A stretch of DNA of 64,000 nucleotides from Ignavibacteria bacterium (GTDB lineage Bacteria > Bacteroidota > Ignavibacteria > Kapaibacteriales > Kapaibacteriaceae). The notes below the pieces were generated by a model, which had not been told where the DNA came from, searched no databases, and was given only the letters and a program-made list of their open reading frames with translations. Made by a program: the position numbers and the translations under genes. Location of the stretch: NCBI GenBank assembly GCA_016191145.1, contig JACPPD010000009.1:1-64000 (forward strand). The letters are read 5' to 3'. Of this stretch, positions 1 through 64,000 are shown piece after piece; the first letter of the stretch is position 1; every line of letters begins with the position of its first letter.

Positions 1-123
1 ATCGATCACATGACGCCCGCGGAAAGGTTGCTCTCGTTGCATGTTGAAGTTCCGAATCCTATGTATGCACGCATTGCAACACCACAGTTTTTTAACTCAC
101 ATTCCAGTGGAATTCAGTCCTAA
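1..123 (+). CDS. possible C-terminal end of a CDS entering from the left (IDHMTPAERLLSLHVEVPNPMYARIATPQFFNSHSSGIQS*)
   Basis: Frame open from base 1 to TAA at 121-123; convergent with the MTase ORF; short, so uncertain. Confidence 0.25.
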   Translation: MDHMTPAERLLSLHVEVPNPMYARIATPQFFNSHSSGIQS

Positions 124-827
124 CAATAGGGGTCTGGTACATCATTTCGAACCCAAAATCCACCCGGTAATTCCCTAAATGCATAAGTGTTTTCTTCACG
201 ATTTATGAATAATGGATTAACCTTACTTTTATCAATACACTTCCAATACCAGACCATAATGTCATAGATCCCACTGACAACATCTGCTCCTAGACTTCCA
301 CTCGTTCTATATGCAATCATCGAAATGAAGTTGGAGCTACCCAACACCTCATCCATCAATTCCCTTACATGGTGTACATTCTCATCACTAATCTGCACAA
401 ACACACTCCCCGTTTCGCTCAGCAATTCCCTTGCAAGCAGAAGTCTATCGCGTAGATATGTGAGGTAGGAATGGATTCCCAACTCCCACGTATCCCGAAA
501 CGCCTTAATCGTTTCAGGTTCTTGCGTCAGATCTTCATCCTTGCCATCTTTAACATCGCGTTTGTTTACAAACGGCTGGAAGTTGCTACCGTATTTAATG
601 CCATACGGCGGATCGATGTAGATCATCTGCACCTGACCCGCCATGCTCTCTTTTTGCAGCAGGGAATTCATCACAAGCAATGAATCGCCCGCAATGAGTC
701 TGTTGCTCCATCCTTTATCATGTTTGTAAAAGCTCACGGCATCGCGCAATGGAAGATTCTCGAATGGGGCATTGAACAACTCGCCCTGCACCCCATCTGA
801 AAACGAGGCATCCTTTGCCCCTTTCAC
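120..827 (-). pseudogene. site-specific DNA methyltransferase (adenine-specific, type III Mod-like), catalytic part; out of frame with its N-terminus and prematurely stopped
   Basis: Motif IV DPPYG in YIDPPYGIKYGSNFQPFV, followed by SYLTYLRDRLLLARELL and GSVFVQISDENVHHVR typical of this family; stop at 120-122 after only 235 aa. Confidence 0.8.
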
Positions 828-1227
828 TTTTTTTTTGCAGTGCCGACAGAATACTTGCCGGATCGATGCGCTCGTGCACGTGAAGCGAAACGGTGTCTAC
901 CTCGAATGATGTGCGTTCTGCCTTTCCTGTCCAATTCAGGTAGGGGGCTTGCATGCGCCTGAGAGTTTCGAGCGCTTCGCGCATGGTGCTCTCGTCGCCC
1001 GACTCCAACGCATCGTCGATGATTCGTTCAATGTGTGCCCGCTGGACATCAAACTGCAGGGCCGGATCGATATGCGGATCGTAAGCCCACGCAGTCTTTG
1101 GTTGGTCCGGATCCGTTTCCGGATTTACCATGCCAACGTCGGGGTTGTTAACGCGCTTTGCATCGTGCCGGTACGACACGATCATTTGTTTCCAGTCTGA
1201 AGTCAGCGATTTGAATTTTTTGGCCAT
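718..1227 (-). pseudogene. N-terminal part of the same DNA methyltransferase (…LNWTGKAERTSFEVDTVSLHVHERIDPASILSALQKK), frameshifted at a poly-A tract
   Basis: NW(A/T)GKAER…LHVHERI segment normally precedes the catalytic domain in one polypeptide; frame lost at the A9 tract (T9 on + at 828-836). Confidence 0.7.
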
Positions 1228-1509
1228 TAGCACCACTCTTTAAGAGTAGTTAAAAAAGTAAATCAATGAAAAATATGATGTTATGCAGCTAACCCCGGTA
1301 TTGGTCACATTGCTATTTAAGACACTTCAACCAACGACGCACTGCGTCGGCATTCCGCGAATCATTATACTGCCAAAATATCTCGCGGTACATTCATGAT
1401 ACGCAGATTTTTTCTTCGAATTTCCTAAATCCCGCCCGCGATTGGTTTCGCCTACATCGCAGCAGCGCTTCGTTCAGCATCTGGTACTGCCGCGTGCATT
1501 TCTAACCGC

Positions 1510-1827
1510 TTGACGTTCCAAGATGTCCCAATTGCCGGCATTCAATTCGGCAAATTCTGCCGGATAGATCGGTTTGCACAGTTACACGTCGGACAGGAAC
1601 TTGAGCTTGTTGGTGAGCGGGAGAACAAATACGACAATCGAGCCATCGCCATTCGAACCCGAGAAGGTAAAATGATTGGATATGTGTCGATGCTGTCCAA
1701 CGAAATACTTGCGAACCTAATGGATCAGGGCCTCACGCTTTCGTGCACCATCACATTGATCGAATACGCAGATAATCCATGGGACCCGGCAACGGTCAGC
1801 CTCGATCTTGTTAGTTCATCTTTTTAG
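1510..1827 (+). CDS. HIRAN domain protein
   Basis: GIQFGKF…LELVGERENKYDNRAIAIRTREGKMIGYVSMLSNEILANLMDQG matches the HIRAN pattern. Confidence 0.75.
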   Translation: MTFQDVPIAGIQFGKFCRIDRFAQLHVGQELELVGERENKYDNRAIAIRTREGKMIGYVSMLSNEILANLMDQGLTLSCTITLIEYADNPWDPATVSLDLVSSSF

Positions 1828-2350
1828 ATGTAATAACACTCACTGCACCACAGATGCCTTCGAGCCCCTTCCTCACATCCCAATACCATTCCCAATCCTT
1901 ATGCGTCTCACTGTCGTAATACATTTCACCGCTGGCGAGCGTTGCGCCAAACGCATTTTGTGTGCGCCCCACTACCTTTGCAAATGCGACGATATACAAA
2001 GGTTGAATATCCGGCGATGCAGCAAGCTCTTGTGCATTGCCAGCACTGATAATCGCACTACTGTCCAATGAATGCTTTATCGAGATCTGCCAAACGCGCT
2101 TACTGTTGACGCCAGTCCAAATATCATGCATTTCTTCGGTTTCAGCCTGAACCAGGCCAACCAGCGTGTCGCTCAGCGTGATCCGGAAACCATTCTGGAC
2201 GAGAATCGAAGTTGCCGATCGTATTACATCACTTTGTGTACGATGGTGACAAGGCAGATTGTGCTGCTTTACCGTAGTTGTTCTGCACCCGGTTGTAAAC
2301 GATATAATTGTTAGCAGCGAAATAACCGCTATGAACCTGATACTTAACAT
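1811..2350 (-). CDS. predicted lipoprotein, unknown function
   Basis: N-terminal signal with lipobox-like FTTGC (MLSIRFIAVISLLTIISFTTGC). Confidence 0.55.
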   Translation of the reverse strand: MLSIRFIAVISLLTIISFTTGCRTTTVKQHNLPCHHRTQSDVIRSATSILVQNGFRITLSDTLVGLVQAETEEMHDIWTGVNSKRVWQISIKHSLDSSAIISAGNAQELAASPDIQPLYIVAFAKVVGRTQNAFGATLASGEMYYDSETHKDWEWYWDVRKGLEGICGAVSVITSKKMN

Positions 2351-2429
2351 GATACTCTCTTTAATTGTTGACAATTACAATTATCTGTTGTATTGCGACG
2401 TATTTTGTCGTTAATACGAAAGTTGAATT

Positions 2430-3401
2430 ATGTCGCAACAGATCCTGCGCATTTTGAAAATCCTGCACCTGCTCTCGAGTGGACGTGCCATGACGACAAA
2501 CGAGATTGCAGATGCAATTGCCTCCAATCCGGATAGGAAGGCTGTTTCGCAGCGACAGATACAGCGCGACCTTGCAGTGCTTGAAGAGGCTGGAGTTCCT
2601 CTTTTACGTGAATCAATGGGCCGTTCCCAGGTGTGGTCAATCCCATCCTCTTACAGGAATCTTGCGCCCCTTTCCATTGCAAAGAATGAAGTGCTCAGTA
2701 TTTATCTGCTGAAGGGAGTGCTGCAAGCGTTTCGTGCAACACGTGTTGAACGCGATGTAGATACTCTTCTGAGAAAGCTGGATAGGGCTGCACCAGGTAC
2801 GGTGTTTATGGAGACCGATCTTGTTGCAGATGTTTCGCCAGGACGCTTCATAAATACTGTTAGCGATGAAGCCTTCGAGAAAGTCGTTGATGCAATTGTA
2901 GACCCACATTGGGATAGAGTTACATATCGCTCGATAAATGCATCTGTATCAAAAACATTCGTCGTTAGTTTCAGCCGACTTATCAATCACGCCGGACGAC
3001 TGTATGTTGCTGCATGGCATCCGAAATACCAACACTACATTACGTTAGCCGTCGATGCAATTGAACATGTAGAGCGCGCCGGCGACGTCACGGATACTCT
3101 GCATGTTTTTAGTGAGGGGGCATTCAGACGCGAGCGCTACGGCGTATACGATGGTAAACAGCACTCCATTGTTCTTCGAATTAACAAGGATGCTGCACCT
3201 TTTTTTAAATCGCGAGAGTGGCACAACTCACAGCAATTCCGAACCCTTCGAAACGGTACGATTGAGCTTTCAATGTTTGCACCACTTTCTCCAGAACTGA
3301 TTTCCTGGGTAATGGCGTGGGCGCACGAACTAACAGTTCTGAAGCCGAAGTTACTGGCAGATGAATGCAGGAATCGTGCAAAACGCGTTTTGCGTTGGTG
3401 A
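2430..3401 (+). CDS. WYL-domain transcriptional regulator with N-terminal HTH
   Basis: HTH region ILKILHLLSSGRAMTTNEIADAI, middle YRSINASVSKTFVVSFSRLINHAGRLYVAAWHP typical of WYL regulators. Confidence 0.75.
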   Translation: MSQQILRILKILHLLSSGRAMTTNEIADAIASNPDRKAVSQRQIQRDLAVLEEAGVPLLRESMGRSQVWSIPSSYRNLAPLSIAKNEVLSIYLLKGVLQAFRATRVERDVDTLLRKLDRAAPGTVFMETDLVADVSPGRFINTVSDEAFEKVVDAIVDPHWDRVTYRSINASVSKTFVVSFSRLINHAGRLYVAAWHPKYQHYITLAVDAIEHVERAGDVTDTLHVFSEGAFRRERYGVYDGKQHSIVLRINKDAAPFFKSREWHNSQQFRTLRNGTIELSMFAPLSPELISWVMAWAHELTVLKPKLLADECRNRAKRVLRW

Positions 3402-3409
3402 CTAACAGA

Positions 3410-3535
3410 TAATTAAAGTAAACAGGCTTTTACTTTAATTAGCCTCATCCTTATTATTCTTGTGTTTAATAATACGTACAGTTATTAAACAAACTGGCAC
3501 AAAACTTTAATAGCGTATATTGCTATTAAAGTTTT
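3410..3535. promoter_or_regulatory. cluster of three perfect inverted repeats upstream of the Fic gene
   Basis: TAATTAAAGTAAA/TTTACTTTAATTA (3410-3422/3429-3441); TGTTTAATAA/TTATTAAACA (3463-3472/3482-3491); AAAACTTTAATAGC/GCTATTAAAGTTTT (3501-3514/3522-3535). Confidence 0.75.
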
Positions 3536-3553
3536 CTGTCTAAGAGAAAGTCA

Positions 3554-4714
3554 ATGATCAGACAAAACTCCGGTACATACAAGACCACGACTGTGGCTGG
3601 GGAGCTGGTGCGTGCATTTGTTCCGAGCCCCTTGCCACCTGTCCCACCTATTGACATGACCTCTGAATTGAACCGTATAATGGAGAAGGCGCTTCTTGCA
3701 TGTGGCCGCTTAGATGGGATTTCGGCATTGTTGCCTGACCCAACCATTTTTCTGTATGCGTATGTGAGGCGCGAAGCAGTACTCTCATCGCAAATCGAAG
3801 GTACCCAGTCTTCACTTTCCGACCTTCTCCTTTTCGAAATTAAAGAGGCGCCTGGAGTGCCGTTTGATGACGTAATAGAAGTTTCCAACTACGTTGCAGC
3901 GTTGAATCACGGCTTGGAACGATTAGCCAGTGGTTTTCCATTATCAAACAGACTCATCCGTGAGGTTCACTCAAAGTTGATGTCGAGAGGTCGCGGTGCA
4001 GATAAGTTGCCCGGAAAATTTCGTAAGAGTCAGAATTGGATCGGAGGTACTCGCCCGGGTAATGCTCACTTTGTTCCACCTCTACCCAACATGGTTCAAC
4101 ATTGCATGTCAGATTTGGAAATATACATCCATAACACCAACACTCCAACGCTCATAAAAGTGGCGCTTGCTCACGCACAGTTCGAAACAATACACCCATT
4201 TCTTGATGGCAATGGGCGAGTAGGCCGGTTGCTGATTGCACTCATGCTTTATAACGACGGAGTTCTAAATCAGCCACTACTGTATTTGAGCTTGTATCTT
4301 AAGCAGCATCGAGAAGAGTATTACAGACTCCTTGATGTTGTTCGCACCGATGGTAATTGGGAAGCATGGTTATCATTTGCGCTCGAGTGCATTGAACAAA
4401 CAGCATCCGGCGCCGTTGACACCGCAGATCGTTTACTGAAACTATTTGCGTCTGATGAACAACGTATACGTTCTTCTGAATTGAATATCGGAAGCTCTCT
4501 TCGTGTTTTTTCGTTTCTTCGTGAGCGACCAATAGTTAATATCGATCGTTTAGTAAAAGATCTTGGTATCTCATTCCCGACAGCAAGTAAAGCAATAAGT
4601 GTTCTGAATACACTTGGCGTCACACGCGAACTCACAGGCAAACAACGCAATCGTGTGTATGTATACGATAAGTATCTGTCTATACTCAACGAGGAGACTC
4701 ATCCTATGAAATGA
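3554..4714 (+). CDS. Fic family AMP-transferase-type protein with N-terminal inhibitory motif and C-terminal winged helix
   Basis: [14 protein letters not shown] (HPFx[DN]GNGRxGR); SSQIEGT inhibitory-helix motif. Confidence 0.95.
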
Positions 4715-5738
4715 TAACGGCAACATCTCTTTGTTCCGTCATTACACCGATATGATGCGCCACAATGTTTAGGCTGCTAAGTGCTTCGGTGAATCGATCA
4801 ACATGATTCTGATCTACACTGACAAGCAAGCCGCCGCTTGTTTGCGGATCGCAAAGTATGTGCCGCTGACGTTCACTAATTATCGATACTTTGTTGCCAT
4901 ACGAATCCCAATTTCGCTTTGTACCCCCGGGAATACAGTTGTTATCGAGATAATAATGAATGACGTCGCTATTGATAAGGGGCACAGAAGGGTATTCGAG
5001 TTCCGCGGAAAGATGAGCCCCCTCACATAGTTCTATGAGGTGACCGAGTAAACCAAAACCCGTAACGTCAGTCATCGAGTGAATGTAATCAAGTTTACCA
5101 AATGTTTCTCCGGCTGTATTGAGCTGCGCCATCACGTCGCGTGCTAGCGAGGAGTGTTCATCTTTCAGCAGCCCTTTCTTTTGTGCAGTAGTTAGGATTC
5201 CTATCCCGAGTGGTTTAGTTAGGAATAGCAGATCCCCTGTCTGCGACTGTGTATTTGTCTTTAAATGTTCAAGATTCACCCTGCCCGTTACCGCTAAACC
5301 AAAAATCGGCTCAGGGCTGTCTATGCTATGTCCTCCTGCAAGAACGATACCGGCATCTGCGCAGGCAATGCGAGCCCCTTCCAATACTAGTCTCGCAGCT
5401 TCGATTGGGACAGTGCTGATGGGCCAACCGAGAACTGCAATTGCCATTAGCGGAGTGCCACCCATGGCATATACGTCGCTGATTGCATTCGTTGATGCGA
5501 TGCGGCCAAAGTCGACGGGATCATCAACGATTGGCATAAAGAAATCTGTTGTGCTGATGATGCCTGTGCCGTCGCCCATATCGTACACGGCGGCATCGTC
5601 TCTCGAAGTATTGCCGACTATCAACTGCGAGTCGGTAAGGGGCGCTAGAGCCGATACCAATATTTCATCAAGAAGTTTAGGAGAAATCTTGCATCCGCAA
5701 CCTGCTCCGTGTGAGTACTGTGTGAGTTTATAGTCCAT
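4704..5738 (-). CDS. selD: selenide, water dikinase (Cys form)
   Basis: [69 protein letters not shown]. Confidence 0.97.
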
Positions 5739-6756
5739 GAAGGTGTTTTGTGTTTATCAGGTTCATGACGCGATCCGCAAGCTCGTTGATTTTACCTTCG
5801 CCACTCGAAATTCTAGAGACAATTGTCGATGCATATTTTCTCAGCGTATAGTCGTACGTGGCATCGTAGTAATCGAGCGCTACCCTTGCGGCATCGTGAA
5901 AATTTCCTTTGTGCAGTTCGGACAATGCAACGGCCAATCTTGCTCCGCCAAGCTTTCGATGAATTTTTTTGAACCCTTCTTCGAGATGAATCGGATCAGC
6001 CGTTCCATATTCCATGCAAAGGTTCTGCAGCCGTACGTTCACCGGAACATCAAGTAAAATCCTGGGCGAAGTTCGGATGCGCTCCATCAAGCCGACATCA
6101 AGGGAGACTGTACCAATCGACTGACTCTCATCTTCGATGATAATCGTCTGCTTACTTGTAAAACGCATCAGCTCACTGTGAACAATGTTCATAGCGTGTT
6201 CACTGGTTGGCTGAAGGGGCATTCCAATGGAACCGAAAGCAGATCCGCGATGCCGCGCAATCTCTTCAAGATTAATTACAGCACAACCTCTCAACCGAAG
6301 TTCCTCCAGCAGACGTGTCTTGCCAATTCCGGTCTTGCCGCTGAGGACAATGAAGTTCCCATGCTGACCGATATCGGTAATGACCTTTTGCCTGTATGCT
6401 TTATAACCTCGCGGAATGACGGTAGCCTCGATCCCCTCCTTCCGCAGCAGCCAGGCAAATGCTGCCGAGCGCATCCCTCCTCTCCAGCAGTACAGAATAA
6501 CGGAGCCACTGATGGCAGCGCCGCGCAAACTATCTGCCGATGATATAAGCGATGACATCTTCGGAAGCACATACTCCAATCCAATCTCGACTGCCCTATC
6601 GTGACCTTCCTGGACATAGGCTGTGCCCACTGCCGCTCTCTCATCATCGCTGAATAGAGCAATGCTGATGGCGTGCGGTATGTGGCCACGCTCGTATTCC
6701 GATGGAGATCGAACATCTATGACGACATTCGATGGATTGTAAATATCATTAAGCAT
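5728..6756 (-). CDS. mnmH: tRNA 2-selenouridine synthase
   Basis: Rhodanese-like [33 protein letters not shown]-loop GKTGIGKT; adjacent to selD. Confidence 0.93.
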
Positions 6757-8440
6757 TGGTTCGGCGCATGAGATCCGTCAGTTGCTGATCTAATTGTTTG
6801 AAATTGGTTGATGCAGCAACAAACGTGCGTGCCTGATCCTTTCTCTGGTGCAGCCAGGAAGTGATGATACGAAGTTCGTCGAGTTCTCTATCAGAAAACT
6901 TCTCCATCAATGGGGGCATTGCGTAAATATCTGCCAACTCTCTGACAATGCCCTCCAATGATTCACTAACTGCAATGATGCGCTGAAGCCTCAAACGTCC
7001 GCTGTGTAGTGCAAAAATTTCAACCGAGGTATTACGGTACTGCGTCGGTACTGCAATCACAACATTGATGTCGGTCACGGCCAGGCGCTGCTCGCCCCCT
7101 AACATCATCATTCGTTCAATCTCGCGGAGTCCATCGCGCATCATTGCGGCGTGTTCAAATTCGAGATTAGCTGCTGCCTCTTCCATTTTTTGTTTAAGAG
7201 CTGCCACTGCACCGCTTTCGAGATTCGTTAGGTGCCGCCTTGCTTCCGTAGCCGCGTTTAAATAATTAGCTTGGGTTTGAAGCATTGCACATGGTCCATA
7301 ACATCGTTTAATATGGTAATCAAAGCAAGGCTTGTTGTTGGCAGCGGGATGCAATTCGCCATCGCATGAGCGCAGTTTGTAGGCACGCATGATTGAATCG
7401 CGTATGCGGGTTGCCATGTACTCGCTTCTGAACGGTCCAAAGTACTCTGAACCATCGGCATCTACATGATTCACGAGTTCCAGCCGAGGATACGCTTCAT
7501 TGGTGAATCGCAAAAAGTTTGGCGCCCGATACTCGCGCGATGCAACGTTGTACGTTGGAAGAATTCGCTTGATTTCCGCTGATTCAAGCAGCATTGCTCC
7601 AAGTTCTGTTCCTGTTGTCTTCCATGTAATGTGCTTGATGTATCGGATCATCCTGCTTACACTTCTTCCATGCAGCGGCGCGTCGTGAAAATATGTCTTC
7701 ACCCGTTGCGCAAGGTTCTTCGCCTTTCCCACATACAACACCCTGCGTTTAGCGCTAAGGAAATAATACACTCCGGGTTCTTCAGGAATCTCATTTAGGT
7801 AGGGGGCAAGTTCGGCTCTTGCCTTCGACTCCCTTCGCGGAACAATGCGCGGTGCATACTGCAGCGCAAGTAGATCTCCCAACGTGGCAGCATCGTACTC
7901 AGTTACTGCACGCTCAATCATCTTTAACAATGAGCTCGCTGTTGCTTCTGTGTCGCCAAGCGCCCGATGCCTGTGGTTATGCTCTATACCACAGAATTCG
8001 GCGACGGTTGCAAGATCGTGACGCTTTATTTCGTGGTTCAGCCTCCGTGAGAGTTTGCATGTACACAGCCGTGCAATCTCTGGAACAATTCCTCCGTTAC
8101 GGACGATGCTCGCAGATATTAAACTCCAATCGAACCCAACATTATGAGCAACAAATACAGTGCGTTCTTTGCAAAGCTCAAAGAGCAGTGGAGTCACCGC
8201 TTCATCTTCATCCGGCGCATCTTCAACCATCGCATCTGTGATGCCAGTCATGACTGAGATAAATTCCGGGATTGGTGTGTGCGGATTGATGAGAGAAGAA
8301 AATGATGCATTTACACAGCCCCCTTCAATAACCAGGAATGCAACCTCAATAAGTTTATGATCGCCGCCTGTTCCTCCGGTTGTCTCTACATCGACAACTA
8401 CAAAACGAATTTCAGGAAGTGCGAGGTCGAGATTAATCAT
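6749..8440 (-). CDS. DnaQ-like DEDDh exonuclease fused to GIY-YIG (UvrC N-terminal-like) nuclease
   Basis: FVVVDVETTGGTGG exonuclease motif; PGVYYFLSAKRRVLYVGKAKNLAQRV GIY-YIG; UVR-like segment AAANLEFEHAAMMRDGL. Confidence 0.88.
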   Translation of the reverse strand: MINLDLALPEIRFVVVDVETTGGTGGDHKLIEVAFLVIEGGCVNASFSSLINPHTPIPEFISVMTGITDAMVEDAPDEDEAVTPLLFELCKERTVFVAHNVGFDWSLISASIVRNGGIVPEIARLCTCKLSRRLNHEIKRHDLATVAEFCGIEHNHRHRALGDTEATASSLLKMIERAVTEYDAATLGDLLALQYAPRIVPRRESKARAELAPYLNEIPEEPGVYYFLSAKRRVLYVGKAKNLAQRVKTYFHDAPLHGRSVSRMIRYIKHITWKTTGTELGAMLLESAEIKRILPTYNVASREYRAPNFLRFTNEAYPRLELVNHVDADGSEYFGPFRSEYMATRIRDSIMRAYKLRSCDGELHPAANNKPCFDYHIKRCYGPCAMLQTQANYLNAATEARRHLTNLESGAVAALKQKMEEAAANLEFEHAAMMRDGLREIERMMMLGGEQRLAVTDINVVIAVPTQYRNTSVEIFALHSGRLRLQRIIAVSESLEGIVRELADIYAMPPLMEKFSDRELDELRIITSWLHQRKDQARTFVAASTNFKQLDQQLTDLMRRTNA

Positions 8441-8471
8441 TACTCAACGGTCAATGGGCATGGGTCGATAA

Positions 8472-9026
8472 TTATTGTGCGACGATTTCAATAGGGAATT
8501 CAGCGCGTATGTCGGTTGTATCGCCCGGTGAGACGCCATCCTTTTTCATGAAATCCACCCAATGCGAAAGTAGTGCCGTGAATTTACCAACACCAGCGGT
8601 TTGAGCCGACAAGTCGAAGCTGAGCCCCACCGGTTTATACCGCGAGTCCAGGTCCAGTACCCCAACGGTTGCAAGCGAAGGAGGCTCGAGGCCATAAAAA
8701 AACTGATGGTTCTCTTCGGACTGCCTGATAGTAGTCGTAAGATCTTTGGCAGGTGTTACAGAAGTGTTGAACACTCGGACCCTGACGAAGTAAGATTTGG
8801 AGCTGTCTAATCTGATCGTGTCAGCTCTGTCGGGTACTACCTCACCAGAACCATCTGAATCCTGCCAAACAACTATTGTTGTATCTCGCGGCGGTTGATT
8901 GGCTACGAGTGTGAGCTCGACGGATGTTATTGCCTCGTGCTCTTTGAACACTGGCTGTGAAGGCTGACCCGAACATGCAACAAGTACGGCAAGAACCGGG
9001 AATGATGATGAAGCGAGTATTTTCAT
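8472..9026 (-). CDS. predicted lipoprotein, unknown function
   Basis: Signal and lipobox-like VLVACSGQ at N-terminus. Confidence 0.55.
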   Translation of the reverse strand: MKILASSSFPVLAVLVACSGQPSQPVFKEHEAITSVELTLVANQPPRDTTIVVWQDSDGSGEVVPDRADTIRLDSSKSYFVRVRVFNTSVTPAKDLTTTIRQSEENHQFFYGLEPPSLATVGVLDLDSRYKPVGLSFDLSAQTAGVGKFTALLSHWVDFMKKDGVSPGDTTDIRAEFPIEIVAQ

Positions 9027-9187
9027 GATGTGCTAAACGGATGAATGAGTCTAAGCCTGACGATGCCACTCAGCATGCAGGCAATGTACTGATCCTTTTC
9101 CCAATCTTCACTTCCAAATAATCCGAATGACTCTGTACTCTGTATAATTGTGACAAGACCCATTTACGCAAGACTACTGCATATTCA

Positions 9188-10204
9188 ATGAAAGCCTTTG
9201 TCCTCAGGCCCGACTCCTTTGCCCTCGAAAATATTCAGGAACCTGTTTGTCCGGATGGATTCAGTCGGCTGCGCGTTTTATGCACTTCAATCAACCATCG
9301 AGACCAATACATCCGCGAAGGGAAATACGCCCGGATTCGCTATCCCGCTGTATTGGGAAGCGACGTCTGTGGCGTGTTGGCGCCTGATGCAAATTCCAAC
9401 CCCGCCGAATACAGCACCGTGCAGCGCGTAATCGTTGATCCATCGATGCAATGGGGCGCCGACTATCGGGCACAGGGACCTAATTACAATCCAATCGGTA
9501 TGCCTTCGCAAGGTGCGCTTGCAGAATACATCTGTGTGCCATCTGCCAACATCTACCGTGCCCCTTCCCATCTTACCGAAGAGCAAGCGGCCACTGTGCC
9601 AATGGCTGGAGTAACGGCGTACCGCGCATTGTTTATCCGAGGCACACTTAAACCATACGAAACGATTTTAATTACAGGTGTGGGAGGGGGCGTTGCCACG
9701 TTTGTCTTGCAATTCGCAGTTGCAGCAGGCGCACATGTGGTTGTATCGAGCAGATCGCAGGAAAAACTTACACGCGCATTGGAACTGGGCGCACACGAGG
9801 CAATCCTGCTTGAACAACAAGATGACGCGTTTGTTATGTCCGCTGATGATAAGAAGAAATTAAAAGAATTGAGTATCGACATTATTGCTGACTCTGTTGG
9901 AGGCGATACAGTAAATGACCTCACCGATGTACTGAGGCCAGGAGGTCGGCTGGTACTTTATGGTACATCAAAGGGCGCCGTCCCCAACCTTAACCTTCAT
10001 CGCATATACTGGAAACAGCTCAATCTGCTCGGCACCACCATGGGTACATCAAAAGATTTTGCCAACATGCTATCTTTTGTTAGCGCTCACCGGATTGTCC
10101 CCGTCGTCGACTCGGTATTTGATCTGGAGCATACCGTACGTGCGTTCGACAGAATGAGGGATGCAGAGCAGTTTGGGAAAATCGTTATTCGCGTTAGTAA
10201 ATAA
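9188..10204 (+). CDS. zinc-type alcohol dehydrogenase/quinone oxidoreductase family protein
   Basis: MDR architecture: GSDVCGV, VPMAGVTAYRAL, LITGVGGGVATFVLQFA, VLYGTS. Confidence 0.85.
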   Translation: MKAFVLRPDSFALENIQEPVCPDGFSRLRVLCTSINHRDQYIREGKYARIRYPAVLGSDVCGVLAPDANSNPAEYSTVQRVIVDPSMQWGADYRAQGPNYNPIGMPSQGALAEYICVPSANIYRAPSHLTEEQAATVPMAGVTAYRALFIRGTLKPYETILITGVGGGVATFVLQFAVAAGAHVVVSSRSQEKLTRALELGAHEAILLEQQDDAFVMSADDKKKLKELSIDIIADSVGGDTVNDLTDVLRPGGRLVLYGTSKGAVPNLNLHRIYWKQLNLLGTTMGTSKDFANMLSFVSAHRIVPVVDSVFDLEHTVRAFDRMRDAEQFGKIVIRVSK

Positions 10205-10242
10205 CGATATGTTATTTTTCATTGACTGCTGCTTAAGAATCA

Positions 10243-11541
10243 ATGACGCTAGACTCGTTACTTAGCCACACCAGCGAAATTGTTCGCATAATGCGCAAGG
10301 CTGCTCAGCCGGCAGATGTTGTTATGTCGGAATACCTGCGTGCAAAAAAATACATCGGCGCTTCGGACAGACGTTTTATCAGCAGTCTTGCATTCCATAA
10401 TCTGCGGATATTGTCGATTGCGGAGGCGTGGGAGAAAAAAAATAATTGTGCAGATGTTGTGAGAGCCGCTTATGAAGTTTCAAATACTGCGATCCCAGAG
10501 CCGCTGAATTCAACCGAATCGCATTTCTCAGAGCGTCGTGATATACGTGCCTCCTCACTCTCCGAGCCACGTGATGTACGTGCCAACCCACTCCCCGAGC
10601 CCCTTTCCATAGGGAGCGCGTCGTTAGGATTTGAAGAATGGTTACAGGAGCTGCCGGTTGAGGTGCAGGTTTGTACACAGCGATGGTTATTGGAAGAGAC
10701 TCGCAGACGATGGCAGGATGATGCGGAGAAGGTTTGGCAGGCAATGATGCAAGCAGCACCTGTGTGCTTGCGCGTTAATGCACGCAGAGCAACACGCGAT
10801 GCAGTTATTGCACAACTGCGCTTAGAAGATATCGAATGCGAACCCGGATTACATGCCCCTTATGCAATCATTCTTAAGCGTCGTTCAAACATCGTCCAGC
10901 ATGAACTCTACAAGAAAGGTGTGGTCGAAATTCAGGATGAGGGAAGCCAGCTTGTCTCGTTAGCATGCAACGTCGAGACCGGCATGCATGTTCTCGACGC
11001 ATGTGCGGGCGCAGGGGGCAAGACACTGCATTTAGCAGACATCATGAAGGGAGAGGGCTCAATTGTTGCACGCGATATAGAGTGGATGCGTCTCAAAGAA
11101 ATTTATCATCGTGCCCGCAGGGCGGGAATACAGAACATCAAGATTGAGACAACGTCTCGTCAGCCTATCCGCACCAATGCGCAAGGATTAAATGCAAAAC
11201 GCGACGAAATGTTCGACGTAGTGCTTGTAGATGCTCCGTGCAGCGGAATGGGCACAGTGCGCCGCATGCCCATGCCCAAATGGCGTTTAACTCCATCGCA
11301 ACTGCAAAAACTTATAAAGAATCAGATAAATATTCTTAGTGATAATGCAGAGTACGTCAGGGAAGGGGGCTCCCTAGTATATGCCACATGCAGCATTCTC
11401 CCAGCGGAGAACGAAGATGTTGTGCAGCAATTTCTTACAGTGTATCCATCTTTTACCGTAGAATATCAGCAGCAATTCGATCCATATCATCACGGTACAG
11501 ACGGGCTCTATGTATGCAGAATGCGACGTTTTGCAAGATGA
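10243..11541 (+). CDS. RsmB/NOL1/NOP2-type RNA cytosine-C5 methyltransferase
   Basis: VLDACAGAGGKTLHLA, VLVDAPCSGMGTVRRMPMPKWR, VYATCSILPAENE. Confidence 0.88.
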   Translation: MTLDSLLSHTSEIVRIMRKAAQPADVVMSEYLRAKKYIGASDRRFISSLAFHNLRILSIAEAWEKKNNCADVVRAAYEVSNTAIPEPLNSTESHFSERRDIRASSLSEPRDVRANPLPEPLSIGSASLGFEEWLQELPVEVQVCTQRWLLEETRRRWQDDAEKVWQAMMQAAPVCLRVNARRATRDAVIAQLRLEDIECEPGLHAPYAIILKRRSNIVQHELYKKGVVEIQDEGSQLVSLACNVETGMHVLDACAGAGGKTLHLADIMKGEGSIVARDIEWMRLKEIYHRARRAGIQNIKIETTSRQPIRTNAQGLNAKRDEMFDVVLVDAPCSGMGTVRRMPMPKWRLTPSQLQKLIKNQINILSDNAEYVREGGSLVYATCSILPAENEDVVQQFLTVYPSFTVEYQQQFDPYHHGTDGLYVCRMRRFAR

Positions 11542-11602
11542 GGCAAAGCAAAGATCACCGCGTTTCGTCCAACAATTTTTTAATTCCCTAAATTTGAAGC
11601 TC

Positions 11603-11676
11603 GGTCCCGTAGTTCAGCTGGATAGAACGTCAGCCTCCGAAGCTGAAAGTCAGCGGTTCGAATCCGCTCGGGACTA
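11603..11676 (+). tRNA. tRNA-Arg (anticodon CCG)
   Basis: Cloverleaf by eye: acceptor GGTCCCG/CGGGACT, D stem GTTC/GAAC, anticodon stem TCAGC-CTCCGAA-GCTGA, T arm AGCGG-TTCGAAT-CCGCT, discriminator A; no encoded CCA. Confidence 0.93.
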
Positions 11677-11867
11677 CAGGTAGTGATACTTCGGCTTTCC
11701 TCATATAGCTCTCGAATGGAGGCTGTTTTTGCAGATTCACCAGGTTCAATTGTACCTCCCGGAACCTGGATTCCAGCAACAAGAAAATCAGTGTGCAGAT
11801 TAACCAATAGGTGTCCGTTGTTTACAATATAGACCAGTACCTTGGCTTTCTTAATTGTAGATGTCAT
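11677..11867 (-). pseudogene. truncated Nudix hydrolase fragment abutting the tRNA 3' end
   Basis: Nudix box GGTIEPGESAKTASIRELYEES; reading frame then runs antisense through the tRNA. Confidence 0.75.
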
Positions 11868-12251
11868 TTAAATGGTGCCTCTACCAATTCCATTGTCAGC
11901 TAGCACAGTCCGTTAAATGTTGCCTTTCGTCTTTTTTAATTCAACCTTCGACATGAAATATAATGATGAATTCCTTCTCGTTCTGTTATCGAATTGATAC
12001 CCACATTTGTAAACGATAAATCGTGCATTATGTCATGGCCAGGAACGGATACAACCTTAAATGAACACCCTGTGCCGGAAATACATTACCATTTTTAGTC
12101 GCCTTTTTTGCCGTAAATGATGACCATCCATTTGCATTGTCGTCCATGGATACCGATTCACTACTAATTAATCGACGACAAGATCAAATATTCCTCGCAG
12201 AATGGATTGACTGAAAGCTTTGTTGGAACATTTCCAGTAGAGGTTCTCAAT

Positions 12252-12513
12252 AGCGCTTTGCAACTCACTCCGCCCCCACAACCCCCTCTCCTCACGGAGA
12301 GGGGGTTGTGGGGTGAGTTCCTGTTCACGAAGCCCCCTCTCCGTGAGGAGAGGGGGTTGGGGGTGAGGTCCTATACGAACAACGTCACTGGAACCATTCT
12401 TGATGTAAGTTTCTTCTCTCATGCTATGCAGCGAGTCGCCTTCTCACTCTCAATTTGAAGCGTAATTTTCACCGCTGATTGTGTCCAAGAAGGTATTGGC
12501 TGAGAGGGCTAAT
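12252..12513. repeat. ~260-bp direct repeat, copy 1 (contains two GC-rich hairpins)
   Basis: Near-identical to 17531-17790, e.g. CGAACAACGTCACTGGAACCATTCTYGATGTAAGTTTCTTCTCTCATGCTATGCAGCGAGTCGCCTTCTCACTCTCAATTTGAAGCGTAATTTTC. Confidence 0.92.
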
Positions 12514-12519
12514 TTTCCC

Positions 12520-15500
12520 CTACTCAACCAAAACAGGGTAATCAATATATTTATCACCTCTCATCGCCCTCAGGAAATAAAGACCTCTGTCTAGTGATCT
12601 TGGTAATTCGGAGACGGGCCAAGTACTGAATGACTTGAAGGAAAGACAGATTCTGCCCGTTATGTCAAAAACCAGGACCTCATATTCTTGTTCTAACCGA
12701 ACGTTTCGTAACTCCAAACCGCATCCGGTAAGCCGCAACTCACCTTCAACAAGTCGAAACGAGTTGCAATTGAGACTTGGATTTGTTACTTCTCCTGTTA
12801 AAACCATTGATCGTACGGCTGAAAGGTACGTTTGCCATAGTATATCGTTTGAACCAACGGCATTCAAAACCATCTCAATTGGAGTTCCATTCTGTCCGTT
12901 GGATATTATCGAACCGTCATCAATCTCTAAAGGAATCGCTGCTGGCCAGAGAGAATTGATGTGAATGGTTATTGGAAATGTAATCTCCTCGCCAGCATTG
13001 AGCGTGACCGTTGATTTAACAGTATTACCAGCCGGTGCAATTGCTGAACCAAACGTCAGACTTACATCTGTGCCTGGCAATACTTCAATCATAGCCGTAT
13101 CGTTCGCTGCACACCCAAACTCTGTTTCAACTTCAGCAATGTATTTCGTTGAAATCACTGCATCAAAGTTGAAAGTCGGATCATTTCCAACGATGTTTCC
13201 GACAGAATCGTACCACGTAATTTTTTTAAAATTGCCAATTGCGTGCAAACTCACTGGACCCTGGCAACCTGTGTAATCGTTGATGCTGACTGTCGGTTTG
13301 GACACGTGAACAATAACGTTGCCTGTATCGGCACAGCCAAGCGAAGATTGAGAAACAACAACAATAGTCGTGTCTGATCTGGGCATGTACTCCACACCGC
13401 CAACTACGATGTTCGCACCAAAACATATCGTTGTATCCACATCGTCTTGCTGTTGGGGACGCTCAACGTTAACAGTCGTACCTGCTGAATTCTCGCAGCC
13501 AGCGTTGGTTCTAACAACAACTCGATACGTGGTTCCTGCCAGGGGGCTAACCGAAACTTGATTGGTGCGGCCAATTGTATCTCCTACGCTGGCAATCCAT
13601 ACAACGCTGAATTGCGATTCGGCAACAACATCGACTTTCAATATCGCCGTACTGCCATAACAAATAGTCGTATCACCACTGGTTTTAAGTGATGGCAGGG
13701 TTGAAACATACACCGTCACCGTTGCGGTGTCTACGCAGTCGTCTGAGCGTACCTCAGCATGATATATCGTCGTCCGGATAGGTCTGGCAACAACAATTCC
13801 GCTGTCCGTCCTCGAAAGACCAAGTGCTGGCCACCATGTAAACACCTTGCCACCCGTAGCCTGCAGCACAGTTGAATCACCTTCACAGATACTCACATCT
13901 TGGGAAGCTCTTGCAGTGAGCTCACTTTGTGTTACAATGACTGTGTCCCACGCAACGCAGCCATTTGCATCAGTGCCCTCAACCATGTACACTGTCCTTG
14001 GAGCGATCGGCGTTACCACCGTTGATCCTGAATTTGGATTTCGTAATCCGGTCGACGGTTTCCATCGATATGTTTTGGCTCCACTTACGGTGAGAAGACC
14101 CTGCTGACCAGGACAAACTGAAACATCAGGACCTGCATTAAGCTGAGGTGGATCGAATACAAAACTCTTGCGTTCAATTGTGTCGATCCCTATTGAATTC
14201 TGAACGATCAAACGCACACGATGCTCACCCGGAGTAGAATAGACGACGCATGGTGGGTTCTTTCCTATAAATGTCGAAGGCACGCCCCCTTCAAACTCCC
14301 ATTTCCATTGATTCACATTTGCGTATGAGATGTCAGTGATACGAGAACAATCACCAAAACACACAGAGTCCGTATTGAAGTCCACTCTTGCCCAAAGGCA
14401 AGATGTGGAATCAGATCGGAGTGTTATCTGATTAATCAAATCTGGCATCCCACCGAATCCAGGTCGCCAGGAGTAAGGCCAACCACCATCAAACAACCAT
14501 TGTTTGGTCAGCGTATCGACCTGTATTCCCCTTTCATCTGGATGGTCGACCCTAAACATTTGATACGACATCGAAAAGTAAAGTTTACAGTCAGGTGATA
14601 GCGTATGTGGTACGTACCCGTGTGGATTATACCAAGGCAAATTGCCGAGTGAAAGAGTGGCAATGGGAATCAAAGTATCCGCCTGTATGTTCAAGTCAAA
14701 CTGATGAATCACGCTTTCTGAATCTGACTGGTTTGCAATTCGATAACCGGGTACCCACACATACCGTCCTGAAGCACTGAATGCCGGATTGTTAACCATA
14801 TTTAGCTGAGACAATGTCTTGTATGAGCTAAATGTTCCGGTGTTTGGATCGAAAGCTAGTATCTGTCTTCCAATCGAAGCCAATCTGCCGTCGACGCTGA
14901 ATTCCATTTTCCCTTTGACATTGGCTTGGCAGATCACTTCCGACCGTAATGGTTGAGACAAAATGCTGTTTTCAAATTTGTATGCATACAACACCACTGA
15001 ACTTGAAGTGTAACCTGCCCCCTTAAGAAAAGGAAAGACAATCCAAATTGTATTCAACATGGGGAACGAAGCGATCCCTACCATTTCCGTCTGGTGTTCT
15101 ATACTCGTGTCAATACGTTGTAATTCTTTGAACGCAGAATCAATGAGCGAAACTTCTCTTTGGTCAATATCAACCTCAGACAACGAGTAGTTTTGATATC
15201 CTCCAAGAGTATTTGATTCTGATTTATTAACAGGGGTAATGAAATACAGAAGGCGTGGATTCGACAAACTCGGCACAAGACCAATCTGACTTGTTGACGA
15301 CGTGAACAATTCATTGTTTCTGAACGGTTCCGCTCGTCGTAACGACCCTTTCCAAAAGATTGTATCGATTCTGATATTTCCGTTGGCATCCTTGTAATCT
15401 GCAACGCTTCGCACACCGATTGCATCAACGATGAGTCCACTCGCTTCAAAGGGTCCGATCCACTGGCACGATAGTCCTTCTCTATACGCCAGGAGTGGAT

Positions 15501-15666
15501 TTTCCCCACTCAGGCTATAATTCTGTTTCCCCATGGAATTAAATTTTAGCAGACTTCCGTCGCGATAAACCCACCACTGATTCCAACCTGGGTTTTGTGC
15601 ACACACGCTACCTATTACCATAAAAATGGCAAGTGTAAGTACCTGACATTGGGTGCCGATTGACAT
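12520..15666 (-). CDS. large secreted protein with PKD-like domain and T9SS-type C-terminal sorting domain
   Basis: Signal peptide; WKWEFEGGVPSTFIGKNPPCVVYSTPGEHRVRLIVQNSIGIDT PKD segment; C-terminus YEVLVFDITGRICLSF…LDRGLYFLRAMRGDKYIDYPVLVE. Confidence 0.85.
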   Translation of the reverse strand: MSIGTQCQVLTLAIFMVIGSVCAQNPGWNQWWVYRDGSLLKFNSMGKQNYSLSGENPLLAYREGLSCQWIGPFEASGLIVDAIGVRSVADYKDANGNIRIDTIFWKGSLRRAEPFRNNELFTSSTSQIGLVPSLSNPRLLYFITPVNKSESNTLGGYQNYSLSEVDIDQREVSLIDSAFKELQRIDTSIEHQTEMVGIASFPMLNTIWIVFPFLKGAGYTSSSVVLYAYKFENSILSQPLRSEVICQANVKGKMEFSVDGRLASIGRQILAFDPNTGTFSSYKTLSQLNMVNNPAFSASGRYVWVPGYRIANQSDSESVIHQFDLNIQADTLIPIATLSLGNLPWYNPHGYVPHTLSPDCKLYFSMSYQMFRVDHPDERGIQVDTLTKQWLFDGGWPYSWRPGFGGMPDLINQITLRSDSTSCLWARVDFNTDSVCFGDCSRITDISYANVNQWKWEFEGGVPSTFIGKNPPCVVYSTPGEHRVRLIVQNSIGIDTIERKSFVFDPPQLNAGPDVSVCPGQQGLLTVSGAKTYRWKPSTGLRNPNSGSTVVTPIAPRTVYMVEGTDANGCVAWDTVIVTQSELTARASQDVSICEGDSTVLQATGGKVFTWWPALGLSRTDSGIVVARPIRTTIYHAEVRSDDCVDTATVTVYVSTLPSLKTSGDTTICYGSTAILKVDVVAESQFSVVWIASVGDTIGRTNQVSVSPLAGTTYRVVVRTNAGCENSAGTTVNVERPQQQDDVDTTICFGANIVVGGVEYMPRSDTTIVVVSQSSLGCADTGNVIVHVSKPTVSINDYTGCQGPVSLHAIGNFKKITWYDSVGNIVGNDPTFNFDAVISTKYIAEVETEFGCAANDTAMIEVLPGTDVSLTFGSAIAPAGNTVKSTVTLNAGEEITFPITIHINSLWPAAIPLEIDDGSIISNGQNGTPIEMVLNAVGSNDILWQTYLSAVRSMVLTGEVTNPSLNCNSFRLVEGELRLTGCGLELRNVRLEQEYEVLVFDITGRICLSFKSFSTWPVSELPRSLDRGLYFLRAMRGDKYIDYPVLVE

Positions 15667-15873
15667 ACGTATCCAATGCTAAAACAAACGCGCCCGATGG
15701 TAATTACAGCACAAACACGATTTGTCGGTCATGGTTTCCAAATGAATCTATAAATGCCGTCGATGCATGGCATCAAGACATTGTTGGTGTTGAACTGCTT
15801 CAGATCAAGTAGGACGTCCACGAGTAAAAACTAAGCAATAGATTGATGCTGAATCGCAACCAAAGGAGCAGCG

Positions 15874-16227
15874 ATGTCAGCAGAAAAACGTCGGAAGAAT
15901 TTCACACCAGAGGAGAAGGTGAAAATTCTTCGAGAGCACTTAGAACGCAAGATTCCGGTTTCTGAGATTTGCCAGTCGGATGGTATAGACCCAAGCCAGC
16001 TGAGTCAGTGGAAGAAGGCCTTCTTCGAAGGAGGTGCTCAGGCATTTGCCTCACGTGGTCGTCCTCGGCGCGAAGCGACGGATTCCAGCGAGCGCGTACA
16101 GAAACTTGAGCAGGAGCTTAAGCGCATGCAGCTCGTTGTCTCCGAGATTGCAGCAGAAAATATTGAGCTAAAAAAAGGACTGGCAAATCATGAATGGCTT
16201 GCATTCACCCGAAGAAGTGCGCCGTGA
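15874..16227 (+). mobile_element. IS3-family transposase OrfA
   Basis: KRRKNFTPEEKVKILREHLERKIPVSEICQSDGIDPSQLSQWKKAFFEGG, HTH followed by coiled coil. Confidence 0.9.
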
Positions 16228-16794
16228 CGACCGCAGTGTGTGCACACGCATTGGCACACGGACATCAGTTATCTCTGGGAGTTCGGCTATCGTGCATACC
16301 TGGTTGCCGTTGTTGATGGATTCAGTCGAGCTGTCCTTCATCATCAGGTCATGAAAAGCATGACCACCGGTGATGTCGAGCTTGTTCTACAGGTGGCTCG
16401 GGAGAAGTACCCACAGGCACGGCCCCGTGTGATCACTGACAACGGGAGTCAGTTTGTCAGCAGTCAATTCAAGGGGTTCCTTGCCGATTGCGGATTCACT
16501 CATGCCAAAACATCCGTAGGCTATCCGCAATCGAACGGGAAAATGGAACGGCAGTTTCGTACGACGAAGGAAGGACTTCGTCAGCGTTCAATCATTGACT
16601 TCGACGACCTGGTCGATCATGTCTCCGATGTCATTACGTTTTACAACACCCTACGATACCACTCAGCACTTCGGTACGTCACTCCTCAAGACGTGCTTGA
16701 AGGTCGAGCTGACATGATTCACACAGCCAGGAGCTTGAAACTCGACGATGCACGCGAACGACGCAAACTTGTAAATTCACTTATATTCAACTGA
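16191..16794 (+). pseudogene. IS3-family OrfB (rve integrase core) with N-terminal region deleted
   Basis: WHTDISYLWEFGYRAYLVAVVDGFSRAVLHH…VITDNGSQF…GYPQSNGKMERQFRTTKEG; HTH_21-type N-terminus absent between MNGLHSPEEVRR and WHTD. Confidence 0.85.
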
Positions 16795-16861
16795 GGAGGC
16801 ATCAACTGGTGCTTAATTATTCTGCTTGTAGGTCCTAGTTCAGCTGAAGCGGTACAGGATA

Positions 16862-17146
16862 ATGAAACATGAATTTACTATTCATACGTTACAGGAAGTA
16901 GTTACCGAGGGTGTATGTTCAAGAGTAAGACCCATAGTAATGACAGCATTAATGGCGGCTTTCGGGTTGTTGCATGCAGCTTTATCAAATGGTATAGGTT
17001 CTGAAACATCTAAGCCGCTGGCAATAATTGTAATAGGCGGTTTAATTACTGCAACGGTATTAACGCTGCTTGTGTTTCCTCAATTTTTTATGTTTCATAC
17101 AGAAATGCAGAGACAATATAGGATGTTTTTTGGTGAACTGACGTAG
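16862..17146 (+). pseudogene. C-terminal remnant of a CzcA/CusA-type heavy-metal RND efflux pump
   Basis: RPIVMTALMAAFGLLHAALSNGIGSETSKPLAIIVIGGLITATVLTLLVFPQFF resembles the terminal TM region of CzcA/CusA. Confidence 0.75.
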
Positions 17147-17530
17147 TGATATTGTAAGATACTTTAGAATGTTATGAGGTTGGTGGTAACCACGTCCTGG
17201 TAACAATACGTAAATACGTAACCAGTGTTTACAATTTTACCACCCCAGTAAGTACATCTGTTATTCAACATTATGATGATATAATATCGCGTCACAAATA
17301 CGATATCGGCACGATGACACAGTTGCAAAAAATAAATTAATTTTAATGCGTGGCTGTGTCATGAACCTTTAGAGCACAAACTGTATGTTACTCATCATCT
17401 ATATTACGGCTCCGATACACGATCTTTAATTAGAGACTCACAGCTTCGACAAATTTTCTCATACCGTATCGGTAGGGTAGATGTGCTGGGGTGGTTGTGT
17501 ATCTTTTTTGTCTTATCGATAGATAGAGCC

Positions 17531-17790
17531 TTGCAACTCACTCCGCCCCTACTAAGCCCGCTCTCCGTGAGGAGAGGGGGCTGTGGGGGGGGGGTGAGTT
17601 CCTGTACGCGAAGCCCCCTCTCCTAACGCAGATGGGGCTGGGGGTGAGTTCCTATGCGAACAACGTCACTGGAACCATTCTCGATGTAAGTTTCTTCTCT
17701 CATGCTATGCAGCGAGTCGCCTTCTCACTCTCAATTTGAAGCGTAATTTTCGCCGCTGATTGTGTCCAAGAAGTTATTGGCTGAGAGGGT
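17531..17790. repeat. ~260-bp direct repeat, copy 2
   Basis: See copy 1 at 12252-12513; this copy has a G10 run (17585-17594). Confidence 0.92.
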
Positions 17791-18145
17791 TTTATCCGAT
17801 CCGCAGCATGAACACCGTTCCCGTTATTCGATAATAAATTTGTGCTTGCAATAAATTAATAAATTCTGATAGTGTATTGATTTTTTGCTGTTGCCGTTTC
17901 TGCCACACGTACTTCAGACGATTGTGTGCAAAGAGCTTTGTCCGGGGAGATTGTTGGAAGAATATTGCAGGACACAATGAGGCTCTACTGCACTTGAATA
18001 CGCATTCGCCCTCCCGTCTAACCGACAATGACGTAAGAAATGCGAATATTCTGTTACCCATGCTCTCTTAAGTGCTTGCTCTTAACAATCTGAGCGTCGG
18101 GAACCCGTTATCCTGCTGGCTTGTCTGAACAGGCGGGAGAATATT

Positions 18146-20446
18146 ATGCAAATCACAGCTGCAAAGACCAGCCGCGGACGTAGCGGACAAATATCGAGTG
18201 AAAAACCCGCACGCTTTAATCAGCCTGTCCCTGATACCCTCTTTAAACATGTAGTGTTGATAGGGAATTATCCGCCTCGACGTTGCGGTATTGCCACGTT
18301 TACATCTGATGTCCGTGATTCAATTGCACTTGCATCCCCTCATACAAGAGTTGATGTGATTGTTATCGATGATGGAGATTCGTACGATTATGGATCCGAT
18401 GTAATCGGTACAATACGACAGGATTGTCGACAGGACTACGTTGACTTGGCGCGCTTTCTGAATGAAGAGGACGTAGATGTTGTCTGCCTTCAGCACGAAT
18501 TTGGTATTTATGGAGGCGTTGCCGGCGAATACATCCTAGACTTACTCAATACGTTAAAAATACCCGTCGTAACCACGCTGCATACTGTTCTAAAGAGCCC
18601 CCTGCCCGATCAGCAACGTGTGCTTGGCGCCTTGCTGCGTAGATCATCACATGCCGTTGTAATGGCGAATATTGGACGCGACATTCTTGTTAAATACCAC
18701 AACGCAAATGCTGAAAGGATTGTTGTTATACCCCATGGTGCACCCGATAGGCCGCTTGCGCCAACGGTTGATTATAAAAGGAAGCTCGGCTTGGATGGCC
18801 GGGATGTTTTGTTGACGTTTGGCTTGCTTTCTCCCAGCAAGGGTCTAGAATCTGTGATACGTGCTCTGCCTTCGATTTGTAACCGACATCACAACGCTGT
18901 ATATGTGATAGCCGGTGCTACTCATCCGAATCTTGTACGCCGAGAAGGACAAGCATATCGTGAACACTTGCATCAACTTGCAGATGAGCTGGGTATAGCA
19001 TCACATGTAATATTCGTCAATGATTTTCTGAACAAAGATGATTTGCTTGATTATGTCGATGCCGCCGACGTGTATCTTACTCCATACCTGAATGAAGAAC
19101 AGGTGTCCTCTGGAACTCTTGCCTATGCCGTTGCCATGGGCAAGCCTGTGGTGTCCACTCCCTACTGGCATGCAGTTGAACTGCTCGCGGATGATGTTGG
19201 TATAATAGTTGACTTTAATGATAGTTATACAATTGCTCATACAGTTTCGAGCCTTCTTTCGAACAAAGACGAATTGCAAGCATATCGTAAACGAGCTTAT
19301 GAAAGGGGGAGAGAAACGACGTGGCCGCGTATCGGAAGACGGTATGTTAACGTACTCGAAAAGGCTGTTCAAGTACACCGTCAAGCCCAACCAATCATCG
19401 TATCTCACATCAGAGTCCACAAGCCAAATATCAAAGCACTTATTGCAATGACGGATGATGTTGGACTCTATCAACATGCCAACAAGATCGTCCCCGACAG
19501 AGCGCAAGGCTACTGTCTCGACGACAACGCCCGAGCCTTGTTGTTGATGCAAAAATTTCGTTCGCAAGGTTTTAGTCACCCTGCAATCGATGGTCTGGAA
19601 CTGACGTATGCATCATTCGTCAATCACGCATGGAATGGCTCGACACTTCGTTTTAGAAACTTTATGGGATTCGACAGACATTGGCGCGACACGTTGGGTT
19701 CCGATGACTCAAACGGTAGAGCAATCTGGTGCCTTGGTGAAGTTGCAAATAGTATAAATAGTGAGCATCTGAGATCGTGGGCCATTGAAACCGCACACAA
19801 TGCATTGCAAGTGTTCACATCCTCTTCACCCCGTACAACTGCATTCATTGTTCTTGGTGCAAGGGGTCTGATCGCAGCCGACCCAAAGAACCACATATTT
19901 CGGGAGGCATTGGAAAAAAATGCTCGGCGATTGTTTGAATGGTTTCAGTATGAGAAGAGGCTGGCGTGGCCTTGGTGTGAACCATACCTTGCGTACGACA
20001 ATGCCCGTCTGCCACAAGCTTTAATCGAAGCAGGCATACATTTGTCGTACAAGACGATGATTGCAACCGGGCTCGATGCTCTTGAATGGTTGGTTTCTAT
20101 GCAAACGTCGCCGGAAGGTTTATTCTGTCCGGTGGGAACAGAGAGCTTTGGTGCCAAATTCACTACACCCGCTTTGTTCGACCAACAACCTCTGGAAGCG
20201 GCAGCAACGGTTGATGCATGTCTGTCGGCGTTTAACGCAACGCAAGATCCTAAATGGGTTGATGAAATGTATCGTGCATATGCTTGGTTTTTTGGGAGCA
20301 ACATCAGCCATGCATTAATGATAGCCGAAGATTCCGGAGGCTGTTTCGACGGCATTTGTAAAAGTGGAATCAATCATAACCAGGGTGCCGAGTCGATTCT
20401 CTCGTTTCAACTGGCAAACTTATCAATGTCAAGCCTGCATGATTGA
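18146..20446 (+). CDS. GT4-type glycosyltransferase with long C-terminal domain
   Basis: IGNYPPRRCGIATFTSDV, VVCLQHEFGIYGG, GLLSPSKGLESVIRALP, DVYLTPYLNEEQVSSGTLAYAVAMGKPVVSTPYWHAVELL; C-terminal LDDNARALLL…. Confidence 0.88.
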   Translation: MQITAAKTSRGRSGQISSEKPARFNQPVPDTLFKHVVLIGNYPPRRCGIATFTSDVRDSIALASPHTRVDVIVIDDGDSYDYGSDVIGTIRQDCRQDYVDLARFLNEEDVDVVCLQHEFGIYGGVAGEYILDLLNTLKIPVVTTLHTVLKSPLPDQQRVLGALLRRSSHAVVMANIGRDILVKYHNANAERIVVIPHGAPDRPLAPTVDYKRKLGLDGRDVLLTFGLLSPSKGLESVIRALPSICNRHHNAVYVIAGATHPNLVRREGQAYREHLHQLADELGIASHVIFVNDFLNKDDLLDYVDAADVYLTPYLNEEQVSSGTLAYAVAMGKPVVSTPYWHAVELLADDVGIIVDFNDSYTIAHTVSSLLSNKDELQAYRKRAYERGRETTWPRIGRRYVNVLEKAVQVHRQAQPIIVSHIRVHKPNIKALIAMTDDVGLYQHANKIVPDRAQGYCLDDNARALLLMQKFRSQGFSHPAIDGLELTYASFVNHAWNGSTLRFRNFMGFDRHWRDTLGSDDSNGRAIWCLGEVANSINSEHLRSWAIETAHNALQVFTSSSPRTTAFIVLGARGLIAADPKNHIFREALEKNARRLFEWFQYEKRLAWPWCEPYLAYDNARLPQALIEAGIHLSYKTMIATGLDALEWLVSMQTSPEGLFCPVGTESFGAKFTTPALFDQQPLEAAATVDACLSAFNATQDPKWVDEMYRAYAWFFGSNISHALMIAEDSGGCFDGICKSGINHNQGAESILSFQLANLSMSSLHD

Positions 20447-21719
20447 AGTCCATAAATACGATCTGCGCCTCACGGCGGAGCCATCGCGTGTTGTGATGCG
20501 CCCCTTTCAGCTAGCTCAGGAGCCAAGAGGGATGAATCCGTTTCAAACACGGAGGGCACGGAGAATTATCGACGCTGTGTTGCAAATGGATCCAGACAAA
20601 GCGCATCAACTGCTCCAGGAAGTTGGTATGGACTTCTCCAAACGCCACTGGCAGGCAAGCGCTGTGCACGTAGAGAGGTACAATCACCTTTCGCATATGA
20701 TTGGATTTTCAGACGACTTGACTCTTCAGCAGCGGGAATTAATTGGTGCATTCTTCTGCCACGAGTATTCCTACGCCGCCGCGGCTATCATGAATCCGTC
20801 GATAGTGCCTCATACAGATCAGTCGGGTCTGGGACCTCACGACCAGAGATTTGTGATGTCGCTAAGAACCGTTGGCGAAGGACATATTTCTTCGATCTCT
20901 TTTCGCGAAGGCATTCTTACAGCCGATAATGAACTGCGCTTACGCGATCAGCCGGCCCAAACTCTTGCAGCCGAGTCGGAAGAATTTGAAGAAGATGCTA
21001 AAGTCATCGCCCTTCGGCCAGACGCTGTTCCGATATCCGGCCTTGTGATTTTTCCCTTCACCAAGGCGCAGCGGAGCGGACTGGAGGATCTGCGTCTTGT
21101 TAAATTTGTTGACGATGATGGTGAAGCCACGTACTATGGAACCTACACGGCATTTTCGGGAGTAGGCATCCGTTCGGAGCTTCTGTCAACTAAAGACTTT
21201 ACAACATTTTCTCTCGAGCCACTCTCTGGACACTCAGCACAAAACAAAGGTATGGCGCTGTTTCCAAGGCGCATAAATGGTAGGTATGCTATGCTGACGC
21301 GTCCGGATGGCGAAAGCATTTACTATCAGGAATCCGACGACATCATGCAGTGGGACGGTGGTGAACTCATCATGTCGCCTAAATTCCCATGGGAACTCAT
21401 TCAAATCGGCAATTGCGGATCGCCCATAGAGCTTGACGAAGGATGGCTTTTGCTAACTCATGGCGTGGGCGCCATGCGCAAGTACTCCATTAGCGCAGCC
21501 TTGCTCGACAAAGACAATCCGCATAAAGTACTTGCTCGCCTCCCAGAACCCTTACTTTCTCCATCGGATGAAAACCGCGATGGATATGTCCCCAATGTTC
21601 TATACACATGCGGTGCATTGAAACACGGCGACCAACTCTTTCTACCCTATGGTATCGCCGACAGTTCTGTATCGTTTGCCATGGTTGATATCGGCAAACT
21701 TGTTGGGTCGATGGTATAA
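20439..21719 (+). CDS. GH130-like glycosidase/phosphorylase
   Basis: FFCHEYSYAAAAIMNPSIVPH…GLEDLRLVKFVDDDGEATYYGTYTAFSG…PPMW-like GNCGSPIELDEGWLLLTHGVGAMRKYSISAALLD; ATG at 20439 overlaps the GT stop. Confidence 0.8.
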   Translation: MIEVHKYDLRLTAEPSRVVMRPFQLAQEPRGMNPFQTRRARRIIDAVLQMDPDKAHQLLQEVGMDFSKRHWQASAVHVERYNHLSHMIGFSDDLTLQQRELIGAFFCHEYSYAAAAIMNPSIVPHTDQSGLGPHDQRFVMSLRTVGEGHISSISFREGILTADNELRLRDQPAQTLAAESEEFEEDAKVIALRPDAVPISGLVIFPFTKAQRSGLEDLRLVKFVDDDGEATYYGTYTAFSGVGIRSELLSTKDFTTFSLEPLSGHSAQNKGMALFPRRINGRYAMLTRPDGESIYYQESDDIMQWDGGELIMSPKFPWELIQIGNCGSPIELDEGWLLLTHGVGAMRKYSISAALLDKDNPHKVLARLPEPLLSPSDENRDGYVPNVLYTCGALKHGDQLFLPYGIADSSVSFAMVDIGKLVGSMV

Positions 21720-21765
21720 ATCACAATTCGATTTCAGTCAGACATTCACGCTAAATCAGTACGCC

Positions 21766-22632
21766 TCACTGGGAAGCCAGTCGCTTCAGCCGCATCGAAT
21801 CTGTTCTGAATCGGCTAAAGAATACTCCCAGCACATACACTCTAAGGATGTACCACCAAAAGCTGCGTTCTTTGAGCGATGAATCGATGTTCGACTCGAT
21901 TTGTTTGTGGAGCTCGGGGGTTTTACTCCAGTGGACGCCGGCTTTTTCGTGATGAATGGTATGATAACCATTGTTAAAAAGCAGATAGTTCAGAAAGCCT
22001 GTAAAGTTGCGGGAATGGTTGTACCTGCTCTCTTCGTCGGCATGCACATGCTGCACATAGTTAAATACGAGCACTGCAAAGAGTCCTACCTGCTGAGGAA
22101 TAATGATATACAAAATGGCTTTCTGCCAATCGATTAACAAGCCCCCTACGATCCAAATGGCGAGAGCAACATACTGCAGCAAGCTCAGGACAAATTTGCG
22201 TTTGTCTGTGTTTTGTAGTTTCATAAGATAATCGCGTATTGGCTTCTGCTGAAACCAGGAGCTGACGCTGGGGTAAATAAGTACGGTCCACCACGTATTC
22301 TGCTCGCTTACGCGATACGTAATGGTGTAATCCCCAGGCTTGTTGTTAAGTACGTGATGATTGAGGTTATGCGTCGGGATCCAGGCAAAGGCAGGGAATC
22401 CGTAAAACAAGGTTAGCCAATAATCAGTAAGAATGTTTAGCGTATTATTCCGCCAAATCGGGAGGTGGTTGTGATTGTGCGCTATAACGGTTACTGCAAC
22501 CGATAGGAACAAATAAGGGAACCACATTAGAGGGCTCCATGAATCAGTTAACCACTGAGCAAGAAAAAGTCCGGTCGTGCATACCATATATGCCAGGGTC
22601 CGAACATCAGCAGCATATCGCAACATAGGCAA
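21766..22632 (-). CDS. fatty acid desaturase family protein
   Basis: Histidine boxes HNHNHLPIW, HNLNHHVLNN, NNGYHTIHHEKAGVHWS. Confidence 0.85.
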   Translation of the reverse strand: MPMLRYAADVRTLAYMVCTTGLFLAQWLTDSWSPLMWFPYLFLSVAVTVIAHNHNHLPIWRNNTLNILTDYWLTLFYGFPAFAWIPTHNLNHHVLNNKPGDYTITYRVSEQNTWWTVLIYPSVSSWFQQKPIRDYLMKLQNTDKRKFVLSLLQYVALAIWIVGGLLIDWQKAILYIIIPQQVGLFAVLVFNYVQHVHADEESRYNHSRNFTGFLNYLLFNNGYHTIHHEKAGVHWSKTPELHKQIESNIDSSLKERSFWWYILRVYVLGVFFSRFRTDSMRLKRLASQ

Positions 22633-22692
22633 TAGGGTTCCGGATGTGTAACAACTTCGGGTGTAAAAATTACCACTTTATTTCAAAAAGAA

Positions 22693-23100
22693 TTAAAGCG
22701 ATTCTGACCGTGAATCAAATTGACTCCGGGATTGAATAATGTTTTCTCGATGTGTAACTGCCCACAGGTTCAGCTCGAGGATGGGTTTTGTAAGAGTAAT
22801 GCCGAGATCAGTCAGTTTGTACTCGACGCTTGGCGGTACCGTTGGGTAGACGGTTCGGGTTACTAAGCCATCGCGTTCAAGCCCCTTTAACGTCAGCGTA
22901 AGCATTCGCTGAGAGATCCCGTCAATCCTTCTGCGAAGTGCATTGAATCGCATGGGTCCGCTGTCCAACAAGGCAATTATGAAAATGCTCCACTTATCGC
23001 CGATCCGGTTTAGTACTTCGCGCACCGGACATTCATCCGGGTTGTGGGGAATTTGATCGGAGCAGTCATCGCTGCTCACCTTGGTGTTGTCTGGTAACAT
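22693..23100 (-). CDS. HxlR-family transcriptional regulator
   Basis: CPVREVLNRIGDKWSIFIIALL…MRFNALRRRIDGISQRMLTLTLKGLERDGLVTRTVYPTVPPSVEYKLTDLG. Confidence 0.95.
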   Translation of the reverse strand: MLPDNTKVSSDDCSDQIPHNPDECPVREVLNRIGDKWSIFIIALLDSGPMRFNALRRRIDGISQRMLTLTLKGLERDGLVTRTVYPTVPPSVEYKLTDLGITLTKPILELNLWAVTHRENIIQSRSQFDSRSESL

Positions 23101-23207
23101 TGTTGTGCCTTCTTGTGCCGTATTACAAAAGTAAATAATTTGCGCCTAGTTACAAACAAATACCTAGTATTTGTTGTTTATCAAACAACTTTTTGTAAGG
23201 TACTCTG

Positions 23208-23627
23208 ATGAGAATCCTCCTGATTATTGGACAGATTATCCTAGCCGGAATGTATGGAATGGCTGGATTTATGAAGTTCACAACCCCTTTCGACCAGCTA
23301 AGCGCAGCTATGCCATGGGCGCTCTCTGTTGGTGAGTTTATGACGCGTTTTATCGGCCTGGCTGAACTTCTTGGAGCCGTTGGTCTCGTCCTGCCCGGGC
23401 TCTTGCGCATTTCCCCGAAACTGGTGGGATATGCAGCCCTTGGTCTGATGGTAGTCCAGATACTGGCAATCCCCCTTCATCTTAGTCGCGGCGAATCTTC
23501 TGCGCTTATGTTGAATGTACCCCTGCTCTACATTTCAGTATTCGTGTTTTGGGGACGTACTTTCAGTGCTCCAATAGCTTCGAGATTCAGTGACATAAAA
23601 ACGTCGAGTCTTGCCGAATCTCGCTAG
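23208..23627 (+). CDS. DoxX-family membrane protein
   Basis: Four TM pattern with AGFMKFT…FIGLAELLGAVGLVLPG. Confidence 0.8.
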   Translation: MRILLIIGQIILAGMYGMAGFMKFTTPFDQLSAAMPWALSVGEFMTRFIGLAELLGAVGLVLPGLLRISPKLVGYAALGLMVVQILAIPLHLSRGESSALMLNVPLLYISVFVFWGRTFSAPIASRFSDIKTSSLAESR

Positions 23628-23665
23628 CATCGGATTAACGACATGCTAAATAATCTTAACGTGCA

Positions 23666-24973
23666 TTATATCCGGATCTCGCTGATGTTTCCCTTTACTG
23701 CATCGAGCATAGCATTGCGGAAAGTCTGCATCTCCCTGACTGTTGTATAGACGTTTGGTGTTACGCGTAGGCCATTGAATTCATCGTGTGCAATTCCTAC
23801 CGTAAATATCTTATGTTTCTTTAGTAACCAGTCGGCTAGCTTTCCATGGTCTACGCCGTTGACATGCACATTAACGAGAGCGCATTGGTTAGGGGGCTTT
23901 GCCACGTCGGTAAGAAACCAGACGTTGGGAAGCCCCTTAACATCATCCATCCACACTGAATGCAGGTATCGGAATCGGGCAGCCTTGCGTGCGAGACCTA
24001 CTGCAGTGTTGAACGCAATTGCGTCGGTTAAGGCATTGTGTACTGCAGCCGGATGTGTTCCAATTTCTTCATACTTGCGAATGTTAGCATCCATTTCTTT
24101 TGGTGCAGCCATGAGCGGCCATATGGATGGGATCAGATCTTTTTTAACGTAGAGCATACCGGTACCGATTGGTCCGCACAACCATTTGTGTAAGGACGTT
24201 GCGTAGACGTCGCAGCCAATGTCGGTCTGTTTGATCGGGAACTGCCCAAAGGCGTGGGCTCCGTCGATAATACTGACGATGTTGTTGTGTTTGGCAAGGT
24301 CGCAGATTTCCTTTACAGGCATGATCTGTCCTGTGAGAAAAACCACCTGCGAACAGTGGATGACCTTTGTTCTATCGGTGATTGCGTTCTGATATGCTTC
24401 GACAACTGCAGACGGATCGGTAATCGGTACTTTAATCTTAACTTTATTTATAACGATACCTTCGCGTCGTGCCCGCTGATCCCACGTTGCCAGCATACGC
24501 GGATAATCCTGAGTAGTGATTACCACTTCGTCTCCCGCCTTCAACGGAATCCCAAACTGAGCAGTCTGCAAAGATTCGCTTGCGTTTCGGGTGATGGCTA
24601 TTTCTTCTTTATCGGCGCCGAACATTGCTGCAAGTCCCTCGCGCACGGATTCGATGCGGGGTTCCTGAATCTGCCACATTACGTATGCGGGGAGCTGATT
24701 GGCCTCTTCGGTGAGCCGACGCAATGCATCCTGAACCATACGCGGGCTTGGCGAAACGCCTCCGTTGTTTAAATTGATTGTTGTTCTATCCACATTGAAG
24801 GCCTGCTGTACAGTTAGCCAGTAGTCTTCATCGAAGGCATCGGCATCAGGGTTTCCCTGTCCCTCGATAGCTGAAAGGGTATCGATCGATTTGGTAAGAC
24901 GATGGTTCCCAAAGGCAAGCGTCGAGAGGGCGCTTCCCGTCATAAGCGTGCTAAGAATTTTTCTTCTGTTCAT
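23666..24973 (-). CDS. class V aminotransferase (PLP-dependent), exported-like N-terminus
   Basis: ITRNASESLQTAQFGIPLKAGDEVVITTQDYP…SIIDGAHAFGQFPI…DVYATSLHKWLCGPIGTGMLYVKK. Confidence 0.88.
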   Translation of the reverse strand: MNRRKILSTLMTGSALSTLAFGNHRLTKSIDTLSAIEGQGNPDADAFDEDYWLTVQQAFNVDRTTINLNNGGVSPSPRMVQDALRRLTEEANQLPAYVMWQIQEPRIESVREGLAAMFGADKEEIAITRNASESLQTAQFGIPLKAGDEVVITTQDYPRMLATWDQRARREGIVINKVKIKVPITDPSAVVEAYQNAITDRTKVIHCSQVVFLTGQIMPVKEICDLAKHNNIVSIIDGAHAFGQFPIKQTDIGCDVYATSLHKWLCGPIGTGMLYVKKDLIPSIWPLMAAPKEMDANIRKYEEIGTHPAAVHNALTDAIAFNTAVGLARKAARFRYLHSVWMDDVKGLPNVWFLTDVAKPPNQCALVNVHVNGVDHGKLADWLLKKHKIFTVGIAHDEFNGLRVTPNVYTTVREMQTFRNAMLDAVKGNISEIRI

Positions 24974-24984
24974 CGTCTTCTTCC

Positions 24985-25590
24985 CTACTTCCTTCGGTGG
25001 AGTTCGATAAGAACGGACATCACTTCGTTTATCAGCAGATCTACTTTTTGCAATGTACGATTCAACTCCTTCTCTACACGAAGGATTTCAGCCTGTGCTA
25101 TCAGCAACTTACATAATGAGGTTGCCCTGTTGCACCAATCTAACGAAGCTGTTATGTGTCCACCTTGAAGAAGCGTTCTGGCATGCGAAAGAGCGAACTC
25201 AATGAGTTCGACGTTACTTAACCAGAATGGATCTGTATCGGATTGCTTCGGAACTTTCTTAGACGAACCTTGATGCGAGGTTGTTTTGCGATCGGACTCT
25301 TCGGCAAGGGCTGTCGCTTTGCTGAATGCATCGTGTGCCTTTTCAAAATGTCCTTCAGCAAGAAGGATAATTCCAAGCCCGTTGAGGGCGTGCATCTCAA
25401 GAGAAGGATTACCAATCTGTTTCGAGGCAGCCTCGGCACGCTCAAATGCATCACGCGCGGAAACCAAATCACCGTTTGAATGTGCTAGGTTTCCCCGTGC
25501 CAATAGATCAACAATTTCATTGTGTGCGTTCAGACCCCCAGTCCTCCAGATAGCTGTGCAAAATAGGGAATGGCATTTTGTAGTATCTCA
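24985..25590 (-). pseudogene. TPR-repeat protein remnant, frameshifted
   Basis: TPR-like NPSLEMHALNGLGIILLAEGHFEKAHDAFSKATALAEE; upstream ILQNAIPYFAQLSGGLG in another frame, switching near a GGGGG run (~25536-25545). Confidence 0.55.
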
Positions 25591-25607
25591 GTTTGACATC
25601 AAGACCT

Positions 25608-25677
25608 TGCCGGGAGGCATATGCTGCCGGGTAAGATGCCGGGAGGCTTATGCTGCCGGGTAAGATGCCGGGTAAGG
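25608..25677 (+). repeat. tandem repeat array A, 29-bp unit, ~2.4 copies
   Basis: TGCCGGGAGGCATATGCTGCCGGGTAAGA repeated. Confidence 0.9.
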
Positions 25678-25768
25678 TTCAACAAAAGATGTTTTAGTTG
25701 TTGTATTTCAATCCATTACCATTTCAGTCCCAGATGAGCATCGAACGGAGGCACTACCTGGTATTTGG

Positions 25769-27649
25769 ATGTTGAGGTTTCAAAATTGGTTATTCGTAAT
25801 TTTTGAGCTTATGCAATTACGGCAAGTATCAGACTTTCTTATTGTTAGCATCAGCGTCCTGCTAATTCAATTGGTCACTTTATCAGGAGCGTCCGCTAAC
25901 GCTCAGACACCACAGCAAAGACCGTATGCGGGGATCGTCAATGGCGATACAATCTGGCTCGACGATTTTTCGAGAGAGGTTGGTAGAAAGGCGGAATTGT
26001 ACGAGACAGTGGGCTCGATGAATCCAAGTGACATCATGGAGCAGACGTGGAACGAGATCGTAATGGCAGTTCTTCTGCGCCAGCGGGCACAAACTGCAGG
26101 ACTCACTCCTACACCTGCTGAAATCGACTCAGTCTTGCTCAGTGCCACACCGGATTTTGTGATGCGTGGAGTTGTTGATGATAAGGGGCGATTTGACAAA
26201 CCATTACTTCTTGCAATGGCATTGAATCCCGACTCACTTGTGGAAGCTCGCGGACAGAAATTAACGGCGCAGCAGCGCACAGAACAGGCAGGACAGCTCA
26301 AGGCATCGATGTCTGAATTACGCAGCAAGGTAGGCCACCAGTTGATGCTGAAACGTCTGAAAGATAAGGTCACTGATACGCTGGTTGTCGACACTACAGC
26401 GCTGCGAAAAAGATATCAAGAGACTTCAACCACAGCTCTTGTCGATTTGTTGTACTTCCCGTGTCCCAACATTACACAAGAACCAACGCGCCCAGAACTC
26501 GAAGCCTACTTCGAGTCACACTCACCCAACTACACAACAACCACTGAGATGCGCCGGATGGCCATGTTAACCTGGCCATTAGTTGCTGCACCCGTGGATT
26601 CGAATCTGTTTCTTGCTAATATAAAGGCCTGGATAGAATTGCTGAACAAGGCTAAATCTGCACACGAGACCGACTCCGTGTGGAATGAAGTCGCTTCGAC
26701 AATTGCTTCGGGCTCAACAACTCTTCATCCCGATTCAGCAACTCATAAACAATTTTACGAAGCATGCCAGGGGAAGAAGAAAGGCACTGCCGTTGGTCCG
26801 TTTATCCTGTCATCTGGGGTTCATGTGTTGCTGGTTGACAGTGTTTTTTCAGAGAAGGGGAAGAAAGGAAAACGCATTGCCATTCGTGTTGCCATTACCG
26901 ACATTCCACCGAGCAAGGAAACCGTCGACAGCACGCTACGCGAAGTGGAAGTGGCTGTAGATATGTACGATAGAGGTACAGTGTTGAACGAGCTTGCAAC
27001 AAAGTTTCACAAACAGATAGTATTCACTCCGTTTTTCAATTCTGATACAAAAATTTATGATTCGTATCGCCTGGTCGACGTTGCATTTCAAGCGCATGTG
27101 AGAGCGGCTACAGAACCTGTCGATGCTTCGGCACTCGGAATTGTATTTGGAGTTGTTACCGACAGCATACCTCCCGGACCTCTGCCACTCGATGCCGCTG
27201 TTGCTAGTGTTAAGGCCGACATGCAGCGAGAATTAGCGTGCAAGTCCATTGAATCTGTTGTTAAAGGGTATGCCGGAATTGTAGCTGTTCTCGAAGACGG
27301 TCGCATGCTTGTCCCGGAGCCACCCAAAGGCGCTACTATTCTTCGCGATGTTACAATAACGATGGATGGACTGATCGGTGAATCAATTGTTGATCCGCTT
27401 GCAGCCAGCGTGATTTGCGGATCGGCAACTTCTGGTTTGATGAATGCATTCAGAGGAGATGTGGGCTGGTACGTTGTAAACGTAAAATCGGTTAGTAAAG
27501 CCAGAGATGAAGAATTTCCGATGTTCATGAAGGCAAACGGACAAGGCCTTGTCGATGAACAGCGATCTGCATATTGGGAAGTGTGGAAATCAACATTGAT
27601 TAAACAGAGCGTTATTGAAGACCGACGCTGGATGTACTTCCGTTACTAA
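25769..27649 (+). CDS. SurA/PpiC-like periplasmic peptidyl-prolyl isomerase/chaperone
   Basis: N-terminal signal; NGDTIWLDDFSREVGR…TWNEIVMAVLLRQRAQTAGLTPTPAEIDSVL SurA_N-like; PpiC-like central region. Confidence 0.65.
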   Translation: MLRFQNWLFVIFELMQLRQVSDFLIVSISVLLIQLVTLSGASANAQTPQQRPYAGIVNGDTIWLDDFSREVGRKAELYETVGSMNPSDIMEQTWNEIVMAVLLRQRAQTAGLTPTPAEIDSVLLSATPDFVMRGVVDDKGRFDKPLLLAMALNPDSLVEARGQKLTAQQRTEQAGQLKASMSELRSKVGHQLMLKRLKDKVTDTLVVDTTALRKRYQETSTTALVDLLYFPCPNITQEPTRPELEAYFESHSPNYTTTTEMRRMAMLTWPLVAAPVDSNLFLANIKAWIELLNKAKSAHETDSVWNEVASTIASGSTTLHPDSATHKQFYEACQGKKKGTAVGPFILSSGVHVLLVDSVFSEKGKKGKRIAIRVAITDIPPSKETVDSTLREVEVAVDMYDRGTVLNELATKFHKQIVFTPFFNSDTKIYDSYRLVDVAFQAHVRAATEPVDASALGIVFGVVTDSIPPGPLPLDAAVASVKADMQRELACKSIESVVKGYAGIVAVLEDGRMLVPEPPKGATILRDVTITMDGLIGESIVDPLAASVICGSATSGLMNAFRGDVGWYVVNVKSVSKARDEEFPMFMKANGQGLVDEQRSAYWEVWKSTLIKQSVIEDRRWMYFRY

Positions 27650-27658
27650 TCGTTCGCT

Positions 27659-28870
27659 CTATCGAGGCAACTCAAGTCCTTTTGTTTCGCGCGCAAAAGC
27701 GAGTGTAATTAGGCCGACGAAATATGCCGAACCAAAAATCAGGATAGCTTGTCCGAAGCCCCCTATCCATGTTATCAGCAACCCGGCAAACAACACTGCT
27801 GCTGTGGTGGCAAGCCGCCCAACGTTGAAGCATACACCCGTTGCTACGCCGCGGATCAAGGTGGGAAACAGTTCCGGTACATAACCAACAAGAACGCCTT
27901 GATTTAAACCAATAAATAAACTTAGGATGAACGTAAGTGAAAACAAAACGGTGCCTACCGGAACTGTAAGTGCGAAGAGAATCGCCGTTAGAATGATGCA
28001 GCCCAGGTAACCTACAACTGCGGCGCCGCGCCTGCCCAGCCATTCTGCAAGCGGTCCGCTCAGAAAGCCCCCTGACACACTCCCCAACCCAAGCATGATG
28101 GTTGTAAGTGCTCGGTTTTTTTGTGCATCGGCTGGAATTCCTACCGATCCCACAAATGTTGGCATCCAAACGAAGACAGCCCACAATCCAACAAGCATTG
28201 ATCCAAACAGAAGAATGCCTGTAATGAGATCGGGTCTGAACTGTTGTTCAAAAATCCTTTCACGAGCCAGATTGTGCTGCTTGTGTTGCTTCTCACTTAA
28301 TGCCCACCACTCACTTTCGGGAACTAACGTCAGAACTCCCAGTGCAAGAATCACCGTCGATCCACCGATCAAGTATGCAGTTCTCCATTCCGGAATCATC
28401 GTTGCAATTAATCCGCTGACGATGAGACCAAAAGGGAATGAGTTTGCAATAATGCCAGTCATCCTGGCTCGGCCGCTGCGAGCCCATGCTTCGGCAACCA
28501 TCACTGCCGAAATCAGAAGGATACTGCCAGCACCCGCTCCGGAGAGAAACCGGATGATGACAAGTGCGCCGACAGACGTGACCAGTGATGTTCCCACAAT
28601 TCCAAGTGTGCATACCAGGACGCTCGTAAACAGTGCCATGCGTCGGCCAATTCTATCGCTAAGCGTCCCAATCACCACTGCGCCAACTGCCCAACCAAAT
28701 AAAAACGATGCACCTGCTGCAGCCCCAACACCGGCAACGTCGGCCTGTGCATTGGATCCCGTAAGATCAAATACAACCGACGGGAGATAGGCGCTGAACA
28801 GCGAGGCAGCGATGCCTGCGCTAACCGTTGCCAGATAGCAGATTGTAAATAGTGTTGTTCGATTGTGCAT
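27659..28870 (-). CDS. MFS transporter
   Basis: 12-TM pattern; GTLSDRIGRRMAL motif A. Confidence 0.9.
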   Translation of the reverse strand: MHNRTTLFTICYLATVSAGIAASLFSAYLPSVVFDLTGSNAQADVAGVGAAAGASFLFGWAVGAVVIGTLSDRIGRRMALFTSVLVCTLGIVGTSLVTSVGALVIIRFLSGAGAGSILLISAVMVAEAWARSGRARMTGIIANSFPFGLIVSGLIATMIPEWRTAYLIGGSTVILALGVLTLVPESEWWALSEKQHKQHNLARERIFEQQFRPDLITGILLFGSMLVGLWAVFVWMPTFVGSVGIPADAQKNRALTTIMLGLGSVSGGFLSGPLAEWLGRRGAAVVGYLGCIILTAILFALTVPVGTVLFSLTFILSLFIGLNQGVLVGYVPELFPTLIRGVATGVCFNVGRLATTAAVLFAGLLITWIGGFGQAILIFGSAYFVGLITLAFARETKGLELPR

Positions 28871-28904
28871 GAACAAAAATAGACTAACGTATTTTTGATG
28901 AACC

Positions 28905-29072
28905 ATGAACGTGGTGGCTGCATACGCAGCCCTAATAGGGAAGCAGGTGTGACTCCTGCACGGTTGCGCCGCCGTAGTGGCTGACAATTCATCCGAGCAT
29001 ACGCACCCACTGGTTGTACCGGGAAGGGGGATGGAACGAACGAAGCCTGAGTCGGAAGACCTGCCACGATTC
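28905..29072 (+). ncRNA. cobalamin riboswitch (candidate)
   Basis: AATAGGGAAGCAGGTGTGACTCCTGCACGGTTGCGCCGCCGT core, CCCACTGGTTGTACCGGGAAGGGGG, and 3' box AAGCCTGAGTCGGAAGACCTGCC typical of B12 riboswitches. Confidence 0.85.
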
Positions 29073-29141
29073 GCATTTTCCACCATGCGGCATCATAAAG
29101 CCGCAGTGCCGCGCATAACGGCAACATACCGGAGTTTAGTG

Positions 29142-30404
29142 ATGAGATTGTTTCTTGCTTTAGCAGTCCTTGTTGTGACTGCTTTGAACGGATTTGGTCA
29201 GCAAATCCTCCCAACCAAACCTCAGCCTGTAACAGTGTTTCTGTCAGGTGAGGAAGTACATGTGCTAACTGCGCAAACGGACAGGAATTTTGATGGTATT
29301 CAAAACGAAGCAGACGGAGATAGTCCGGCTTCGTGGGCAACGTATGACAGATCAACGCTTACGTTAAAGATAGAAACAGAATTCCCTTGGGCTTTTGTTG
29401 TTGCCGGGCGCATTGGATTTAGCACTGTTTCTTCAAGGATGTATATCGGTGTTGGCGATAGCGTATTGATTTTTTCGCTGGGCGATCACCAACAGTTGGG
29501 CATTCTCGACACTACTCGCGCTTATGCCGTTTCTGTTAGCGGAGACGGACAACGAACCTATCTCAGCAGACGCCCAACATTTAACGAGCCCGGATATGTT
29601 GATCAGGTTACTCCCGGCTCACCTTCGCCAATTAGGCTTGATGCCGGCATAAACCCGCAGATGACGAAGACGTACCGCACATCAGACAATGGTGTTGGAC
29701 TCGCAATTGTATGCGAAGGGGTTTTCGGTCAGGCAAACGGTACCATTGAAATATGGGCACCTGGGGCAACTGGGTATGAACGCACAACAATTGGCGTAGG
29801 AGACACGCCTAATTACATCGTGGTTGACGGCGACGCAGCCTACGTTGTTGTTAATGGCTCACACACTATTGTTAAAATAAATCTTCTTACTAAGTCTGCT
29901 GTTGATACATTCCAAACGGAAACCACAGGTTACGAAGGTCCACGAGAAGCTGTAATTAGCGGTGATTACATCTATGTCACAACATTCGCGGGTGACGTTC
30001 GGATTTTCGACAAGAACACCGGGATGCGCCTGGTTTCAGTTGACGTGGACGCAAAGCCAGAAGGTCTGGCTCTTATTAACGAAAAACTCTTCGTTACAAG
30101 AACTTTTCAGGCTGATAATTATGATTCACACAGCGGCGTTCTTGTGTACACCCTGGACCAGGTGCTGTCTGTAGCAGAAACCGCAGCGAAGAGCGGAAGT
30201 TCTAGGGCAATCTTCGCCGTCGATGAAACAATCAGACTCCCGATGTTCCAGGGATCTGCGGCGCTCAGCGTTTACGACATCAGTGGAAATCGGGGCGAAA
30301 TCGCACTCATTGATTTTGAGTCCATGAATGTGGATCTAAGCCATCTACCAAGCGGCACATACATCATCACCGATGGCAGGAAGAGCATCGTGGTTGGCAA
30401 ATAG
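29142..30404 (+). CDS. secreted YncE-like beta-propeller protein with T9SS-type C-terminal domain, downstream of cobalamin riboswitch
   Basis: Signal peptide MRLFLALAVLVVTALNGFGQ; repeated beta-propeller-like blades (DYIYVTTFAGDVRIFDKNTGMRLVSVDVDAKPEGLAL); C-terminus LSVYDISGNRG…[22 protein letters not shown]. Confidence 0.78.
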   Translation: MRLFLALAVLVVTALNGFGQQILPTKPQPVTVFLSGEEVHVLTAQTDRNFDGIQNEADGDSPASWATYDRSTLTLKIETEFPWAFVVAGRIGFSTVSSRMYIGVGDSVLIFSLGDHQQLGILDTTRAYAVSVSGDGQRTYLSRRPTFNEPGYVDQVTPGSPSPIRLDAGINPQMTKTYRTSDNGVGLAIVCEGVFGQANGTIEIWAPGATGYERTTIGVGDTPNYIVVDGDAAYVVVNGSHTIVKINLLTKSAVDTFQTETTGYEGPREAVISGDYIYVTTFAGDVRIFDKNTGMRLVSVDVDAKPEGLALINEKLFVTRTFQADNYDSHSGVLVYTLDQVLSVAETAAKSGSSRAIFAVDETIRLPMFQGSAALSVYDISGNRGEIALIDFESMNVDLSHLPSGTYIITDGRKSIVVGK

Positions 30405-31014
30405 CCGACTGCGCAACCATATTGTTGTTTTGGCTTGCGGTACACTTGCGTGTATTGCAAGCATTGTTTGGATTGATGCTCCCTTAGCGTATTTCATAGA
30501 GCAGAACCAGACTTCCGTTTCACGGCAAATAGGTCACTGGCTGGAGGAAGCCGGTAAATCGCACTGGGTACTAATTTATTGCGCCATTGTAGTGGTTGCA
30601 GCATGGCGAAGCTGGCGCACCGTGGCTCATAATCATATCGTATTGTTTGCTGCAGTGGCTGCGTCTGGCATTATTGCAAATGTAATGAAAGTTATCATTT
30701 CACGTTCGCGCCCGCATCTTCTGATTACCGACGGGATTGCAGCCTTTGATTTCTTTGCATTCCGTTTCGATTACTTGTGGAATTCATTTCCAAGCGGGCA
30801 TGCCACAACGGGAATTGCTATTGCTGTTGCAGGTTCAGTGGCTTACCCAAAGCTGCGTATCGTGATGTGGAGCATAGGCCTTGCCATTGCTTTCGGCCGA
30901 ATTGTTTATAATGTTCACTATCTAAGCGATGTTATCGGAGGCATCATAATCGGTCTGATCATCTCGTGGCTGTGTATCGATCTGATGGTTCTTGCTCCGA
31001 GAGTCCGCCGATAG
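30373..31014 (+). CDS. PAP2-family phosphatase
   Basis: [39 protein letters not shown]. Confidence 0.92.
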
Positions 31015-31482
31015 TCCGCTTTTATACTCAGTCAAAAGCTCACGAAGTTTATGATGTGCTACCGATAGGATTTCGACTGCAAGCAGGCCAGCATTTCTTC
31101 CGCCCCCTATCGCAACTGTTGCCACAGGAACACCCGATGGCATTTGTACAATGCTGAGAAGAGAGTCGAGGCCGTTCAGGTGATTCGACGGAATTGGAAC
31201 ACCGATTACGGGAAGGGGCGAGTAGGATGCAAGCATTCCGGGCAAGTGCGCGGCGCCGCCAGCCCCGGCAACGATTACACAAATGCCGTGCTGATGAGCA
31301 GTGGAGCCGTATTCAGCCATATCATGTGGAGTTCGGTGTGCGCTGATAATGCGCATTTCGTATGGTACGCCAAATTCCTGACACACTTTAGCGGCAGCTT
31401 GCATCACTGGTAAATCCGAATCGCTCCCCATCACGATGCCAACAAGCGGCACGGTTTGCGGAATATCTGAAGCGGCAGTCAT
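30922..31482 (-). CDS. purE: N5-carboxyaminoimidazole ribonucleotide mutase
   Basis: [51 protein letters not shown]. Confidence 0.97.
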
Positions 31483-32096
31483 GATAACGCCTTCTTAAAT
31501 TCGTTTATTAATCGTTTCATCATCCCTAAAATTTCTGAACGGCCCATCGTGGAGTGTGCTGAACTCGGAATTACATCTACGTTGAATTTGCACAATTCTA
31601 ACAATGTTCGGAATTGGTCTAAACGTTCCTGCAATTGTGCGGGTTTGAGCTTGTCGGATTTTGTGAGTATAACAGCATAGGTCCGTCCTTCAAACTCGAG
31701 GCGTTCGAGGAGCGATAGATCAGAGGTCATTGGATCGTGCCGGGCGTCGACGAGTACGCATACAAGAGCAAGATTCTCGCGGTGGAATAAGTATGCATCA
31801 ATGATAGAGGCGAATTCTTCGCGTCGCGTCTTACTTACCTGAGCATATCCGTATCCGGGCAGATCTACAAGAACGAAGCCCCGATCGGTACTAAAAAAAT
31901 TTATCTCCCGTGTTTTTCCAGGTGTGTTGGAAACACGCGCCAGGCCGCTTCGTCTGACGAGAACATTAATCAGAGACGACTTGCCCACATTTGACCGTCC
32001 AACCATTGCAACTTCGGGCAGATTAGACACAGGAAACTGTTCTGGAGCGACAGCACCTTTAATAAACGACGCTTCTATATGCTTGTCATCAGCCAT
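31479..32096 (-). CDS. engB: ribosome biogenesis GTP-binding protein EngB/YsxC
   Basis: [53 protein letters not shown]. Confidence 0.96.
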
Positions 32097-32146
32097 AAAT
32101 GAAAACGCCGAGCCAACATCGCTCGGCGCTTCTCAACCTTCAGGTT

Positions 32147-32782
32147 TCAGGCCTTGTCTTTCTCTTCACCAGCGTCGTCGGCATTGTCTTCCGTATCTGA
32201 TGGCTGGACAATTGCCGACTCATCAACGAGTGCTTCTTCGTCTGCGGCTAACGCTTCATTAACGATAGCGGTTGGTTTATCAGTCTTGTGGAGCTTTACG
32301 TCGCCGACGGCGGGAGCGCTTTCAACGCGAGGTTTTGTTGTCTGTGGTTTTCGGCGTGTGCGCGAGGTTACTCTGCCATCCTGTGGATTAGACCAGTCAA
32401 CAAGCTCAATGACGGCGCCTGCCGAACTATCGCCTCTGCGCAGTCCAATTTTTGTAATGCGTGTATAGCCCCCTGACCGTTCGAGCACAAGTGGCGCAAT
32501 GGTATCGAACAATTCCTGAAGCACGGCTTTATTGCGAATGAACCGCCCAACCATCCGACGGTTGTGCACATCTGTTCCCGTTACCGTGCCGTTTTTTTCT
32601 GCAGCATAGGCATGCTTGGCACGAGTAATCAGGTTCTCAGCGAACGGGCGCAATTCCTTTGCCTTGGCAACTGTGGTAACCAGGCGTTTGTGTTCGAAGA
32701 GCGACGTAGCAAGGTTTGCAAGCAAGGCTCGCCTATGACTTGCTGTTCGCTTAAGTTTTCGTCCGGAATAATTATGTCTCAT
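32147..32782 (-). CDS. rplQ: 50S ribosomal protein L17 with acidic C-terminal extension
   Basis: MRHNYSGRKLKRTASHRRALLANLATSLFEHKRLVTTVAKAKELRPFAE. Confidence 0.98.
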   Translation of the reverse strand: MRHNYSGRKLKRTASHRRALLANLATSLFEHKRLVTTVAKAKELRPFAENLITRAKHAYAAEKNGTVTGTDVHNRRMVGRFIRNKAVLQELFDTIAPLVLERSGGYTRITKIGLRRGDSSAGAVIELVDWSNPQDGRVTSRTRRKPQTTKPRVESAPAVGDVKLHKTDKPTAIVNEALAADEEALVDESAIVQPSDTEDNADDAGEEKDKA

Positions 32783-32793
32783 GATCCAGTCCT

Positions 32794-33801
32794 TTAGTCA
32801 GCACTCTTCGATTCTTCCTGCAAGTACGGAGCAACGTCCATTCCAAACGTCAACCCATTCTGATAAACAACGTCTGTGAGTTCGGCCAGCGACTTACGCC
32901 CAAAGTTCCGAAACTTCAGAAGATCCGATTCCTGCAGTGTTACAAGATTTGCAAGCGTTTTAATGCCAGCAGCTTTAAGGCAGTTATGTGCACGGACGCT
33001 GAGCTCCAACTCATCAACGGGCTGTACAAGAATTCTGCGCACGCGTATGCGTTCGCGTTCTGCTTCATTATCGCCATCGTCTGTTCCACCTTCTTCAATT
33101 GCCTTGGGTGAGGCGCCCAGGAACAGCGCAATGTGCTGGCGAAGAATATCGCCTGCATGCCGCGTAGCTTCCTGTGCGGTAATCGATCCATCTGTTGTAA
33201 CATCAAGAAGCAGACGTTCATAGTCCGTCTTCTGACCAACACGGAACGGCTCGATGTTGAACACTACATTGCGGATGGGCGTGTAGATAGCATCAATTGG
33301 GAGCATGCCTACCGGAAAATCTGTTGTGACCTGATCTTCCGACGGCACATAACCTTTACCGCGGCCGATACGCAACTCAACATCAAAATCTGCATCCGAT
33401 GCCAGCGTTGCAATTTTCTTTGTTGGGTCAAGCACTTCAACATCAGGTGCAGCATCGGCTATGGACTGTGCTGTCCACTCGCCTCCGCCCTTCACAGTAA
33501 AATTGATTCTGATGGGCGTCTTTCTATCATCAAGGCGCAGCCGTACTTCCTTCAGGTTGAGGATGATCTCGCACATATCCTCAACAACTCCAGGAATCGT
33601 CTGAAACTCGTGCTGCACATCGCTGATTTTCACACCGATGATCGACGCACCCTGAATCGACGAGAGCAATACACGGCGAAAAGCATTACCAATGGTAACA
33701 CCATATCCTTCTTCCAAAGGATTTAAGATGAAACGTGCATGGAAGGGGCTTCCCAGCTCCTCCACGATAATCCCTTCGGGCATTTGCATTTGTATGTTCA
33801 T
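32794..33801 (-). CDS. rpoA: RNA polymerase subunit alpha
   Basis: GYGVTIGNAFRRVLLSSIQGASI; C-terminal LSVRAHNCLKAAGIKTLANLV. Confidence 0.99.
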   Translation of the reverse strand: MNIQMQMPEGIIVEELGSPFHARFILNPLEEGYGVTIGNAFRRVLLSSIQGASIIGVKISDVQHEFQTIPGVVEDMCEIILNLKEVRLRLDDRKTPIRINFTVKGGGEWTAQSIADAAPDVEVLDPTKKIATLASDADFDVELRIGRGKGYVPSEDQVTTDFPVGMLPIDAIYTPIRNVVFNIEPFRVGQKTDYERLLLDVTTDGSITAQEATRHAGDILRQHIALFLGASPKAIEEGGTDDGDNEAERERIRVRRILVQPVDELELSVRAHNCLKAAGIKTLANLVTLQESDLLKFRNFGRKSLAELTDVVYQNGLTFGMDVAPYLQEESKSAD

Positions 33802-33815
33802 AGGTTAATTCCTTA

Positions 33816-33926
33816 ATGTGCCAGGTGCCAGGTATTCGTTGTGCCAGGTGCCAGGTGCCAAGAGCCAGGTATTCAATGTTAAATTTGTTTATTTGGCACG
33901 TGGCACATGGCACGCCGAATGCGTGC
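33816..33926. repeat. GTGCCAG tandem/inverted repeat between rpoA and rpsK
   Basis: GTGCCAGGTGCCAGGTATTCGTTGTGCCAGGTGCCAGGTGCCAAGAGCCAGGTATTC then TTGGCACGTGGCACATGGCACG. Confidence 0.85.
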
Positions 33927-33928
33927 CA

Positions 33929-34315
33929 TCAAACCCTTCTTCTCTTAGGCGGTCTGCATCCATTGTGCGGCAGTGGTGTTTTATCGGTGATAGAAAGCAC
34001 TTCCAGCCCTGCTTGTGTAAGAGCGCGAATGGCTGCTTCGCGTCCTGATCCCGGACCGCGTACAACAACATCTACCTTACGCAAGCCCATTTCGAATGCA
34101 TCGTGTGCAGCTTTTTCGGCCGACACCTGCGATGCGTAGGGCGTGTTCTTTTTTGAACCGCGAAATCCATTCTTGCCTGCCGACGACCATGTGAGCGTGT
34201 TGCCATAAGTATCAGTAATCGTTACAATAACATTATTGAACGTTGCCCGAACGAATGCCTTACCATGAATGTCGGTTACGATTTTGCGTTTAACGCGCTT
34301 TTTCGCTGCTGCCAT
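33929..34315 (-). CDS. rpsK: 30S ribosomal protein S11
   Basis: [40 protein letters not shown]. Confidence 0.99.
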
Positions 34316-34357
34316 TATTTACCTTTCAATGGGACAGGGAGTGCCTGCCCCTTTCAA

Positions 34358-34735
34358 TTACTTCTTAGTTGCCTTCTTCTTGCCGGCTACCGTCTTGCGC
34401 TTGCCCTTGCGGGTTCGTGCATTTGTGCGTGTGCGCTGGCCGCGGACGGGAAGTCCCCGCCGATGGCGCAAACCGCGGTAGCAGCCAATGTCCATCAAAC
34501 GTTTGATGTTTAACTGAACTTCCGAACGAAGCTGACCTTCGGTTTTATAATCGCCGAGAGCCTGACGAATGCGAGCTACTTCATCGTCGGTCCAATTAAC
34601 CACACGTTTGCTGTGATCGATGCCGGCTTTATCCAGCACAATACTGCTAACAGTAGGTCCGATACCGAAGATGTATTGCAGCGCAATAACACCACGTTTG
34701 TTCTTTGGGAGATCTATCCCTGCGATACGTGCCAC
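34358..34735 (-). CDS. rpsM: 30S ribosomal protein S13
   Basis: [26 protein letters not shown]…[26 protein letters not shown]. Confidence 0.99.
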
Positions 34736-34747
34736 TGAATACTCCTC

Positions 34748-34864
34748 TTAGCCTTGACGCTGTTTGAATCGCGGATTTTTTTTGTTGATGACGTACACCT
34801 TTCCCTTCCGACGGACTATCTTGTCGTCGGGGTTTCGCTTCTTAACTGATGCTTGTACTTTCAT
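34748..34864 (-). CDS. rpmJ: 50S ribosomal protein L36 (38 aa, absent from supplied ORF track)
   Basis: Translated by hand: [38 protein letters not shown]. Confidence 0.97.
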
Positions 34865-34894
34865 GACGTTTCCATGTTCAATGTTCGCAACTCG

Positions 34895-35113
34895 TTACTT
34901 GTAACGGTACACGATTCTTCCTTTTGTCAAATCGTACGGCGACATTTCAACTGTTACCTTGTCGCCGCGAAATATTTTGATGAAATGCATCCGCATTTTA
35001 CCCGACACATGAGCCAGAATTTTATGTCCGTTCTCCAGTTTCACAATAAACTGCGTGTTGGGCAATTTTTCTTCAATCGTACCATCAACGCGGATTACAT
35101 CATCTTTTCCCAT
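34895..35113 (-). CDS. infA: translation initiation factor IF-1
   Basis: [64 protein letters not shown]. Confidence 0.99.
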
Positions 35114-35125
35114 ACATCCAACTGA

Positions 35126-35923
35126 TTATTCCATCATGGTTAGGATTCGCGGTTTGTTCCCATCAACCACTACGGTATGCTCAAAATGTGCCGATGGCTT
35201 GCCATCAGCCGTGTAGACCGTCCATCCGTCTGCTGCGGTGTGCACCTGGAACAGTCCCATGTTTACCATTGGTTCTATTGCCAGCGCCATACCATTTTTC
35301 AACTTCACATTTGGATATCGCGATCTGTTCAGCAATCCAGGAACGAAATTGGGGATAGGGGGCTCTTCGTGCAGTTCACGGCCAATTCCATGCCCCACGA
35401 GCTCCCTGACCACTGAGAATCCTTGTTTTTCAATGCTAGTCTGAACAGCTCGTGCGACATCGTAAATACGATTACCATCTACTGCCTGCTCAATACCAAG
35501 TCGAAGAGCTTCCTTTGTTGCATCAAGCAATCGCTTCTTTTCCGAAGAAATGTTGCCCACAGCAAATGTGTACGCGCTGTCGCCAAAAAATCCGTCGAGC
35601 CTAACTCCGCAGTCCAGCGAAACAATCTGTCCTTCCTTCAACATCCTCGTTCCAGGCATTCCATGAACAACTTCTTCATCGATGCTCACGCATAGCGTGA
35701 ATGGAAATTCCCTGTGATCGACAACGTATCCTTTAAATGCCGGCTCTCCGCCCTGCGTACGGATGTAGTCCTCAGCGATAGCATCGAGCTCACGGGTTGT
35801 AACGCCCGGATTCACGTATTGCCGAATGTGAGAGAGCGTATCTGCCACAACTCGACAAGCTTTTTCAATTTTTTTAATGTCGTCGGCTGTGTTGACGACC
35901 GATAAAGATTCAGTTTCAATCAT
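35126..35923 (-). CDS. map: type I methionine aminopeptidase
   Basis: VSIDEEVVHGMPG, LVGHGIGRELHEEPPIPNF, EHTVVV. Confidence 0.98.
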   Translation of the reverse strand: MIETESLSVVNTADDIKKIEKACRVVADTLSHIRQYVNPGVTTRELDAIAEDYIRTQGGEPAFKGYVVDHREFPFTLCVSIDEEVVHGMPGTRMLKEGQIVSLDCGVRLDGFFGDSAYTFAVGNISSEKKRLLDATKEALRLGIEQAVDGNRIYDVARAVQTSIEKQGFSVVRELVGHGIGRELHEEPPIPNFVPGLLNRSRYPNVKLKNGMALAIEPMVNMGLFQVHTAADGWTVYTADGKPSAHFEHTVVVDGNKPRILTMME

Positions 35924-35926
35924 GAG

Positions 35927-37279
35927 TTAGGACAAGGCTCCTGCACGTCCGCGAATTTTACCCGTCTTCATAAAGCCATCGTAGTGACGCATCAGGAGAT
36001 GGGACTCAACCTGCTGCAAGGTGTCTAGTGCAACACCAACAATGATGAGAAGACTCGTGCCACCAAAGAACGATGCAAATACTGGCGGAACCTTCAGCAC
36101 CTTCATGGCAAACGTTGGCAGTATTGCTACCAACGCCAGAAATATTGCTCCCGGCAGCGTGATACGAGTGAGAATGTTCTCAATGTATTCCGACGTTGCA
36201 GTGCCTGGCCTCACACCGGGTATGAAACCGCCATTCTTCTTCATGTTGTCTGCAACTTCTTTCGGGTTGAATGCAATCGCCGTGTAGAAGTATGTAAAAA
36301 AGAGGATCATCAGTCCATACGTAGCGGCATAGACAAAATTCCGTTCGCTAAACGTATTTGCCACACCTTGCCAGAATGTGCTGTCAGGGAAAAAACTTGC
36401 GATAGTTGCCGGCACAAACAAAATAGACTGCGCAAAGATGATGGGCATAACGCCAGCCGTGTTAACTCGCAGCGGGATATACTGGGTAGTACCGCCATAT
36501 ACCTTTCTGCCAACCTGACGTTTTGCATACTGGACAGGAATCCTGCGTGCACCTTGCGTTACCAGGATGACGGCAGCAATAATTCCTGCAAGGAACACAA
36601 CCATAACAAGGTCAACAACGAGGTTTCTCGACCCTGCCTGAATCAGTTGTATTTCCTGCGAGACGGCCGTTGGAAATCTTGCAATGATTCCAATGAAAAT
36701 GATCAAAGAAATTCCGTTCCCAAGCCCCCTATCAGTAATCTGCTCACCAATCCACATGAGTGCAATGGTTCCAGACGTCATGATGAAAATCGAACCCAGA
36801 ATCCACAGCATGCCAGCATCGGGAACAACAGATGCACCGCCATTACCAACAGTTGTTCCAGCAACCTTTACCGCAACACCCCAGGCCTGGAGGGCGGCAA
36901 TCGGCACTGTAAGAAGCCGCGTATACTGGTTGATTTTGCGTCGGCCATCTTCACCGCTGCGCTGAAGTTTCTGCAGCTCGGGAAGTACGACGCCGGCAAT
37001 CTGCAAGATGATGCTTGCAGAGATATAGGGCATGATGCCAAGCGCGAAGATGGCTGCGTTCGAAAACGCTCCACCAACGAACATATCGTACAAACCAAAG
37101 ATTGTCTTGCTGTCGCCTAGCGACCCGCCAGCTGCCTTCAGCATTTCGACGTCGACACCCGGTATGGTAATGAAAGCGCCAATACGAACAGCAATGAGGG
37201 CAATCAGGGTAAACAGCAGGCGCTTACGCAGCTCTTCTATCTTGCCGATATTCCTGATGGTCGATATAATGTTAGCCAT
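35927..37279 (-). CDS. secY: preprotein translocase subunit SecY
   Basis: LRKRLLFTLIALIAVRIGAFITIPGVD…GISLIIFIGI…YAKRQVGRKVYGGTTQYIPLRVNTAGVMPIIFA. Confidence 0.99.
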   Translation of the reverse strand: MANIISTIRNIGKIEELRKRLLFTLIALIAVRIGAFITIPGVDVEMLKAAGGSLGDSKTIFGLYDMFVGGAFSNAAIFALGIMPYISASIILQIAGVVLPELQKLQRSGEDGRRKINQYTRLLTVPIAALQAWGVAVKVAGTTVGNGGASVVPDAGMLWILGSIFIMTSGTIALMWIGEQITDRGLGNGISLIIFIGIIARFPTAVSQEIQLIQAGSRNLVVDLVMVVFLAGIIAAVILVTQGARRIPVQYAKRQVGRKVYGGTTQYIPLRVNTAGVMPIIFAQSILFVPATIASFFPDSTFWQGVANTFSERNFVYAATYGLMILFFTYFYTAIAFNPKEVADNMKKNGGFIPGVRPGTATSEYIENILTRITLPGAIFLALVAILPTFAMKVLKVPPVFASFFGGTSLLIIVGVALDTLQQVESHLLMRHYDGFMKTGKIRGRAGALS

Positions 37280-37733
37280 TGGTGCTTACGGCTCCTCCAG
37301 CCAACTCAATTTTTTGTTTTGCCGATGCAGAAATCTTATCAACTGCAACATTCAGTTTTGCAGTGATCTCGCCATTGCCTAAAACCTTAACCGGACGCAG
37401 GCGTTTGCGGACAGCGCCGATTTTGTACAAAACTTCATTGTTAACCGTTCCATCTGGAAACATTTTGGCATCAGCGAGTTTCTGCAATACCGAAACATTG
37501 ATTTCTTGATATTCAATACGGTTAATATTTGTAAATCCGAATTTCGGAAGACGGCGCTTAAGAGACATCTGGCCGCCCTCAAAGCCTGGGCTCTGGCTAA
37601 AGCCGCTCCGAGATTGGTGTCCCTTGTGTCCGCGTGTAGATGTGCCACCATGTCCGGATCCGGCGCCACGTCCAACACGCTTCTTTTTATGCCGCGAGCC
37701 GACTGCCGGAGAGAGATTTCCGATGTGTTTCAT
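37272..37733 (-). CDS. rplO: 50S ribosomal protein L15
   Basis: KKRVGRGAGSGHGGTSTRGHKGHQSRSG. Confidence 0.98.
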   Translation of the reverse strand: MKHIGNLSPAVGSRHKKKRVGRGAGSGHGGTSTRGHKGHQSRSGFSQSPGFEGGQMSLKRRLPKFGFTNINRIEYQEINVSVLQKLADAKMFPDGTVNNEVLYKIGAVRKRLRPVKVLGNGEITAKLNVAVDKISASAKQKIELAGGAVSTNG

Positions 37734-37741
37734 TGCCGTCC

Positions 37742-37924
37742 TCAGTCGTTCACTTCTTCGACGTTAACGAGATGCCGCACCGACTGCACCATCCCCTGAA
37801 TCTGCGCGTTGTTGGGCTTGACCGTTGATTGATTCGGTCTGCCCAAACCCAGTGCCTGTATTGTTGCCTTATGTTTTTTAAGAGCACCGATGACACTCTT
37901 TTTTTGTGTGATCTTCAATTTCAT
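37742..37924 (-). CDS. rpmD: 50S ribosomal protein L30
   Basis: MKLKITQKKSVIGALKKHKATIQALGLGRPNQSTVKPNNAQIQGMVQSVRHLVNVEEV. Confidence 0.97.
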   Translation of the reverse strand: MKLKITQKKSVIGALKKHKATIQALGLGRPNQSTVKPNNAQIQGMVQSVRHLVNVEEVND

Positions 37925-37960
37925 GTTTATTCCTGCACACTTGTCATTTGCCGGTTTCCC

Positions 37961-38464
37961 TTAGCCGTGTATTACCTTGTCCATCGATACGCCACGTCGT
38001 CCAGCAACCGAAACTGCATCTTCCAACTGCATCAGCGCATTCATCGCCGCCTTTACGGTGTTGTGCGGATTGGACGAACCCATGGATTTTGTAAGAACAT
38101 CCTTTACTCCTGCAAGCTCGAGGATTGCGCGAACACCTCCTGCTGCAATAACACCCGTGCCGGGAGTAGCTGGCCGTATTAAAACCTTTGCTGCTCCAAA
38201 CCTACCCGTCACCTCGTGTGGAATTGTGCCGTCCTGGACACGTACCTTTAGGACGCTCTTCTTGGCTGCTTCTGTTGCCTTCGTAACTGCATCGGATACC
38301 TCACCGGCCTTTCCTAAACCATATCCAACGTGACCGTTTTCGTCGCCAACAATCACGATTGCAGAAAAATTGAAACGTCGGCCGCCTTTTACAACCTTCG
38401 CCGTCCGCCCAACATAAACGATCTTGTCTTTAAGGTTTAGATCTGAAACTTTTTGTTTTGCCAC
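37961..38464 (-). CDS. rpsE: 30S ribosomal protein S5
   Basis: [37 protein letters not shown]. Confidence 0.99.
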
Positions 38465-38489
38465 AAACGTTCTCCGGTAGCTCAGTTAA

Positions 38490-38861
38490 TTAGAATTCCA
38501 GACCGTTCTCGCGCGCTGCTTCAGCCAATACGCGAACACGTCCGTGATACAGGAATCCGTTCCTGTCGAACGACACAGAGCTAACATTAGCTGCCTTTGC
38601 ACGCTGTGCCAGTACGACTCCGACAATTTTGCTTTTATCAGACTTCGACATTCCATTTGTAATCTGCGATTTTACCTCTGGGTCTGTAGTCGATGCAGAG
38701 ACTAATGTCCGTGCCTCGACATCGTTGATAATCTGGGCATAGATGTGTTCGGACGAGCGAAACACAGACAGCCGTGGCCGCTCGCCAGTTCCCGAAACAT
38801 TCTTCCGTACGCGTCGCTTTCGGCGTGCATACCTCACCATTTTCGACTTGATTCTTTCCAT
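38490..38861 (-). CDS. rplR: 50S ribosomal protein L18
   Basis: [34 protein letters not shown]. Confidence 0.98.
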
Positions 38862-38898
38862 AACCTGTCAGCTTTGATTCTTCATTTTCAATATTGCA

Positions 38899-38944
38899 TT
38901 GTCACATAGCACCTGGCATGTGGCACTAAAGACCTGGCACTACG
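38899..38944. repeat. GTGCCAGG-family repeat (inverted relative to 33816) between rplR and rplF
   Basis: GTCACATAGCACCTGGCATGTGGCACTAAAGACCTGGCACTA. Confidence 0.65.
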
Positions 38945-38945
38945 T

Positions 38946-39485
38946 TCATTTCCCTGCCGATTTACCAGTCTTCCGTCGTACATACTCTCCTTCGTATCGA
39001 ATTCCCTTGCCTTTATATGGTTCTGGTGGACGCAGTCCACGAACCTTTGCGGCAACTTCGCCTACGAGTTGTTTGTTGATACCTTTCACGGAGAACGTTG
39101 TTGGCGTAGCCACAATAAATTCTACTCCTTCAGGGGGCATGAATAGAATTGAATGCGAGTATCCAAGAGCTAAAAGTAGATTTCTGCCTCGCAACTCCAC
39201 CTTGAAACCAACTCCTTCTACGCGAAGGTCTTTTTGAAATCCTTTTACTACTCCATCAACCATCCATGCTATGTGAGCACGAGTAAGACCATGGAGCGCT
39301 TTAACTTTCTTTTCTTCATTGGCGCGTTCAAAAACGATACGATTACCATCCTGCGCGGCCGTAATACGCCGATCGACGGCGAACGAAAGCTCGCCTTTCG
39401 GGCCTTTTACAATGCACGAACCTCCGTCAAACGTCACGTTGACGTTTGCAGGAACTTCAATCGGTTTTTTTCCAACTCTCGACAT
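38946..39485 (-). CDS. rplF: 50S ribosomal protein L6
   Basis: MSRVGKKPIEVPANVNV…RPPEPYKGKGIRYEGEYVRRKTGKSAGK. Confidence 0.99.
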   Translation of the reverse strand: MSRVGKKPIEVPANVNVTFDGGSCIVKGPKGELSFAVDRRITAAQDGNRIVFERANEEKKVKALHGLTRAHIAWMVDGVVKGFQKDLRVEGVGFKVELRGRNLLLALGYSHSILFMPPEGVEFIVATPTTFSVKGINKQLVGEVAAKVRGLRPPEPYKGKGIRYEGEYVRRKTGKSAGK

Positions 39486-39497
39486 TGCTTTCGTCTC

Positions 39498-39893
39498 CTA
39501 CCAAATCGTGCAAAGAACTTCACCGCCAAGGTTTTGGATTCGGGCCTGCTTATCCGTCATCACTCCGCGAGGTGTACTGATGATTGCCACTCCTAATCCA
39601 TTGCGAACTCTCGGAAGTGTATCGACTCCCGAATAAACGCGTCTGCCTGGCTTGCTAATACGTCGGATTTCACGAATCACGGGCTGACCAAAATGATACC
39701 GAAGTTTTAGCTGCAAAACGCCCTGATGTTCGTTCTTGATTGTCTCGAAACCCGAAATAAACCCATGATCCTTTAGGATCTCTGCGATTGCCACCTTGAG
39801 TGTGGAGCTCGGTACCTCAACGGATTTGTGCTTCGCCATTTGGGCGTTGCGTATCCGCGTAAGGAAATCGGCAATTGTGTCTGAAACTGGCAT
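39498..39893 (-). CDS. rpsH: 30S ribosomal protein S8
   Basis: [26 protein letters not shown]…[14 protein letters not shown]-type C-terminus. Confidence 0.98.
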
Positions 39894-39937
39894 AATGTTC
39901 GTCGTGATGTCTGTGTATGGATTAGAAGCAGCTACTG

Positions 39938-40207
39938 TTACCAACTTGCCTTGCGAATGCCGGGAATCTTACCCTCGAGGGCAAGCTGACGGAACGTACC
40001 TCGTGCCAAACCATATTTACGGTAAACGCCACGGCCGCGTCCGGTAACCATACATCGCTGACGAATCCTCGTTGGCGAGCTATTGCGCGGCAGTTTCTGC
40101 AAACCGACCATATCTCCGGCAGCCTTGAGCTCGGCACGCTTAGCAGCGTACTTAGCTGCGAGACGCTTTCGCTTTTCATTTCGGGCAACTGTGCTCTTCT
40201 TTGCCAT
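39938..40207 (-). CDS. rpsN: 30S ribosomal protein S14
   Basis: [28 protein letters not shown]…[49 protein letters not shown]. Confidence 0.99.
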
Positions 40208-40224
40208 GTGTATCCTGTTCTGTT

Positions 40225-40848
40225 TTAATCTCTTTTACGGAATGGAAAGCCAAACTCTTCAAGAAGCGCATAAGCTTCTTCGTCTGTCTTGGCAGATGTA
40301 ACGATTGTGATATCCATGCCGGTGATCTTACTCACTTTGTCCACGTCGATTTCAGGAAAAATGATTTGCTCCTTAACGCCGAGCGTGAAGTTGCCGCGTC
40401 CGTCGAAACTCTTGTCGGAAAATCCACGGAAGTCTCTAATACGCGGCGATGCAATGTTGATGAAACGGTCGAGGAATTCATACATGTGGGCCCGACGCAG
40501 GGTTACGCGAGTGCCAATGGGCATACCTTCGCGCAGCTTGAAATTGGCAATCGATTTCCTGGCTCTCGATACCGCAGGCCGCTGGCCTGTAATCAGTTCC
40601 AATTCATTAACAGCCGCCTGCAGGTGTTTGGCATCCTGCGTAGCCGTTCCAACTCCAATGTTAATCGAAATCTTCTCCAGTTTCGGAACCTGCAACACCG
40701 ATGAATAACTAAATTTTTTCATCAATGATGGTACTACATTTTCTTTATAGAATTCCTGCAAACGCGGAATAACCGTATCTGTCTTAACGTCTTCGAGACG
40801 CGGACCATCGGGTTTGAAATCGATCTTTTTTTGTACAACCTTCGCCAT
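40225..40848 (-). CDS. rplE: 50S ribosomal protein L5
   Basis: [56 protein letters not shown]. Confidence 0.99.
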
Positions 40849-40873
40849 GATTCAGTGATCCTTCGGATCCTCG

Positions 40874-41194
40874 TTAAATTTCTTCGTCTGTTGTTAGAGC
40901 AATACGTTTTATTACAACCCTTGCTCCGGAAGTATCGCGTACTCTGCGTACCCGTGTTGGACTTCCGTTTTTGTCCACAAGCATCACGTTGGAGTAATGG
41001 ACTGGAGCTTCCTTTTTGATGATGCCGCCGTTCGGGTGTTTTTGCGATGGGCGAACCGCTTTTGAACGCAAATTCACACCTTCGACAAGAACCTTCATGG
41101 TTGATGGGATTACCTGCAACACACGGCCAACCTCGCCCTTGCTGTTTCCAGCAATTACCTTTACCGTGTCGCCTTTTTTGATGTTAAACTTCAT
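40874..41194 (-). CDS. rplX: 50S ribosomal protein L24
   Basis: MKFNIKKGDTVKVIAGNSKGEVGRVLQV. Confidence 0.98.
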   Translation of the reverse strand: MKFNIKKGDTVKVIAGNSKGEVGRVLQVIPSTMKVLVEGVNLRSKAVRPSQKHPNGGIIKKEAPVHYSNVMLVDKNGSPTRVRRVRDTSGARVVIKRIALTTDEEI

Positions 41195-41204
41195 TATAAA
41201 ATCC

Positions 41205-41573
41205 TCAAAGCACCTCGGGAGCCAGCGAAACGATTTTCATGAAATTCTTTTCGCGTAATTCACGAGCAACCGGTCCAAAAATTCGGGTTCCGCGTGGGTC
41301 GTTATTGTTGTTGATTACAACGGCTGCGTTTTCGTCGAACCGAATGAATGAACCGTCTCTTCGGCGAACTTCTTTCTTTGTGCGTACGATTACAGCCTTC
41401 ACAACCTCACCTTTCTTAACGGCGCCTTGCGGCAGTGCAGCCTTGACTGAACACACCACAATGTCGCCAACCGACGCATACCGCTTGCCATGTCCGCCGA
41501 GAACACGGATACAGCGCAGACGGCGAGCGCCGCTGTTATCTGCGACTACCAGATTCGATTCTTCCTGGATCAT
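41205..41573 (-). CDS. rplN: 50S ribosomal protein L14
   Basis: [27 protein letters not shown]. Confidence 0.99.
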
Positions 41574-41585
41574 GATTCTTCTCCG

Positions 41586-41867
41586 TTACTGCGCTCGCTG
41601 AATGATTTCAACCAGACGCCAGCGTTTTCGAGCACTCAATGGTCTGCTTTCGACAACTCGCACGGTGTCGCCGATGTAGCACTCGTTCATCTCGTCGTGC
41701 GCCATGATCTTTTTCGTCTGTTTGAAATACCGTTTGTAAATGGGGTGTGCAACCTGACGTTCGATGGAGACCACGATGGTTTTATCAGCTTTGTTGCTGA
41801 TAACCTTGCCGGTGCGCACCTTCTTTCGGCTTTTTGGTTCGTTAATATTTTCTTCCATGGTTTCCAT
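41586..41867 (-). CDS. rpsQ: 30S ribosomal protein S17
   Basis: [46 protein letters not shown]. Confidence 0.98.
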
Positions 41868-41872
41868 CCGTA

Positions 41873-42085
41873 TCAGTTATTCCTTGCCTGCTTGTTCCGT
41901 TCGGCAAGAAGTGTCTTCATTCTCGCAATGTCTTTTCGAAGTGTGCGGATACTCGACGTGTCGTGTAGTTGTCCGAGCGTCAACTGAAAACGCAGCTTCG
42001 TCACGTTTTCCTCACTCTCACTGAGGAATCCTTCGATTTCCTGCGTCGTCAGGCTTCGCAAATCTTTTGCCTTTCTTGCCTTCAT
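41873..42085 (-). CDS. rpmC: 50S ribosomal protein L29
   Basis: [60 protein letters not shown]. Confidence 0.98.
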
Positions 42086-42088
42086 CGT

Positions 42089-42508
42089 TTACCCTTCCAG
42101 ATCCATACGTTGAACGAACTTGCACTTGACAGGAAGTTTATGCGATGCTAACCGTACAGCTTCCTGCGCACGTTCCTTTGTCACTCCGTCGATTTCGAAC
42201 AGTACCCTGCCGGCTTTCACAACTGCCACCCATACTTCGGGATTTCCTTTTCCCGAACCCATTCTGGTTTCAGCAGGTTTCTTTGTAACCGGTTTGTCTG
42301 GGAAGATGCGTATCCAAACCTTACCATCGCGTTTCAAGTAACGGTTGATGGCAATACGGGCCGATTCGATTTGACGATTTGTAATCCAAGCCCCTTCCAA
42401 AGACTTTAGTCCGAAGGAACCAAATGCAACCAGGGAGCCGCGATATGCCTTGCCTCTGCGTCTGCCGCGCTGTGTCTTACGATGTTTGACTCTTTTGGGG
42501 ATGAGCAT
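42089..42508 (-). CDS. rplP: 50S ribosomal protein L16
   Basis: [24 protein letters not shown]…[25 protein letters not shown]. Confidence 0.99.
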
Positions 42509-42531
42509 TATTGCGCCCTACTCTGTCTCTT

Positions 42532-43179
42532 TTATTGTTCTTTGGATTGTTGCTTGCCAATCACGTCGCCACGGCAAATCCACACCTTTACGCCGATAGA
42601 TCCATAAACTGTTTCTGCCCTACCATTTGCGAAGTCGATGTCGGCCCGCAGTGTGTGCAGTGGCACACGGCCTTCTTTGTACTGTTCGGTTCTCGACATA
42701 TCTGCACCGCCCAAGCGTCCCGAACACATCACTCGCACACCTTCGGCGCCAACACGCATAGTGCTGCTGACTGCGTTCTTCATGGCACGCCGAAACGAGA
42801 TGCGGCCTTCGAGCTGCGAAGCAATGTTGTCGGCAACAAGCTGGGCATCGAGTTCAGGACGCTTGATTTCACTAATGAGAATTTTAACATCCTTCTTAGT
42901 GATCTTGCGCAATTCCTCCTCCAATTGTGCGATATCCTTGCCCGAGCGCCCGATGATGACTCCCGGGCGCGACGTGTTAATGGTGATGCGCAACTGTTTT
43001 GCAGTTCGCTCCACAACCACGCGAGCAACACCAGCCTTCTTCAAACGGCTTTTGATGTAGCTGCGAACCATCAGGTCTTCCTGAAGCTTCTCAGCAACAT
43101 TCTTTTCGTCGAACCAATTTGCGTCCCACTGGCGAATGATGCCGAGACGTAAACCTATCGGATTGGCCTTTTGACCCAC
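42532..43179 (-). CDS. rpsC: 30S ribosomal protein S3
   Basis: MGQKANPIGLRLGIIRQWDANWF…GVIIGRSGKDIAQLEEEL. Confidence 0.99.
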   Translation of the reverse strand: MGQKANPIGLRLGIIRQWDANWFDEKNVAEKLQEDLMVRSYIKSRLKKAGVARVVVERTAKQLRITINTSRPGVIIGRSGKDIAQLEEELRKITKKDVKILISEIKRPELDAQLVADNIASQLEGRISFRRAMKNAVSSTMRVGAEGVRVMCSGRLGGADMSRTEQYKEGRVPLHTLRADIDFANGRAETVYGSIGVKVWICRGDVIGKQQSKEQ

Positions 43180-43181
43180 TA

Positions 43182-43532
43182 TCAGTTCTCCGCTTGCTGG
43201 TTAGTTGAAACAACAATTGTCAAATGATGCATACGCTTTCTAATTCGAAACGCCCTGCCCTGCGGCGCTGGTGAAATTCTCTTAACGGTTGGACCTGGAT
43301 CGACGAAGCACTCTTTAACGATGATGGATTCGGGATCGATGCCGGCATCCTTCGACGTCAGGTTGCTAATCGCTGACTTCAGCGTTAATTCCGCAGCCTT
43401 TGCCGCCATCTTATCAGAAAACTTGAGCAAGCTCAGTGCTTCCTGTGCAGATTTTCCGCGGATAAGGTCAATCACCAACCGCATCTTGCGCGGAGATGAC
43501 CGATTATATCTTTTTATAGCATGCGCTTCCAT
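43182..43532 (-). CDS. rplV: 50S ribosomal protein L22
   Basis: SSPRKMRLVIDLIRGKSAQEAL…APQGRAFRIRKRMHHLTIVV. Confidence 0.99.
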   Translation of the reverse strand: MEAHAIKRYNRSSPRKMRLVIDLIRGKSAQEALSLLKFSDKMAAKAAELTLKSAISNLTSKDAGIDPESIIVKECFVDPGPTVKRISPAPQGRAFRIRKRMHHLTIVVSTNQQAEN

Positions 43533-43819
43533 TATTTCTTCCCTGTCTTCAGGTCTTTCCTGTTGCCGGAATGTCCGCGGTACATCCGCGTAGGAGCAAA
43601 TTCCCCGAGCTTGTGTCCAACCATGTTCTCGCTCACATAAACGGGGATAAACTTATTCCCGTTGTGAACTGCAAAGGTGTGTCCAACAAAATCGGGACTG
43701 ATGGTTGATGACCGAGACCACGTCTTCACAACCGATTTTTTTCCCGACTCATTCATCACGGCAACCTTCTTCAGCAACTTGTAGCTGATGAATGGTTCCT
43801 TTTTTAATGAACGTGGCAT
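43532..43819 (-). CDS. rpsS: 30S ribosomal protein S19
   Basis: [19 protein letters not shown]…[45 protein letters not shown]. Confidence 0.99.
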
Positions 43820-43834
43820 TCGATAATTCTCCTT

Positions 43835-44671
43835 TTACCCATTCTTTCTGCGGATGATCATGTCGTTTGAAAGCTTCTTCTTCCTTCTGGTCTTGTAGCC
43901 TTTGGCAAGCTGGCCCCACGGTGAGCGTAAATGTTTTCGTCCACCACCCGACTTGGAACGTCCTTCACCACCGCCGTTGGGGTGGTCGATTGGATTCATT
44001 GCCATTCCGCGTGTTTGCGGACGAACGCCAAACCATCGGATTCGCCCTGCCTTGCCGTAGTCGATATTTTCATGCATTCCGTTGCTCACAACTCCAAGAG
44101 TTGCCATGCACTCGGCAGGCACCATGCGGATTTCTCCCGAAGGGAGCTTCAGTTGCGCCCTCTTTCCATCCAGACCAACAAACTGCGCCGACACACCGGC
44201 TGAACGCGCCATTTGTCCGCCCTTGCCCGGCTTCATTTCAATGTTGTGAACTACAAGTCCAACGGGGATATTGCGAAGGGGCAGGCAATTCCCATCACGG
44301 ATTTCAGATCCCTCTCCACTCATCAGTACGTCGCCAACCTTAACCTTATCGGGAGCAAGAATGTATCTCTTTTCTCCATCGGCATATTCCAACAAAGCAA
44401 TTCTGCATGTTCTGTTGGGATCGTATTCGATGGTGCGAACCGTTGCTTTAACACCAGGTTTGTTGCGCTTGAAATCGATGATGCGGTACAGGCGCTTGTG
44501 TCCGCCGCCGCGGTGGCGCGACGTGACGCGTCCTGTGTTGTTACGTCCACCGCTCTTCTTCAGCGGCTCGATCAAGGATTTCTCCGGTTTCGATGCCGTG
44601 ATTTCATCGAACGTACTCACGCTGTAAAAGCGTGTGCCAGGTGTTATCGGTTTTAAACTTCGGATGCTCAT
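43835..44671 (-). CDS. rplB: 50S ribosomal protein L2
   Basis: [32 protein letters not shown]…[24 protein letters not shown]. Confidence 0.99.
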
Positions 44672-44687
44672 AATATTTACCTTCAGC

Positions 44688-44990
44688 TTAGTCCTCAGCT
44701 CCTTCGCCAGCAACGATGTCGATCGATTGCCCTTCTTTCAGCGTGACGTAAGCCTTCTTCTTCAGATTGGTTTTACCAATCTGTACTCCTCTGCGTGTAG
44801 CACGCTTCTTTACTTTTCCTTTTATGCGAACGGTGCGAATGCTCACGGGATCTACGTCGAACATCTTCCGTATCGCATCACGAATCATGTATTTGTTAGC
44901 ATTTGGAGCGACTTCGAAAACATATTGCCGGTTTGCGGCAAGCTTTGTTGCCTTTTCGGTGATAACAGGTTTTTTAAGAATAGTTATCAC
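44688..44990 (-). CDS. rplW: 50S ribosomal protein L23
   Basis: [51 protein letters not shown]. Confidence 0.98.
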
Positions 44991-45634
44991 TGTTCCACTC
45001 CCGTTGCTTCTTCTCCAAACGATTTTTCAAGTGTGCTTAATGCGCTTTTGAAGATCACCAAGACGCCGTGGTTCAGAACATCGTATGCAGAGATCTTATC
45101 TGCAGGGAAAGTTGTAAGCCCTTCGATATTTCTTGCCGAAAGCACAATGCTCGTATCTGCCTGCGGCAGCAGCATAAGAACCTTACGGCCGCCAACGTTG
45201 AGTGCCGACAATACAGAGGCAACTTCCTTGGTACGAGGTTTATCCATCGAGAAGTCTTCAACTACCACTACACTGTTCTCGCGGGCGCGAAGAGAAAGCG
45301 CTGACTTCCGAGCAAGACGCTTAACCTTGATTGGCAGATCTGCATGATAGGGGTGCGGCTGCGGTCCAAAAATGATTCCACCACCAGGCATGAGAGGAGA
45401 TCGGCTAGAGCCACGGCGCGCTCCGCCCGTTCCCTTCTGTTTGAACGGCTTCTTACCGCCGCCGCGCACTTCGGAACGAGTCTTGGTTTTATGTGTGCCC
45501 TGGCGCCTGTTAGTCAGATACGCTCTCACTGCCAAATACATGGCGTGCTCGTTAGGCTCGATACCGAAAACGGAACCTGGCAGCTCTACAGAGCCGACCT
45601 TTGATCCGTCTTTCGAATGAACATCCACAGTCAT
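44987..45634 (-). CDS. rplD: 50S ribosomal protein L4
   Basis: RQGTHKTKTRSEVRGGGKKPFKQKGTGGARRGSSRSPLMPGGGIIFGPQP. Confidence 0.99.
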   Translation of the reverse strand: MTVDVHSKDGSKVGSVELPGSVFGIEPNEHAMYLAVRAYLTNRRQGTHKTKTRSEVRGGGKKPFKQKGTGGARRGSSRSPLMPGGGIIFGPQPHPYHADLPIKVKRLARKSALSLRARENSVVVVEDFSMDKPRTKEVASVLSALNVGGRKVLMLLPQADTSIVLSARNIEGLTTFPADKISAYDVLNHGVLVIFKSALSTLEKSFGEEATGVEQ

Positions 45635-45648
45635 GGCGATTTTTCTAA

Positions 45649-46269
45649 TTACATCTTCACAATTTCAACAACAGCATTGTGCGCACCTGGCACACTGCCC
45701 TTTACGATGATCAGGTTTTCGTCAGGAACAATCATCATCACCGTCAGGTTGCGGACAGTTGTCCGGGTTCCGCCCATCCGTCCGGCCATCTTCATCCCTT
45801 TGAATACTCGAGATGGATACGACGATGAACCGATAGAGCCTGGAGCACGCGGACGATCGCTCTGACCGTGTGTAGCCATTCCAACGCCACCGAAGTGATG
45901 CCGCCTGACTACTCCCTGGAATCCTTTTCCCTTGCTGCTGGCAGATACCTTGATTCTGTCTCCAACCTGGAAGGCTTCAACCGTAAGGATATCTCCGTTA
46001 GTAACCTGATCGACAAGCTGGCGGAATTCCTTAAGGTGCCGTACCGGCGCAACGGAATTCTTAGCAAAATGCCCCGATAAAGGACGTTTCACTTTCCGCT
46101 CTTCAATCGGCGAGAAACCTATTTGGACAGCCGCATAGCCATCATTTTCTTTTGTTTTTACCTGCACGACCGGACATGGACCAGCTTCTATCACAGTACA
46201 AGGCACGAACTGTCCGTCCTCTGTGTAGATGCTCGTCATTCCGAGCTTGCGTCCAAGAATTGCACTCAT
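45649..46269 (-). CDS. rplC: 50S ribosomal protein L3
   Basis: MSAILGRKLGMTSIYTEDGQFVPCTVIEAGPCPVVQVKT…GKGFQGVVRRHHFGG. Confidence 0.99.
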   Translation of the reverse strand: MSAILGRKLGMTSIYTEDGQFVPCTVIEAGPCPVVQVKTKENDGYAAVQIGFSPIEERKVKRPLSGHFAKNSVAPVRHLKEFRQLVDQVTNGDILTVEAFQVGDRIKVSASSKGKGFQGVVRRHHFGGVGMATHGQSDRPRAPGSIGSSSYPSRVFKGMKMAGRMGGTRTTVRNLTVMMIVPDENLIIVKGSVPGAHNAVVEIVKM

Positions 46270-46283
46270 TGATCTCGACACTC

Positions 46284-46592
46284 CTAGACTTTCACTTCCA
46301 CATCAACACCGGCTGGCAGCTCGAGGCGCATCAGGGCATCGATGGTTTTTTGAGTTGAACTGAAGATGTCTATCAAGCGCTTGTGTACCCGTGCTTCGAA
46401 CTGTTCGCGTGATTTTTTATCGACGTGCGGCGAGCGCAGTACGGTATATACCGACCTCTCGGTAGGCAATGGAATTGGTCCCGAAATAACGGCACCTGTT
46501 TGCTTAACCGTTCTTACAATCCGTTCCGCAGACCGATCGATCAGATTATGATCGTACGAGCGAAGTTTTATCCGAATACGTTGTGTTGACAC
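46284..46592 (-). CDS. rpsJ: 30S ribosomal protein S10
   Basis: [41 protein letters not shown]. Confidence 0.99.
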
Positions 46593-46627
46593 TCGAAAGA
46601 TCTCCCTTTTGGAAGTACGTTTTTTCC

Positions 46628-47833
46628 TTATTCTACAACTGCTGTTACTACGCCTGCACCCACTGTTCTGCCCCCTTCACGAATTGCGAAACGGAGACCG
46701 TCTTCCATTGCTACCGGTGTGATGAGTTCTACTTCGAGATTGTCGACGTTATCGCCGGGCATGATCATCTCAACGCCTGACGGTAGGTTGAGAACGCCCG
46801 TAACATCGGTTGTGCGGAAGTAAAACTGCGGCCGATAACCGTTGAAGAATGGCGTGTGACGTCCACCTTCATCTTTTGTAAGCACGTATGCCTGCGCCTT
46901 GAACTTGTGGTGCGGCGTAATGGAGCCTGGTTTGGAAATAACCATTCCACGTTCCAGCTCTTCTTTGTCTACACCTCGAAGCAGCAATCCTACGTTGTCG
47001 CCTGCACGGCCTTCGTCGAGCAGCTTGCGGAACATTTCAATGCCCGTTACTGTGGACTTCTTTTGCAGGCCGAAGCCAACAATTTCCACTTCTTCGTTTA
47101 CCTTAACGATACCGCGTTCAATTCTTCCAGTACCTACCGTGCCCCGACCGGTAATTGAGAATACATCTTCTACCGGCATGAGGAAGGGCTTGTCTACGTC
47201 GCGAATCGGCGTCGGGATATAGCTATCAACGGCATCCATCAGTTCGTAAATACATTGAAGATCTGCATGGTCCCCGCCGGCGCCTTCGGCAGCGGCATCG
47301 AGAGCTTTCAACGCCGAGCCCTTGATTATTGGGATTTCGTCGCCGGGAAATTCGTATTTGGTCAGCAGTTCGCGTATTTCGAGCTCAACGAGGTCTACCA
47401 GCTCAGGATCTGCGATATCGATTTTGTTCATGAACACAACGATTCGCGGCACGCCAACCTGACGGGCAAGGAGGATATGCTCTCGCGTTTGCGGCATCGG
47501 TCCGTCCGTTGCAGCCACAACGAGTATGGCTCCGTCCATCTGCGCAGCGCCAGTGATCATGTTTTTCACATAATCGGCGTGACCGGGGCAGTCTACGTGG
47601 GCGTAGTGACGGTTTGCCGTCTCATATTCCACGTGGGCCGTCGCAATCGTGATTCCACGCGCCTTTTCTTCAGGCGCATTGTCGATTGAATCAAATGTGC
47701 GCTTTTCTGCGAGGCCTTTGGCAGCCAACGACATCGTGATGGCAGCCGTAAGGGTGGTCTTGCCATGATCTACGTGACCGATTGTTCCTACGTTCACGTG
47801 TGGTTTATTGCGCTCAAATTTTTCTTTGGCCAT
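46628..47833 (-). CDS. tuf: elongation factor Tu
   Basis: [24 protein letters not shown]…[49 protein letters not shown]. Confidence 0.99.
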
Positions 47834-48009
47834 AATGCAAACTCCTCGTTGCTTTAGGGGTTTGAAGGTTGATTATTACAAAACAAACGTCGTTTTCGGG
47901 ACAGAAAATAAAGTTACGGAAACTTTACGACATGTACACAAAAACACACCTCGCCGATGCCGTATCCAGTGTGGATTCAGCCGGAGCAGTATTAATCGTT
48001 GCTGTCCGC

Positions 48010-50100
<2,091 letters not shown>

Positions 50101-50115
50101 AGAACAACTGGATGG

Positions 50116-50583
50116 TTACCAGCGGAAGTGCGAGAACGCCCTGTTAGCGTCAGCCATGCGATGCATTTCGTCGCGACGTTTAATTGCGCCCCCTTCACCA
50201 TTAGCTGCAGCCAGCAATTCAGCGGCAAGTTTCGAAGCCATGGTGTGGTCGCGCCGCTCCGAAGCATATTTTTTTATCCAGCGGATTGCGAGTGCAACGC
50301 GTCGTTCTTCACGGACCTCCATAGGAACCTGATAGGTAGCGCCACCGACACGGCGGGGGCGAATTTCGATAGACGGTGCAGCATTCTGAAGCGCCTTACG
50401 GAAGACTTCGATGGGATCTTGTTCAGTTTTTTTAGCAATGATCTCCAACGCACCGTACACGAGCGACCGTGCGATTGCTTTTTTACCCTGATCCATGATG
50501 TTATTCACGAACCTGGCAAGGATTACATCGTTAAACCGAGGGTCGGCTGCCACACGACGTTTATCTGTATTTTTCTTTCTCAT
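50116..50583 (-). CDS. rpsG: 30S ribosomal protein S7
   Basis: FRKALQNAAPSIEIRPRRVGGATYQVPMEV. Confidence 0.99.
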   Translation of the reverse strand: MRKKNTDKRRVAADPRFNDVILARFVNNIMDQGKKAIARSLVYGALEIIAKKTEQDPIEVFRKALQNAAPSIEIRPRRVGGATYQVPMEVREERRVALAIRWIKKYASERRDHTMASKLAAELLAAANGEGGAIKRRDEMHRMADANRAFSHFRW

Positions 50584-50633
50584 GCAAAATCAACAATTCT
50601 CAATGATCAATTTTTTTACTTAGTGCAGATTTA

Positions 50634-51026
50634 TCACTTCTTTGCAGGAGCGCCTGCTTTGGGCTTCTTAGCGCCATACTTTGAGCGAGCCTGTTTACGG
50701 TTTGCAACGCCCTGTGTATCGGCAGAGCCTCGCACAATGTGATAGCGAACGCCGGGCAGATCTTTTACCCGACCGCCGCGAATTAGAACAATGGAGTGTT
50801 CCTGAAGGTTATGTCCTTCACCGGGGATATATGCCGTCACTTCGATATGATTCGTCAGGCGCACGCGAGCCACCTTGCGCAGTGCAGAATTAGGTTTTTT
50901 TGGTGTGGTTGTATACACACGCGTACACACGCCGCGTTTCTGCGGGCACGCCTGCAGCGCAGGGGACTTACTTTTCACCTTAACTACGAGACGTCCTTTA
51001 CGTACTAACTGACTAATCGTCGGCAT
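50634..51026 (-). CDS. rpsL: 30S ribosomal protein S12
   Basis: [12 protein letters not shown]…[30 protein letters not shown]…[33 protein letters not shown]. Confidence 0.99.
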
Positions 51027-51072
51027 GTATTCCAGCCTTTAAGTTCATTTGGATGATAATTAGACAATTCGT

Positions 51073-51096
51073 GCCGCCTGAGGAAACCTCGGCGGC
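51073..51096 (-). promoter_or_regulatory. hairpin in str-operon 5' leader
   Basis: GCCGCC-T-GAGG AAA CCTC-GGCGGC, 10-bp stem with one bulge, ~50 bp upstream of rpsL start. Confidence 0.55.
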
Positions 51097-51138
51097 GGTA
51101 GAGCCGACAAAAATAGTAAAAAAACGTCCGCGAATACG

Positions 51139-51166
51139 ATGCCGGGTATCAAGAGATACCCGGCAT
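51139..51166. repeat. palindromic element ATGCCGGGTATC-AAGA-GATACCCGGCAT (copy 1)
   Basis: 12-bp perfect stem, AAGA loop. Confidence 0.9.
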
Positions 51167-51183
51167 GGCAAAAAATTAGATTG

Positions 51184-51210
51184 ATGCCAGGTGTCCGTAA
51201 TACCCGGCAT
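51184..51210. repeat. degenerate copy of the ATGCCGGGT palindrome (copy 2)
   Basis: ATGCCAGGTGTCCGTAATACCCGGCAT. Confidence 0.6.
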
Positions 51211-51306
51211 GGTGGATCAAAACGCAATTACACGATTGCCCGGTTGACAATCTGAGCACACGTAATCGCAAGACAACTTTGGACTGAAGGATGACATCTG
51301 TGAATC

Positions 51307-51408
51307 TGCCGGGTAAGTTGCCGGGAGACATATGCTGCCGGGTAAGTTGCCGGGAGACATATGCTGCCGGGTAAGTTGCCGGGAGGCATATGCTGCCGGG
51401 TAAGTTGT
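51307..51408 (+). repeat. tandem repeat array B, 29-bp unit, ~3.5 copies
   Basis: TGCCGGGTAAGTTGCCGGGAGACATATGC repeated. Confidence 0.95.
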
Positions 51409-51568
51409 ACAAGTTGTACGGAAATATCTGCCGTTAGACAAATACCGCAAATGAGATGTAGCCAGATATCGGTAGGCGTATTCCTCAGCGAGTGGACAAC
51501 AGAAAGATCTCTGCTATCCATGCCCCTTGACAACTACCGCTAAAAAATGACTTTCGCAGCACCCCTGA

Positions 51569-51868
51569 CTACTCGACAATTGTAAAAATCTCTCTTCTTC
51601 CCGACTCAATCAGGGGCACCAATGTTTTGTGATACCACTCACCCCATTTCGGGTCACTGATGTTCGACATTGCTGTTTCATAGGCAGTGAGATTATCGTA
51701 TGTGCTTTCCATCACAAATGTGTAGGCGTCGCCGACCAGATCTGCAAGCACTCGCATCTCCGACATACCTGCGGCTGCCTCCATCATTTTCTTTCCCTCA
51801 GCCATAGCTTCTTTAAAGGGGCGAGCCATACCGTATTTCAGGTGGAAAATGTCGCGGACAAGAATCAT
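51569..51868 (-). CDS. small protein, possibly NIPSNAP/dimeric alpha-beta barrel type
   Basis: 99 aa; VRDIFHLKYGMARPFKEAMAEGKKMMEAAAGMSEMRVLADLVGDAYTFVMESTYDNLTAYE. Confidence 0.5.
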   Translation of the reverse strand: MILVRDIFHLKYGMARPFKEAMAEGKKMMEAAAGMSEMRVLADLVGDAYTFVMESTYDNLTAYETAMSNISDPKWGEWYHKTLVPLIESGRREIFTIVE

Positions 51869-52022
51869 AAACTCTCCGAATGTGTTGGTAGGAAGAATGT
51901 CACCTTCAGCTTCGATCCCGAATTTCGGAAGACTTGGGATAAATCACAACATCAGACCCTAGGGCTGGAACTGGACAGAGTCGACAACGTGGCAGGTTTG
52001 AATTCAGGTAAGATGACAAATG

Positions 52023-52062
52023 ACCACGATGCCGGGTATCAAGAGATACCCGGCATCGTGGT
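52023..52062. repeat. palindromic element (copy 3), 18-bp perfect stem
   Basis: ACCACGATGCCGGGTATC AAGA GATACCCGGCATCGTGGT. Confidence 0.92.
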
Positions 52063-52085
52063 AAATCTCAAAAATCCGCATGTCC

Positions 52086-52113
52086 ATGCCGGGTATCAAG
52101 AGATACCCGGCAT
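52086..52113. repeat. palindromic element (copy 4)
   Basis: ATGCCGGGTATC AAGA GATACCCGGCAT. Confidence 0.9.
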
Positions 52114-52252
52114 CGTGATAAAAATTGTATTTTGAAATGTCCGGGGGGGGGGGTAAATTCAGTGAGGTAAAATTAAAACTCGAGGAATCGCCCGCAAAAG
52201 GTAAGGCCATTGTGTGTTCTAATCTCAGGTTAACACTTATAGGAGGAAAGTA

Positions 52253-52975
52253 ATGGCATACTCATTTCTAAAGTGCATGATTTCTATTTGCGCGGTCGCT
52301 CTCTGTCTTGTTCATACCGCGTCTTCACAGGGATGTGATTGCCAAAACTACTTCCCACCATGCCCACCCCCTGAAGCAGCATGCAGTAGCCCATACAACC
52401 AGGGTACCTGGCAGAGCGGTACGATGGATGTTCCTTTAGATTACGATGGTATTCAATGCAATGTTAAAGTGTATTTCTGTGGCAGGAATCTAACTGCAAC
52501 ATCATGCGAAAAGGCTCCATATGATGTAAGTTGTGAATATAAACTGACGAAGGTATGTTTCCCTCAGGAATGTGGCATAGTTGACTGTTTTGATGTTGAA
52601 TGGAATGGTGTTTTTCAGAATTTGCTGATAACCATTGCTAAAGCCAATCCACTAAATCATTTTGTAGGGAGGTCTGGTAATTGGCCAGGGTATAAGACTG
52701 CGTGGAAACTGAGTTTCCCCGAGTGTATTCGCTGTACCATCGATCCCGTTTCTGGTTGTACAACCGTTGAAAAATGTAATCCACGCTTTGAAAGTTCATG
52801 TTGGAGTTGGTACGAGGCCTATAAATGTGATGCTTGCCCTACCTCAATTCCCTCATGCACCATTCCCTGCCCAGACCCCACCACTATCCAACTATCGTAT
52901 ATTCCCGCATCCTCTGATGAGGACGGTTTTACATGTCCACAGCAAACACCTCCATGCATTCACTGCGGGTTTTAA
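52253..52975 (+). CDS. Cys-rich secreted protein, unknown function
   Basis: Signal peptide, 23 Cys after it by count; in-frame ORF preceded by AGGAGG-like RBS (ataggaggaaagtaATG). Confidence 0.7.
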   Translation: MAYSFLKCMISICAVALCLVHTASSQGCDCQNYFPPCPPPEAACSSPYNQGTWQSGTMDVPLDYDGIQCNVKVYFCGRNLTATSCEKAPYDVSCEYKLTKVCFPQECGIVDCFDVEWNGVFQNLLITIAKANPLNHFVGRSGNWPGYKTAWKLSFPECIRCTIDPVSGCTTVEKCNPRFESSCWSWYEAYKCDACPTSIPSCTIPCPDPTTIQLSYIPASSDEDGFTCPQQTPPCIHCGF

Positions 52976-55200
52976 ATAGGGCTTTTTACCTGTGGCTTTG
53001 TTTGTCGGTTGCTATCGTTGTTATTACACCGAGGGCACACGGTAAACAATTGGATTTCACAGAAGTGGTTTATCCGGAAGCACCATATTTACTGACCAAC
53101 CTTGTCAAATCTTCTCAGAATATCTGGTGTCATTATTCCGGACAGGGTGCTTCTGTATATGATCCACAATCTGCCACGTGGAAGCAGGTCGCACAGTATA
53201 GCGAGCGCGATCGTTTAATTAATTCTTGTGCCTTTGGAAATGGAAATCTGGCAACAATCAGATCGTCCGGCAAGATTGAGATTGCCACTCCCGATGGTAC
53301 AACCTTATTTAATTCACTTCCGGACGTTAAACAATCTTATAGTTTAGTTTCACTAAACGACACTTCATTGCTTGTAGCTTGTGTTGTATCCGCAAGAAAT
53401 GAAGCTCAGACTTTTATTGTAAGTAAGAGCGCCGTAATACAAATGGAATCGATTAACGTAGATAGTGCCATCGGCTATCTGATTTTTTCAAATGTTGCAA
53501 ATTGTTCAGCGCCTGTATTAACCGTGGTCTTAAGTTGGACTTTTGGTGGAGATACGTTGTCGTTTGTACCCGATCTCGAAACACTGTCTTGGCGGAAATT
53601 GCCTAAATCCTATAAAAATTACGACGTATTAAATTTCGATAATTATTCCGTTTGGTTGAATCCCCGAAGTGGGAACGTCTATCGTCGCGACTCTTGCAAT
53701 GGCGAAGACAGTTTACTAACAACAGTGCCAAGAATCAACCGCTTAGAACGTTTGAGTTCCGGCCAAATCATTGGATGGGTTCAAAGTTCTGAGGATACCA
53801 ACAGCCCGTTGTTTTATGTATCTAATGATTCTGGAAAGACGTTTACTGAAGATGTCAGGTTCTCACAGTTAACAGGTAGAATATCCAACATCGTCGACGC
53901 GGATGACGGCAGTATTCTGATTTCAATTAAATCGAAAATATTCCTCTACCGGCAGGGAGAAATTAATGTAATACCAAATCCTACCGGTATTTTATGGGAT
54001 TTCAGGTCTTCGTTATCAAGATACCTGGACGATGACATCGTATTAACTGTCCCTCGCGTTCCAAGGTCATATCCGATCCTTGATGTGAATACATTAGAGT
54101 GGAAGGCAGCAAAATATCGCAATGGTGATGAGTTCCAAATTCAAAGACACAGGGTTTTAGGAAAGAATGCAGTGGTTAGCGATGGAGTTTACAATGCTCT
54201 TGTTTCGACAGAATATGATACTGTAAGACCCATTCTCGATGAAAAGGGATTGCCCGTTTATAGTGTTTTGTCTGATGCAATTCCCATCAGTGACACAGAA
54301 TCCTATGTTTCGATTAATGAAAAATGGTACTCGGTGAACTTGAACACTGGTATGGCCACAAAGCTGGTAATTGATTGGCCAAAGAATGTCCTTGGCAATT
54401 ATGCCATTCCCACAGTTACGTGTGTGTTTGATGGGGTGCAGAGAAGGATTCTTACAGCGACTTCGATGACGTGGAGTCTTTATGATGATGAAAATGATTC
54501 TTTGATCACATTTTATGACAGATATGGATTCCTCGCTTCCACTGACAATGGGCGCACCTGGGAAATGTCGAATAATGGAATCGGTAAGAATATTTACAGT
54601 TGGGATATGAAACAGCGGGGTGATACAGTATATGCACTTACAAGCTATGCAATGGATAAATTAGTAACTTTAACAAGAGCTGCTGTTTATAAAAGCTTTG
54701 ACCAGGGTCGAACATGGACATTATGCTGGGTGTTACCAAATGGGTTAACAAACCCTATGACACTGGAAATCGATCCCAGAGGTTTTGTTTATGTTGCCGG
54801 AGGCGCCCTTGCCTATTCATCCGACAAAGGTGAGACGTGGGAACTGATTAACGGACCGTGGGCCGACAGCGAAAGAGTTTACAGTTGTTTGGTTACCGAT
54901 GAGGGCAAGATGTTTGTTGCAACCGGATATCAACTGTTTCAGACACAATTAGTCTCCTCGGTTACAGACGACAAAAGTGAGCATGCATTGAAGCCTGATC
55001 TTTACTGGGACGGTAATTACCTGAAGATTGCTCCATCGGGCGCTACTGATTGTAGGGATATCGCAATGTTCGACTTATATGGCAGAATTATTCAGTTGAC
55101 GCACACGTCCAACGATACCTTTGTGCCCGAGAACAAGTTGATCCAGGGTTTGTACTTCGTAAGAATCTGCAGTAATTCTTATCATATATTTATTGAGTAA
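52954..55200 (+). CDS. secreted protein with BNR/Asp-box-like repeats and T9SS-type C-terminal domain
   Basis: Signal peptide MHSLRVLNRAFYLWLCLSVAIVV; STDNGRTWEMS, SFDQGRTWTLCW, SSDKGETWELI; C-terminus IAMFDLYGRIIQLTH…LIQGLYFVRICSNSYHIFIE. Confidence 0.82.
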   Translation: MHSLRVLNRAFYLWLCLSVAIVVITPRAHGKQLDFTEVVYPEAPYLLTNLVKSSQNIWCHYSGQGASVYDPQSATWKQVAQYSERDRLINSCAFGNGNLATIRSSGKIEIATPDGTTLFNSLPDVKQSYSLVSLNDTSLLVACVVSARNEAQTFIVSKSAVIQMESINVDSAIGYLIFSNVANCSAPVLTVVLSWTFGGDTLSFVPDLETLSWRKLPKSYKNYDVLNFDNYSVWLNPRSGNVYRRDSCNGEDSLLTTVPRINRLERLSSGQIIGWVQSSEDTNSPLFYVSNDSGKTFTEDVRFSQLTGRISNIVDADDGSILISIKSKIFLYRQGEINVIPNPTGILWDFRSSLSRYLDDDIVLTVPRVPRSYPILDVNTLEWKAAKYRNGDEFQIQRHRVLGKNAVVSDGVYNALVSTEYDTVRPILDEKGLPVYSVLSDAIPISDTESYVSINEKWYSVNLNTGMATKLVIDWPKNVLGNYAIPTVTCVFDGVQRRILTATSMTWSLYDDENDSLITFYDRYGFLASTDNGRTWEMSNNGIGKNIYSWDMKQRGDTVYALTSYAMDKLVTLTRAAVYKSFDQGRTWTLCWVLPNGLTNPMTLEIDPRGFVYVAGGALAYSSDKGETWELINGPWADSERVYSCLVTDEGKMFVATGYQLFQTQLVSSVTDDKSEHALKPDLYWDGNYLKIAPSGATDCRDIAMFDLYGRIIQLTHTSNDTFVPENKLIQGLYFVRICSNSYHIFIE

Positions 55201-55252
55201 CGGCTGCTCACAATACCTTTATTTAGGGCAACTTTTTTGCCTCTGGCTACCC

Positions 55253-57346
55253 CTACCGCCCCTCTGCTCTCTTCTTCTGGTGCTCCTGCACCATCTCTTC
55301 CTGAATGTTCTTGGGAATGGGTGTGTACTTTTTGAACTCCATCGAAAATTCACCCTTGCCCTGCGTAATAGATCGTAAATCTGTTGAATATCCGAACATT
55401 TCAGAAAGAGGAACTTCCGCCTCTACGGTAACATAGTTCATGTCGTTTTCAGTGCCGATGATGAGTCCGCGACGCTGATTGATCTGCCCAATCACAGTGC
55501 CCTGGAATTCCTCGGGGGCGCTTACTTCGAGCTTCATGATTGGTTCGAGAATAATTGGCTTGGCCTTTTCGTACGACTCACGAAATGCCATAATGGAGGC
55601 CGTCTTGAATGCCTGCTCCGAAGAATCCACGGGATGCGTTGCACCGTCGTTAATCGTTACCCGCACTCCAACAACTTTTTGTCCGATGAGTGAACCTTCC
55701 TGAATGGCTTCCTTAAACCCTTTGTCGCAAGCCGGGATGAATTCGCGCGGAATTACGCCCCCTACAATGTCATCCACGAATTCATACGTCTCCACCGCAT
55801 CAGAGGGAAGAGGCTCGATGAAGCCACCAACACGGCCAAACTGACCCGAACCGCCTGTCTGCTTTTTGTGTGTGTAGTTGAATTCAGCTCGACGTGAAAT
55901 GGTTTCGCGAAAGGCAACCTTCGGACGACCCACGACTATTTCTGTATTGTATTCGCGTTTGATCCGTTCGATGTATATATCAAGGTGTAGTTCACCCATG
56001 CCTTTGATGATTGTCTCGTTCGACTCTTCATCGCGGGTAACTCGAAACGTTGGATCTTCTTTAGTAAATCTATTTAACGCTTTGGAAAAATTCGAGAGGC
56101 CAGCTTTGTCCTTTGGCGCAACAGCAAGTTCGATAACTGGCTCGGGAACAAACATCGAAGTCATAGACAAATTCACGGTACCATCCGTAAACGTGTCTCC
56201 AGTTGCACAGTCTACACCGAACATTGCAACGATGTCGCCAGCCGAAGCAGATTCAATCTCGTGCATTTCCGCTGCATGCATCCGCACCAGCCGGGGAACT
56301 TTGATCTTCTTCCCTGTGGCTATGTTTACGATGCTGTCGCCCTTGCTCGCAGTCCCCTGGTAAACGCGCATGTACGTGAGTTGTCCGTACCGACCTTCCT
56401 CAAGTTTAAAGGCTAGCATGACAAGGGGCTTATCAGTGGCGCTTTCCAGAATAACCTTTTCTTCGTTATTATCAATATCCAGAGCTTCGTTTGTAATGTC
56501 GTAAGGGGCAGGTAAAAATTTACCAATGCCATCGAGCAACAACTGCACACCCTTGTTCTTGAATGCAGATCCGCAGAAAACTGGAGTCATTTGCATCGAC
56601 AGTGTTCCCTTACGAATGGCTGCAACCAGTTCATCGTTGTCTACGGCTTCATCCATCAGGAATTTTTCCATGAGGGCATCGTCGTAATCGGCTGCAACTT
56701 CTATGAGGCGGTGCCGCAACTGGTTGGCTCTTTCAACGAGATGCGCCGGAATCGGTTCGCGTTCAACATCCTCGCCAGCTTCGCCACGGAAGTAGACTGC
56801 TTCCATCGCAATCAAATCAATAACACCTTCGAGCTTGTCTTCCAAACCGATTGGATACGTTACGAACGCAGGGTTGTGTCCGAGTTTTTCTTTGAGCTGC
56901 TCCGCAACACGGTCTGGGTTCGCCCCCTGCCGATCGACCTTGTTTATGAAGGCTAGGCGAGGGACGCCATAGCGGCGCATCTGACGGTCCACAGTTATCG
57001 ACTGCGACTGAACGCCCGATACCGAACACAGAACAAGTACAGCGCCATCTAGTACACGCAGGGATCGCTCCACTTCGACTGTAAAATCTACGTGTCCCGG
57101 CGTATCAATAAGGTTGATGTTATAGTTGCCCCACGTGGTGTAGGTGGCCGCCGACTGAATGGTAATTCCTTTTTCGCGCTCAAGGTCCATAGAGTCCATC
57201 TTGGCGCCAACTCCATCCTTGCCCCTTACCTCGTGTATGGCGTGAATTTTCCCTGTATAAAAAAGAATGCGCTCGGATAACGTTGTCTTACCCGAGTCGA
57301 TGTGTGCAGAGATTCCGATGTTTCGTATGCGAGAGAGGTCAGACAT
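55253..57346 (-). CDS. second elongation factor G, mitochondrial EFG1/spdEFG1-like
   Basis: [66 protein letters not shown]. Confidence 0.95.
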
Positions 57347-57501
57347 TGCTACGTTCGTTGAAATAAAGACAACAAAGATAAGGGTTTTGTTTGGTTTTAA
57401 GTGCCGGTTGCCATGGCATGTAGTGGATCAATTTGAGATTCATCTGAAACTGAAACCACCAATGGTTTGTGTTGCAATAAGATAAGAGGTTGTTGATAAA
57501 G

Positions 57502-57590
57502 CTTACCCGGCAGCATACGTCTCCCGGCATCTTACCCGGCAGCATATGTCTCCCGGCATCTTACCCGGCAGCATATGTCTCCCGGCAACA
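57502..57590 (-). repeat. tandem repeat array C, 29-bp unit, 3 copies
   Basis: CTTACCCGGCAGCATAYGTCTCCCGGCAT repeated; reverse complement of arrays A and B. Confidence 0.95.
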
Positions 57591-57591
57591 T

Positions 57592-58815
57592 CTATTCGTT
57601 AAAATGCAGGGATCTCAGTTTCGGAGCCTTGACGGCAATGCCAATAACGACTGCAAGAACCATTACCCCACCGAAAACAACACTTGGTACAGCACCGAGG
57701 AAACGTGCAGCAACGCCACTCTCGAAAGAACCGACCTCATTAGACGAAGCAATGAACATCGTATTCGCTGCAGCTACACGGCCGCGCATTTCTTCAGGTG
57801 TATGAAGCTGCAGAATAGTATGTCGGACTACAACACTGAGTCCATCAAACGCGCCAACAAGAACGAGCAACCCAACGCTGAGCCAAAACGTTTCGCTAAG
57901 GGCAAAACCGATGGTAGCAATTCCAAAAGCAGTTACAGCCAGCAGAAGCTTCTTACCGGTATTACGGGATGGCGGGTGCACACTTAAAAAGGCCATCATG
58001 ATAACGGATCCGATGGAGGGGGCTGCCCGCAACACACCAAGACCGGATGCATCGGTATGCAAAATCTGATCGGCAAACACTGGTAGTATTGCTACCGCTC
58101 CACCGAACAATACAGCTAACATGTCCAACGATAAAGCTCCAAGAATCACCTGGTTGCGAATGATGAAACGCAAACCTTGCGTAACATCGGCAAGAAGATT
58201 GCCTTTCGTTCCATCCCCAACCGCCTGAACAATTGGAAGACCAATGACTCCAAATGCACCGACGATCATAAATGCAACAACCAGAATCGAGGCTACCAAT
58301 ACTCCCAATTGTCCGTAGATAATTCCCGCAAGCATCGGACCCACAACCATCGCCCCCTGCCAGAATCCACTCGACACGGCTGTAGCGCTGGGTAGGAGGT
58401 CGCGCGGAGTGATGGCTGCAAGCATTGAAAACATTGCGGGCGAATAGATACTGCGCGCAAAACCATTGATAATAATCATTGCAAGTATCAGGCCTACGGT
58501 TGCGGTAATGCCGAAGTAGCCGACGCTAATTGGCTGAACGAGCAAACCCGTGATGCACGCCGATACAAATACAAGCGCCGTTGCTACGACTATGGCACGT
58601 CGCTTTTCAATTTTATCTACTAAATACCCCATCGGCAGCGCCGCTCCGATTGCCGGCAAAGCTTCGGCCAGTCCAACCATGCCCAGAATGAGCGGATCCT
58701 TTGTCAGCTCATACAGTCGCCACGCAACCACAATTGCCTGCATGTGCCATCCGGTTGCGATAAAAAAACGGACGATGAGAAAGGAACGAAAGGCAGGTAA
58801 CTGAATGATGTTCAC
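57592..58815 (-). CDS. MFS transporter (enterobactin-exporter/EntS-like class)
   Basis: Multi-TM; GWHMQAIVVAWRLYELTKDPLILGMVGLAEALPAIGAALPMGYLVDKIEKRRAIV. Confidence 0.85.
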   Translation of the reverse strand: MNIIQLPAFRSFLIVRFFIATGWHMQAIVVAWRLYELTKDPLILGMVGLAEALPAIGAALPMGYLVDKIEKRRAIVVATALVFVSACITGLLVQPISVGYFGITATVGLILAMIIINGFARSIYSPAMFSMLAAITPRDLLPSATAVSSGFWQGAMVVGPMLAGIIYGQLGVLVASILVVAFMIVGAFGVIGLPIVQAVGDGTKGNLLADVTQGLRFIIRNQVILGALSLDMLAVLFGGAVAILPVFADQILHTDASGLGVLRAAPSIGSVIMMAFLSVHPPSRNTGKKLLLAVTAFGIATIGFALSETFWLSVGLLVLVGAFDGLSVVVRHTILQLHTPEEMRGRVAAANTMFIASSNEVGSFESGVAARFLGAVPSVVFGGVMVLAVVIGIAVKAPKLRSLHFNE

Positions 58816-58897
58816 GTTAGTTATGATAGTTCTTACAAATATCTTAACGTCCCGTTTCCGACAGGAGAGGGGCTAGAGACTGGCGCACAGAACAAAA

Positions 58898-60943
58898 TTA
58901 TTGACTGACGATAAATGTTGCCCGCGAATTCGAGCTCCTTACCACATACATACCAGATGCCCACTGCGAAGTGTTAATGGTGAATGACGTGCCGATTGGA
59001 AGCGCCAGAACCACGTGGCCATTAACGTCAACGATCTGAAATGTTTCAGGGACTTCAGCGCTGATATGTAGAACATCTGAGGCGGGTTGAGGATGTGCAA
59101 CGATTCCGTGGACAGTTTCATCAAAACTCTCACCATCAGTAACGCTGGTTGAAATTTCCGGGAATCGAACATGATAACGCTCCCAAGTATCGGAACTCCA
59201 CTGACCAATCACTTCAAAAGTGTCTGTAAGGGGGCGGATAAACAAGCAATCGCCTTCCATGAGCTCAGCAGAAGTGAGAACTCTGCCATCACCGTCGGCA
59301 TCAAGCGTAGCAATTGCCACAGCTTCGTGCGATGAAATGATCCTGGTGCCACCAATTGGGATTGTCTTCAACACGGAATCGCGCGTGCGTTGAGTCTGCT
59401 CCCCACCACCCGAACCCCAGTATGAAACAACATTATATCTGCCCGTCATAAGCTCGGCTGTTTCCCAACATCTGCACACGGGGCTGGATTCAACATCTCC
59501 GATGGGAACGTTCAGCAAACGCTGACTGGCGCCTATTGTCCGCGATTGCTCACGACCTTCATAAATAAGATTACGACCTGGAAAGCACTCCGGTGAAGGG
59601 CCGGGATCTTTTTGAGACCAATCGGTTTTAGCATGACGGAAAAACAGAGTGAGTTCTCCCTTTAGTAATTCATCAAGCAACTCTGGCGGGCTTAGGCGTC
59701 CTCTACGCTGACGCTCATAAACACCAAGATCAATTTTACGGTCAACCAACCTTGGATTACCAATTGCATCGGTTTGACGAGTATTCACGAATGCATCTAT
59801 CACACCCGCATCGGCTACCGTTGAAAACGAAGACAACCGCAAGCCATCATCGTCCGTGCCATAGAATCCATCAGCTCCCGCTGGATTATCAATGTCTTCG
59901 AACTGTGGATCGTTCTGGTAGAATCCAAGATCGAAATCTTTCTCAATAAGGTTAGCAGTCGATGTAAGTGTATTTGTATCGTTGGCAAAATCTACATCGA
60001 CGTCAGCTACATGCTTCGCAGAATCTCCGATGTCTCCATTCCAGAAAATGCTATTCTGAATAGACCCTCCATGGAGATACGCAGAGAGTGAGTGTGCCGC
60101 TTCGGATTTCAGCGAATTTTTGGCGAACGTACAATTGGTTATGTATACGTATGCACGCTGAGTTGCAACAGCGCCGCCAAATCTCCCCACATTACCATAA
60201 AAAACACAGCTTGTAAACTGAGGAATTGCTGCTTGATTTTCGAGGCAAATAGCGCCTCCTAAACTGCCTGAGTTGTTAACAAAGAAGCACTGTCCAAACA
60301 ACATACCAAACCCATAACCTCCTGGATCTGCCTGACCTACAACATAAACTGCGCCGCCATTGTAAATACTTTGATTATTTATAAACACACAGTACTCGAC
60401 TCGCATTCGTCCCACTGCATCTATTATCATTGCGGCTCCTGAGCCTGTCGATGTATTATCACGAAATGTACAATTTCTGAAATGGGGCGCTCCACCGCTG
60501 ACAGAAACCGCGATGTTGTTAGCATTTTCGAATATCAATCCGTCAATACGCGTAAGCGAGTCGCAGCCAGCCACTGTTAGTATTCCAAATCGTGTACCCG
60601 TAGCTCTCAGAATCGTTGGGTTGCGATACCAATCCCGTCCCTCACGCTTGGTTTCGCCCCCTGTAAATCCACCATACATGCGAATACCAGACTTAGTTGA
60701 ATCAAGTTTGATTCCTGTACTCTGAACTTCGATAGTTCCTCGTGCAATCCATATTTCATCACCCGACTGCCATGCATCAATTGCACTTTGGAGATTGCGG
60801 TAGGGGGCGTTCCAGCTCTGTCCATCGCCGCCTGATTCGGCAATTGGGCTGACAAAAAGTGTGTCGGCTGCCAAGACATCGTTAAACAGCAAACCAATCG
60901 AGAATAGGAATATCGAAATGAATCGTTGCATGGGATTGTACAT
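58898..60943 (-). CDS. secreted beta-helix protein fused to histidine-phosphatase-like domain and T9SS-type C-terminal domain
   Basis: N-terminal DGQSWNAPYRNLQSAIDAWQSGDEIWIARG and repeated parallel-beta-helix strands; FFRHAKTDWSQKDPGPSPECFPGRNLIYEGREQSRTIGASQRLLNVPIGDVESSPVCRCWETAEL; C-terminus FQIVDVNGHVVL…WASGMYVVRSSNSRATFIVSQ. Confidence 0.85.
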   Translation of the reverse strand: MYNPMQRFISIFLFSIGLLFNDVLAADTLFVSPIAESGGDGQSWNAPYRNLQSAIDAWQSGDEIWIARGTIEVQSTGIKLDSTKSGIRMYGGFTGGETKREGRDWYRNPTILRATGTRFGILTVAGCDSLTRIDGLIFENANNIAVSVSGGAPHFRNCTFRDNTSTGSGAAMIIDAVGRMRVEYCVFINNQSIYNGGAVYVVGQADPGGYGFGMLFGQCFFVNNSGSLGGAICLENQAAIPQFTSCVFYGNVGRFGGAVATQRAYVYITNCTFAKNSLKSEAAHSLSAYLHGGSIQNSIFWNGDIGDSAKHVADVDVDFANDTNTLTSTANLIEKDFDLGFYQNDPQFEDIDNPAGADGFYGTDDDGLRLSSFSTVADAGVIDAFVNTRQTDAIGNPRLVDRKIDLGVYERQRRGRLSPPELLDELLKGELTLFFRHAKTDWSQKDPGPSPECFPGRNLIYEGREQSRTIGASQRLLNVPIGDVESSPVCRCWETAELMTGRYNVVSYWGSGGGEQTQRTRDSVLKTIPIGGTRIISSHEAVAIATLDADGDGRVLTSAELMEGDCLFIRPLTDTFEVIGQWSSDTWERYHVRFPEISTSVTDGESFDETVHGIVAHPQPASDVLHISAEVPETFQIVDVNGHVVLALPIGTSFTINTSQWASGMYVVRSSNSRATFIVSQ

Positions 60944-61087
60944 TACAAACTTTTAAGACCATAATATATACTTTCAAACGATACCTAGCGAAATATAATA
61001 GCTAAATCCTAATCCCCTGTGGAACACATGGTTCGTCCTTTGTGTGAGAAAACACCTCGACATTCGGCGAGGGAGTGAGTGTGAGGT

Positions 61088-61142
61088 CAAAAAAAAACAA
61101 AAACAAAAACAAAAAGCCCCCTCTCCTTTCGGAGAGGGGGCT
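61088..61142 (-). terminator. rho-independent terminator of rpoC
   Basis: On minus strand AGCCCCCTCTCC-GAAA-GGAGAGGGGGCT (12-bp perfect stem) followed by TTTTTGTTTTTGTTTTTGTTTTTTTTT. Confidence 0.9.
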
Positions 61143-61168
61143 GGAGGTGACGTTTCGAATGTGTTAGT

Positions 61169-64000
61169 TTACGCCAAGGCTTTTCGTCTGGGCGCCTTTC
61201 GTGCCGGCTGCTCTTCTTCCTCTTCGATAACCGTCGGAAGAATTGCATCGGCGCCGAAGATGTTGCCTACATCGGATGATACAAACATGTCCTGATACGA
61301 GCGCAATCCGGTACCTGCGGGAATGAGCTGACCAAGGATGATGTTTTCCTTCAGACCAAGTAAATGGTCGATCTTTGCAGCCGCAGACGCATCGGAAAGA
61401 ACACGCGTTGTTTCCTGGAACGAAGCTGCCGAGAGCCACGATTCTGTGGTAAGGGATGCCTGCGTAATACCGAGCAGAAGAGGCTCTCCAATTGCCGGTT
61501 CAGCCTTCTTGCTTTTTGCCGGTTCCTTTTCGCGCTTCTTCACTTCGTCGTTAACTTCTTTTAGTTTCCGCCGATCGATAATCTGACCAAGCTTGAGCTT
61601 GGAGTCTCCCTTATCTGTAACAACAACGCACGTCTTCAGGTGCTCATTTTCATCGTTGAATCTCAGACGGTCGATTTGATCCCCTTCAAGGAATCGTGAA
61701 TCGCCGCTTTCTGTGATCCTAACTTTTTGTAGCATCTGACGAACGATGACTTCGATATGCTTGTCGTTGATCTTCACACCCTGCATTCTGTATACTTCCT
61801 GAATTTCATTCACCAGGTACGATTGAACTTCGTTGATACCCTTGATGTGAAGGATGTCGTGAGGATTAATAGCACCTTCGGCAAGACGGTCGCCGGCGCG
61901 TACGAGGTCGCCTTCCTGGACGAGGACGTGACGTCCAATCGGCACCGAGTATTCGCGCTTCAGCTCGCCGTCGAGAGATGTAACGGTAATCACACGGGAA
62001 CCGCGCTTCGGCTTGTCGATGGAAACTATTCCATCGATTTCAGTGACTGCCGCGGGATTGGTGGGCGACCGCGCTTCAAACAATTCGGTTACGCGTGGCA
62101 AGCCCCCTGTAATATCTCGAAGTCTGCCAAGATCGCGAGGCATTTTAACGAGTTTAGCGCCAATTGCAACAGTATCGGAATCATCCACTACAATTTGTGC
62201 CCGTGTTGGGATGATGTATGATTGGATTAGCACTCCATCTTCGTCGACGATTTCAATTGCCGGACTCTTTGTCCTGTCGCGTGAATCTATAACGATTTTT
62301 GTGGTGTGTCCAGTCTGTTCGTCGATCGCTTCCTTAAATGTAAGATTTGAAATGAGGTCGCGATATCGGACACGCCCTGCTTTCTCTGTGATAATGACTG
62401 AGTTGTATGGATCCCATTCATACAGTGTGTCGCCTTTGGAAACCTTCTGGCCGTCGGTAACCTTCAGCTCTGCTCCATAAACAACGTCGTATTTGGTAAC
62501 CACGCGGTTGGAGCCCGGTTCTACGATGTTGATTACTCCTGCGCGAGAAACAACAACTTCTACATCTTCCTCGTCGCCAACAGTGATAACGGCGCGGATA
62601 TTCTCAAACTGTACTAAGCCATCAAACTTTGCATGTGCAGTGCTTTGCGATAGCGACAGCGAAGCTGTACCACCGGTGTGGAACGTCCGAAGAGTAAGCT
62701 GTGTGCCCGGCTCGCCAATAGACTGCGAAGCAATAGTTCCAACAGCTTCTCCGGTGTCTACAATATGCCCGGTGGCCATGTTTCTGCCGTAGCAGCGTGC
62801 GCACACACCTCTTCTGGATTCGCAGGTTAGCACAGACCGAATGGTAATTGCTTCAAGCGGCGATGCTTCTATGCGCTCTGCAACTTCTTCATCGATGATC
62901 TCACCTGCCTTGGCATAAACTTCGTTCGTAATTGGATCGATGATGTCGGTAAGCGAAGTACGGCCAAGGATGCGCTCCTTCAATGGCTCCTTAACATCCT
63001 CGCCATCTTTAAGTGCGCGCATTTCCACGCCGCGGATTGTACCGCAATCGAAATCGGAAATCACCACGTCTTGAGCAACGTCGTGAAGCCGTCGCGTCAG
63101 GTACCCTGCATCTGCAGTTTTTAGAGCAGTGTCTGCAAGACCTTTTCGTGCGCCGTGAGTGGAGATGAAGTACTCAAGATTACTGAGTCCTTCTTTAAAG
63201 TTTGATATAATCGGATTTTCAATCAGCTCTGCGCTCGATGCAGCAGCAGTCTTCTGTGGCTTTGCCATGAGACCGCGCATACCTGCAAGCTGACGTATCT
63301 GTTCTTTCGAACCTCGGGCCTGCGAGTCCATCATCATAAAGAATGTGTTGAAGCCCTGTTTGTGCGAAGCAAGTTCGCTGTAAAGCTTGTCTGCAACACG
63401 GTTCGTAGCCGTCGACCATGTGTCGATGATTTTGTTATATCTCTCACCTTCGGTGATAACACCGGAGTGATAGTAGTCTTCAATCTTGTCGACTTCCGCC
63501 TGCGCCTTTTCAATGATGGCAATTTTTTCGATGGGCACAACAACGTCGGCAATCGAAACAGACAATCCGCCGCGGGTAGCGGTTGCAAACCCGGCATCCT
63601 TCAGCTTGTCCAGGAATTCAACTGTCTTTGCCAGTCCGGCTTTGCGGAAACAGTCCGAAATAACCTGGCGCAGGCGCTTCTTGCCGAGCATCTCATTCAT
63701 GTAGCCGAGTTCAGAAGGTACAATCTGATTAAAGAGAACACGGCCTGTTGATGTTTCTACGTATTCTCCGTTAACACGAAGCTTGATTTTTGCATGCAGG
63801 TCTATATGACCTGTGTTGTATGCAACAATAACTTCATTAGACGATGCGAAAATTTTTCCTTCGCCCTTAGCTCCGCTGCGTGCCTTGGTGAGATAGTACA
63901 CACCAAGAACCATGTCCTGCGAGGGTACTGCAATAGGCTCACCATTTTGCGTGTGCATGATGTTGTGACTCGAAAGCATCAGCAGTAATGATTCGAGCTG
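61169..64000 (-). CDS. rpoC: RNA polymerase subunit beta' (C-terminal part, continues beyond window)
   Basis: NGEPIAVPSQDMVLGVYYLTK, MMDSQARGSKEQIRQLAGMRGLMAKP, AVGTIASQSIGEPGTQLTLRTFHTGG. Confidence 0.99.
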   Translation of the reverse strand, partial: QLESLLLMLSSHNIMHTQNGEPIAVPSQDMVLGVYYLTKARSGAKGEGKIFASSNEVIVAYNTGHIDLHAKIKLRVNGEYVETSTGRVLFNQIVPSELGYMNEMLGKKRLRQVISDCFRKAGLAKTVEFLDKLKDAGFATATRGGLSVSIADVVVPIEKIAIIEKAQAEVDKIEDYYHSGVITEGERYNKIIDTWSTATNRVADKLYSELASHKQGFNTFFMMMDSQARGSKEQIRQLAGMRGLMAKPQKTAAASSAELIENPIISNFKEGLSNLEYFISTHGARKGLADTALKTADAGYLTRRLHDVAQDVVISDFDCGTIRGVEMRALKDGEDVKEPLKERILGRTSLTDIIDPITNEVYAKAGEIIDEEVAERIEASPLEAITIRSVLTCESRRGVCARCYGRNMATGHIVDTGEAVGTIASQSIGEPGTQLTLRTFHTGGTASLSLSQSTAHAKFDGLVQFENIRAVITVGDEEDVEVVVSRAGVINIVEPGSNRVVTKYDVVYGAELKVTDGQKVSKGDTLYEWDPYNSVIITEKAGRVRYRDLISNLTFKEAIDEQTGHTTKIVIDSRDRTKSPAIEIVDEDGVLIQSYIIPTRAQIVVDDSDTVAIGAKLVKMPRDLGRLRDITGGLPRVTELFEARSPTNPAAVTEIDGIVSIDKPKRGSRVITVTSLDGELKREYSVPIGRHVLVQEGDLVRAGDRLAEGAINPHDILHIKGINEVQSYLVNEIQEVYRMQGVKINDKHIEVIVRQMLQKVRITESGDSRFLEGDQIDRLRFNDENEHLKTCVVVTDKGDSKLKLGQIIDRRKLKEVNDEVKKREKEPAKSKKAEPAIGEPLLLGITQASLTTESWLSAASFQETTRVLSDASAAAKIDHLLGLKENIILGQLIPAGTGLRSYQDMFVSSDVGNIFGADAILPTVIEEEEEQPARKAPRRKALA

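Follow-up and report, generated by a model that had tools for sequence, protein, structure and literature searches.

A cobalamin riboswitch precedes a circularly permuted, BtuG-like propeller predicted to be exported by T9SS in Kapaibacteriaceae

In the 64,000-nucleotide stretch of Ignavibacteria bacterium DNA analyzed here (the window; contig JACPPD010000009.1), a cobalamin riboswitch lies directly ahead of a gene for a secreted beta-propeller related to BtuG. We consider it probable that the product is a B12-repressed, T9SS-exported corrinoid-capture propeller that acts in addition to BtuG, delivering its ligand to BtuB. Earlier work describes BtuG as a surface lipoprotein that forms the lid of BtuB, and the original survey found no homologs outside Bacteroidetes. 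The features of the locus are as follows.

27659 to 28870, minus strand: divergent MFS transporter gene (PF07690, 2.8e-34)
28881 to 28874, minus strand: promoter-like box of the MFS gene, TATTTTTG
28890 to 28897, plus strand: promoter-like −7 box, TATTTTTG, at the 5' edge of the riboswitch
28895 to 29082, plus strand: cobalamin riboswitch aptamer RF00174 (Rfam cmscan, full model)
29107 to 29123, plus strand: expression-platform hairpin TGCCG-CGCATAA-CGGCA, between the aptamer and the ribosome-binding site
29131 to 29134, plus strand: GGAG, probable ribosome-binding site, 7 nt ahead of the start codon (from sequence)
29142 to 30404, plus strand: gene for the secreted, circularly permuted BtuG-like propeller (420 aa)
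29712 to 29744, plus strand: codons 191 to 201 (CEGVFGQANGT), equivalent of the BtuG2 clamping loop Asn54-Thr64 by alignment to BtuG2
30207 to 30401, plus strand: C-terminal domain, residues 356 to 420, a T9SS type A-like sorting tail
30373 to 31014, plus strand: PAP2-family membrane phosphatase gene, next in line and overlapping the propeller gene at its 3' end (PF01569, 1.1e-21)

The initial annotation had read a cobalamin riboswitch ahead of the propeller gene, and the Rfam covariance model bore this out: at 89.2 bits (E = 1e-20), the match exceeded the gathering score of 31.5 and covered all of model positions 1 to 189. This is the only RF00174 copy in the window and in the whole 2.47-Mb genome, which is 99.96% complete. 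Its 3' end lies 59 nt from the propeller gene. Like other RF00174 riboswitches, it has a full-length aptamer that scores above the gathering threshold, with a conserved hairpin and then a ribosome-binding site downstream. We found no unusual feature in the aptamer; what is unusual is the gene that it controls.

The sequence TATTTTTG at its 5' edge is promoter-like in that it resembles a −7 box. TAnnTTTG is the Bacteroidota −7 consensus, and exact copies occurred near this position at 5 of 19 family loci, compared to 0.14 expected from shuffles. All seven pairs of the expression-platform hairpin showed two-sided changes in the family alignment, with 96.4% of cells paired, a level reached in none of 500 shuffles. 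The CGC in its loop is invariant in the family. The hairpin is probably P13/L13, and a contact between L5 and L13, pairing GUG with CGC, is plausible as judged by eye. Because the spacer between aptamer and gene has no terminator-like T run (by eye), translational control would be the likelier mode, and we infer that the switch works in the OFF direction. A longer GTG reading frame from 28977 overlaps the interior of the riboswitch; the gene likely starts at the ATG at 29142, behind the GGAG.

The protein begins with a Sec-type signal (by eye), continues with a beta-propeller at about residues 20 to 340, and ends in a C-terminal beta domain at residues 356 to 420. The AlphaFold model (pLDDT 87) shows, over residues 21 to 337, the 28 strands expected for seven four-stranded blades, in keeping with the secreted propeller that had been proposed behind the riboswitch. 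The cleavage-site region of the N-terminal signal, MRLFLALAVLVVTALNGFGQ, contains no cysteine and hence no lipobox.

A profile built from 19 propeller orthologs was searched against the PDB. The best matches were 8ptf, 8ptd, and 8blw, filed as YncE-family proteins (E values of 4.5e-20 to 4.5e-19). BtuG1 combines a propeller and, at its C terminus, a domain of the BtuH type (PMC8941943), and since the 663-residue chain 8blw_B fits this description, we took these entries to be BtuG. Further BtuG entries, including 3DSM, which is apo-BtuG2 (PMC10404256), matched at about 1e-12, so that BtuG-type chains spanned E values of 4.5e-20 to 2.8e-12. The generic surface-layer propeller 1l0q reached 8.6e-16 only through summed repeats; on the best single stretch, BtuG chains scored 68.5 bits compared to 33.6 for the generic propeller. 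The likeness to BtuG that had been suggested thus reflects homology beyond a shared fold (profile E = 4.5e-20).

Against the canonical BtuG of relatives, the ortholog profile matched with a probability of 99.2, and the match came in two pieces: residues 170 to 317 corresponded to BtuG's N-terminal half and residues 9 to 177 to its C-terminal half. We then turned the BtuG alignment in 15-column steps and rescored it against the propeller family at each rotation. The score rose from 143 over 132 columns when collinear to 213 over 296 columns at rotation 150, while a BtuG-against-BtuG control run by the same procedure peaked at zero rotation. Rotation likewise raised the score against the BtuG in chain 8bmy, from 63 to 85. 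By these alignments, the propeller is a circular permutation of BtuG in which BtuG's C-terminal blades are placed first. We tested for the blade order and the lipoprotein anchor of BtuG and found neither, so the protein is best described as BtuG-like rather than as BtuG in the strict sense.

We next considered the clamping site. In BtuG2, B12 sits between two loops, one of which is Asn54-Thr64, and Trp194, Trp272, Tyr316, and Tyr335 lie beside it (PMC10404256). This numbering was confirmed on chain 8bmy, where all of the named residues match at a constant offset of 31. The clamping loop of BtuG2, NEGNFQYSNAT, aligned to CEGVFGQANGT at residues 191 to 201, the most conserved motif of the propeller family. 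Within it, F195 and G196 are invariant, and E192 and G193 are at least 90% conserved in the family alignment. Tyr335 of BtuG2 aligned with Phe147, and Trp194 corresponded to Phe282 by inspection. Trp272 fell near Trp83, an approximate equivalence; Trp83 is invariant across the 19-sequence alignment. The remaining pocket residue, Tyr316, is not conserved in the propeller family.

One could instead read the protein as a secreted propeller of the generic YVTN type that serves some other purpose at the surface (adhesion, enzyme, or scaffold) and came under B12 control by chance. Generic propellers such as 1l0q match the profile too, Pfam holds no specific family for the protein, and a Foldseek search of the AlphaFold model against the PDB gave many propellers, listing generic WD40 and YVTN folds without singling out BtuG. 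We judge this reading to be very improbable, given the wide lead of BtuG chains over generic propellers on the best stretch, the conserved clamping loop, and the recurrent linkage to BtuB and BtuG in several families described below.

A T9SS-type sorting tail had been noted at the C terminus. On this protein alone, TIGR04183 scored 17.6 bits, below the cut-off of 23 (E = 0.0028). The assignment is backed by its relatives and its genome: the tail was matched in 10 of 21 propeller family members (E 0.01), the ortholog at locus L124 has a strong T9SS tail match (Pfam E = 2.6e-13), and the same genome encodes SprA (872 bits in total) and 84 TIGR04183 tails above the cut-off. Export of the propeller by T9SS is therefore likely on sequence grounds. 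It resembles T9SS type A cargo in having a Sec-type signal, a C-terminal beta domain, and a genome with SprA and these 84 tails, although its own tail is divergent. With a signal free of a lipobox and a T9SS-type tail, the protein agrees with the distinct design that had been suggested, T9SS-type export in place of a lipoprotein. The distinction goes beyond the export route, as the propeller is also circularly permuted relative to BtuG.

A single-sequence scan of genome contigs for relatives gave no match, whereas an alignment-based scan succeeded. Propeller orthologs were present in 21 of 22 other family genomes, counting genome G006, where only the C-terminal end remains at a contig edge and the locus ends there. 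Genome G016 had neither propeller nor riboswitch. In every family genome with a riboswitch (21 of 21, the window's genome counted), one lies directly upstream of the propeller. We compared the positions by hand across the order, and all 25 genomes with both elements have a riboswitch directly upstream on the same strand; in two more, G368 and G380, the propeller is present and no riboswitch was detected. G004 is the only family genome with a second cobalamin riboswitch, which stands ahead of the ribonucleotide reductase genes nrdB-nrdA (L072 8202-8447). At loci L122, L123, L133, and L134, two permuted propellers occur in tandem within one protein of 747 to 804 aa. Assemblies titled as a Melioribacter roseus P3M-2 isolate and a Bradyrhizobiaceae bacterium (L086 and L096) also carry the propeller family; both look like Kapabacteria-type MAGs under the wrong label.

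The divergent MFS gene was correctly placed just upstream of the riboswitch (27659 to 28870, minus strand). Of 20 family loci, 18 have an ortholog (42 to 67% identity) beside the riboswitch; the gene is better conserved than the propeller, and it is missing from the locus of G005. At that locus, a 1,058-aa protein starting MSTVLGLDIGSNSVGWAL, Cas9-like by eye, adjoins (L067 10573-13749). The promoter-like box TATTTTTG of the MFS gene is very near its ATG, so its mRNA may be leaderless. We rejected the idea that the riboswitch regulates the MFS gene as an antisense RNA, as it lies outside that gene and on the opposite strand.

On the other side, the PAP2 gene, whose start may lie later than 30373, had a match at 17 of the 20 family loci. 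Most sister genera have a 1,060-aa Sortilin/BNR-repeat protein between the propeller and PAP2 within the riboswitch operon (L053 8412-11588 and equivalents); the loci read in the window's own genus lack this gene. We had first suspected this 1,060-aa gene to be BtuB. In G329 (L136 9386-9958), a histidine phosphatase of the CobC superfamily follows the propeller where the window's family has PAP2. The frequency of PAP2 and this histidine phosphatase would suit a model in which the riboswitch serves mainly corrinoid salvage by PAP2, e.g., dephosphorylation of alpha-ribazole phosphate or cobalamin phosphate, with the propeller incidental. We regard that model as exceedingly improbable: the constant riboswitch-controlled gene across the order is the propeller, not PAP2, and PAP2 was not seen beside the propeller in the neighborhoods of other families that were read.

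Elsewhere in the same genome, a second operon on contig C10 (L142 3802-7681) encodes a TonB receptor, a BtuH-like protein, and a canonical BtuG lipoprotein. Among NCBIfam models, the receptor matches TIGR01779, the B12 receptor, best (2.2e-36), though below the equivalog cut-off. The BtuH-like protein weakly resembles the C-terminal domain of 8blw_B (family profile E = 0.017); its AlphaFold model was set aside at a pLDDT of 46. The BtuG has a lipobox cysteine (LLMLCASC). Given this operon, the propeller does not substitute for a missing receptor system. We found no cobalamin riboswitch ahead of the C10 BtuB operon, also at a relaxed threshold. This speaks against our model in that only the catcher would respond to B12 and the receptor would not; the two appear to be under different regulation.

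The initial annotation had also stated that no BtuB-like receptor is adjacent. This holds at the window's locus and fails beyond it. In sister families, the order within one operon is riboswitch, permuted propeller, BtuB, BtuH-like protein, and BtuG (L122-L125 and L134), and BtuB directly follows the propeller at L107, L109, L115, L116, L118, L120, and L135. This linkage ties the propeller to B12 uptake.

Such proximity raises another possibility, that the permuted propeller is an alternative BtuB lid, binding the receptor as BtuG does and replacing BtuG in some lineages, rather than a free-standing or separately anchored catcher. The propeller adjoins BtuB in many relatives, often with overlapping stop and start codons, and at L135 and L116-L120 that BtuB has no canonical BtuG gene next to it. 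However, both propeller types occur within one operon at L109, L119, L122-L125, and L134, so the permuted propeller is not a simple replacement for BtuG. Furthermore, the N-terminal lipid linker is the hinge in BtuG2 (PMC10404256), and the permuted propeller has no such linker and a different blade order. We therefore consider the lid unlikely and favor a separate catcher.

Compared with BtuG1-3 of B. thetaiotaomicron (PDB 3DSM; PMC6143338, PMC10404256), this catcher has in common a homologous beta-propeller with the same clamping-loop motif, a corrinoid riboswitch, btuB in the same operon in relatives of this genome, and a location outside the cytoplasm, which we infer here. It differs in its permuted blade order, in having a lipobox-free Sec signal and, in place of the N-terminal lipid of BtuG, a C-terminal domain of T9SS type, and in occurring in addition to a canonical BtuG, with btuB not adjacent in this genome. 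For BtuG2 itself, exchange of the signal for that of SusD is known to be functional (PMC6143338). BtuH and BtuJ of gut Bacteroidetes (PMC8941943, PMC13398666) offer a second comparison. They too are accessory B12-binding surface proteins from riboswitch loci that supplement BtuB-BtuG, the binding being a prediction for our protein, but their folds are unrelated to the propeller, which is BtuG-related.

The genome encodes the B12-dependent enzymes MetH and methylmalonyl-CoA mutase, together with MeaB, and CbiC was not found in it. The organism is thus a corrinoid user that probably does not make the ring. Neither PF01497 (BtuF) nor PF01032 (BtuC) matched in the genome, while control genomes matched in 13 of 14 cases; PF01032 was found in only 12 of the 123 genomes of the order. 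The absence of BtuF/BtuC homologs from most of these genomes points to another inner-membrane B12 transporter, for which the divergent MFS protein is a candidate by position only. From this, one could propose that B12 import in the order follows the textbook at neither end, with a permuted, T9SS-exported BtuG as the B12-regulated first catcher outside and, as most members have no BtuF/BtuC, a different permease (the MFS candidate) inside. Taken as a whole, we hold this broader proposal to be quite doubtful.

Taken together, we propose the following mechanism for the propeller. With sufficient cellular B12, the cobalamin OFF-riboswitch would lower propeller production. When B12 is scarce, the propeller would be made and cross the inner membrane by Sec, and its C-terminal domain would let T9SS carry it to the cell surface. 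There, its central pocket would bind corrinoids and pass them to outer-membrane BtuB, alongside the canonical BtuG encoded elsewhere. Both surface location and B12 binding are predictions of this model, as is handover to BtuB.

Among the titles and abstracts of open-access literature, we saw no description of BtuG with T9SS, a permuted propeller with TonB, cobalamin in Kapabacteria, or a cobalamin riboswitch with T9SS that matches this arrangement. If our model is true, corrinoid capture by a BtuG-type propeller would be independent of the N-terminal lipid anchor and of the BtuB hinge. The permuted propeller would then offer a natural experiment for telling the features of BtuG that serve capture from those that serve handover. 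Our comparisons suggest a second way of building a B12 catcher.
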